Source: Planctomycetia bacterium
Lineage (GTDB): Bacteria > Planctomycetota > Planctomycetia > Pirellulales > Thermoguttaceae
Reading direction: 5' to 3'
Assembly: GCA_026401055.1 (NCBI GenBank)
Contig: JAPLNP010000431.1
Coordinates: forward strand, 1 to 38,794
Length of the DNA stretch: 38,794 nt
This document shows, piece by piece, positions 1-38,794 of this stretch. Both the position numbers and the translations under genes were made by a program. Position 1 is the stretch's first letter. Each line of letters begins with the position of its first letter. The notes under the pieces are model-generated. The model saw nothing but the letters and a program-made list of their open reading frames with translations, was not told the DNA's origin and did no database searches.

Positions 1-1412
1 ATCAGGTTCGCCAGGGTTGTCTTGCCGCAGCCGTTGGGCCCCACGAGCGCCACCGTCTCGCCGGCGCGGATCGTCAGGTTTATACCCCGAAGGACGCGGT
101 CGCCCGTCTGGTAGGCGAAGTCGACGTTGTCAAACACCAGATCGCGACAGTGCCGGGCGAGCGGTCGGGACTTCAGGGGATCCCGGACCTGCGACTCGCG
201 GTCGAGCATCGCGTAGATCCGGTCGCTGGCCGCCGCCGCGCGCTGCAGCCGCGTGAACACTTCCGACAGTTTTCGGATCGGATCCGCCGTCCCGGCCAGC
301 AGCCCGTAGAAAACCAGCAGCGACGCCAGGCTCAGCGGCCGGGCGCTCATGCGGATGCCCAGCAGATGCGTCTCGCCGTTGAGCACCAGGTAGGCTCCGG
401 CCAACAGGGCCAGGCAGATCGTCACAATGCCCATCACCTCGGCCATCGGACGGACGAGTGAATCGTATCGGGCGATCTTCATCGCCTTGCGGAAGTAGTG
501 CTTGCTGTTACGGTGGAACCGCCGCCGCTCGTAACGTTCCATGGCAAAAGCCTTAACCACCTTGATCCCGCGGAACGTCTCTTCGAGCGTGCTGTAAAGC
601 TGGGCCATCTCCTCCATCGCCCGGCGATTCGCCCGTTTCAGGGCCTTGCCCAACCAGTGAATTACCAGCGCGGCCAGCGGGGCGATCACCAACGACAGCA
701 GCAGTAGTCGCCAGCAAATAAACGCGGCCCCGACCAGGCAGGCGATCGCCTTGATCGGTTCGCGGATCACCTTGCCGAACAGCGCGTTCATGCCCGAGGA
801 AACCATCTCCATGTCGAACGTGAACCGGCTCAACAGGTCGCTGGTTCCGTCGTTGTGGAAGCTGGCGAGGTCCATTTGGAGCGTGCGGCGGTAGAAGAGC
901 TTCCGCAAGGAGAACGTGCCCGCCTCCGCAAGCCGCGCCACCAGAATCGTGTTCGCCACGAGGAACGAGTCCTTCACGACCGTGCTCACCAGGAGTATGC
1001 CGACAAACAATGCCAGCGTCGTGAACGGATCGGCCGGCAGATAGTCTTCGATGTAGGGCTTCAGCCAGCGGTATCGGTCCAGTGCCTGCTCTTCGGCGGC
1101 GAGTCGGGCCTCGGCCCGGGTGATCTCGCCGGACAGTTCGGCCTGGCGTTCGGGCGCGGCGGTGGTCGATTCGCCGCGAAGCTTGTCGATCGCGGCGGTC
1201 TGCTCGCGGATCGTCTGGAGGGAGAGGTCGATTTCGCCGTCGATCCACTGCTGGAGGGACTTGTTCTCGAAGGCGATCTTGACGAAGGGGTAGACGGTTC
1301 CGATATTGCCCCCCCAAAGTACCCCAACCGCCACGGCACAGGCGACCGAGGCGATGAAGGTCCACCGGTGGCGGAGCGCGAGTCGCAAAACCCTGCCGAA
1401 GTTACCCATCAT
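1..1412 (-). CDS. ABC exporter, fused membrane and ATPase domains (5' part, runs off the window)
   Basis: This is a half-transporter with the membrane domain ahead of the nucleotide-binding domain, the layout of bacterial ABCB/MsbA-type exporters. From the N-terminus there is a hydrophobic helix at about residues 15-35, then a charged, Glu/Arg/Ala-rich and probably coiled-coil insert at about 50-115 that is unusual for MsbA-like proteins. The remaining membrane helices follow, with a LASFHN-type loop, and then the ATPase domain. The Walker A motif GPNGCGKT lies about 10 residues before the window edge, so Walker B, the signature and the H-loop are outside. The reading frame is open for all 470 codons. 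Two adjacent ATGs (1412, 1409) are possible starts behind a GGGGGAAGAG ribosome-binding site. It is divergent from the next gene. The substrate cannot be told from sequence; lipid or drug export is the usual role. Confidence 0.9.
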   Translation of the reverse strand, partial: MMGNFGRVLRLALRHRWTFIASVACAVAVGVLWGGNIGTVYPFVKIAFENKSLQQWIDGEIDLSLQTIREQTAAIDKLRGESTTAAPERQAELSGEITRAEARLAAEEQALDRYRWLKPYIEDYLPADPFTTLALFVGILLVSTVVKDSFLVANTILVARLAEAGTFSLRKLFYRRTLQMDLASFHNDGTSDLLSRFTFDMEMVSSGMNALFGKVIREPIKAIACLVGAAFICWRLLLLSLVIAPLAALVIHWLGKALKRANRRAMEEMAQLYSTLEETFRGIKVVKAFAMERYERRRFHRNSKHYFRKAMKIARYDSLVRPMAEVMGIVTICLALLAGAYLVLNGETHLLGIRMSARPLSLASLLVFYGLLAGTADPIRKLSEVFTRLQRAAAASDRIYAMLDRESQVRDPLKSRPLARHCRDLVFDNVDFAYQTGDRVLRGINLTIRAGETVALVGPNGCGKTTLANL

Positions 1413-1532
1413 TTGACTCTTCCCCCGAGCGACGCCGAGCGATTCCATAAAGCCGGCCCCTTTTACCAGATTCGGCCGATGCGGCCAAGATCGGTATGGT
1501 GGCCACCCGGCGTGATCCCTCAATAGGGGGTC

Positions 1533-1561
1533 TTGCTTTCTCTGCGGATAAGGGGTATGTT
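1533..1561 (+). promoter_or_regulatory. Candidate sigma70-type promoter for the first STN-like gene
   Basis: TTGCTT (1533-1538) and TATGTT (1556-1561) are separated by 17 bases. A start near 1568 would give a leader of about 78 nt. Most of that leader is the 60-nt stretch that is repeated exactly before the second copy. Assigned by consensus only. Confidence 0.4.
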
Positions 1562-1585
1562 AATCCCCAGTCGTTGCCGGCGGCT

Positions 1586-1662
1586 TGGAACACCGTCGGC
1601 GTGGTTCTTCACTCGCGTGAACTCTTTTCGAGAAGGGGACGTGTCATGTCCAGAAAGCAGTT
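1586..1662 (+). repeat. 77-bp exact direct repeat, copy 1 (leader plus start codon)
   Basis: These 77 bases recur without a change at 2689-2765, offset by 1103 bases. They include 60 bases of untranslated leader, the ribosome-binding site and the first codons. The genes themselves have diverged clearly, so the leader is better conserved than the coding sequence. Confidence 0.9.
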
Positions 1663-2548
1663 CGTCTTTGCGCCCGTGGCGTTGGCCGCGGCGGTGTTGT
1701 TGCTCCTGGGAGCGGATCCGTCGTTCGCTCAGTTCGGCCAGAAAAAGGACTCCGCCGACGCGGAGAAGACCTCGAAAGAACAGGCGATCGAAAAGGCACT
1801 GGGTTCGCCGACGACGCTGGAGTTCAAGGAAACGCCGCTGTCGGAAGTAGTCGACTATCTCAAGACTACACACAAGATCGAAATTCAGATCGATCAAAGG
1901 GCCCTGGACGACGTGGGCATCGACTCGGCTACGCCGGTGACGCGGAACATCAAGGGCGTCTCGTTGCGTTCGGCGTTGGACCTGATGCTGCGCGACCTGG
2001 ACATGACCTACATCATCCGCAACGAGGTGCTGCTGCTCACCACGCGCGAGAAGACGCAAGAAAGGGAGATGCTGCTCACGAAAGTCTACGACGTGGCCGA
2101 TCTTGTGGTCTTCCGCGACGAAGCCGGCCAACGGCGGGAGGACTACGACCAGTTGGTGGAAACGATCACCAAGACGATTGCCCCGCAAAGCTGGGACGAG
2201 GTCGGCGCCCCCGGCTCTATCGCAGCCGGGACCTACGGCAGCGCCAAGGTCCTCGTCGTTTCGCAGACCGACGAAACTCATCGCCAGATCGCCAAGCTCC
2301 TGGAAGAGATTCGCAAGGTCGCCCAGAAAAACCCGTCCGAGGAGCCGCCGTTTCACAGTCGCCACGGCGGCATGAGGATGGGCATGGGCGGGATGATGGG
2401 TGGCGGCATGGGTGCGCCTGGGATGCAAGCGCCCGGCATGGGCGGAATGGGTGGCGGAATGATGGGACCCGGAATGGGTGCGCCCGGCATGCCCGGCATG
2501 GGCGCCAAGCCCGCCGCCACGCCGCAGCCGAAGAAGAACGACCCGTGA
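1646..2548 (+). CDS. Exported STN/secretin-N-like domain protein with Met/Gly-rich tail, copy 1
   Basis: A 300-residue exported protein. It has a signal peptide (about residues 1-27, ending SFAQ), then an STN-like module (about 50-135) with the pattern 'TPLSEVVDYL', 'DDVGID', 'SLRSALDLMLRDL'. A second alpha/beta module (about 140-230) resembles secretin N-domains, and the tail from about 235 is low-complexity and rich in Met, Gly and Pro (MGMGG, GAPGM). STN modules are known from secretin and TonB-receptor N-termini. Free-standing exported versions occur in planctomycetes, where their role is not established. The start was chosen at ATG 1646 because GAGAAGGGG lies about 8 bases upstream and the signal peptide begins there; the frame stays open further upstream. 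The next gene is a diverged duplicate. No secretin pore domain is present, so it is not itself a secretin. Confidence 0.8.
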   Translation: MSRKQFVFAPVALAAAVLLLLGADPSFAQFGQKKDSADAEKTSKEQAIEKALGSPTTLEFKETPLSEVVDYLKTTHKIEIQIDQRALDDVGIDSATPVTRNIKGVSLRSALDLMLRDLDMTYIIRNEVLLLTTREKTQEREMLLTKVYDVADLVVFRDEAGQRREDYDQLVETITKTIAPQSWDEVGAPGSIAAGTYGSAKVLVVSQTDETHRQIAKLLEEIRKVAQKNPSEEPPFHSRHGGMRMGMGGMMGGGMGAPGMQAPGMGGMGGGMMGPGMGAPGMPGMGAKPAATPQPKKNDP

Positions 2549-2560
2549 TCCGTCTCGGTC

Positions 2561-2641
2561 GGTGGCACGCCCTGAAAGGGCGTGGTTGAAGTGACGCCGA
2601 GGTCTACCACGCCCTTCGCCCGGGGCTCAGGGACGTGCCAT
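2561..2641. repeat. Nested double-hairpin repeat (GGTGGCACG family), copy A
   Basis: The outer arms are GGTGGCACGCCCTGA and an imperfect reverse complement ending GACGTGCCATCC. The inner arms are GGGCGTGGT and ACCACGCCC, a perfect 9-bp pair. The same nested design recurs at 16596-16674, in reduced form at 37744-37780, and as a fragment at 24695-24730. It sits between the two STN-like genes and could attenuate read-through. Confidence 0.75.
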
Positions 2642-2688
2642 CCGCCCAGCGAACCCGATAGACTCAACCTCAGTCGTCGCCGTCGGCG

Positions 2689-2765
2689 TGGAACACCGTC
2701 GGCGTGGTTCTTCACTCGCGTGAACTCTTTTCGAGAAGGGGACGTGTCATGTCCAGAAAGCAGTT
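2689..2765 (+). repeat. 77-bp exact direct repeat, copy 2
   Basis: Identical to 1586-1662, and again ends just inside the coding region. No convincing promoter was seen just upstream, so this copy may depend on read-through from copy 1 or on signals inside the repeat. Confidence 0.9.
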
Positions 2766-3756
2766 TGTGTTTGTGCCCGCGGCGCTCGCCGCCGCGGCGA
2801 TTCTGTTCGTGGGAGCGGATCGGGCGTTCGGCCAGAAGAAGGGTTCGGCCGAGCAGGAGAAACTCTCGGCCGAACAGCGGATCGAGAAGGCCCTGAACGA
2901 GCCGACCAAGCTGGAATTCACCGAAACACCGCTGTCGGACGTGGTCGATTATCTCAAAAGTCTGCACGGGATCGAAATCCAGATCGATCGAAAGGCTCTG
3001 GACGACGTGGGCATCGACACGCAGACGCCGGTGACGCACAGCCTGACAGGCATCTCGCTGCGTTCGGTGTTGAACCTGATGCTGCGCGACTTGAACCTGA
3101 CCTACATGGTCGAGAACGAGGTGCTGCTGATTACCACGCCCGACGCAAGCGAAGAACGGTTCACGACTCGCGTTTACCCGGTGGGCGACCTGGTCGTCTA
3201 CCGCGACGAAGCCGGTCAACGATGGGAGGACTACGGGCCGCTTATCGAAGCGATCGAAAGCTCGATCGTGCCGGCGGGAAGTCATGACGGTCCCACGGGC
3301 AGGATCAGCGGCGGCACGTTCGGGGCGGCCAAGGTTCTGGTCGTCACGGAACCCTACGAAGTGCATCGCCACATCGCGAAGCTGTTGGAAGAGATTCGCG
3401 AACTCGCCCGGCAAAATCCGTCCGAGGAGCCGCCGCTTCGCAGTCGCCACGGCATGGGAAGGAACGTGCCCGGCATGATGGCTCCCGGCGCGCAGACGCC
3501 GGGGATGGCGGCACCGCGCGTGAAGACGCCGATGAAGACCGACAAGCAAAGCGGCACGGGTGTGCCCGGGACGGCGCCTGGCATGGGCATGCCCGGCATG
3601 ATGGGTCCCGGCACGGGCGCGCCCGCAACGGCGGCGCCCGCAACGGCGGCGTCCGAAACGGCGGCGCCCGCAACGGCGGCGCCCGGCATGGGCACGCCGC
3701 GCAAGCCGGCCGTCAAGCCGCGGCCGGCGGAGCAGGACGACCCGTTCCGCGACTGA
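2749..3756 (+). CDS. Exported STN/secretin-N-like domain protein, copy 2
   Basis: A 335-residue paralogue of the preceding gene. It has a signal peptide (about residues 1-24, ending RAFG), the STN-like module with 'TPLSDVVDYLKS' and 'SLRSVLNLMLRDL', and the second alpha/beta module. The two products are alike throughout the folded part. They differ most in the tail: this one is longer and has runs of TAAPA-type repeats after a short Met/Gly-rich stretch. The start at ATG 2749 is fixed by the duplicated ribosome-binding site and the matching N-terminus SRKQFVF. The tail repeats come from GC-rich tandem codons, which suggests expansion by slippage. The function is unknown; an envelope or periplasmic interaction role is inferred from the domain type and signal peptide. 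Confidence 0.8.
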   Translation: MSRKQFVFVPAALAAAAILFVGADRAFGQKKGSAEQEKLSAEQRIEKALNEPTKLEFTETPLSDVVDYLKSLHGIEIQIDRKALDDVGIDTQTPVTHSLTGISLRSVLNLMLRDLNLTYMVENEVLLITTPDASEERFTTRVYPVGDLVVYRDEAGQRWEDYGPLIEAIESSIVPAGSHDGPTGRISGGTFGAAKVLVVTEPYEVHRHIAKLLEEIRELARQNPSEEPPLRSRHGMGRNVPGMMAPGAQTPGMAAPRVKTPMKTDKQSGTGVPGTAPGMGMPGMMGPGTGAPATAAPATAASETAAPATAAPGMGTPRKPAVKPRPAEQDDPFRD

Positions 3757-3835
3757 CGACAGGCCCCCCAGGTCAGGACAAGGTCGGCGCGCCGAAGGAA
3801 TGATTTCGGACCTCCACGGCTGGCCCGCGTGCGCC

Positions 3836-3915
3836 CGTATAAACCCCCAAATTATGGGGTTATCCGCGTTCGTTGGCGTCAATTCGCGTCCACTGGCGTT
3901 GATTCGCGGTTCCTT
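3836..3915. repeat. Hairpin and dispersed TTCGCG-type repeat downstream of the STN pair
   Basis: A short hairpin (AACCCC, loop, GGGGTT) is followed by imperfect direct units of the type TTGGCGTCAATTCGCGTCC and CTGGCGTTGATTCGCGGTTC. A related scrap (AACCGCGAATGGACGCGGAT) occurs near 30645. The rest of 3757-4031 shows no gene. Confidence 0.5.
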
Positions 3916-4031
3916 TGCCCTCCCCATGTCAGGCCCAACCGCAACAATCCTCACGTTCCCTACGGTTTAGCGCCGACCAATACGAATAGAGTGTGCCCGC
4001 CCTCGGCAGCGTTGCCCCGGTGGATCGCGTC

Positions 4032-5189
4032 ATGCCCCGAGCCAATCAGTTTCGGCACCAGGCCTACACCGCTTCGCCGCCCGCCGCGCCGCACTGCCTG
4101 GTCGTGCCCGGGCCGCACCCGCCGGTCGGCTCCGAGGAGTTCCAGCGGCGGATGGATCGGGTCGGGGCGGCACTGGATTCGGCCGGAGTGGCCGCGATCT
4201 ATCTCGCCCACGGCACCTTCGTCGGGCCCGACGCCCTGGGCGTTCTGGCGGGGCTCGCCCGCGTGTTTCCCAAGGCCGGCACGGCGGTCCGCCGCGTGAT
4301 CAAGCGGATCGTCGACAAGATCACCGGCGAGGTGGGCAACTACACCGGCCAATTCGCCCAGTGCTTCGAGTCGGCCATCAATCGGCCCGACCGACCGCGC
4401 ATCCCCGTCCGGCGGTTCGCCTGGTCCAGCGAAAACCATCATCTCGGCCGCGCCGACGGCGCGGTGCGACTGATCGACGAACTGGCCGCCCGCCGGCTCC
4501 CGCCGGGCAAGCGACTGTTGCTCTGGGGACACAGCCACGCCGGCAACGTCTTCGCGCTGGTGACCAATCTGCTCGCGGGCGATCGCCAGGCGGTCGACGA
4601 GTTCTTCAAGGCGACCGAGGTTTACTACACGTGGCCGATCGTCGGCTGCGTTGACATCCCCGTCTGGACGCGCGTCCGGCGACGGCTCCAGGAGGCGGAC
4701 GTCCCGCTTCGCCGCGTGCCGCTGGACATGGTCACGTTCGGCACGCCGATCCGTTACGGCTGGGACTCGGCCGGCTACGCCCGGCTCTTGCACTTCATCA
4801 ACCACCGCCCCGCCGACGGGCTTCCCGAATACCGGGCGCCGTTTCCGCCCAAGCTCGACGACGTGCTCTCGGCGGCCGACGGCGACTACATCCAGCAATT
4901 GGGCATCGCCGGCACGAACGTCATGCCGAGCATCTTCTCCTGGCGGAGTTGGCTGGCCGACAACCGACTGAACGAGCTTCTGCAACACGATCTCGTCCGC
5001 CAGAAGCCGACCGACCGTTTCCAGGCCGGCGCGATCGTGCCCGACGAAGGCACGACACTGCTGGTCGACTACGGTCCGCTCGAAGGCGGCGTCGCGCAGC
5101 ACCTCGCCGGCCACGCCGTCTACACCAGCAGCCAATGGCTCCTCTACCACGCCGAAGAAACCGTCCGCCGCTTCTACGCCGCCGAATAA
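4032..5189 (+). CDS. Alpha/beta-hydrolase-like protein
   Basis: A 385-residue protein with no signal peptide. The motif WGHSHAGN (about residue 158) has the GxSxG form of a serine-hydrolase nucleophile elbow, preceded by a hydrophobic strand (KRLLLWG). An early segment (IYLAHGTFVG, about residue 55) looks like the first strand and oxyanion region, and GHAVYTSS near the end could supply the histidine. The acid residue cannot be assigned with confidence. ATG 4032 was preferred over GTG 3993 because the extra 13 residues carry no conserved feature. Lipase or esterase activity is inferred from fold motifs only. The stop codon lies inside the left arm of a long palindrome shared with the convergent neighbour. 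Confidence 0.7.
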   Translation: MPRANQFRHQAYTASPPAAPHCLVVPGPHPPVGSEEFQRRMDRVGAALDSAGVAAIYLAHGTFVGPDALGVLAGLARVFPKAGTAVRRVIKRIVDKITGEVGNYTGQFAQCFESAINRPDRPRIPVRRFAWSSENHHLGRADGAVRLIDELAARRLPPGKRLLLWGHSHAGNVFALVTNLLAGDRQAVDEFFKATEVYYTWPIVGCVDIPVWTRVRRRLQEADVPLRRVPLDMVTFGTPIRYGWDSAGYARLLHFINHRPADGLPEYRAPFPPKLDDVLSAADGDYIQQLGIAGTNVMPSIFSWRSWLADNRLNELLQHDLVRQKPTDRFQAGAIVPDEGTTLLVDYGPLEGGVAQHLAGHAVYTSSQWLLYHAEETVRRFYAAE

Positions 5190-5258
5190 AGGGGTCGGGA
5201 GTCTTTGTTTTGGCACGACCGACTTCCTAGGCAAACGAAGACTCCCGACCCCTTTATT
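5185..5258. terminator. Long palindrome between convergent genes, possible bidirectional terminator
   Basis: The left arm AATAAAGGGGTCGGGAGTC continues TTTGTTT and matches the right arm at about 25 of 26 positions. The arm ends carry the stop codons of both convergent genes. A degenerate relative of the arm sequence forms the loop of the hairpin at 11516-11548. It is probably a mobile palindromic repeat that now acts as a 3' end. Confidence 0.65.
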
Positions 5259-6609
5259 CCCCCACCACGGCGAACACCCTCGCGCCGTCGCCCAGACGGA
5301 CGCGAATCGAGCACTCTTCGCTCAGCGAGGCGGCCGTCCAAGGCAGTGGGATGGACTTGCCCTCGATGCCTTCGATGCGATGAGAATCGGCGTCGCTGAC
5401 CGGGTTCCCCGCGCCGTCGCAGAGCGTCGTTTCAATCCATCCTTGCGAGGCGTCGGCGTCCAGAGCGATGACGCCGCGCGGTCGGGCGAAGGTGCGAGTC
5501 CTGAACGTTCCCGGGCCGGTCACAGCAACCATGCGATCCCGGTCATAGGCGACCGTCACCATCGCGCCGTCCTTCCAGGTGGCAAAGTGCATCCGGCCGT
5601 CGATCGTGAACGGATCCGCGTAGGACCAGAAGCCAAGATCCGTGTCGCGATACGGGCGCTGCCACGCACGACCGTCCTCGCTGACGGCGAGCTCGTGCCG
5701 GAGGATGGCGCTGTGCTTGCCGGGTTTCGCCGGGTCGGCATAATACTTCATAATCAGCCCGGCGTAGCCATGGCCGTAACGAAAGACCTTGAACAGGTAG
5801 AACTCGGCCTCGCGGGCGTCACGGGCGTCGGGCACCAAGAGCGGCTGTTGAGGAGACCACGCCGCGAGGTCCGGCGACGTCCGCAGCGTGATGACGCGCC
5901 GCAGCTTGTCGAGGTTGTCCGGAAACGGCTTGTCGGGCCAGGGCTCCAGCGCGGTCTGGTACACGATGTACTCGTCTCCAATTCGGGTCAGGCAGAAAGC
6001 ATCGTTGTGTTCGGTGAACACGGTGCCCGTCAGCTTCTCCCACGTCTTGCCGTCGCGCGATCGGGCGCGCATCGCGCCGGCCTCGCCCGTCGGGGCCGGC
6101 TGGTCCCAGTAGAGCATTTCCAGGGCGTTGTCGACCTGGACGATCTGGAAGACGTTGAATCCGCCCCAGGTGGGCTTGTGGGGCGATCGGGTCATGACGA
6201 CGTTGTTCGGCCCGCCCCAAGCCGGCGACTCGGGGCGGATCGACGGCAACGTCCACCGCCCGCCGCGGATTTCCCCAAGGCACAGCGTGCGCTGGTCCAT
6301 GTAATCAGCTTCACCCTTGTCGACGCGCTGATACCAGAGTTGCACGGCGCCGTCGGCGAGCGTCCGCGAGGCAACAGGCGAGTACCACAGCGACGGCCGC
6401 CGCGAGTCCTTGTCCACGAGCACCATGCCCGGCCGCGGAATCTGCGCCTCCATCCGCACGCCCGCGGCCTCGACGACGTCCGAGGGCAGCAGCATCGGCA
6501 TGGGCAGCGTTCGCGCGACCGCGCCGGCCGGAAGACAAGCCGCGATGGCCGCAAGCACCGCCGTCGCGGACAACCCGCCAACGAGGACTCGCGTGAATCG
6601 ATGGTTCAT
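5254..6609 (-). CDS. Exported five-bladed beta-propeller protein, glycosidase-like
   Basis: A 451-residue protein with a signal peptide (about residues 1-32, hydrophobic core LSATAVLAAIAACLPAGAVA). The body has repeated 'sample of trade' features of GH32/GH43/GH130-like propellers: WYSPVAS, LWYQRVD, MRARSRDGKTWEK, ALEMLYWDQ, HELAVSEDGRAWQRP and WSYADPFTIDG. Such folds carry three acidic catalytic residues near blade strands, but none can be fixed here by eye. The start at ATG 6609 follows GGAGGAGG; an upstream GTG at 6657 has no such site. Family knowledge suggests binding or cleavage of a sugar polymer, and nearby sulfatases fit polysaccharide breakdown. A non-catalytic propeller is possible. 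Confidence 0.65.
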   Translation of the reverse strand: MNHRFTRVLVGGLSATAVLAAIAACLPAGAVARTLPMPMLLPSDVVEAAGVRMEAQIPRPGMVLVDKDSRRPSLWYSPVASRTLADGAVQLWYQRVDKGEADYMDQRTLCLGEIRGGRWTLPSIRPESPAWGGPNNVVMTRSPHKPTWGGFNVFQIVQVDNALEMLYWDQPAPTGEAGAMRARSRDGKTWEKLTGTVFTEHNDAFCLTRIGDEYIVYQTALEPWPDKPFPDNLDKLRRVITLRTSPDLAAWSPQQPLLVPDARDAREAEFYLFKVFRYGHGYAGLIMKYYADPAKPGKHSAILRHELAVSEDGRAWQRPYRDTDLGFWSYADPFTIDGRMHFATWKDGAMVTVAYDRDRMVAVTGPGTFRTRTFARPRGVIALDADASQGWIETTLCDGAGNPVSDADSHRIEGIEGKSIPLPWTAASLSEECSIRVRLGDGARVFAVVGE

Positions 6610-6711
6610 GGGGCCTCCTCCGCGTGAAGTCCCGTAGGCCGGGACGGCACGACACAACTATCCGAGTATTTGAGCCGATTGTCCACGGGTGGTCAATGCC
6701 GACGACCTGCT

Positions 6712-6739
6712 TTGACACGCCGCCGGGCGTCACTACAAT
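6712..6739 (+). promoter_or_regulatory. Sigma70-type promoter of the sulfatase operon
   Basis: TTGACA (6712-6717), a 16-base spacer, then TACAAT (6734-6739). Transcription would begin near 6746, leaving a leader of about 65 nt. This is one of the best promoter matches in the window. Confidence 0.6.
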
Positions 6740-6810
6740 GGGACGTGTGGTCGGCCGGCGGTTTCGGAGACCGGCGTTTGACAACCAGCGCGTGAACGAG
6801 GATGCGTGGG

Positions 6811-8388
6811 ATGAACAAGATCATGCGTCATGTTTTGGCGGCGCTCGCCGTCGTGGCGGCGCTGGGGTCGCTGGGCGGGCTGTCTGCCGCCGAACCACGG
6901 CCGGCCGCCAGGCCGAATATCGTTTTCATCCTCGCCGACGACCTGGGCTACGGCGACGTTGGCTGCTACAACCGGGAGTCGAAGATCCCGACCCCCAATC
7001 TCGACCGGCTCGCGAGCGAGGGGATGCGTTTCACCGACGCGCACGCGCCAACCTCGGTCTGCACGCCGACTCGCTATGCGATTCTGACGGGCCGCTACTC
7101 GTGGCGCACGCGGCTTGCGCGCGGCGTGCTGGGGCCTTGGGACAAGCCGCTCATTGATGCCGATCGGCTCACCGTGGCATCGCTCGTGAAGCGGCACGAC
7201 TACGCGACCGCGTGCATCGGCAAATGGCACCTCGGCTGGACATGGCCCACCAAGGACGGCCAACTGCCCGAGAGCGCCAAGGACCGCCTGAGCAACGTTG
7301 ACTTCACGAAGCCCATCGCGGACGGCCCGGCGACGCGCGGATTCGATTACTATTTCGGCGTCGACGTGCCGAACTACCCGCCGTACTGCTTCATCGAGAA
7401 CGATCGCACCGTCGGCATCCCGTCGGTTCCGGACGGCGGGCGCGAGGAAGGCTTCAACCGCCCCGGTCCGATGACGCCCGGCTGGAAGCTGGTGAACATC
7501 CTGCCCGAGCTGACGCGCCGCGCGGTGAGCTGGGTCGAGGACGCCTCCCGATCCGGCAAGCCGTTCTTCCTTTACTTCGCGCTGACGTCGCCGCATTACC
7601 CCGTCGTGCCGGCGCCGGAGTTCAAGGGAAAGTCCCAGGCCGGCGAGTTTGGCGACTTCGTTGCCCAGACGGACTGGACCGTCGGCCAGGTCCTGGATGC
7701 GCTGGCGCGCTCGGGCGTTGCCGACAATACGCTGGTGATCTTCACGAGCGACAACGGCCCGGAGGTCACCGGCGAAGTGGACCCCGGCGTCTACGACCGG
7801 GCGAGGCTTTTCGAGCACTACAGCAACGGCGAGCTTCGCGGGGCGAAACGCGACCTGTGGGAAGGCGGACACCGCGTGCCGTTCGTGGCTCGCTGGCCGG
7901 GCAAAATCCAACCGGGCGCCGTGAGCGCCGAGACCATTTGCCACGTCGACTTCATGGCCACCGTCGCCGCGGTGCTGCGAACCGAGTTGCCACCCGACGC
8001 GGGCGAGGATAGTTGCAGCCTGCTGCCGGTGCTGCTCGGCGAAAAACTCGATCGGCCCGCGCGCGAGGCGACCGTGCACCACAGTGGCTCGGGAAAGTTT
8101 GCCATTCGTAAGGGCGACTGGGTGCTCATCGACGCGCCGACAGGTGACGACAACGGCCGCCGCGGCGAGCCGCCATGGCTGAAGGACCTGCGCGGGTACA
8201 AGACGCATGACCTGCCCGGCGAACTCTTCAATGTCCGCGAGGACGTGTCGGAGCGTCGGAACCAGTACGCCGAGCGGCCCGAAATCGTGCGCGAGTTGAA
8301 AGCGTTGCTCGAGAAATACCAGCGCGACGGCCGCAGTGCGCCCGGCACGTCGAGAAACCCCAAGAGTCCGCAGGGAATCGAGCCGTGA
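6811..8388 (+). CDS. Exported sulfatase 1 (formylglycine type)
   Basis: A 525-residue arylsulfatase-family hydrolase that removes sulfate esters, probably outside the cytoplasm. The signal peptide has the core VLAALAVVAALGSLGG. The metal-binding start NIVFILADDLGYGD supplies the paired Asp residues. The modification site CTPTR carries the cysteine that becomes formylglycine (residue 84 from this start), and GKWHLG follows, as in the family. The late FTSDNGPE motif supplies Asp/Asn metal ligands. ATG 6811 was chosen because GAGG lies 9 bases upstream; ATG 6802 abuts that site. It is the first gene of a three-sulfatase operon and overlaps the next by four bases. No formylglycine-generating enzyme gene lies in the window, so activation must come from elsewhere. 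The substrate is unknown. Confidence 0.92.
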   Translation: MNKIMRHVLAALAVVAALGSLGGLSAAEPRPAARPNIVFILADDLGYGDVGCYNRESKIPTPNLDRLASEGMRFTDAHAPTSVCTPTRYAILTGRYSWRTRLARGVLGPWDKPLIDADRLTVASLVKRHDYATACIGKWHLGWTWPTKDGQLPESAKDRLSNVDFTKPIADGPATRGFDYYFGVDVPNYPPYCFIENDRTVGIPSVPDGGREEGFNRPGPMTPGWKLVNILPELTRRAVSWVEDASRSGKPFFLYFALTSPHYPVVPAPEFKGKSQAGEFGDFVAQTDWTVGQVLDALARSGVADNTLVIFTSDNGPEVTGEVDPGVYDRARLFEHYSNGELRGAKRDLWEGGHRVPFVARWPGKIQPGAVSAETICHVDFMATVAAVLRTELPPDAGEDSCSLLPVLLGEKLDRPAREATVHHSGSGKFAIRKGDWVLIDAPTGDDNGRRGEPPWLKDLRGYKTHDLPGELFNVREDVSERRNQYAERPEIVRELKALLEKYQRDGRSAPGTSRNPKSPQGIEP

Positions 8389-9827
8389 AGACGATCACCA
8401 TCGTGCTCACTTCGGTGGCAGCGTCGTGCGCCGTCTGGACAGCCAGCGCCCAGACAGCCAGCGTCCGGGCAGCCGAGCCTGCCCGACGTCCGAACGTCAT
8501 CTTCATCCTCACGGACCAGCAGCACGCGGGGATGTTGAGCTGCGCGGGCAATCCGCACGTGAAGACCCCGGCGATGGACAGCCTTGCGGCCGGCGGCGCG
8601 CGGTTCGAGCGGGCGTACTGCGGCAACCCGGTCTGCGCACCCTCGCGGATGAGCATGATGTCCGGAGTCCTGCCGAGCCAGATAGGCATGGAGGACAACA
8701 CGGGCGTCCGGCTCCCAGTGCCGCCGGCAGTTTTGGCGAATACCATGGGCCAAGTTTTTCGCCGCGCCGGCTACGAGACCGCCTACGGGGGAAAGGTCCA
8801 CACGCCCATGAGCGTGCCGGACATGGGGTTCGACGTCCTCAGCCGCGACGAGCGCGAGGGCCTAGCGGATGCGTGCGCCGAGTTCTTGCGCAAGAAGCAC
8901 GATAGGCCGTTTTTGCTGGTCGCCTCGTTCATCAATCCCCACGACATTTGCTACATAGCCCTCCGGGATTTTGCCGAGAAGACCGGCGTCCGAGAGAGAC
9001 TGCTCGACAACGCCCGGCCGGAATTGCAGGCGCTCGGCGAGGCGCTCGAATTGCCGGCCGGCGTCTCCCGCGAAGACTTCTTCGCGCGGATTTGCCCGCC
9101 GCTGCCGGCGAATTTCGAGATCCCCGAGGGCGAGCCGGACTCCGTCCTCGGCGCCGACCCGCGCGACTTCCGCGTCCACGCGCGGCGGAACTGGAATGCC
9201 GAACAGTGGCGGCTGCACCGCTGGGCATACGCCCGGCTGACGGAGAGGGTGGATGCCGAGATCGGCCGCGTTCTGGCGGCGCTGCGGGAGACCGGGCTCG
9301 AAGACAACACGCTGGTCGTTTTCTCCAGCGACCACGGCGACATGGACTCGGCCCATCGCCTGGAACACAAATCCGTGCTCTACGAGGAGGCGACCCGCGT
9401 GCCGCTCTTGGTGAGCTTCAAGGGCGTGACCAAGGCCGGCCACGTCGATCGGGAGCACCTGGTCTCGACCGGCCTCGACCTGATCCCGACGCTCTGCGAT
9501 TTCGCCGGCATCCCGTCGCCGCCGGAACTCAAGGGCCGCAGCGTCCGCGAACTGGCCGAGGGCCGACAGCCCAAATCGTGGCGCGACAGCCTGGTCGTCG
9601 AAAGCGGCCGCGCCCGGATGCTGCGGACGAATCGCTACAAGTACGTCGTCCATGCGTCGGGCACGCCCCGCGAGCAACTCATCGACCTCCAGAAAGACCC
9701 GGGCGAGATGAAGAACCTCGCCTCGGACCCCGCTCGTGCCGATGTGCTCAACGAGCACCGCCGGTTGTTGAGAATCCGGTATCAAGAGAACAACGAAACC
9801 CTGGGGGAGCAGTATGTGGTGCCCTAA
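8385..9827 (+). CDS. Exported sulfatase 2 (formylglycine type)
   Basis: A 480-residue sulfatase. A signal-peptide-like N-terminus (to about residue 30, ending VRAAE) is followed by NVIFILTDQQHAGML, where DQQ stands in place of the second Asp, as in the choline-sulfatase/heparan-type branch. The modification site CAPSR has its cysteine at residue 84. GGKVH stands where GKWH is usual, and FSSDHGD gives the late metal ligands. The gene starts with GTG inside the stop codon of sulfatase 1 (GTGA overlap), which implies translational coupling. The three sulfatases are clearly different subfamilies rather than recent duplicates, so they probably remove different sulfate groups from one polymer. That last point is inference. 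Confidence 0.9.
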   Translation: MKTITIVLTSVAASCAVWTASAQTASVRAAEPARRPNVIFILTDQQHAGMLSCAGNPHVKTPAMDSLAAGGARFERAYCGNPVCAPSRMSMMSGVLPSQIGMEDNTGVRLPVPPAVLANTMGQVFRRAGYETAYGGKVHTPMSVPDMGFDVLSRDEREGLADACAEFLRKKHDRPFLLVASFINPHDICYIALRDFAEKTGVRERLLDNARPELQALGEALELPAGVSREDFFARICPPLPANFEIPEGEPDSVLGADPRDFRVHARRNWNAEQWRLHRWAYARLTERVDAEIGRVLAALRETGLEDNTLVVFSSDHGDMDSAHRLEHKSVLYEEATRVPLLVSFKGVTKAGHVDREHLVSTGLDLIPTLCDFAGIPSPPELKGRSVRELAEGRQPKSWRDSLVVESGRARMLRTNRYKYVVHASGTPREQLIDLQKDPGEMKNLASDPARADVLNEHRRLLRIRYQENNETLGEQYVVP

Positions 9828-11517
9828 GTGCATAGTCGCCTTTCGCTCCGCGATTGTCGCCTTTCGCTCCGCGATTGTCGCCTTTCGCTCCGCGAAAGTA
9901 GCGGTCGTCTGGCCGGCCGCCGTTGGCATCGCCGTCGTGTTCGCCGTAATCTTAGGCTCAGCCGCCCGTGCCGCCGAGGGGCCGCCGAACATCCTGATCA
10001 TCCTGGCCGACGACATGGGTTTCTCGGACCTGGGCTGCTACGGGGGCGAGATCGAGACGCCGAACCTCGATACGCTGGCGGCCAATGGCTTGCGATTCAC
10101 GCAGTTCTACAACACGGCCCGGTGCTGGCCGACCCGCTCCTGCATCCTGACCGGCTACTACGCTCAGCAGATCCGCATGGACCCGCCATCCGGGCGGCTG
10201 CCGACCTGGGCCCGCGTGCTGCCGCACTATTTGAAGCCGCTGGGCTACCGCTGCTATCATTCCGGGAAGTGGCACCTCCTCGGCGCGCCGAAGCCCGTGG
10301 CCGACGGCGGTTTCGACCGCTCGTACTGGTTCCAGGACTGGGACCGCTATTTCTCGCCGGCCCAGCATTTCGAGGACGACCGGCAGTTGCCGCCGGTCAA
10401 GCCCGACAGCGGCTACTACGCGACCACCGCCTTTGCCGACCACGCGATCAAGTGCCTCCAGGATCACGCGAAGAACCATCCGGGCAAGCCGTTTTTCTCG
10501 TACCTGGCGTTCATCTCGCCGCATTTCCCGCTGCACGCCTTGCCGGAGGACATCGCGCGCTATCGCGACCGCTACCTTGTCGGCTGGGACGTCGTCCGCG
10601 AGTGCCGCTGGCAGCGGCTCCGCGAGATGGGCATCGTCAACTGCGACCTCTCGAAGCTCGACGCCAAGCTCACGCCGCGATACTTCAAGCAGGAATTGCT
10701 GGCGACCGTCGGGCCGGGCGAAATCGAGCACGCCGTCGCGTGGAACACCCTGACCGACGAGCAGCGGACATTCCAGGCCACCAAAATGGCCATTCACGCG
10801 GCGATGGTCGATCGCATGGATCGCGAGATCGGCCGCGTGCTCGATCAACTCCGCGTGATGGGGGCCTTTGACAATACGCTGATCTTCTTCCTCTCCGACA
10901 ACGGCGCGGACGCCTCGCTCCTCGTGCGCGGCGAGGGCCACGACCGCGACGCACCGCCCGGCTCGTGGCGGTCGTTCCTGTGCCTCGGCCCCGGCTGGGC
11001 CAGCGCCAGCAACGCGCCGTTTCGCCGGCACAAAATCTGGGTCAACGAGGGCGGCATCTCCACGCCGCTGGTGGTCCACTGGCCCAAGGGAATCGCCGCC
11101 CGAGGCGAACTGCGCCACGACGTGGGCCACGTGATCGACTTCGTGCCGACGCTACTGGAGGTGGCCGGCGCGAAGCCCGCGAGCCCCGCCGGCGACGCCA
11201 ACGCGCCGCCCCTGCCCGGCCGAAGCCTCGTGCCCGCGCTGGCTCGCGACGGCAGCGTCAGCCGGGACGTGCTGTTCTTCCACCACGAGGGGAACCGCGC
11301 GCTCCGGATGGGCGACTGGAAGCTGGTCTCCGCCCGCGAAGACCGGGACGCCTGGGAGCTTTTCGATCTCGCCACCGACCGCTGCGAACAGATCAATCTG
11401 GCCGCCCAACAGCCGGACCTGGTGCGCAGAATGGAGGCCAAGTGGATCGAGTTGGAGAAGGAATACCGCCACTCGGCCGGTGAACCGCAACCGCGGGAGT
11501 CGCGGCAGGATAGATGA
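9814..11517 (+). CDS. Exported sulfatase 3 with a tandem heptapeptide before its signal peptide
   Basis: A 567-residue sulfatase. It has NILIILADDMGFSD, the modification site CWPTR (cysteine at residue 104), GKWHLLG and FFLSDNGAD. Translation starts at ATG 9814 behind GGGGGAG and overlaps the previous gene by 14 bases. The N-terminus is odd: residues 8-28 are three near-identical copies of VAFRSAI, encoded by 21-bp tandem repeats. The hydrophobic signal core (VVWPAAVGIAVVFAVILG) follows and ends ARAAEG. The repeat lengthens and adds positive charge to the n-region of the signal peptide. No better downstream start was seen. The other domains are intact, so the enzyme is probably functional. 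Confidence 0.88.
   Translation: MWCPKCIVAFRSAIVAFRSAIVAFRSAKVAVVWPAAVGIAVVFAVILGSAARAAEGPPNILIILADDMGFSDLGCYGGEIETPNLDTLAANGLRFTQFYNTARCWPTRSCILTGYYAQQIRMDPPSGRLPTWARVLPHYLKPLGYRCYHSGKWHLLGAPKPVADGGFDRSYWFQDWDRYFSPAQHFEDDRQLPPVKPDSGYYATTAFADHAIKCLQDHAKNHPGKPFFSYLAFISPHFPLHALPEDIARYRDRYLVGWDVVRECRWQRLREMGIVNCDLSKLDAKLTPRYFKQELLATVGPGEIEHAVAWNTLTDEQRTFQATKMAIHAAMVDRMDREIGRVLDQLRVMGAFDNTLIFFLSDNGADASLLVRGEGHDRDAPPGSWRSFLCLGPGWASASNAPFRRHKIWVNEGGISTPLVVHWPKGIAARGELRHDVGHVIDFVPTLLEVAGAKPASPAGDANAPPLPGRSLVPALARDGSVSRDVLFFHHEGNRALRMGDWKLVSAREDRDAWELFDLATDRCEQINLAAQQPDLVRRMEAKWIELEKEYRHSAGEPQPRESRQDR
9834..9901 (+). repeat. Three 21-bp tandem repeats in the start of sulfatase 3
   Basis: The unit GTCGCCTTTCGCTCCGCGATT occurs in three copies, and the last ends GCGAAAG. 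Within the unit, TTTCGC and GCGAAA can pair. Because the unit is 21 bases, expansion or loss keeps the reading frame. Confidence 0.85.
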
Positions 11518-11548
11518 GAAACAAAGACTCTCGATCCCCTTGTTTCTC
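11516..11548. terminator. Hairpin between convergent genes, possible bidirectional terminator
   Basis: GAGAAACAA and TTGTTTCTC are perfect 9-bp arms around a 15-base loop. The loop AGACTCTCGATCCCC resembles the arm of the palindrome at 5185-5258. The hairpin fills exactly the gap between the two convergent stop codons. Confidence 0.6.
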
Positions 11549-12937
11549 CTAACGGCCGGTAGCTTCTTTGTGTAGTTCGCCCAACAACCCTATTGCCGCA
11601 GTGACCAGCATCTCGCCTGAGCCTTCGGCGTAACGGGTGCTGATCACTTCGTATTGGCCTTCGGCATAGGCGGATTGGTGGGGGATGTAATAGAACCCGC
11701 CGTTGGCCAACTCGACGACATTCGTCTGCCGGAATGGGGAGGCGGCCTTGACGCTCAGCCCAAGCTCCACGAAGATTTCTCCCGGCAGTGCAACCCAGGC
11801 GACGTCCGAGCCCAGCGTCATCACCTGGACCTCGACTTGGACCGGCCTGCCTTCCGCCGCGGCCACATCCACAATCCTGTTGGCCTTGACCCGTTCGAGA
11901 AACGTCGCGCCGGCGCCAGGCTGGGCAAGGATTTCACGGGCACGGCGGAGTTCCTCGTCCGTATGCTTCGCCAACGGCAGTTGGACCGTTTTGCAGCGCG
12001 CGCGAAGAGCAACGTCTTCCACTTCCTTCATGTCCTCATAGGATTTCAACACGTCGGCGGCCAGGATGGTGCCCAACCGTTTGGCCTCCTCCGGGCTGGT
12101 TTGCGGCGCGTCCCAGTGGACGTTGACGTGGTTGATGTTTCCGCATGCCCCGTTGGCGAAGATGGTCAGCATTTCCGGTCCCCTGTAATCGGCGAGTCGC
12201 CGCGCGAGGGTGGCGGGAAAATCGGCCGAGATCCGCGTTCCGCCCGTGGTGTCCAGGTGATTGGCGAAGTTCACATAGGTCAGCAGCGCTCTCTTGTCGG
12301 CCGTCTCGGCATAGATCACGTTCACCCGCGGATCGATGGTTCCGATGGGTCGGAGGATATTCGGATTCAACTTGCCGGGGTTCCATCCGATGGTTCCGTC
12401 CTTCATCCAGAATCGCCGAATGAAGGATATATCCGGCTCGTTCTCGGATCCGTAGGAGATTTTCGCCGCCGTCAGGCGGTCGTTGGCCTGTTGAACGGCC
12501 TGGGCGATCCACGGGGGCAATTGCTTGACGTAGGGTCCGGAGCCGAATGGCGAGGGGCCGGTGTGCGTGTGAGTCGCCGAAATCATGACGTGATCCGCGG
12601 GGATGCCGGTCTTTTCGGCGATGATGCGCCGCGATTCGAATACGATTCCCACCGGCACTCCGCTCAAATCGCAGACGACCAAGGCGATCTTCGTCTTTCC
12701 ATCGTCCAAGACGGCCGCCTTGGCATAGACGTCATCGAGCACCCCTTCCGAGTCTCGAGCCACGGCGGGGCCGGCTATGGGCGTGCCGTCTGGCGGCGTA
12801 ATCTTCACGGCGGCCGTACCCAGGCGCAGTTCAGCCGCCAAAGTCGGCGCGACCAACACCAGCAAGCCGGCAATGCATCCAATGACGATGCTTGCCCACG
12901 TGAGAACACGAGTGCGCTCGGGCCAATCACTTCTCAT
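11549..12937 (-). CDS. Exported neutral/alkaline ceramidase-like protein
   Basis: A 462-residue protein matching the N-terminal domain of neutral/alkaline non-lysosomal ceramidases. It begins with a signal peptide (hydrophobic VLTWASIVIGCIAGLLVLV). The start of the mature part, GTAAVKITPPDG, is typical of the family. The metal-binding stretch ISATHTHTGPSPFG follows, with further His/Asp-containing motifs (VNFANHLDTTGG, FANGACGNINH) and a late GGFYYIPHQSAYAEGQYEV segment. The start at ATG 12937 follows GGGAG; ATG 12961 upstream is possible. The family hydrolyses N-acyl bonds of ceramide, but many bacterial members in sulfatase-rich genomes are uncharacterised. The C-terminal immunoglobulin-like domain of true ceramidases is missing, so substrate assignment is open. 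Confidence 0.8.
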   Translation of the reverse strand: MRSDWPERTRVLTWASIVIGCIAGLLVLVAPTLAAELRLGTAAVKITPPDGTPIAGPAVARDSEGVLDDVYAKAAVLDDGKTKIALVVCDLSGVPVGIVFESRRIIAEKTGIPADHVMISATHTHTGPSPFGSGPYVKQLPPWIAQAVQQANDRLTAAKISYGSENEPDISFIRRFWMKDGTIGWNPGKLNPNILRPIGTIDPRVNVIYAETADKRALLTYVNFANHLDTTGGTRISADFPATLARRLADYRGPEMLTIFANGACGNINHVNVHWDAPQTSPEEAKRLGTILAADVLKSYEDMKEVEDVALRARCKTVQLPLAKHTDEELRRAREILAQPGAGATFLERVKANRIVDVAAAEGRPVQVEVQVMTLGSDVAWVALPGEIFVELGLSVKAASPFRQTNVVELANGGFYYIPHQSAYAEGQYEVISTRYAEGSGEMLVTAAIGLLGELHKEATGR

Positions 12938-13015
12938 AATTCGTTCTCCCGTGCAAATCATGGTTGACTCTCTTGCGGTCGAATCGAATCGGTGTCCCGC
13001 CCGGCCAGACCCGCC

Positions 13016-13495
13016 TCAGCCCGCAGCGGCCGCGTCGGCGTTTCGCCTCAGGATCGTGTGGTAAACCAGCCCGATGAACAGCTGATCGGTGTTTTGGAGC
13101 GATCCGTCATCCGCGACGGCCCAGTCGCTGCCGCAAAGGCCGACCTTGTTGATCTCCGCCGACACCCGGCCGGCCTGAACGACCCGGTAGCCGGTGTTGA
13201 ACCAGCCGGCCGAGACCAGCCGGGCCGGGCCGCTAGTCAGCCGCATGTCCCAGGCGCTTGTGAACAGGCCGCTCCGATCCGCCTCGGCCAGGATCCGCCC
13301 GTCTGCGGTATCGGTGAGTGTGAACCGGTTCCCCAGCCAACCTGCTTTCTCCAGGCAAAGCTCGTGACGCCCGGTCAAGTGGATATCCACGCACTCGCTG
13401 AACCACCGGCCGCGATACTCGCCCCAAGGGCGTCCGTCAAGCTTCAGGACGTAAAGGTCCGACCAGCAAGTGGGGGAGATCGCTTCGAGCATCAT
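13016..13495 (-). CDS. Small protein with weak LURP-one/tubby-like character
   Basis: A protein of about 159 residues with alternating short strands and glycines (FTLTDTADGRILAEA, RLVSAGWFNTGYRVVQAG). It ends in a hydrophobic helix (DQLFIGLVYHTILRR). A beta-barrel followed by one helix is the plan of tubby-like/LURP-one and scramblase domains, and that is the only reason for the tentative label. No catalytic motif is visible. ATG 13495 (or 13492) is taken as the start; a GTG at 13555 would add 20 residues that look unlike protein. No strong ribosome-binding site was found. It is transcribed away from the permease next door. Confidence 0.6.
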   Translation of the reverse strand: MMLEAISPTCWSDLYVLKLDGRPWGEYRGRWFSECVDIHLTGRHELCLEKAGWLGNRFTLTDTADGRILAEADRSGLFTSAWDMRLTSGPARLVSAGWFNTGYRVVQAGRVSAEINKVGLCGSDWAVADDGSLQNTDQLFIGLVYHTILRRNADAAAAG

Positions 13496-13597
13496 GTTTG
13501 CACCGGGTTCGCTACCGCTACAGTATAGAGAAAACGTCCGCCCGCGAGTAGCCACATCTGCCTGGACATTTCACTGGCAAACTGACGCCCGACTGGC

Positions 13598-13603
13598 TAC
13601 AAT
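13598..13603 (+). promoter_or_regulatory. Candidate -10 box for the APC permease
   Basis: TACAAT lies 47 bases before the chosen start. The best -35 at 17-base spacing, TGGCAA (13575-13580), is weak. Confidence 0.3.
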
Positions 13604-13650
13604 CTGTCAACTTGTCGAGTTCGTGGGTCTTGCCGCAAGGATCGCCGCTG

Positions 13651-15006
13651 ATGTCCGCCGATTCCTCACCGGGTCATCTGCACCGCAGCTTCGGATTGCT
13701 CCAGGCCACGGCCATGAACATGTCGAACATGGTCGGCGTCGGGCCGTTCTTGACGATTCCGCTCATCCTGGCCGCGATGGGCGGGCCGCAGGCCATGTTG
13801 GGCTGGCTCGTCGGCGCGGTGCTGGCCATCTCGGACGGCATGGTCTGGGCCGAACTGGCTTCGGCCGTGCCGTCCTCCGGCGGCTCGTTCGAGTATCTGA
13901 AGGTCGCCTTTGCCAAGACCCGTTTGGGACGATTGCTGCCGTTCCTGTTCATCTGGCAGTTCATCTTCTCGGGGCCGCTGGAAATCGCCTCCGGCGGCAT
14001 CGGCTTCGCGCAATACGCGACCTACTTGGCACCGCAGGCGAAGCCGTACATGACGTGGATCGCCGTCGGGGTCGCCGTGCTGACCGTCGTCTTGCTCTAC
14101 CGCAAGATCGAATCGGTGGGCAAACTCATGGTGGTGCTCTGGGCGGGGATGATGCTGACCATCGCGGTCGTCTTGTTCTCCGGCCTGCGCAATTTCAGTG
14201 CCGCCACGGCGTTCGATTTCCCGCCCGATGCGTTCAATTTCTCCCGCGGGTTCGTGCTCGGGCTGGGCTCGGCGACGCTGGTGGCGATGTACGATTTTCT
14301 CGGCTACTACAGCGTCTGCTACATCGGCGACGAGGTGAAGTCTCCCTCGCGGACCATCCCCCGCTCGATCCTGATCTCCGTGGTGGCCGTGGCGGTGATC
14401 TATCTGGCCATGAACCTGTCGATCATCGGCGTCGTGCCGTGGCGAGAGGCCATCGGCTCGGATGCCAAGGACTACATCGTCTCGGTGTTCATGGAGCGGA
14501 TTTACGGTCCCGCGGGCGGCGTGCTCGTGACGCTGCTGATCTGCTGGACCGCGCTGGCCTCGGTATTCGCGCTGATGCTGGGCTACTCGCGGATTCCCTA
14601 CGCGGCGGCGCGCGACGGCTTCTTCTTCTCGGCCTTCAGCCGGCTGCACCCGCGCGGCGATTTCCCGCACGTATCGCTGCTGGTGCTGGGCGCGGTGTCC
14701 GTGGCCGCGAGTTTCTTCACCCTCCAGGAAGTGATCAACGCGCTGATCGCCACGCGGATCCTGGTCCAGTTCATCGCGCAGATCGCGGCCGTGGCCCTGA
14801 TCCGGAAACAGGCAACCGGCCCCGTCGGCTTCCGCATGGCGCTCTATCCGCTTCCCAGCGTGATCGCGCTGGTGGGCTGGACGTTCATCTTCGCGGCGTC
14901 GGGAATCTGGTACATGGTGGCCGGCATCGCGACGCTAGGGGCCGGCGTGGTCGCGTACTTCGCGTGGCAGTTGTGGCGGGTCAAGTTCCCCGTAAGTTCT
15001 CAATGA
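13651..15006 (+). CDS. APC-family amino acid/polyamine permease
   Basis: A 451-residue integral membrane protein with about 12 hydrophobic segments. The first helix carries the unwound substrate/ion-binding pattern of the APC superfamily (NMSNMVGVGPFLTIP, like the GxG-type helix 1 motif), followed by a second helix with GMVWAELASAVPSSGG. That second motif, [AE]L..[AM].P.[SA]GG, is the usual second-helix/loop signature. The start at ATG 13651 follows CAAGGA; an upstream frame-open ATG at 13612 lacks a site and a plausible N-terminus. Substrate cannot be predicted, though amino acids or polyamines are usual. It is a single-gene unit with no linked catabolic enzyme. Confidence 0.88.
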   Translation: MSADSSPGHLHRSFGLLQATAMNMSNMVGVGPFLTIPLILAAMGGPQAMLGWLVGAVLAISDGMVWAELASAVPSSGGSFEYLKVAFAKTRLGRLLPFLFIWQFIFSGPLEIASGGIGFAQYATYLAPQAKPYMTWIAVGVAVLTVVLLYRKIESVGKLMVVLWAGMMLTIAVVLFSGLRNFSAATAFDFPPDAFNFSRGFVLGLGSATLVAMYDFLGYYSVCYIGDEVKSPSRTIPRSILISVVAVAVIYLAMNLSIIGVVPWREAIGSDAKDYIVSVFMERIYGPAGGVLVTLLICWTALASVFALMLGYSRIPYAAARDGFFFSAFSRLHPRGDFPHVSLLVLGAVSVAASFFTLQEVINALIATRILVQFIAQIAAVALIRKQATGPVGFRMALYPLPSVIALVGWTFIFAASGIWYMVAGIATLGAGVVAYFAWQLWRVKFPVSSQ

Positions 15007-15092
15007 CCCCGTGATTTCGAGTATGCGGGTTTGGCGCGCGGGAAATGGCGATGTTTGCGAGCAAGCTGACCGCTGGCGTGGGACGGAAGGAA

Positions 15093-15600
15093 TCAATGCG
15101 ATGCCGTCTCGATAGGCAATGTCTCCCGGGCCGCTTGCCGCATCAGTTCGGGCAAAGAGAGAATTTCATGCAGTCCGCGTATTCGATCCTGAAGATATTG
15201 CCGGAAGGATACGCCCAGCTTCCGACAGGTCTTCTTCAAGCTGATAAAGGTATCGCGACAACGCCGGCCCAACTCGCTCCGTGTGCCGGCACTGATCTTC
15301 CGCTTCTTCGCCCATTCCCGGATGTCGTTCTCCGAGAGGTTGTTGTGCAGCGGAATCTCCGGACGCTCCAGGACCAACAAGAGATCGTCGCGTTTCTCGT
15401 GAATCCGCCGCAGGTCCTCGTTCAGGTCCACAAAGCCCGTCCGCCGCGTGAACAGCCGGTCGAAGTCCCGCTCCAAACCATCAAGGCGTCTTCACCCCAC
15501 ACGTACTCCTCGTATGGCACCCGTAGCAGTTTCATGAAGTTCACCCGACTCTTGCTTGCGGTCGTAGTGAACGAGGCGAAGAAGAGGTTGGCGATCACTG
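15093..15600 (-). pseudogene. IS66-type transposase remnant
   Basis: The last 127 codons (15476 to 15093) match the C-terminal end of a planctomycete-type IS66 transposase. They include FTRRTGFVDLN, LERPEIPLHNNLSEND, GTRSELGRRCRDTF and SLKKTCRKLGVSF, and the catalytic Glu of the DDE triad would be in LSEND. Just upstream the frame meets TGA. A different frame (about 15600-15500) encodes TTTASKSRVNFMKLL, which resembles an earlier part of such transposases, so the middle seems deleted. No terminal inverted repeats or accessory genes were found, so the element is dead. The tail is confidently identified, the upstream scrap less so. Confidence 0.75.
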
Positions 15601-15610
15601 TTGTGTAGGC

Positions 15611-15916
15611 GAGCCCGAGTATGGCGAAATGGCCGACCGGCTGGCCGAGTTCCTGATTCGCATCCAGATCACCAGCGAGGCGCATCCCAAACTCGACGGC
15701 GGGTGGTTTCGCGCGTTCGACTACGAGCGTTGGGACTACTGGGGCTCCAACGCGGATCACGGCTGGGGCGCCTGGTCGATCGAGGTGGGCTGGACCCAGG
15801 CGTGGATCCCCACGGTACTGGCCATGCGGGAACTGAAGCTCAATCTCTGGGACCTGACCGGGCGCAGCCGGATCGCCCGGCACTGGGAGAAGACCCGGCG
15901 CGAAATGCTGCCCTAG
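15611..15916 (+). pseudogene. C-terminal fragment of a larger planctomycete protein
   Basis: About 100 codons read as the end of a bigger enzyme: EYGEMADRLAEFLIRIQ, WFRAFDYERWDYWGSNAD, GWGAWSIEVGWTQAWIP and a final helix ending REMLP. The frame is open upstream but loses protein character where the transposase remnant begins, so the 5' part has been lost. The Trp/Asp/Tyr-rich pattern recalls alpha-helical-barrel carbohydrate enzymes, but this is a guess. ATG 15629 could still start translation, though without a clear ribosome-binding site. Confidence 0.6.
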
Positions 15917-16021
15917 CGATCCTGCTGGGCCTTGGCCGCCCGTTGAGCGTAATTGTCGATTCCTTGTTGAACACCGGGCATCGTGCGCGGGCACCATCTT
16001 TCGCCTTTCGGACGCCCGGGT

Positions 16022-16564
16022 TCAAGAACTCGGGCTACCCGGCGGTGCGCAACCCAACAGGTACTCGTCCACCGGCCGCGCGAGGCGGCGAAACTCGGCG
16101 GTCGGCATGGCCACGGTGTCCCAGGCGGGCGAAATCGCGCGGGCCGAGGCGGCGTAGTCCGACAGGCGGACGGCGACGAAGCCGTACAGCGCGTCGCGGA
16201 ACTCGAACAGTTGCTCGGCCGGCAGCGGCGCCCGATCGCCGACGATGTTGTACGCGAAAACGAACAGCCCGGCAAACGCCCCGCCGAAAATCGCTTCCCA
16301 ATGCCCGAGGCTCCGCAAGTCGTCCCGGGTGGACCAGTTTTTCCAGTACTGCTTCTGATCGTCGCCCGAGGGGAAGCGGCGACCCTTGACGTCGACCAGC
16401 CAGGTGGTCTGGCCGAGCGAGGAGACGATGAAGTCGAGGTTCTTGATCGAACGACCGTCGGACATCAGGCTCCGTTTGGCCTCGTCGACGGCGACGTAGG
16501 GCAACTGGCGCCGGCGCAGGTACGCCTCGAAAGCCGCCTCGTAATGATTGTCGCGGTTGGCCAT
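16022..16564 (-). CDS. HYExAFE-family protein, PD-(D/E)XK-nuclease-like
   Basis: A 180-residue soluble protein. Near the N-terminus it has HYEAAFEAYLRRR, the motif that names the HYExAFE family. It then shows a nuclease-like core: DFIVSS (Asp about residue 44) followed after a strand by WLVDVKGRRF (Asp and Lys about 58-60), the D...(D/E)xK spacing of PD-(D/E)XK enzymes. A second half with EFRDALYGFVAVRLSDY is conserved-looking but unassigned. The early Glu/His residues could complete the active site. DNA binding or cleavage is inferred, not known. It is downstream of hisS on the same strand, separated by 220 bases filled by two palindromic repeats. No ribosome-binding site is evident. Confidence 0.75.
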   Translation of the reverse strand: MANRDNHYEAAFEAYLRRRQLPYVAVDEAKRSLMSDGRSIKNLDFIVSSLGQTTWLVDVKGRRFPSGDDQKQYWKNWSTRDDLRSLGHWEAIFGGAFAGLFVFAYNIVGDRAPLPAEQLFEFRDALYGFVAVRLSDYAASARAISPAWDTVAMPTAEFRRLARPVDEYLLGCAPPGSPSS

Positions 16565-16595
16565 GGGAGGAATGTCTGCTGTGGGAACTCCGCGA

Positions 16596-16674
16596 GGGTG
16601 GCACGTCCCTGAGCGCAGCGAAGGGCGTGGCTCGCCGATCTACCACGCCCTTCGTTCCTCAGGGCGTGCCACCC
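16596..16674. repeat. Nested double-hairpin repeat (GGTGGCACG family), copy B
   Basis: The outer arms GGGTGGCACGTCCCTGA and TCAGGGCGTGCCACCC pair almost perfectly. The inner arms GGGCGTGG and CCACGCCC pair perfectly. It has the same nested layout as copy A, with the spacer letters changed. Confidence 0.8.
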
Positions 16675-16705
16675 AATCGGCGTCGATCACGTTCGCTGCA
16701 CGGAA

Positions 16706-16778
16706 GGGGACAGGTCCATTTTTCGGCCGACACCTTCTCGCCGAACACGTTTGTTCGCCGAAAAATGGACCAGTCCCC
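16706..16778. repeat. Palindromic repeat of the GGGGACAGGTCCATTTTTC type
   Basis: The left arm GGGGACAGGTCCATTTTTCG pairs with the right arm CGAAAAATGGACCAGTCCCC with one mismatch. It lies six bases past the hisS stop codon, so it may end hisS transcription. The form is that of REP-like elements; no matching transposase is in the window. Confidence 0.75.
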
Positions 16779-16784
16779 AGTCGC

Positions 16785-18125
16785 TCACGTCGCAAGGATC
16801 TTCTCGACCGCCGCGATGACGCTTTTCGCGTCGGGTTCCAGGGGAACGTCCTCGCGCTGGCCGGTGCCGAGGTTCTTGACTTGCACGACGCCGGCCTCGA
16901 ATTCACTCTCGCCGGCCACCAGCGCGACGCGGAAGCCGCGGCGGTCGGCGTACTTGAGCTGTTGGCCGAGCTTCTTCGGCTCGGGAAAGAACTCGACCCC
17001 CAACCCCGCGGCCCGCAACGCGGCGGCCAGCCTCAGGTACTCGTGCAGCCGCGCCGGGTCGAAGAAGGTCAACAGCACCGGCGCCGGCGTCGACACCTTC
17101 TCGATCATGCCCAACTCTTCCATCGCCGCCAGCAGCCGGTCGAGGCCCAGCGACGCCCCGACGCCCGGCAACTCCTGCTTCGTGAAAAGCTCGGCCAGGT
17201 TGTCGTAACGCCCGCCGGAGCAGACGCTGCCGATGCCGGGCAGGGCGTCGAGGAACGTCTCGAAAACCGTGCCCGTGTAGTAGTCCAGTCCCCGGGCGAT
17301 CGCGACGTCGAGCTTGATCCGCTCCGGCGCGACGCCGGCGGCGCGGACCGCAGCGAGCATTTCAGCAAGCCGCGAGACACCCTCGACGCCGGTCTCGCTC
17401 CCGGCGACCAGCGGGCCGAGTTGCCGCAGCACGTCGTCGTTGTCGCCGGCAATCGCGGCCAGGCGGAGCACTTCGTTGGCCTGGTCGTTGCTGGCGCCGG
17501 CGGCCATCATTTCGTCGGTCACCCCGGCGGGCCCGACCTTGGGCAGCTTGTCCAGCGCCCGGAGAATCGGCACCGCGCGATCGGCCAGCGCCAGCCGCTC
17601 CAACAGTCCGGCCAGCACCATGCGGTTGTTGACGTGGATCGTGAACGCCTCGAAGCCGATCGCGCGGAACAGGTCGTGGATGACCAGGGCGGTTTCGACG
17701 TCGGCGGCGGCGGATCGGGTGCCGATCGTGTCGAAGTCGCACTGCATGAACTCGCGGTAGCGGCCCCGTTGGGTGTTCTCGCCCCGCCAGACGGTCGCGA
17801 TGTGGTAGCGCTTCAGCGGCGTGCCCAACTCGGCGATGTGCTGGGCGGCGAATCGCGCGAAGGGAACGGTCAGGTCGAAACGCAAGCCCACCCAGCGCTC
17901 GCCATGGTCCTGGAACTTGTAAAGCTGCTTGTCGCTCTCCTCGCCCCCCTTGCCGGCGAGGATTTCGAGGTACTCCAAGGCGGGCGTGTCGATCGGGCTG
18001 AATCCGTAGCCGCGGTACACCCGACGCGCCGTGTCGATGAGCCGCTCCCGCGGAATCATCGTCTCGGGCAGGTAATCGCGGAAGCCCTTGAGCGTCCGCG
18101 GCGTAATGCGTGGTTCGGAAGTCAC
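16785..18125 (-). CDS. hisS: Histidyl-tRNA synthetase
   Basis: A 446-residue class II synthetase that charges tRNA-His in the cytoplasm. The N-terminal part has RTLKGFRDYLPE. Motif 2 is RYREFMQCDFDTIG, the histidine-specific HisA stretch is GLDYYTGTVFE, the HisB-type glycine loop is SGGRYDNL, and motif 3 is GVGASLGLDRL. The C-terminal anticodon-binding domain spans about residues 350-446. Length and motifs are normal for the family. The gene follows the ykgJ-like gene with five bases between them, so they are cotranscribed. It is a useful anchor for placing the genome phylogenetically. Confidence 0.97.
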   Translation of the reverse strand: MTSEPRITPRTLKGFRDYLPETMIPRERLIDTARRVYRGYGFSPIDTPALEYLEILAGKGGEESDKQLYKFQDHGERWVGLRFDLTVPFARFAAQHIAELGTPLKRYHIATVWRGENTQRGRYREFMQCDFDTIGTRSAAADVETALVIHDLFRAIGFEAFTIHVNNRMVLAGLLERLALADRAVPILRALDKLPKVGPAGVTDEMMAAGASNDQANEVLRLAAIAGDNDDVLRQLGPLVAGSETGVEGVSRLAEMLAAVRAAGVAPERIKLDVAIARGLDYYTGTVFETFLDALPGIGSVCSGGRYDNLAELFTKQELPGVGASLGLDRLLAAMEELGMIEKVSTPAPVLLTFFDPARLHEYLRLAAALRAAGLGVEFFPEPKKLGQQLKYADRRGFRVALVAGESEFEAGVVQVKNLGTGQREDVPLEPDAKSVIAAVEKILAT

Positions 18126-18130
18126 TGCAA

Positions 18131-18592
18131 TTATTCCAAGACTTTGAGTCTATCCGGCATCGGGCCGCGGAGGTCGCGGCCCTTGGGCGGTCCCAGGACG
18201 GCTTCGGCGTACTCGAGGACTTGCTCGGACGTCTCGAAGTAATGGTCGTAGACCCACTCGTCCTCATATTCACATTTGTCGGTCGTGTAGTCGCGGCAGA
18301 TCTGCGGCCGGGTTTCGTAAGCGCGGCAGAGGTCGTCGTCGCCCAGCATGTGGCACTTGTTGTGCACCAACAGGTACCACTCGCCGTCTTCGGTGAACAC
18401 GCTCGCCCGATCGTGCAGTAGGAACCAGCGAATGAACTCGAAATCCTCCCAGTCCGTGGGCTTGTCGATCGGCAGGGCGAAGTACCGGCAGCACTTCGCC
18501 GGGCAATGGGCGCAGAGAACCTCGTGCTTGCCGAGGTCCTCTCGCCGGGGTTTGGTGCGGGTTTTCCGTCTGCGTCGTTCCGCAATGGCCAT
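18131..18592 (-). CDS. YkgJ-type cysteine-cluster protein
   Basis: A 153-residue protein with the cysteine pattern of the YkgJ/CxxCxxCC family. CAHCPAKCC lies near residue 30, then a later set in NKCHML, DLCRAY, RPQICRDY and TDKCE. Members are thought to bind zinc or an iron-sulfur cluster; their biochemical role is unknown. The basic N-terminus (RRRRKTRTKPRRE) is unusual and could bind nucleic acid. ATG 18592 was taken as the start because sequence further upstream belongs to a repeat element. It is the first gene of a short operon with hisS. The acidic, Tyr-rich C-terminal half (EYEDEWVYDHYFETSEQ) is typical for planctomycete versions. Confidence 0.85.
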   Translation of the reverse strand: MAIAERRRRKTRTKPRREDLGKHEVLCAHCPAKCCRYFALPIDKPTDWEDFEFIRWFLLHDRASVFTEDGEWYLLVHNKCHMLGDDDLCRAYETRPQICRDYTTDKCEYEDEWVYDHYFETSEQVLEYAEAVLGPPKGRDLRGPMPDRLKVLE

Positions 18593-18623
18593 GGAATTCT
18601 CGCTAGGTGATTGATGTAGTAAT

Positions 18624-18713
18624 GTAGGGTGGGTCGAGGCCGCCGAACTCGGCTTCTCGCCGCGCCGCCGATTGCCGCGCGAACCACATCCGACCGGCGG
18701 CCGAAGCCCCACC
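18624..18713. repeat. MITE-like element with terminal inverted repeats, copy 1
   Basis: It begins GTAGGGTGGGTCGAGGCCG and ends CCGGCGGCCGAAGCCCCACC, which are imperfect inverted repeats. A second copy with the same ends but a different, slightly longer interior is at 19218-19326. No coding capacity. It lies just upstream of the ykgJ-like gene, whose promoter may be inside it. Confidence 0.7.
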
Positions 18714-18837
18714 ATGGTTTGTTTGTCCCAGCCTACAGGTCCACGAACGACCCGGCACAAACCCCGAGCCTAGCAAATCCGGACGCAAAGCACCACCCCG
18801 GGGGGCACGCGAAACGGAGGGAAAACCGAAAACCGTG

Positions 18838-18853
18838 GTGCAACACGTTGCAC
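18838..18853. promoter_or_regulatory. Operator-like palindrome
   Basis: GTGCAACACGTTGCAC is a perfect 7-2-7 inverted repeat in the gap before a small plus-strand reading frame. Its right half contains TTGCAC, which could serve as a -35 box with TAAGCT 18 bases on. No regulator gene is linked, so the role is speculative. The rest of 18714-18920 shows no gene. Confidence 0.35.
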
Positions 18854-18920
18854 AGGGGGCCCCCGAGGTGGTAAGCTCTGGGTTGCCGTGTCCGTCGGCA
18901 TGATATATGTGGAAGCCATG

Positions 18921-19070
18921 ATGGATACCCCGTCGCAGAACTCGCCTCAAGAGCGTCCGCCGGAGCCCCCGGTCGCGCGGAAGCTCCGCGGCGATGCCCC
19001 CCACCCCCAGCCGCCCCGGCCGATGTTCAGCCGGATCGACCACGATCGGCCCGACGGTCGTGAGCCGTAG
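18921..19070 (+). CDS. Possible small proline-rich protein
   Basis: A 49-codon frame rich in Pro, Arg and Asp, with an ATG behind GGAAG (18911-18915). It is hydrophilic with no membrane segment or domain. The end (PMFSRIDHDRPDG) looks less random than the rest. It lies between an operator-like palindrome and the repeat array that borders the low-GC island. Composition bias in GC-rich DNA can create such frames, so this is a weak call. Confidence 0.3.
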   Translation: MDTPSQNSPQERPPEPPVARKLRGDAPHPQPPRPMFSRIDHDRPDGREP

Positions 19071-19080
19071 TCCCGCCGTG

Positions 19081-19175
19081 TGCCGTCGGCTTTGTCAGTG
19101 CTCCGTCGTAAGGTGAGACATACCACGTTGGACCCTTGTTCGCAGGTGATGCCGGGCACTGGCGGAGCCAGTGGC
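19081..19175. repeat. Island-bordering direct repeat, left copy
   Basis: About 80% identical by hand alignment to 22607-22700, in the same orientation. Both contain GGTGAGACA/GATGAGACA, CACGTTGG and an exact 24-base end holding the palindrome CACTGGCGGAGCCAGTG. The low-GC two-gene segment lies between the two copies. Confidence 0.8.
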
Positions 19176-19217
19176 TCCCGGCGTTCGACAAGGAAGAGCA
19201 GGCGAAGGCCTAAGCTG

Positions 19218-19326
19218 GTAGGGTGGGTCGAGGCCGCCGGGGACATGACACGGCCCGGCGAACCGGCTGCTGACTGAACCGCCGTTGCCGGTGACGATAC
19301 CATTCGCCCGGCGGCCGAGGCCCACC
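19218..19326. repeat. MITE-like element with terminal inverted repeats, copy 2
   Basis: It has the same ends as 18624-18713 (GTAGGGTGGGTCGAGGCCG and CCGGCGGCCGAGGCCCACC). Low-GC sequence begins within about 10 bases of its right end. The stretch 19327-19520 has no gene; it holds two TGTGYCCCCGGA(A)TT scraps near 19420 and 19450 and a possible promoter. Confidence 0.7.
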
Positions 19327-19334
19327 AGGATCGC

Positions 19335-19363
19335 TTGACTTGGCCGTTTGGGTGGTTTACGTA
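19335..19363 (+). promoter_or_regulatory. Weak candidate promoter for the helicase operon
   Basis: TTGACT (19335-19340) is a good -35. The 17-spaced TACGTA is a poor -10. It lies about 160 bases before the first gene of the island, right after the repeat array. Confidence 0.25.
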
Positions 19364-19520
19364 TTAAGCCACGTGTGGAAATCGGCAAATACTTGCCCAT
19401 ATTACCATAATCAGAACTGTGTCCCCGGATTTCTCCTCGGAATTAGTGTGCCCCCGGAATTAGTCGCCACAGGCTACATATCAAGACTTGCACATTCTGG
19501 TCGAGAGGAGTCAAGCGAAT

Positions 19521-20078
19521 ATGAACAACACTTTCTTCGCCTACATCGACATTCAAGAGCTTGAGGGTGGCCACTCAATTCGCGGAGCCGCACTTGTTAC
19601 GGACGCTGCAACGGAGCCAATCGAGTTTCGCTGTACATCTGCAATTCGCCCCACTTTGCTTCAGAAGACGTTGTGGGGCAAGCGACTCGAAGGTCATATT
19701 GCGTGTCACCTTGTGGGAAGACCGCTCCTTGATGCTTTGAGCAACCGATTTGGGCTTGTCATTGTGCGTAAGCCCGAATTTGTCGAACTGCGGGCATCCA
19801 TTGAAGTACCGCTGGTACAACTCCTTCGAAATGAGGAACTGGCGAAAGTCTCCCCTTTGACCTCGACAGATGGCGATGATGACATGCTGCAAGACACCGG
19901 AGGCCAATTTGAACCCATCGTACTGAAGACCCACCGAAAGCACCGTGATGATTTGAACGTAGCTCGTGAGATATTGACTGACACGTTTCGCTCTCACAAC
20001 GTGCTTGAGCCGTTTGAACGTATTAAGAACGCTCTAGATCTGATACACCAACAGGAAGTCAACAAGCCGGAATCATAG
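19521..20078 (+). CDS. Unknown protein, first gene of the SNF2-Mrr island
   Basis: A soluble 185-residue protein I do not recognise. The first half is strand-rich and well ordered (FFAYIDIQELEG, IRGAALVTDAAT, IEFRCTSAIRPT, HIACHLVGRPLLDAL, LVIVRKPEF). The second half is an acidic linker (STDGDDDML) and a helical end (FERIKNALDLIHQQEV). A GAGAGGAG ribosome-binding site precedes ATG 19521; the frame stays open a further 11 codons upstream. The stop is three bases before the helicase start, so the two are one operon and probably one functional unit. Base composition is lower in GC than the flanks, and codon choice matches the helicase. A role as specificity, sensor or partner subunit is inferred from position only. 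Confidence 0.8.
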   Translation: MNNTFFAYIDIQELEGGHSIRGAALVTDAATEPIEFRCTSAIRPTLLQKTLWGKRLEGHIACHLVGRPLLDALSNRFGLVIVRKPEFVELRASIEVPLVQLLRNEELAKVSPLTSTDGDDDMLQDTGGQFEPIVLKTHRKHRDDLNVAREILTDTFRSHNVLEPFERIKNALDLIHQQEVNKPES

Positions 20079-20081
20079 ATC

Positions 20082-22511
20082 ATGCCTACCTGGGTCGGTA
20101 AACGTTTTGCTCCCATTGAGCGAGCTCGCGTATTCTCACTGAAGGGAGGCTGCGGTCTGGCACAGCCGTCGTGGTCGAACGACCTGGCACACATCGATGT
20201 GGAGTACGGACGAGACCATGTGACACTGAATCGTCCACACGCGACGGTGACGCCTGATTTTGCCCGTTCTTTTCGAGGTGTACAGAATCGGGACTATGCG
20301 ATCTGCCCCATCCCGCTTTCTATTCTTGATGCCTATGATCTCGAAGTGCCGGTTCCGTCAACACTTGAATTGCCATTGCCTGTCTCACCGCACATATCGG
20401 AGAATCTTCTCAGGCCACTCGCTCCAGGAGTTGCCAGCGGTAAAGACTACCGTAGCCAGCAGCCTCGGAAGGAATCCCAGCGAACCCTCTTCGGTGAGTC
20501 AAGTGTTAGTGAGGACAAAACCTCTGGCCTCCGAAAGGCTTATCGCCCGTTCTCGGATGGTAGCGGAACTCGCCGGTATATGCTTGACATATGGGACCTG
20601 CTTTTTCCGCTTCTGAAGCCCCCGCTACGCATCGACGCTCCCAGCATCCTTGACTTGCCTGGCGAGTTATACCCGTTCCAGATTGAAGGTGTAAAACGCC
20701 TCATCAAGAATAGGTCTTTCTTGCTCGCAGATGAAATGGGCACGGGCAAGACTGTGATTACGTGCGTGGCATTGAGAATCCTATTTCATCAGGGACAGGT
20801 CCGTCGCGCGCTAATAGTCTGTCCAAAATCCATATTAGGAGTCTGGGACACACATTTGCGTGATTGGGCGAGCACGCTGAAAGTGACTGTCGTTCATGGC
20901 TCGCAAGATGTGCGGCAAATCGACTGGCGGTGTCCAGCCCATATCTACGTCACGAGCTATGGCCTATTGCGAAGTGACACGGAAAGACGGTCGGATGAAA
21001 CAACATCGCTCATGGAGCTAGCCTCGGGCAACCTCACCTTCGATGCGGTTGTGCTCGATGAGGCGCATGCTGTCAAGAATCCGACAATTGGGCAGACGAA
21101 GGCAGCCCGGAAGGTATCGAAGAACGCGAAGTACCGCTGGGCTTTGACTGGCACGCCGATTCAGAACGGCATCGAAGACCTACGTTCGATATTCCAGATT
21201 GTGCGTCCATCGCTCTTTCCAAAGATGTCTGTGCCAGTGTCCCCCGATGAAGCGCGTTCCAAGATACGGCCCTACTTCCTCCGGAGGCTAAAACGAGACG
21301 TCTTTCCGGAGCTTCCCGACAAGATCCGATCCGACGAGTGGCTGGATTTGGACCACGCCCAGCAAGCTGAGTACGACAAGACATTGTTGGCCGGTCAGAA
21401 TGAGTTTCGTTCGGGCGAGAAGGTGTTTTCTAGAATCCATGTGTTCGCTTTACTTACCAGACTGAAGCAGATATGCAACTTTGCCAGCGGAGTGAGGGAA
21501 AGCCCGAAATCGTCAGCTCTGCTTGAACACGTAGAAGAGATCGTCGCCAACGAGAAGAAAGTTCTTGTGTTCACGCAATACGTGGAAGAGGGAGTGAAGA
21601 AGCTGGAGAGAATACTCGAACCATATGGCGTTGTGTCAATTACGGGACACTCTTCAAACAAGGTTCGCGCCAACGCAGTCGAGCGATTTCAGACCGATCC
21701 CACCATGCACGTGTTTTTGGCAACGACCAAGACGGCTGGAGAGGGGATTACTCTCACCGCTGCAAGCTATGTCGTGCATTTTGACCATTGGTGGAATCCT
21801 GCGACTGCGTGGCAAGCAGAAGATCGTGCTCATCGCAAGGGGCAGAAAGAGACAGTCAACGTGTACAGCTATTGGATGAGGGACACCGTTGAGGAGCGAA
21901 TTCGGAGCATTCTCGATCGAAAGGGCCTTCTTCACGAGGAGGTAGTGGGTTCTCTGTCAGAGTCGGATTTCGACAAGGCATTGACAGTTGATGACCTCCT
22001 TGAGGTGCTTGATATGAAGCGAGAGGCCGTCCAGATTCCTGAAACAGAGCGTCTCAGGCAAGAAGCGGAGGTGGGCATTGGCGAAGTGTTTGAGCGTTTG
22101 AATACGATGGACCCCTTCGATTTCGAGGAAGTCGTGAAGCGTGTGTTTCAGGAAGCACTTGGATATGTGAATGCGCGAGTGACGAAGCGATCCGCTGACG
22201 GCGGGATTGACGTGGAAGCTACCAGAACCGTTCGAGGGCAAAGTGAGCGAATCGTGGTGCAGTGCAAGCGGACGCCGATGGTTGGACCAAACATAGCGAG
22301 AGAATTGCTGGGTGTTGTATCAGCGGATCCTTCCCTTACGAAAGGACTTCTGGTGACAAGTGGTAGATTGACGAGAGCGTGTCGGGATTTCTGTCAGAAG
22401 CAAGGCAGGCTCGAGGGAATTGATGGGTTCACGTTGGCGAAGTGGGTTCACGACCACAAGATAGGGACTGCGAAGTCTAATCATCCACCCTTGGACGAGA
22501 AAACGGGATAG
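20082..22511 (+). CDS. SNF2-family helicase fused to an Mrr-type restriction endonuclease domain
   Basis: 809 residues in three parts. Residues 1-195 are an unrecognised N-terminal region with a polar linker at about 118-165. Residues 196-620 are a complete SNF2 ATPase: Walker A DEMGTGKT (217-224), DEAH box (326-329), LTGTPIQN (355-362), TAGEGITL (551-558) and QAEDRAHRKGQ (578-588). Residues 676-790 are an Mrr-catalytic-type domain with FEEVVKRVF, the catalytic Asp in DGGIDV (706-711) and QCKR (727-730), all intact. SNF2 motors translocate on double-stranded DNA, and Mrr domains cut DNA, often with regard to methylation. The fusion therefore looks like an ATP-driven DNA-cleaving defence effector. 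It is the second gene of a low-GC two-gene unit. Domain calls are secure; the biological role is inferred. Confidence 0.93.
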   Translation: MPTWVGKRFAPIERARVFSLKGGCGLAQPSWSNDLAHIDVEYGRDHVTLNRPHATVTPDFARSFRGVQNRDYAICPIPLSILDAYDLEVPVPSTLELPLPVSPHISENLLRPLAPGVASGKDYRSQQPRKESQRTLFGESSVSEDKTSGLRKAYRPFSDGSGTRRYMLDIWDLLFPLLKPPLRIDAPSILDLPGELYPFQIEGVKRLIKNRSFLLADEMGTGKTVITCVALRILFHQGQVRRALIVCPKSILGVWDTHLRDWASTLKVTVVHGSQDVRQIDWRCPAHIYVTSYGLLRSDTERRSDETTSLMELASGNLTFDAVVLDEAHAVKNPTIGQTKAARKVSKNAKYRWALTGTPIQNGIEDLRSIFQIVRPSLFPKMSVPVSPDEARSKIRPYFLRRLKRDVFPELPDKIRSDEWLDLDHAQQAEYDKTLLAGQNEFRSGEKVFSRIHVFALLTRLKQICNFASGVRESPKSSALLEHVEEIVANEKKVLVFTQYVEEGVKKLERILEPYGVVSITGHSSNKVRANAVERFQTDPTMHVFLATTKTAGEGITLTAASYVVHFDHWWNPATAWQAEDRAHRKGQKETVNVYSYWMRDTVEERIRSILDRKGLLHEEVVGSLSESDFDKALTVDDLLEVLDMKREAVQIPETERLRQEAEVGIGEVFERLNTMDPFDFEEVVKRVFQEALGYVNARVTKRSADGGIDVEATRTVRGQSERIVVQCKRTPMVGPNIARELLGVVSADPSLTKGLLVTSGRLTRACRDFCQKQGRLEGIDGFTLAKWVHDHKIGTAKSNHPPLDEKTG

Positions 22512-22606
22512 GGCCTATGCCGTTGCGTTTTTGTTCGTGAAACGTCGGGGAGGGCCTTGATTCTTCGGGGATTGAAAGTGTTTTGTGACCATGACGTTAC
22601 GCCGGG

Positions 22607-22700
22607 CGCCACTGGCTTTGCCAGTGCTTCGCCGAGAGATGAGACACGCCACGTTGGCCCCTTGTGCGGCGTGACGCCGGGCACTGGCGGAGCCAGTGGC
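22607..22700. repeat. Island-bordering direct repeat, right copy
   Basis: Partner of 19081-19175. It contains CACTGGCTTTGCCAGTG and CACTGGCGGAGCCAGTG, two related palindromes. It starts 95 bases after the helicase stop and ends 46 bases before the next gene. Confidence 0.8.
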
Positions 22701-22746
22701 ACACTGTGACGACGCCACCCGGCCACCCCTTACCCAGGAGACTACC

Positions 22747-24708
22747 ATGACTCGCCAGTTGTTCTTCGTGTTGGCCGCACTGCTCTTCACTCCCGTCGTC
22801 GCCTTCGGGATCGAACCGAGCGACATCGAGCCGCTGTTGAAACGTCCGCTCCTGGATCGGGCCGTCGTGCTCCGGGAAGTCCGCCAGTACTGCGACGCTC
22901 GCGTGCCCAAGATGCCCGAGATCAAGTCCGCCGAGCAGTGGCAGGCCGAGGCCGAGCGGCTGCGGGCCGAGGTGCTCGAAAGGATCGTCTATCGCGGCGA
23001 GGCTGCCCGATGGCGCGACGCTCCGGCCAAGGTCGAGTGGCTCGGCGAGATTCCCGGCGGCCCCGGCTACAAGATCAAGAAGCTCCGCTACGAGGCCCTG
23101 CCCGGCATGTGGATCCCGGCCCTGCTCTACGAGCCGGAGAACCTTTCGGGCAAGGTGCCCGCGGTGATGAACGTCAACGGCCATTCGCCCGAGGGCAAGG
23201 CGTATGAGCCCAAGCAGATCCGCTGCATCAACCTGGCGAAGAAAGGTATTCTGGCGTTGAATCTCGAATGGGTCGGGATGGGACAGCTTGGGACCGAGAA
23301 CTTCCTGCACTACCGGATGAACCAGATCGACCTGTGCGGCTCCAGCGGCCTCGCGCCGTTTTACCTGTGCATGAAGCGAGGGCTCGATCTGCTCTTGGCC
23401 CTGGAACACACCGACCCCGAGCGCGTCGCCGTGACGGGGCTCTCCGGCGGCGGATGGCAGACGATCGTCATCAGCTCGCTGGACACGCGGGTGAAGCTCA
23501 GCTCGCCCGTGGCCGGCTATTCGAGTCTCAGCACCCGGGCGTGGCAGCCGAAGGACCTGGGCGACTCGGAGCAGACGCCCAGCGATCTGGGGACGATCTG
23601 CGACTACACGCACCTGACGGCGATGGTCGCCCCGAGGCCGCTTCTGTTGCAGTTCAACTCGAAGGACAACTGCTGTTTTGAGTCGGGCTACGTCCTGCCG
23701 CTGCTGCTCGACGCCGCGCTGCCGGTCTACCGCGTCCTGGGCAAGGACTACGCGATCCGCTGGCACGTCAACGACGATCCGGGCACGCACAACTACGAGC
23801 GGGAGAACCGCGAGGCATTCTACCGGATGGTCCGCGATTTCTTCCTGCCCAATTCCAAGTTCGACGCGACCGAGATCCCCTCCGAGAGCGAATTGAAGAG
23901 CAAGGAGCAACTTGCGGTCGAACTGCCCGCGTCGAACGAGGATTTCCACACGCTGGCGATGCGGCTGATGGAGAACCTGCCGCGCGACGCCGCGGTGCCC
24001 ACCGGCGCGGCTGAGTTGGCGTCCTGGCAGACGGCCCGTCGCGAGCAGTTGCGCAAGCTCGCCCGGGTCAGCGATTATGCGGTGGCGGCCGAAGAGGTCG
24101 GCGCCGAGCAGAAGCCGGGCATGAAGGCGACGTTCTGGAAGCTCAAGCTCGCCGCCGACTGGACCGTGCCGGCGGTCGAGATCGCGCCCGACGGCGCGAC
24201 GAAGACGGCGATCCTCGTGGCCGACGAAGGCCGGGCGGCCGTGGCGACTCGGGCGGCGGCGTTGGTCGCCTCCGGCCACCGCGTCCTGGCCGTCGATCCG
24301 TTTTACCTCGGCGAGTCCAAGCCCGACGAACGCCCCGAACTGCTCACCATCCTTGTCGCGGGGGTCGGTCAGCGTCCGCTGGGACTCCAGGCGGGACAGC
24401 TTATGGCCGCCTCGCGATGGCTTGCCGGGCGGTACGGCGAGCAGCCGGTGACGATCGTGGCCGTCGGTCCCCGTTCGAGCGTCTCCGCCCTCGTGGCGAC
24501 GGCCCTGGAAGTCCAGGCGATCGGCGGGCTCGAACTCGACGGGGCGCTGGACAGCTTGAAGGACGTGATCCGGCGAAACGCCCCGATCGTGGACATGCCG
24601 GAGCTATTCTGCTTCGGTCTGCTCGAGGCGTTTGACGTCGAGCAACTCTCCGCCCTGGTCGCCCCGCGGCCGGTGGTTCGCACGGACAAGGGGGCGACAC
24701 GCCCCTGA
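22747..24708 (+). CDS. Exported acetyl-esterase-like double alpha/beta hydrolase, C-terminus replaced
   Basis: A 653-residue exported protein. The signal peptide (LFFVLAALLFTPVVAFG) is followed by an alpha/beta-hydrolase with VMNVNGHSPEG, the nucleophile elbow GLSGGGWQT and a later histidine in DDPGTHNYERE. This is the layout of planctomycete acetyl-xylan-esterase-like proteins. A second hydrolase-like half begins at about residue 430 and lacks an obvious nucleophile (VGPRSSVSAL). ATG 22747 is preceded by CAGGAG. The end is odd: after LSALVAPRPVV, where relatives usually continue for a few tens of residues, the protein stops within RTDKGATRP. That DNA resembles the GGTGGCACG-type repeat. The catalytic half is intact, so activity may survive. 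The substrate is probably an acylated polysaccharide (inference). Confidence 0.78.
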   Translation: MTRQLFFVLAALLFTPVVAFGIEPSDIEPLLKRPLLDRAVVLREVRQYCDARVPKMPEIKSAEQWQAEAERLRAEVLERIVYRGEAARWRDAPAKVEWLGEIPGGPGYKIKKLRYEALPGMWIPALLYEPENLSGKVPAVMNVNGHSPEGKAYEPKQIRCINLAKKGILALNLEWVGMGQLGTENFLHYRMNQIDLCGSSGLAPFYLCMKRGLDLLLALEHTDPERVAVTGLSGGGWQTIVISSLDTRVKLSSPVAGYSSLSTRAWQPKDLGDSEQTPSDLGTICDYTHLTAMVAPRPLLLQFNSKDNCCFESGYVLPLLLDAALPVYRVLGKDYAIRWHVNDDPGTHNYERENREAFYRMVRDFFLPNSKFDATEIPSESELKSKEQLAVELPASNEDFHTLAMRLMENLPRDAAVPTGAAELASWQTARREQLRKLARVSDYAVAAEEVGAEQKPGMKATFWKLKLAADWTVPAVEIAPDGATKTAILVADEGRAAVATRAAALVASGHRVLAVDPFYLGESKPDERPELLTILVAGVGQRPLGLQAGQLMAASRWLAGRYGEQPVTIVAVGPRSSVSALVATALEVQAIGGLELDGALDSLKDVIRRNAPIVDMPELFCFGLLEAFDVEQLSALVAPRPVVRTDKGATRP

Positions 24709-24730
24709 GCGCGGCGAGGACGGGTCTGCC
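24695..24730. repeat. Fragment of the GGTGGCACG-type repeat fused to the esterase end
   Basis: CACGCCCCTGAGCGCGGCGA corresponds to CACGTCCCTGAGCGCAGCGA of copy B. The esterase stop codon TGA is supplied by this fragment. Confidence 0.5.
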
Positions 24731-24887
24731 CGCGCGATGCGTTCTTGCCTGAATCCCCCAGGGCCCGCAGCGTGCGGAGTACCCCCATTCCCCCTCCGCC
24801 TTGCCCGTTAGGCAGGCTCTTGCGGGGGGTTGTGTGGGTACGGTTCACCGGATGGGATTCCGCCACAAGAAAAGTGCCAAAGCTCCC

Positions 24888-24916
24888 TTGCATCTGCCGA
24901 TGACTAGAGATACAAT
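24888..24916 (+). promoter_or_regulatory. Sigma70-type promoter with a palindromic -10 region
   Basis: TTGCAT (24888-24893), 17 bases, then TACAAT (24911-24916). The -10 box is half of a perfect palindrome, TACAATTATTGTA (24911-24923), which could be an operator over the start point. It fixes the following gene's start downstream of 24923. Confidence 0.55.
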
Positions 24917-24971
24917 TATTGTAGGTGCATTATTTGCACGGCCAATTTTCGTAGTTGCAGGGTTGGACAGA

Positions 24972-25364
24972 ATGCATTTGATGATCGCCGATGAAGCCGA
25001 GGCACGCGTTGAGGATTTGCGTCCGGCGAGCGACGCCGCGCTTGGACATGGGGACAAGACGAGCCGACGAACCAGAACGTGGCGGGATCCGCGGGAGCCA
25101 CGCATCGAGGTCCCCTATCGCGTGGCCGCCGCCATTGCCGTCATGGAAATGGGGATATCGGAGTATTCCGTCATCGCCAGCGCGGTGGGCTTGACCATCG
25201 AAGAGGTCGAGCGTGTCGACATGGTCGAAGACCCGGCCGTCAGGCAACTTGCGCTGGCGCGGATACCCGCCGGCGAGTTGTTCCGGCTCAGCCGCCGCGT
25301 GCGCTGCCCCAAGTGCCAGGCCAACGTGGGCCTTGTTCCATGCATTGCGTGTCGCAGCGACTGA
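24972..25364 (+). CDS. Small putative DNA-binding protein with C-terminal zinc ribbon
   Basis: About 130 residues. The middle (EVPYRVAAAIAVMEMGISE, VIASAVGLTIEEV) has the spacing of a helix-turn-helix. The end has CPKCQANVGLVPCIAC, a four-cysteine zinc ribbon. The mix suggests a transcription or nucleic-acid-binding factor, but no family is recognised. ATG 24972 or ATG 24981 may be the start, about 50-60 bases after the predicted transcription start. Longer frames beginning at 24801 would cross the promoter and are rejected. It begins a run of same-strand small genes. Confidence 0.6.
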   Translation: MHLMIADEAEARVEDLRPASDAALGHGDKTSRRTRTWRDPREPRIEVPYRVAAAIAVMEMGISEYSVIASAVGLTIEEVERVDMVEDPAVRQLALARIPAGELFRLSRRVRCPKCQANVGLVPCIACRSD

Positions 25365-25403
25365 GAAAAACCGTTTTACCACAATGGGTTTGGAGATTTG
25401 AAC

Positions 25404-25988
25404 ATGTCCGTATCCGAGAAGAGAGTGATACCGATGCCGAAATCCGTCCGCGTTACGCGCAAGGAGTTCCTGAAAGACCGGCAGGGGAGGACCTTCTCCG
25501 ACGTGTTGGAGGACACCGAACAGCCATTCGACGACGTTCTGGCCTTCTTCGCCAGCGACGAGCGGCAGCGTCGCATGGAAGAGGCGGAGATTCATCACGA
25601 CCGCGCGGCCTTGTCGGGGGTCGTTCGCGAACTCGAAGCGCAGCCGGCCATTGACCAGTTTCTCGGCTCGACGGACCCTCGCCGCACGAAACGCCTGCGG
25701 CAAGCCGTCGGCGTCGTGGTCCGCATGATCATGGAGCAGCGCGGGTGGAAGAAGACCGGCAGAAAAGGCTCGTTGGGAGTCCGCGCCGCGGTGACCAAAG
25801 GCACGAGGACCCCGGGAGCGTACCATAACACGGGCGGATTGGCCTTCTGGTTTCTGCGCGCCGAGCGCTACAAACGCGTGGAAGGAATGCCGTTTCGCCT
25901 GGTGAGGGAGCGCGCCGAACAGAGCAAGGAAGAGACCAAGGACGGAGTGCCGGACCATTTGTGGGCAACGCCCGAACTGGAGTCGTAA
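25404..25988 (+). CDS. Unknown 194-residue protein
   Basis: A soluble, highly charged protein with no recognised domain. The first half is acidic and helical (FSDVLEDTEQPFDDVLAFFAS). The second half is basic (RGWKKTGRKGSLGVRAAV) with a Gly/Trp-rich core (GAYHNTGGLAFWFLRAERY). The GGAG-containing stretch before ATG 25404 supports the start. It follows the zinc-ribbon gene by 39 bases and precedes the BON gene by two bases, so the three are probably cotranscribed. The basic half with aromatic residues might bind nucleic acid, but that is a guess. Confidence 0.7.
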   Translation: MSVSEKRVIPMPKSVRVTRKEFLKDRQGRTFSDVLEDTEQPFDDVLAFFASDERQRRMEEAEIHHDRAALSGVVRELEAQPAIDQFLGSTDPRRTKRLRQAVGVVVRMIMEQRGWKKTGRKGSLGVRAAVTKGTRTPGAYHNTGGLAFWFLRAERYKRVEGMPFRLVRERAEQSKEETKDGVPDHLWATPELES

Positions 25989-25990
25989 CC

Positions 25991-26212
25991 ATGTCGCGCC
26001 AGGGCTCTGAATCGGATACGGCGATTCTCAAGAAGGTCAACCAGCACCTCACGAGAATGAGTTGCCGGGTCAACGCGGCCATCCACAACGGCCAGGTGAC
26101 CCTGTCGGGCAACATCCAGTACGAGAACCAACGGCGTCCGGCCCTGAAGGCGGCCGGCAGCGTCGAGGGAGTTCGCGGAGTGTCCGACCAACTCAAAGTA
26201 ACGTCCCGATAG
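25991..26212 (+). CDS. Small BON-domain protein
   Basis: A 73-residue protein that is almost only a BON domain: ILKKVNQHLTRMS, VNAAIHNGQVTLSG, then VEGVRGVSDQLKV. BON domains are known from envelope proteins such as OsmY and from some channels and secretins, where they bind membranes or other proteins. There is no signal peptide, so it may act in the cytoplasm. It starts two bases after the preceding stop codon. Confidence 0.8.
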   Translation: MSRQGSESDTAILKKVNQHLTRMSCRVNAAIHNGQVTLSGNIQYENQRRPALKAAGSVEGVRGVSDQLKVTSR

Positions 26213-26223
26213 GCGTACGAACC

Positions 26224-26481
26224 GTGAATTCATTCCACGTGTGGATACGTCCGTTGGGCGACACTTGCCGGGTTCGGGTTGCCGGCGCGCAGAATGCTCA
26301 GTGGCTTCTCTCGCGTCTCGGCCACGGTTTTGTCTTCAAGACGGCCGAGCCGATGAACGAGGAAATGGATTCCTCCTGTTGCACGTTCCGCGTGGCGTAC
26401 AGTCCCCAGATGTCGCGACGCGGACTCGAGACGATGTTGGCGAGGATTCCGGAAGTGGTCTTGATGCCGGACCCGGCGTAA
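26224..26481 (+). CDS. Unknown 85-residue protein
   Basis: A short mixed alpha/beta protein starting with GTG (26224), 11 bases after the BON gene. Features seen are FHVWIRPLGDTCRVRVAG, a CC pair in SSCCTFRV, and a C-terminal helix (LETMLARIPEVVLM). The alternating pattern suggests a compact alpha/beta fold, possibly ferredoxin-like. It is not recognised. The ribosome-binding site is weak; close packing between its neighbours supports it as a gene. Confidence 0.6.
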   Translation: MNSFHVWIRPLGDTCRVRVAGAQNAQWLLSRLGHGFVFKTAEPMNEEMDSSCCTFRVAYSPQMSRRGLETMLARIPEVVLMPDPA

Positions 26482-26491
26482 GCATCCTATC

Positions 26492-27184
26492 GTGAAGATT
26501 CGCAGTCGACTGTTGACGAGTCTCTCGGCGGACGTCTTCGCGACGGCCGTTCGGCTTCTGTTTCGGACAGTCAAGGTGAGTCTCCGCGAGGACACGCCCG
26601 GCACTAATCCGTACGTCAAATCGCCGCCGGAGCGATTTCTCTATTGTGTATGGCATGACTCGATGGTCATACCGGTTTTTGCGGGCAAGCATCGCTCGGC
26701 GGCCGCGCTCACCAGCCGGCACGGGGACGGATTGTTCGTCGCCCAGGTGCTGCGAAAGGTCGGCATGTCGATCATACGGGGATCGACCAATCACATCGGA
26801 CCCGGCGCAATGCGGCAACTCATGCGAGCCGTTGAAGACAAGCATCTGGTGATCACTCCCGACGGGCCACGCGGTCCGCGGCGGCAAATGAGCAAGGGAA
26901 TCGCTTTTCTTGCGTCGCGCACCGGGCGCGCCGTCGTTCCGACGGCGTTTTCCTGCGCGCGGTGCTGGAGAATCCGAGGGAGTTGGACCGATCTGGTCAT
27001 CCCCAAGCCGTTCACGAAGGTGTTTCTGCTGGGTGGCGAGCCCATCCGAATTCCCCCCGACCTGGGGTCAGAACAACTCCAGCAGTACGTGGATCGAATT
27101 CAGGCAGAGATGGATCGTCTGAACGACGCCGCGGAACTTCTGTCCCAGGCGGCGAGGTCAGGGTCGCCCGCCGAGTCGCGTTAG
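26492..27184 (+). CDS. DUF374-type lysophospholipid acyltransferase-like protein
   Basis: A 230-residue protein with the DUF374 pattern. FLYCVWHDSMVIP has the His in place of the acyltransferase H-box. TSRHGDG, GMSIIRGST and TPDGPRGPRRQM follow, the last being the hallmark of this family. Relatives are membrane-associated acyltransferases thought to act on lipid A or phospholipid precursors. The gene starts with GTG 26492, 10 bases after the previous one. It ends in a hairpin that includes its stop codon. Confidence 0.85.
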   Translation: MKIRSRLLTSLSADVFATAVRLLFRTVKVSLREDTPGTNPYVKSPPERFLYCVWHDSMVIPVFAGKHRSAAALTSRHGDGLFVAQVLRKVGMSIIRGSTNHIGPGAMRQLMRAVEDKHLVITPDGPRGPRRQMSKGIAFLASRTGRAVVPTAFSCARCWRIRGSWTDLVIPKPFTKVFLLGGEPIRIPPDLGSEQLQQYVDRIQAEMDRLNDAAELLSQAARSGSPAESR

Positions 27185-27202
27185 GGTAGACTAACGGCTC
27201 GG
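27171..27202 (+). terminator. Hairpin at the stop codon of the acyltransferase gene
   Basis: CCGAG and CGTTAG pair with CTAACG and CTCGG around GGTAGA, with a three-base against one-base bulge. There is no T-run, so it is an attenuator or an mRNA 3' end rather than a clear intrinsic terminator. Confidence 0.45.
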
Positions 27203-27237
27203 ACACAACGATCCCCGTCGCAGAAATGGAAGAAGCC

Positions 27238-27480
27238 ATGGCCCGACTCCGAGATATTGACTACGCCGCGGCCGCGGTGAAGAAAGCGATTGTGGAGAAG
27301 TTCCGCGACGTCGAACTTCGGGACCTTCAGGTGATGGCGGGCGACAGGACGATCTTCGTCGAACACGACGGACGCAGCGCCGAAGGCACCCGGGATGATC
27401 TGCTCGCCGCCGTCCGCAAAGCGACCGGCTACGCCAACCTCTGGGAAGTCCTGGCCGAGGACGACAAGATCATCGGGTGA
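27238..27480 (+). CDS. Unknown 80-residue protein
   Basis: A small soluble alpha/beta protein: helix AAAAVKKAIVEKFRD, strands RDLQVMAG and TIFVEHDG, then helix TRDDLLAAVRKATG. The regular helix-strand-strand-helix pattern supports a real gene. ATG 27238 follows GGAAG; ATG 27226 is four codons earlier. The function is not known. It lies after the hairpin, so it may have its own transcript. Confidence 0.6.
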   Translation: MARLRDIDYAAAAVKKAIVEKFRDVELRDLQVMAGDRTIFVEHDGRSAEGTRDDLLAAVRKATGYANLWEVLAEDDKIIG

Positions 27481-27803
27481 TCGTCTCCGACACCGGCGAC
27501 GAACGCGTCCGCCGGAGAGCCCCGGAATCCATCATGGATGCTCATCCATGCCCCCCCGATCCATTGGCCTCCGATGGGGGTTATGGTATTTTCGATGCGT
27601 CGGCGTTACATTCAACCCGATTTATCGCCTGGGTCATCGGGGAGCGGTGCATCTTCCGGCCGGAGAACACCCGGCCTCTCAGACGGCGCCGCCATCCCGC
27701 GATTGCCGTAGGAGGCGACCCCATCGCCGATTGCCCGCGATGCGACACACCATCGGCGGCGAGGCTGCTTCCTCGAACCATTTTTCGTGGAAAGGAGCGA
27801 CTC
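27481..27803. other. Intergenic stretch without a supported gene
   Basis: A 323-base gap. It holds the short palindrome ATCCATCATGGAT (27527-27539) and a G/C-run pair, CCCCCCC and GGGGG, around 27550-27577. AAAGGAG near its end is the ribosome-binding site of the next gene. The plus frame is open throughout but shows no protein-like pattern. Confidence 0.5.
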
Positions 27804-30611
27804 ATGCGTGCCATTTCTCGTTTCGTTGTGGTGGTGGTGATCCTGGCCTCGGCCGTCGCGGCCCGGGCGGAGGACGCCTACTATCGAATCCCGATCCGCG
27901 ATCTAACGATCACCGAAGGGGCGCTGCCCGTCCAAAAGGACGCTTCCCGCCACTGGCGCTCGCGCGTCGGCGGAGCGATGCTTCCCCGCGTCGTGCTCGA
28001 CGGGCCGGGCGAAGCCTATGTCGGCTCGGAGCAGGGCCCACCCAACTCCTGGATGGAACTGAACAACGTCCTCGACCAGGGCAGGGTCCATCTTCGCGGG
28101 CCCAAGGGTCAAGACATCACCGGCCGGCTGTTCCTGCCCAACGAGGACTGGACCGGAATGGTTGTCCTGAAGTTTCGCGTGCCGCACACGTCGGCTCGCG
28201 AGGATGCCTACCCGGGGTTCCTCGCGGCGAAGCAGTCGCACTACGAGGGACTGCTCTCGCGGGGCGTCCCCGGCGCGGCATGGTTCCGGCACGAAGTGCG
28301 GGTGGTCCGCCGCGAGCGGAACATCGGGGAGCCATCCGACCAGACGACTGTGGTCCGCCCGCCGTCCTGGGACCCGATGGGCGGCGACTTGGCCCAAACC
28401 TATGCCCTCTTCTCCGGCGGTCGGGCGATGAGCGAGAATCTCCAACTGGACCGATTGGTGACCCCGCGCGGCGATCAGACGCCGGAAGCCCTCGATACGG
28501 TCGCGCTGGACACGATTCGCGGGATCACCGTCGAGGAGATTGACTGGAAGGCGCTTACGAAGGACGCCCGGCCCGATCTGGACCCGCTGGCGGCCAAGAT
28601 CCCCGCCGATCAGCACGTCGTGTTCTTTCCGTCCTTCCAGGCGGCCGTCACGGTGGCCGACGAGGCGGCCAAGCAGGGCACGCCGGTCCTGCGGCTGGCT
28701 GAGCCGCGATCGGAGGACGCCGGGACGCTCAAGCGGTATGAGCGTCAACTGGGAATCTCCTTGGGCGGCGCGGCCCGGCTGCTCGGGCCCCAACTCGTCG
28801 ACAGCGTCGCCCTGACCGGCTCCGACCCGTACTATCGGACCGGCACCGACGTGGCCGTGCTTTTCGAGACGAAGAACCCGAGCATGTTGGCCGGGCTGCT
28901 GATGACGCAAGTCGCCTCGGTCGCGCCCGCCGCCGGAAAGGCCGACCCTGTTCGCGGCGAGGTGGCCGGGCTGGAGTACCAGGGGCGACGTTCGCCCGAC
29001 CGGAGCGTGTCGAGCTACGTCGCCACGCTCGACGGCGCGGTCGTCGTCGCCAACTCGCTCGAACAACTCAAGCGGCTGGCGGAAGTCACCAAGGGCGAGG
29101 CGCCGTCGATCGCCACGCTGCCGGAGTACAAGTTCTTTCGCACTCGGTACCCGCTCGCCGACGCCGACGAGACCGCGATGGTGTTTCTCAGCGACGCGAC
29201 GATTCGCCGGTGGTGCGGCCCGCGGTGGCGGATTGCCACCTCCCGGCGGACCCGCGCCGCCGCCGTGCTGGCCGAAATGCAGGCCTCGCAACTGGACTCG
29301 CTGGTCCTGGGCAAGGTCGAGCCGGGGCCCCTCCACACCGATCTGCCGCTGGCCGACGACGCGAAGCTGACGCTGGACGCCGCGGGCGTAACGTCGTCGG
29401 TTCACGGGACGCTCCTGTTCCAGACGCCGATCGCCGAGGTCCCGATGGTCAAGGTCACCAAGGCCGAAGCGGACGCCTACGAACTTTGGCGAGACGGTTA
29501 CGAGCGAAACTGGACGGGCAAGTTCGATCCGATCGCCCTGCGGCTGAGCCTCAAGAAGGAGAGCCTGGAGGCCGACATGACCGTGATGCCGCTGATCCTG
29601 GGGAGCCGATACCGGGAGTTCACTGCAATCTCGCGTGGGGCGACGATGCCGCCGGACGCCGGCGATCCGCACGATGCCTTGGCCTGTCTGGCCCTGGCGA
29701 TCAACCAGGAGTCGCCGATGTTCCAGCAAGCGAACAACATGGCCGGCTCGTTCGTCAAGGGAGTCAGCCTCGGGTGGCTCGGCCCGGCGGTGGCCGTCTA
29801 TGCCGATGACGATCCGTTCTGGAAGGAGTTGGCCGCGGTGCCCAAGGACGAACGGGAGAAGTTCTTCCAGACGGAAGGATACCGCACGCCGGTCGCCCTG
29901 TACGCCGAGGTCTCCAGCGGCTTCAAGCTGACGGCGTTCTTGACCGGGCTGCGGGCGTTCGTGGAGCAGACCGCGCCGGGCATGACCGTGTGGGAGCCGC
30001 TGACGTACAACGATGAGAGCTACGTCAAGGTCTCGCCCACGGAGAAGGCGAGAAGCCGCACCCGCGATTTCCACAATTGGGCGATCTACTACGCCGCCTC
30101 GGGCGACGCCCTGATCGTCACGCCCAACGAGCCGCTGCTCCATCGGGCCATGGACCGCGTGATTGCTCGGCGCAAGGCCAAGGACGCCGGCAATCCGCTT
30201 CCGCCGCCGGCGCGGCCGTGGCTGGGCGGCAACCTGGCCGTCGACGTCGATCGGGGCGTCTTGGACATGCTCAACAGCCTCAACGCCCAGGCGTATCAGG
30301 AGACGATGCAAGTTCGGGCGTGGGGGAGTCTGCCGATCCTGAACGAGTGGCGGCGGCTCTATCCCGACCAGGACCCGGTGAAACTACACGAACGGGTCTG
30401 GGGCATCCGGTTGGTGTGTCCCGGCGGCGGCGAGTACGTCTGGAACGACGAGTGGAAGACGATGGAGTCGAGCGTGTACGGCAATCCTGGCCAACCCAAG
30501 CCAGGCCCCGTCGCCCCGCCCGTGCTGTCAACGTTCACCCATGGCAGCTTCGGCATCTCGTTTGAAAACGAGGGCCTCCGCGCGAGGGTCCGCTTGGAGC
30601 GGGAGAAGTAG
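27804..30611 (+). CDS. Large exported protein of unknown function
   Basis: A 935-residue protein with a clear signal peptide (FVVVVVILASAVAARAED) and no later membrane segment. Visible parts are an N-terminal region with a beta-rich look (YRIPIRDLTITEG) and a central repeat-like alternation of helices (KIPADQHVVFFPSFQAAV, VAVLFETKNPSMLAGLL). The C-terminal region has NWAIYYAASGDALIVTPNE and LGGNLAVDVDRGV. The two segments with 'LxxPxxxxxRAMDR'-like helices recall planctomycete exported proteins that score subunits of a large periplasmic fold. No catalytic motif is seen. AAAGGAG before ATG 27804 fixes the start. It is a single-gene unit. No function is proposed. Confidence 0.85.
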   Translation: MRAISRFVVVVVILASAVAARAEDAYYRIPIRDLTITEGALPVQKDASRHWRSRVGGAMLPRVVLDGPGEAYVGSEQGPPNSWMELNNVLDQGRVHLRGPKGQDITGRLFLPNEDWTGMVVLKFRVPHTSAREDAYPGFLAAKQSHYEGLLSRGVPGAAWFRHEVRVVRRERNIGEPSDQTTVVRPPSWDPMGGDLAQTYALFSGGRAMSENLQLDRLVTPRGDQTPEALDTVALDTIRGITVEEIDWKALTKDARPDLDPLAAKIPADQHVVFFPSFQAAVTVADEAAKQGTPVLRLAEPRSEDAGTLKRYERQLGISLGGAARLLGPQLVDSVALTGSDPYYRTGTDVAVLFETKNPSMLAGLLMTQVASVAPAAGKADPVRGEVAGLEYQGRRSPDRSVSSYVATLDGAVVVANSLEQLKRLAEVTKGEAPSIATLPEYKFFRTRYPLADADETAMVFLSDATIRRWCGPRWRIATSRRTRAAAVLAEMQASQLDSLVLGKVEPGPLHTDLPLADDAKLTLDAAGVTSSVHGTLLFQTPIAEVPMVKVTKAEADAYELWRDGYERNWTGKFDPIALRLSLKKESLEADMTVMPLILGSRYREFTAISRGATMPPDAGDPHDALACLALAINQESPMFQQANNMAGSFVKGVSLGWLGPAVAVYADDDPFWKELAAVPKDEREKFFQTEGYRTPVALYAEVSSGFKLTAFLTGLRAFVEQTAPGMTVWEPLTYNDESYVKVSPTEKARSRTRDFHNWAIYYAASGDALIVTPNEPLLHRAMDRVIARRKAKDAGNPLPPPARPWLGGNLAVDVDRGVLDMLNSLNAQAYQETMQVRAWGSLPILNEWRRLYPDQDPVKLHERVWGIRLVCPGGGEYVWNDEWKTMESSVYGNPGQPKPGPVAPPVLSTFTHGSFGISFENEGLRARVRLEREK

Positions 30612-30816
30612 AACGGGCGCCTGGCGGAGCCAGTCTTGAGGGAACCGCGAATGGACGCGGATAGGGGATGCCCCCTCTGATCGGGCACAACCCGATTCCT
30701 GCTACACCCCTTTCTCAGCTATGGCAAAGCCCATATGATAGCGGAAGCATGGGCGAGGGCCATGCTTGAGGTTCGGGTGCGGTCACGCGTGGCCCAGAGG
30801 GGCGTGCGGGGACGTG

Positions 30817-32361
30817 ATGAAAGGGGAACTGATCGACTTCGCCGCCGAGGAGCAACAGCGTTTTGACGCTTCGACTTCCGCGCGAGCACGGAAGGAACAA
30901 GGACACTTCGGTACGCCCCCGGCCATCGCATCATTCATGGCCGGGATGTTTTCAGACATCCCGCGGGGGACCGTCCGCATTCTCGACCCCGGCGCCGGTG
31001 TCGGAACGCTGTCGGCGGCAGTGTGCGAGAGAGTGCTGAGACAGGAATCGCCACGACGCCTGGTCTTCGAATTGTGGGAGAACGACCCAAGACTGATCCC
31101 GCTGCTCGAACGCACGATGTCCCGATGTCGGGATTCTCTGCGAGACAGCGGCCACGAGATGGAGTTCGTGGTCCGGATCGATGACTTCGTTCTGGCGAAC
31201 GCTCGGAAGTCGCTCTTCGAGACCGGCCCGCATTCGTCGTTTCATTTGACGATCCTGAACCCGCCCTATTTCAAGTTGCGAAAAGAGTCGCCCCACGCTC
31301 GGGCGATGGGGCACGTTGTCCACGGGCAGCCGAACATCTACGCGCTGTTCATGGCGGCCGCGGCCGATTTGTTGCTGCCGGGTGGCGAGATGGTCGCCAT
31401 CACGCCAAGGAGCTATTTCAACGGCCCCTACTTCAAGAGATTCCGCAAGTGGTTCTTCGATCGGATGACCGCCCGACACGTTCACGTGTTCGAGTCCAGA
31501 ACCGAAGCATTCAAGGGTCGCGCCGTCCTTCAGGAAAACGTGATCCTTCACGCCGAGAAGGGAGGAGAACCGAGCGACGTCGTTCTGACGACGAGCTTTG
31601 GGCGGGATCTTGTCGATCTCGAAAACAGTGCGGTTGCCTACGAGAAGATTATCGACAACAGCAGTGGCGACCACGTTGTCCGAGTGAGCACAAGTCGCCT
31701 CGAGCACGAGATCATCGAGGTGATGGACCGCCTCCCACAGCGATTCCGAAGCCTGGGGTTTGAGATCTCCACGGGCCCGGTGGTGACGTTTCGTTCAACG
31801 GAGTTCTTGCGCCACGAGCGGTCCAGTGACACCGCGCCACTTCTATGGATGCACAACGTTCGTCCCTTCGTGACCCGCTTTCCGTCCAAGAATGGGAAGC
31901 CGGCCCATATCGAGATAAGTCCGGCGTCGAAGAAGCTGCTCGTTCCGGCGCAGACGTACGTCCTTCTGAAGCGATTCACGGCCAAGGAGGAGAAACGCCG
32001 CCTCGTTGCCGGAATCATGAACGCCGGCGACTCGTACTCGGAGTGGGTCGGCTTGGAGAACCACCTGAACTACATCTATCGGAAAGGTTCGGACCTGACC
32101 AGGACGGAGGCGTTTGGACTCGCCGCGTTCTTCAATTCCGCCCTCGTGGACCGCTATTTCCGGGCAATCAGTGGAAACACGCAAGTCAACGCCACCGAAA
32201 TTCGAGGGCTGCCGCTGCCTGACGAGGAAACGCTGATCCGGATTGGAGCGGAGATTGAGCAAACCGAGTCGCGAGATCCCCGCACTGTCGAGGAGGTGGT
32301 GGGTCGGGCTCTTCGACTGCCTCGGCATTTCATCGACGAACTGATCGAGGTCGCGCAATGA
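30817..32361 (+). CDS. DNA adenine-N6 methyltransferase of a BsuBI/PstI-like system
   Basis: A 514-residue gamma-type amino-methyltransferase. The SAM-binding motif I DPGAGVGTL is at about residue 57 and the catalytic motif IV NPPYF at about 148. The target-recognition part makes up the second half (EISTGPVVTFRSTEFL, NHLNYIYRK, GNTQVNATEIRGLPLP), as in PaeR7I/PstI/BsuBI/Eco57I-type methylases. ATG 30817 was chosen because the frame upstream is not protein-like; TATGAT (30734-30739) may be its -10 box. The stop overlaps the start of a restriction-endonuclease remnant (ATGA). All catalytic motifs are intact, so it is probably an active orphan methylase. The recognition site cannot be read from sequence; CTGCAG is only suggested by the partner family. 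Confidence 0.9.
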   Translation: MKGELIDFAAEEQQRFDASTSARARKEQGHFGTPPAIASFMAGMFSDIPRGTVRILDPGAGVGTLSAAVCERVLRQESPRRLVFELWENDPRLIPLLERTMSRCRDSLRDSGHEMEFVVRIDDFVLANARKSLFETGPHSSFHLTILNPPYFKLRKESPHARAMGHVVHGQPNIYALFMAAAADLLLPGGEMVAITPRSYFNGPYFKRFRKWFFDRMTARHVHVFESRTEAFKGRAVLQENVILHAEKGGEPSDVVLTTSFGRDLVDLENSAVAYEKIIDNSSGDHVVRVSTSRLEHEIIEVMDRLPQRFRSLGFEISTGPVVTFRSTEFLRHERSSDTAPLLWMHNVRPFVTRFPSKNGKPAHIEISPASKKLLVPAQTYVLLKRFTAKEEKRRLVAGIMNAGDSYSEWVGLENHLNYIYRKGSDLTRTEAFGLAAFFNSALVDRYFRAISGNTQVNATEIRGLPLPDEETLIRIGAEIEQTESRDPRTVEEVVGRALRLPRHFIDELIEVAQ

Positions 32362-32626
32362 GCAAGCGAGAGGATGCCCTGGAGATCATCAAGAGCCTTG
32401 GCCTTCCCAAACAGCAACAGAATGAGCGATCAAGCTTGAAGCGGCGTTGAAGGATTGCTCTGCCGGCCGCGTCTACGTGACGGCCTTCATGGATTTCACG
32501 GCGTTTAGGAGATACGCATCCGACATCGTTTGGGAATCGGAGGTGTGGATTGCCGATTTTCCCGATCACCTGATCCATTTCAATGGAGACAAGTTCCTGG
32601 GACCATACCCGCGGCGGGAGGATTGA
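32358..32626 (+). pseudogene. BsuBI/PstI-type restriction endonuclease remnant (internal deletion plus frameshift)
   Basis: The gene begins inside the methylase stop codon. Thirty codons give MSKREDALEIIKSLGL and PKQQQNERS, the expected start of a BsuBI/PstI-family endonuclease, and then the frame ends at 32450. From 32426 another frame gives the typical end of the same family: GRVYVTAFMDF, RRYASDIVWESEVW and IADFPDHLIHFNGDKFLGP, with a stop at 32626. Family members are about 300 residues, so about 200 residues including the active site are missing. The protein cannot be functional. Confidence 0.85.
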
Positions 32627-32760
32627 GACCGCCGACGGGCGGGCGTGTCGGCGGCGGAGTTGCATTGTGCCGTAACCGCCCCCTTTGCCGCTCTTCCCGA
32701 CATTGGTCATCGTGACTTGGTCTCTTTTCGTGGCACGCCCCACCCCAACGCGGCATCGGC

Positions 32761-32788
32761 TTGCGGTCTTCGCCCGTCGGCGTACAAT
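32761..32788 (+). promoter_or_regulatory. Promoter placed for a leaderless or near-leaderless transcript
   Basis: TTGCGG, 16 bases, TACAAT. The -10 box ends six bases before the ATG of the next gene, so transcription would start at or near the A of the start codon. Confidence 0.45.
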
Positions 32789-32794
32789 GCCCTC

Positions 32795-33559
32795 ATGCTG
32801 ACCATTCCTCTTCAGTCCGGAAGCAACGGAAACTGCGTCTACGTCGAGGCCGGGGGCGTCCGGCTGCTCGTGGACGCGGGCATCAGCGGCATCCAGGCCC
32901 AGCGGCGGCTGGCCGCGTTCGGGCGGGACATCGCCGACGTGGACGCCGTGGTGATCTCGCACGACCACTCCGACCACGCGAGTTGCCTGGGCGTGTACCA
33001 CCGGAAATTTGGCCTGCCGATCTACATCACGGAGCAAACGCTTGCGGCGGCAGGGCGATGGCGGCCGCTGGGCACGATCGCCGAACCGCGATACTTTCGC
33101 GCCGGCGAGACGCTCCACATCGGCCCGTTGGCCATCGAGACGATTCCCACTCCCCACGACGGCGTCGACGGCGTGGCCGTGGTCATTGACGATGGCCGCA
33201 AGCGGCTGGGCGTCTTGACCGATTTGGGCCACGTGTTCGCCGACCTGCCGGCCGTGCTCGGGTCGTTGGACGCCGTGCTCTTGGAGAGCAACTACGACCC
33301 GCGAATGCTCGCCGAGGGCGACTATCCGCCGTTTCTGAAGCAGCGGATCGCCGGGCCGGGCGGACATCTGTCGAACGTCGAGGCGGCGGAGTTGCTCGCC
33401 GCGGTCAATGGGCGGCTGGCGTGGGCGTGTCTTGCGCATCTTTCGCAGGAGAACAACCGCCCGGAACTGGCCCTGCAAACGCACCGCGAGATTCTCGGCC
33501 GGCCGCTGCCGCTTTGCGTGGCCAGCCGGTATGAAGCCCTGGGCGTGCTGGAGGTGTAG
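32795..33559 (+). CDS. MBL-fold metallo-hydrolase (WalJ/YycJ-like)
   Basis: A 254-residue soluble metallo-beta-lactamase-fold protein. It begins PLQSGSNGNCVYVEAGG, typical of the YycJ/WalJ group, and the metal motif is SHDHSDH. Further ligands are in PTPHDGVDG and VLTDLGH, and LAHLSQENN resembles the late His motif of nuclease-like members. In Firmicutes WalJ is linked to DNA-damage and cell-wall signalling, and a 5'-3' DNA exonuclease activity has been proposed. It is not known whether that holds here. ATG 32795 is set by the -10 box just upstream and by the match to the family start; longer frames contain no protein pattern. Confidence 0.85.
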   Translation: MLTIPLQSGSNGNCVYVEAGGVRLLVDAGISGIQAQRRLAAFGRDIADVDAVVISHDHSDHASCLGVYHRKFGLPIYITEQTLAAAGRWRPLGTIAEPRYFRAGETLHIGPLAIETIPTPHDGVDGVAVVIDDGRKRLGVLTDLGHVFADLPAVLGSLDAVLLESNYDPRMLAEGDYPPFLKQRIAGPGGHLSNVEAAELLAAVNGRLAWACLAHLSQENNRPELALQTHREILGRPLPLCVASRYEALGVLEV

Positions 33560-33565
33560 GCATCA

Positions 33566-33651
33566 GATGGAAACGACGGGATGTCGCTCATGTGGATTCC
33601 GCCGCTCACGACGACGCCGCCCTTGGCCGTCGCCCCGAGCGCGGACGCGAA
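33566..33651 (-). pseudogene. Alcohol-dehydrogenase-like fragment
   Basis: About 28 codons read ATAKGGVVVSGGIHMSDIPSF, which resembles the cofactor-domain stretch of zinc-type alcohol dehydrogenases (GG..V..GIHMSDIP). The segment continues in frame from the truncated TetR gene after its TGA stop. It is short, so the identification is moderate. Confidence 0.5.
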
Positions 33652-33792
33652 TCAGGAGTAGTAGTTGACGCCGACCAGGTTGACCCCCGCCTTGCGGCAG
33701 ATTTCGCGAACGGTGGTGTCCTTGAACCCCCGCTCCGCAAAGACCTTTCCCGCGGCTTCGAGTATCCGACTGCGAGCATCGTCACTAGCCAT
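33652..33792 (-). pseudogene. Truncated TetR/AcrR-type regulator
   Basis: Only 46 codons remain: RSRILEAAGKVFAERGF, TTVREICRKAGVN, VGVNYYS, then stop. This is the entire TetR helix-turn-helix, cut where NYYF would lead into the ligand-binding domain. The start is seven bases after the uronate-isomerase-like gene, so it was the last gene of that operon. It may still yield a free DNA-binding fragment, but lacks the dimer domain. Confidence 0.8.
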
Positions 33793-33799
33793 GCACAAT

Positions 33800-35170
33800 C
33801 TAAGGGCCGGTTCGCGGGACCATGCCCAGCAGCGTTTGCGGCGTCTCGAAGAGGATCGCCCTGGCGATCCCGAGAGCGTCCTCCCGCGTATACTGTCCCG
33901 ACTGAACCTTGTCGGCCAACACCCGCGCCAGTTGCTTCCGCACCAGAAGGGCCTTGCCGTAGGTCCACTCTACGCAGTAGGCGTCCGAGAAGAAGCCCAC
34001 CTGTTTGTTGACGGGCAGCATGTCGAGCCGCTCGGCGATGACTTGCCGGATGGTGTCCGGAAAGAAATTGTGCCACCAGTAGCCGGCCAGGCTGAAGTTG
34101 GGCAGCTCGCGGGCCAACGTGCAGAGCGACTGGTTGGCGTGACGGCTGGCGAGGAAACACTGAAATCGCAGCCCGGGGTGCCGGGCGATCATTTCGGCCA
34201 ATTGGCCGATCGTCCGCTGAGACAATCGGCCGCCGCTCTCGAAGGGCAGCGGCTCGGCTCCCAGGCTGAACTGGAAAACAATCTCTTGCCCGTGCTTCTC
34301 CAAAGCCGTCAAGAAGGCTTCGTTGACGTACGAGGCATAGGCGTCCCGCTCCGCGGGTCCCGCTTGGCCGCGCCGCGACAATGCCGCCGCCATCTCGGCG
34401 TCGCCGACCAGCCGAAAGTCGATGTCGGTCGAGATGCCGGCAGCCGTGGTGAGAATCTGCTCGTAGGGCAGGCTCTGGACATAGTGGGCCACCGCGGCAT
34501 GGACGTCGTCCAACACGCGGATGGTGCGGTCGGTGGGTGGACGTTGTCCCCCGCCGATCGGCGTGGCGGCTTCCGGTTTGCGACCCCAGGCACGCTCGAG
34601 CTCGTACAGCGGGGTGTCGAATTCGCCCCATTGGCATCGCGTGAAGAAACACCACTCGATCGAGTATTGCAGCCGAGCGTCATTTTCGCCCCCTTCACGC
34701 CGCGAGATTTCCGTGCAGGTTCGTTGAATGTTCAGCCGATCCAGGATCGAGTACCACCAGCCGCGGTCGTCGGCCCGTTCGCGGATCATCTCGTCCAACC
34801 GCCGCCAATTGTCGGCCGTCACCGGCTCGCGCCAATCGTAAAGGTCCTCAAGAATCAGCCGCAGCCCCCAAGAGCAACTGGTGTTGCGGATGAAAGGGAG
34901 ATACGCAACGGCCTCGGCAATGCGCCGGTGGGCTTCCTCGCGTGTCGGCCAGCCGGGGAATTGCGTCAGTCGCGCCCCGTTGGGGCAGCCGGCGGCGTAA
35001 AGGTCGCTGATGACCATGTGATAGAGAAGGATGTCGTGCAGCCCCCGGGCGCCAAGATGGCCGCCGACGAGGTGTGTATGGACATCGAACATGGGCAATT
35101 CGGCCAGCGCGTCTTCCAGTTCCCTCGCCAGGACTCGATTGTCGGTCGTCATCGGACCCGTGCCTTTCAT
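33800..35170 (-). CDS. Uronate-isomerase-like protein (amidohydrolase superfamily)
   Basis: A protein of up to 456 residues with the amidohydrolase metal motif FDVHTHL near the N-terminus. The general layout is that of glucuronate isomerases: WGLRLILEDLYDW, a middle segment with IVFQFSLGAE, and late AGYWWHNFFPDTIRQ and SDAYCVEW. UxaC converts glucuronate to fructuronate, or galacturonate to tagaturonate. This divergent version could act on a related uronate or sugar acid. Starts at 35170 or 35152 are both possible; AAAGG lies before the latter. It is the third gene of a kinase-aldolase-isomerase operon and is followed by the broken TetR gene. Confidence 0.72.
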   Translation of the reverse strand: MKGTGPMTTDNRVLARELEDALAELPMFDVHTHLVGGHLGARGLHDILLYHMVISDLYAAGCPNGARLTQFPGWPTREEAHRRIAEAVAYLPFIRNTSCSWGLRLILEDLYDWREPVTADNWRRLDEMIRERADDRGWWYSILDRLNIQRTCTEISRREGGENDARLQYSIEWCFFTRCQWGEFDTPLYELERAWGRKPEAATPIGGGQRPPTDRTIRVLDDVHAAVAHYVQSLPYEQILTTAAGISTDIDFRLVGDAEMAAALSRRGQAGPAERDAYASYVNEAFLTALEKHGQEIVFQFSLGAEPLPFESGGRLSQRTIGQLAEMIARHPGLRFQCFLASRHANQSLCTLARELPNFSLAGYWWHNFFPDTIRQVIAERLDMLPVNKQVGFFSDAYCVEWTYGKALLVRKQLARVLADKVQSGQYTREDALGIARAILFETPQTLLGMVPRTGP

Positions 35171-35226
35171 GCAATGCCCCGGTGCGGGCGGAGATAAGGA
35201 ATGTGGGAGGCAACTCCAAGATTCTG

Positions 35227-36033
35227 TCAGTCACTCCCGGTCAAACCGGCTTGCCGGACCGCCTCGTCCGCACTGGCGCCGTCGTGGATCACTGCCTTGA
35301 ATGCCTGTACTGCCGCTCCGATCTGTTTGAACCCCCAAATGTTCCGGCCGATCGTGGCCCCCCGGGCGCCGCTCAGCACGACTTGGGCCATCATTTCCAG
35401 GGCGGCCAGCAGCGTTGAAGTCTGAGGTCCGCCCGCCGCGACCAAGGGCACCGGGCAATCGGCGACAATCTGGGCGTAGGCTTTCGCGTCGCCGCAATAG
35501 GGCGTCTTGACCACGTCCACGCCCACCTCCACCGCGCATCGCACCGCCCAGGCGATGTTCTCCGGCGTGAACGAGATCTTGCCGCTGGGATCGCGCGGGT
35601 AGATGTGGCAGATGACCGGCATGTCGAAGGCGGCGGCGCGACTCACGCAATCGGCCACGGCCCGCAGATACGCGGCCTCGCTCGCGCCGCGGACAAACGC
35701 CACGACGGCAAGGCCATCGGCCCCCAACCGCACGGCATCCATCGGCTCGGCGACCTGTTCACGAGCCGTATCATCGGGCCGGACGAGGCTGCTCTGCACG
35801 ATCAGGGGGATTCGGCCGGCATAGGGCTGCCACAGCGAGGCCGCGATCCCCTTGTGCATCGTCACCGCGTCAGGCCGCGCGGCTGCCACCGCGGCGAGCG
35901 TCGTCGCGATGTGCCGCAGGCCGTCGGGCAGGCCCGCGCCGTAGCCAATGAAATGATCCACCGCCACCGAGCACAAACGGCCCGAAGGATGGGAAAACAG
36001 CCGATTCATCCGCACAAGCTTGCCGATAGACAT
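35227..36033 (-). CDS. Class I aldolase (DeoC/FbaB/LacD-type)
   Basis: A 268-residue TIM-barrel aldolase. VAVDHFIGYG gives the first strand. The Schiff-base Lys is in DVVKTPYCGD, and the phosphate-binding part is AAGGPQTS and GARGATIGRNIWG. The layout matches FbaB/LsrF/YihT-like class I aldolases, which cleave ketose phosphates without metal. The tightly linked PfkB kinase could provide such a substrate. ATG 36033 is the natural start; 42 bases separate it from the kinase. Confidence 0.85.
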   Translation of the reverse strand: MSIGKLVRMNRLFSHPSGRLCSVAVDHFIGYGAGLPDGLRHIATTLAAVAAARPDAVTMHKGIAASLWQPYAGRIPLIVQSSLVRPDDTAREQVAEPMDAVRLGADGLAVVAFVRGASEAAYLRAVADCVSRAAAFDMPVICHIYPRDPSGKISFTPENIAWAVRCAVEVGVDVVKTPYCGDAKAYAQIVADCPVPLVAAGGPQTSTLLAALEMMAQVVLSGARGATIGRNIWGFKQIGAAVQAFKAVIHDGASADEAVRQAGLTGSD

Positions 36034-36075
36034 GATTCCTCCATGTGGTCATTGCGCCAAAGTAACACTGTAGCT

Positions 36076-37017
36076 TCAAACGCGATCGCAAAACGCCTTC
36101 TTCATTTTCTCCTCGACGGCGGCACGGGTCGGGATGCCGGCCTGGCCGCCGGGGGCCGCGGCCTTCAGGCCCGCCGCCACCGAGGCGAACCGCGCCGCCC
36201 CGGCCACGTCCAACCCGTGGACCAGGGCCGCCGCATACGCGCCGTGAAAGACGTCGCCGCAGCCGGTCGTGTCGACGACTTGGACGGGCAGCGCGGGTTG
36301 ATGACGCGCCGCTTCCGGATCGGCGTCGCTCACGTACCAGCTTCCCGCCCCGCCGCACGTGACGACCGCCGAGCGCCGATCCGCCGTCCAGAGCGCCCGG
36401 GCCGCCGCCGGGTCGTCCTCGCCGGTCAGCCGCGAGGCAAAACCGCGCGACAGAATCAGATGATCGGCCAGACCGAGCAACTCGGCCGACGCCGGATGTT
36501 CGGCGCTCTCGACGTCGGCGACGACCGCAATTCGCGAGCCGCGGGCGATCCTCGCGGCGCGGATCATTCCTTCCACGCCGCAATGATCCACCAGCAGCAC
36601 GCGCGCCCGGCGAACGACGTCTTCCGGCGGCCAACTCGAATCCACGCCGACCACGCTGCCCAGATCGAACAGGATCGTCCGCGTATGACGGGAACCATCG
36701 ACGACGATCGTCGACCGGACGGGGCCGGCGCCGTCGCGGCGAGCGATGTGCGACGTATCGATTCCTTCCTCGTGGAACCGCTCGACGACGAACCGCGACG
36801 CATCGTCGTCGCCCAGAATCCCGGCATACGCCGAGTGGCATCCCATGCGGGCGGCGGCGACCAGGGCCGTGGCGGTCAGCCCGCCGCACTGCCGCTCGCG
36901 CCGCCGGATGGGCGTCTTGGCATCGGCCGCCGGATAAGCGTCGACATAGAGCAACTCATCGACGGCCGCAAAGCCGAGTCCGAGAACGTCGATCGCCTTG
37001 GTCGTCATGCCCGACAT
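36076..37017 (-). CDS. PfkB-family sugar kinase
   Basis: A 313-residue ribokinase-type enzyme. The first motif region is IDVLGLGFAAVDEL and RRERQCGGLTATALVAAARMG. The C-terminal signature DTTGCGDVFHGAYA holds the catalytic Asp and anion hole. The expected Gly-rich lid residues (GGAGSWYV) are present. PfkB kinases phosphorylate sugars, sugar acids or ketoses; the exact substrate is open. ATGs at 37017 and 37008 are both possible. It is the first gene of a three-enzyme operon. Confidence 0.9.
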   Translation of the reverse strand: MSGMTTKAIDVLGLGFAAVDELLYVDAYPAADAKTPIRRRERQCGGLTATALVAAARMGCHSAYAGILGDDDASRFVVERFHEEGIDTSHIARRDGAGPVRSTIVVDGSRHTRTILFDLGSVVGVDSSWPPEDVVRRARVLLVDHCGVEGMIRAARIARGSRIAVVADVESAEHPASAELLGLADHLILSRGFASRLTGEDDPAAARALWTADRRSAVVTCGGAGSWYVSDADPEAARHQPALPVQVVDTTGCGDVFHGAYAAALVHGLDVAGAARFASVAAGLKAAAPGGQAGIPTRAAVEEKMKKAFCDRV

Positions 37018-37117
37018 CCCGCGGCCATCTTCAATGACCTTCGATCATGGCTCGATTCCACCCCCGAAACATGTCCACGACAAACACGGACATGGCACCC
37101 GGCCTCCCCCCACGGAT

Positions 37118-37672
37118 TCATCCCTCGGTTAAAGAAGGCAGCGCCCCTATCGCCGCTCGCTGATCGCCCTTCTTCCATGCTTCGATGAATGAACTGCCCT
37201 TGTCGGTAATGCGCACTCCGAAGAGATTACGAAAGTGTTGTAGCCCAGCATCCACATATCGTCTTTCAATACTAATGAGATCGCTGGCAACAAGGGCGGC
37301 ATAGGTAGGCACGCCGTCGCCGGTGATCCATTCAACGTATCCCAGTTTATCGATTGTCAACAGTAAATCAACTGATCGCCGATCAAACGCCTCATTTAAC
37401 GCCATGAGCAACATTTTCCATGCTCGTAGTGACTCGGTAGGGATATTCCCGTTGTGATGCTCGGTATGGCAGTTGGGACAAAGAGGCAAGAGGTTGTCGG
37501 CCAGATTGCTTCCGCCCTCGCACACGTAGTAGAGGTGATGAACGTCGAGGGTCAGAGGGTAACGGCAGCAGGGGTTGGAACACTTGTATCCTGCCTCGTG
37601 CAAGACCAGGCGTTTCACCTCAAGCGGCACCCGTCTTGCTTCTGTGCCGAGTTTGGAGGAGTTTTTAGGCAT
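37118..37672 (-). CDS. HNH endonuclease-domain protein
   Basis: A 184-residue protein with a zinc-stabilised HNH motif near the N-terminus. KCSNPCC and LCPNCH give the cysteine pairs, LDVHHLYYVCEGG the first His pair, and NLLPLCPNCHTEHH the Asn and last His. The C-terminal half (about residues 95-184) is helical and unrecognised; it may set target choice. The start at ATG 37672 follows GGAAGGG. Its base composition is lower in GC than the sugar operon beside it, which suggests separate acquisition. HNH proteins of this size occur in restriction, homing and phage functions; no partner gene is adjacent. Confidence 0.82.
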   Translation of the reverse strand: MPKNSSKLGTEARRVPLEVKRLVLHEAGYKCSNPCCRYPLTLDVHHLYYVCEGGSNLADNLLPLCPNCHTEHHNGNIPTESLRAWKMLLMALNEAFDRRSVDLLLTIDKLGYVEWITGDGVPTYAALVASDLISIERRYVDAGLQHFRNLFGVRITDKGSSFIEAWKKGDQRAAIGALPSLTEG

Positions 37673-37743
37673 GGTGACGCCCTTCCGTTTGGGACGTGTT
37701 CGTAGATCGGCTGGGCGGCATTTCGGCATCCTGCAAACCAGAT

Positions 37744-37780
37744 GGGTGGCACGCCCTTCGTTCCTCAGTGTGTGCCACCC
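37744..37780. repeat. Reduced GGTGGCACG-family hairpin, copy C
   Basis: GGGTGGCAC and GTGCCACCC form a perfect 9-bp stem. Compared with copy B, the inner pair of arms has been lost, and the loop keeps CCCTTCGTTCCTCAG from the right half. Confidence 0.75.
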
Positions 37781-37814
37781 AACCGTCCACCGTCTACTGT
37801 CTACCGTGTACCCC

Positions 37815-38794
37815 TCACTTGCCGCTCTCCGCCGCCGGCGAGGCGGTAACTTCGACGCACTTGTCGAGGTACTTCTTCGCCACGCGGACGACGTCCTCGA
37901 GCTTCACGGCCTCGATCCGGGCGTCAAACGACTTGTCGTAGTCGTAGCCCAGGCCGTAGAGGTCGTCGACGGCGGCTTGCTGGGCTTGCTCGCCGATCGT
38001 CGTGTTCTCCTGCGCGTGCAGCGAGGTGATCATCTCGATGGCGGTGCGGAACTCCTCCGGGCTGATGTCGCCCGCCGTCGCTCGGGCGACGTTTTTCTTG
38101 ATCCGCTGGACGACCTCGGCGACCTTTTCGGGCTGCGTTTGGGCCATGAACGTGAAGTAGCCCGGCGCCGGCCCGGTGAGCTGCGAGGCGTGGACGTAGT
38201 AGACCAGCCCCTCGCCGCGCAGCTCGTTGTGCAGCCAGCCGCCGGGGTAACTGTAGCCCGACATGATCGCGTCCAACACGGTCAAGGCCGCGTAGTCCTC
38301 CTTGTCGAAGATGCTCGCGTCCGGATAGCCGATCATGACCATGCCGGTCGGCTTGTTGATTTTGAGGTGGCGGACGACGTTCTCCGCAATGGCGTTGGGG
38401 CAATCGAACTTGACCGGTTCGGGTTTCTCCGTGGACGGGACCCGGCCAAAGTGCTCTTGGACGACGGCCAGCGCGGCGTCGGGCTCGACGTCGCCGAAGA
38501 CGGTGACGATCATGTTGTTGGCAACGAAGTACTTGGCGTGGTACGCGCGAAGGTCCTCGGCCGTCAGCCGCTCGACGGTCTCCTTCTTGCCGCCCTGCAC
38601 GAGGTGATAGGGCGACGCGGCCGGCAGGCTGTCGGCGAACAGTTCCATGATCTGCTGTTGCGGGTTGTCCGCACGGCGGAGGATCGCGCCGAGAGCCAGT
38701 TGTTTGATCTTCTGGAATTGCTCTTCGGGAAACGTCGGCTTGGTGAAGCACTGGGCCAGGACGGCCGCCGCCTTGGGGAAATCGTCCCGCAGGA
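37815..38794 (-). CDS. M16-family metallopeptidase (C-terminal part, runs off the window)
   Basis: 326 codons of an insulinase/processing-peptidase-type protein. FPEEQFQKIKQ and LPAASPYHLVQGG are followed by the M16 second-domain pattern LRAYHAKYFVANNMIVTVFGDV. The final domain contains SGYSYPGGWLHNELRGEGLVYYV and AIEMITS. The His-x-x-Glu-His zinc site would lie in the missing upstream part, or this is the second, inactive half of a two-unit enzyme. The frame is open to the window edge. It ends in KCVEVTASPAAESGK. Probably exported or periplasmic as in relatives, but the N-terminus is not in view. Confidence 0.88.
   Translation of the reverse strand, partial: LRDDFPKAAAVLAQCFTKPTFPEEQFQKIKQLALGAILRRADNPQQQIMELFADSLPAASPYHLVQGGKKETVERLTAEDLRAYHAKYFVANNMIVTVFGDVEPDAALAVVQEHFGRVPSTEKPEPVKFDCPNAIAENVVRHLKINKPTGMVMIGYPDASIFDKEDYAALTVLDAIMSGYSYPGGWLHNELRGEGLVYYVHASQLTGPAPGYFTFMAQTQPEKVAEVVQRIKKNVARATAGDISPEEFRTAIEMITSLHAQENTTIGEQAQQAAVDDLYGLGYDYDKSFDARIEAVKLEDVVRVAKKYLDKCVEVTASPAAESGK

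Follow-up and report, generated by a model that had tools for sequence, protein, structure and literature searches.

The cis-regulatory families of Rfam 15 are conserved structured elements in the 5' leaders of homologous genes, and the leader described here is likewise such an element. Leaders targeted by CsrA/RsmA, such as that of glgC, resemble ours in having a GGA in the apical loop of a hairpin and a second GGA at the ribosome site; a loop site combined with a second site over the Shine-Dalgarno sequence is described in PMC7652899 as the glgC arrangement of CsrA. Our leader differs from these in that its loop carries (C/U)GGAAC and not ANGGA, and in having a longer, GC-rich stem and a larger loop. 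The Rhodopirellula-1 motif, named in the main text of Weinberg 2010 (PMC2864571), is presented there as an ambiguous candidate RNA, probably cis-regulatory, of Proteobacteria and Planctomycetes, and carries no Rfam accession in the table of that paper. Our literature search found no description of the leader, and this 2010 candidate can be set beside it by description only; the two could be the same element. Rfam 15 gave no match at gathering score anywhere in the stretch of DNA analysed here, and its weak matches fell off the leader (three at E <= 10 within positions 1450-2900, and four at E <= 1 in a set of 12 loci). As to the genes behind the leader, the described proteins closest to them are the secretins GspD, PilQ and EscC, whose N0-N1 periplasmic domains resemble the predicted fold of the first gene's product.

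The locus belongs to a planctomycete genome of the family Thermoguttaceae (assembly GCA_026401055.1; 6.68 Mb in 673 contigs, 87% complete), and the whole stretch that was analysed, 38,794 nucleotides of contig JAPLNP010000431.1, is called the window below. The first-pass annotation had claimed that two tandem STN-like genes share 77 identical bases over leader and start. This is confirmed: an exact direct repeat of 77 nt (1586-1662 = 2689-2765, offset 1103) spans 60 nucleotides of leader and the first 17 of the gene. The features of the two copies are as follows.

1533-1561, + strand: promoter-like boxes of copy 1 (TTGCTT, 17 nt, TATGTT), consensus match only
1576-1600, + strand: hairpin of copy 1, GCCGGCGG / CTTGGAACA / CCGTCGGC, 8 bp with one G-U, from pairing and covariation
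1586-1662, + strand: 77-nt tract identical to copy 2, from direct-repeat comparison
1587-1591, + strand: invariant loop GGAAC of copy 1
1630-1639, + strand: conserved ribosome-site sequence GAGAAGGGGA of copy 1, from the cross-genus leader alignment
1646-2548, + strand: STN gene copy 1, 300 aa, with a signal-peptide-like start, N0-N1 secretin-like domains and a Gly/Met-rich tail
2635-2664, + strand: promoter-like boxes of copy 2 (GTGCCA, 18 nt, TAGACT), consensus match only
2679-2703, + strand: hairpin of copy 2, GCCGTCGG / CGTGGAACA / CCGTCGGC, 7 bp with one T-T mismatch
2689-2765, + strand: 77-nt tract identical to copy 1, from direct-repeat comparison
2690-2694, + strand: invariant loop GGAAC of copy 2
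2733-2742, + strand: conserved ribosome-site sequence GAGAAGGGGA of copy 2, from the cross-genus leader alignment
2749-3756, + strand: STN gene copy 2, 335 aa

As had also been proposed, the leader is much better conserved than the genes: aligned over 293 codons, these are 74% identical in nucleotides (63% in amino acids) and 66% identical at 102 four-fold sites. The chance of an identical run of 77 nt is about 1e-6 per kb at a site identity of 0.78, 4e-5 per kb at 0.82 and 0.006 at 0.88. Similarity between the copies begins just 3' of the -10 boxes (about 1561/2664), and none was seen further upstream. When the leader was sought elsewhere in its own genome by BLAST, the two window sites were the only ones at E <= 0.001; at E <= 10 there were 21 extra matches, all of them short.

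Both proteins have a start that resembles a signal peptide by eye, a folded domain of about 200 residues and a Gly/Met-rich tail, and thus look exported. In Pfam, the two genes gave STN and FecR_C matches below threshold only; for STN (PF07660) the curated cut-off of 28.4 bits was reached by neither copy, with 16.3 bits for copy 1 and no match for copy 2. Despite this score, the fold of copy 1 is predicted to be N0-N1-like: an AlphaFold2 model (mean pLDDT 85, alignment of 44 rows) matched the N0-N1 periplasmic domains of secretins in Foldseek (EscC 1.3e-5, PilQ 1.5e-5, GspD 7e-5). Unlike its secretin matches, to which it is 8-18% identical, the 300-aa protein ends in a Gly/Met-rich stretch and shows no pore domain; it is too short to hold one as well. 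STN family members occur in all 60 genomes searched, the source genome included, often several in tandem. In many relatives STN matches also fall inside long ORFs, about 1,400 aa in length. One such frame, of 1412 aa (L223, contig C274 of the source genome), has a VWA-like stretch recognised by eye, a Gly/Met-rich middle and an STN stretch 66-68% identical to copy 1.

Like structured cis-regulatory RNAs, the leader is found before homologous genes in more than one genus. A search of 119 genomes of the family found it before STN genes in three other genera, and before one non-STN gene in one of these three (L076; product of 778 aa with a weak, sub-threshold esterase match). The other-genus STN proteins are 34-44% identical to those of the window, and the leader aligns across genera over its whole length, with GGAAC invariant and the ribosome site near-invariant. 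In a comparison of seven genes, picked because their leaders match, all 21 pairs showed higher nucleotide identity in the leader than in the coding sequence, where four-fold sites were 0.33-0.66 identical.

A typical leader consists, in this order, of a sigma70-like promoter, the hairpin, a variable spacer, a ribosome site (GAGAAGGGGA or weaker) and ATG; in the nine strong leaders the start is mostly ATGTC. The stem has 8-9 bp in strong leaders and about 8 in typical members, and the loop, in 14 hairpins, has 8-11 nt and ends in (C/U)GGAAC plus 0-2 nt. One stem position is unpaired in each of copy 2, G117, G026b and G033, while G005 (L093) carries an inserted inner hairpin, and G022a and G022b have internal loops. 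The promoter pattern is mostly TTGC.., 16-18 nt, TAGACT/TAGAAT, ending 22-27 nt 5' of GGAAC. Its boxes are clear at 13 of 17 sites, scored with a template derived from these same sites, and weak or absent at G010, G026b, G005 and G068; in a rerun with generic TTGACA/TATAAT, the sigma70 score 19-29 nt upstream averaged 7.65 at the 17 sites against 5.37 (sd 1.0) at random anchors. An N-terminal coding extension was considered, as the leader is open in frame, but the GGAAC-to-ATG lengths differ by 1-5 nt between genera; they span 55-60 nt across the nine leaders and are not in steps of three, so that the leader is taken as non-coding. At L091, about 1570-1660, a possible short signal-peptide-like frame with a GTG start was seen by eye between the hairpin and the STN start, overlapping the latter.

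RNAalifold found the hairpin unaided in the leader alignment. Among 12 sequences (G005, G022a and G022b excluded, as well as G015b and G054, which MAFFT had placed out of register), 93.8% of 96 stem cells are paired and three pairs have changed on both sides, these changes being confined to the two outer pairs and the innermost pair. The covariation score of this set is 0.297 against 0.149 in shuffled alignments and was reached by 0 of 500 shuffles; in the nine-sequence alignment 10 of 500 reached it. The mere count of doubly changed pairs is not beyond chance with nine sequences (matched by 276 of 500 shuffles) and is in weak excess with twelve (28 of 500). When the partner column is displaced by 1-3 positions, 24-77% of cells pair, against 93-94% in register. 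In a set of 14 hairpins, again without G005, G022a and G022b and this time with G015b and G054, seven of 108 paired cells are G-U, and the loop is fixed on variable arms; as these arms were selected for pairing, the permutation test on them is biased. The stem is kept by compensatory change in these small sets of sequences. The first-pass annotation had proposed to fold the 77-base leader and to test it for covariation. The hairpin covaries, and its stretch alone folds better than shuffles (mean z of -2.0, with one of 17 positive), but the whole leader folds no better than they do (z of 1.0 to 1.2 for 63-77 nt; -0.15 and -0.36 for 136 nt). An additional spacer hairpin, which several leaders seemed by eye to allow, was dropped at a mean z of -0.06 against shuffles for 17 spacers. 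Nor do we claim the stem that RNAalifold placed at columns 80-94, between the ribosome site and the start, which consists mostly of unvarying GGAC/GUCC and is broken in G033.

The hairpin goes with STN genes. A GGAAC-loop hairpin lies upstream of 16 of 53 STN genes (kept from 82 STN ORFs by at least 34% identity, a good start and 180 nt of upstream sequence) and of none of 103 other ORFs at the same loci. Ten of these come from leader-chosen loci, where 10 of 10 follows from the selection; at loci chosen by protein only, the count is 6 of 43 against 0 of 103 (Fisher p 5e-4), or five without the doubtful L226 (p 2e-3), and the remaining 37 of 43 upstreams are without such a hairpin. In the tandem arrays of G015, G022, G005 and G054 it was found before the first gene only, and in the tandem pairs of the window and of G026 before both copies. 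L223 and its relative L226, of G033, have a hairpin-like GGAAC stretch, but it reads as the end of an upstream gene, and neither is claimed as a member.

Searches with covariance models and patterns extended this picture. R1, built from nine leaders, matched strongly (E < 1e-17) those nine only and more weakly, among others, G068 (E 1.8e-6) and G022 (E 0.015), before genes that are STN or secretin-N1-like. R3, a promoter-plus-hairpin model run on 396 genomes of the order, returned ten strong matches, all of them training sites, and many weak ones; among 23 inspected weak matches with a new locus, 21 were chance-like by eye, and L283 and L291 had the full signature. R1 and R3 scored 35 and 15 candidates per genome, so that weak members may be missed. 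L283 belongs to another family (f7), and its gene is STN (blastp 1.7e-24 to a window copy), which independently confirms the association of hairpin and STN; L291, of the same family, precedes a gene that is thioredoxin-like by eye and is a single case. A wider regulon in the source genome was considered and rejected: R2 gave 21 matches at E <= 10, two of which are the window leaders, and the other 19, judged chance by eye, comprise nine without GGAAC and ten that have it but no promoter box and gene start in place; R2 scored 150 of 25,103 first-look candidates in this 87%-complete genome, and weak members may be missed. The pattern TAGANT plus (C/U)GGAAC plus ribosome site matched 26 times in 45 chosen genomes against 65 in a backward control, and the hairpin-bearing ones among the 26 are seven known leaders (six before STN genes) and one chance case in coding sequence. 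In a collection of 84,980 species, a pattern scan gave 31 matches in 30 stretches. In six of these stretches, seven matches both score 6.5 or more for the hairpin and have a correctly placed ATG; all seven are in Pirellulales MAGs named Zod_Metabat, which we read from the isolate names as coming from Zodletone spring; two of the other 24 reach 6.5, without the ATG. Not counted are L117 and L094, model matches without GGAAC, and L297, where a GGAAC hairpin follows TAGAAT but lies inside a long ORF and is taken as chance.

The hairpin, its covariation, the invariant loop, its position and the STN association are all computed here. Recurrence, stem covariation, the fixed loop and the place behind promoter-like boxes support the earlier suggestion of selection on the leader as an mRNA regulatory element, and the leader is likely to be a cis-regulatory leader RNA without a known match, the function of which we infer. 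Our preferred reading, to which we give a probability of about 0.62, is that the leader is a 5' untranslated region with a cis-acting RNA hairpin, the loop of which is read by a factor, with gene conversion added on the spacer. Both mRNAs would have the shared leader as their 5' untranslated region, and transcription would start 5-9 nt 3' of the -10 box, placing the hairpin almost at the mRNA 5' end. The stem could vary in sequence provided that pairing is preserved, while the loop would keep (C/U)GGAAC; this loop would be read in trans by a factor, most likely a protein that binds RNA, whose binding would tune translation or decay of mRNAs for exported secretin-like proteins. That the element acts as RNA rather than DNA, where the transcript starts, that a factor binds and in which direction control runs is what we infer. 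The loop is a putative binding site for a trans-acting factor because its sequence is fixed while the stem beneath it varies freely, and because the hairpin probably lies at the 5' end of the mRNA.

One candidate for such a factor is CsrA itself, which would bind the loop GGA and the ribosome-site GGA and block translation. It is encoded in 119 of 119 family genomes, with four matches in the source genome, and the leader hairpins do present a GGA in the loop. We nevertheless consider this unlikely: the ANGGA core occurs in only 6 of 18 loops (one row of the loop table, G227, is one base out of register, which leaves the count of A at that place unaffected), and the AAC that follows GG is invariant, although CsrA does not require it. 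Moreover, CsrA SELEX sites are described in PMC7652899 as mostly six-base loops with at most four contiguous pairs, whereas our loops have 8-11 nt on 8-bp GC-rich stems, and CsrA is universal in the family while the hairpin element is not. Since the loops misfit the CsrA consensus, we would not commit to CsrA as the factor. A plain 5' stabilising stem-loop, slowing mRNA decay with no specific ligand, would suit a hairpin near the inferred 5' end before genes for exported proteins, but would give no reason for the loop to keep (C/U)GGAAC unchanged, and we hold it to be decidedly unlikely.

The remaining alternatives do without a regulatory RNA. Recent gene conversion or duplication alone, acting on a leader without function, would explain why, by BLAST and by the models, the leader is found at these two genes only in the source genome and why the spacer is identical only in the window pair; the same leader, however, stands with a covarying stem before STN genes of other genera, and this makes the explanation quite improbable. 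Roughly +5 to +30 is a classic place for an inverted repeat that serves as operator, and the element might thus be a DNA site, 3' of the promoter, for a dimeric repressor. Yet its arms vary and covary, G-U is tolerated and the asymmetric centre is fixed; as a fixed loop with variable arms is the reverse of what is expected of an operator, we regard this as very improbable. GGAAC is also a common core of ECF -35 boxes, so that it could belong to an ECF sigma factor promoter, but this is barely credible: no conserved -10 box was found 16-17 nt after GGAAC in the aligned leaders, no box 16-30 nt 3' of it is invariant (no position there has the same base in more than 11 of 17 sites), a sigma70-type promoter already lies upstream of most sites, and the flanking arms pair.

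The preferred reading, a hairpin acting in the mRNA, still leaves the perfect identity of the window pair to be explained. Two possible objections had been named beforehand. That the leader varies freely in relatives is not so, as hairpin, GGAAC and ribosome site are kept. Recent local conversion as the sole cause is insufficient because other genera share the leader, but as an added cause for the spacer it is likely. From genus to genus the 29-nt spacer differs, the window pair being the only one in which it is identical, and the leaders of the G026 tandem pair are only 62% identical. As the spacer is unconserved between genera, its identity needs a further cause: purifying selection probably accounts for the hairpin, loop and ribosome site and local gene conversion for the spacer, and either local homogenisation or a constraint specific to this pair probably adds to its identity.

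With its fixed loop and its link to a large family of exported secretin-like proteins, the short hairpin offers a handle on post-transcriptional control in planctomycetes and is a possible bait for its RNA-binding protein. We would tentatively entertain, while giving it less than even odds, a planctomycete-specific post-transcriptional switch in which an undescribed RNA-binding protein or a specialised CsrA paralogue reads the (C/U)GGAAC hairpin at the 5' end of N0-N1 mRNAs; if true, an entire class of surface or secretion proteins would be under its control.

Some further observations were made along the way. CsrA is usually present in one or two copies, and in the 119 family genomes it is often multicopy, from the four matches in the source genome to as many as 18 in G064. 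L076 is preceded, at a distance of about 5 kb, by a csrA gene (G026:C154, 15844-15999 and 20718), and another csrA gene lies near a VWA-like/STN gene (G033:C107, 4815-4970). G054 has, close by a further STN gene, two matches to the Acido-Lenti-1 RNA family that stay below threshold and lie on opposite strands (L100, 5667-5711 and 5823-5867). In the window, a 40-nt exact direct repeat with an offset of 21, a short tandem repeat, occupies 9835-9874, and a 27-nt inverted repeat, 96% complementary with arms 22 nt apart, lies between two genes at 5184-5259 and is probably a transcription terminator.
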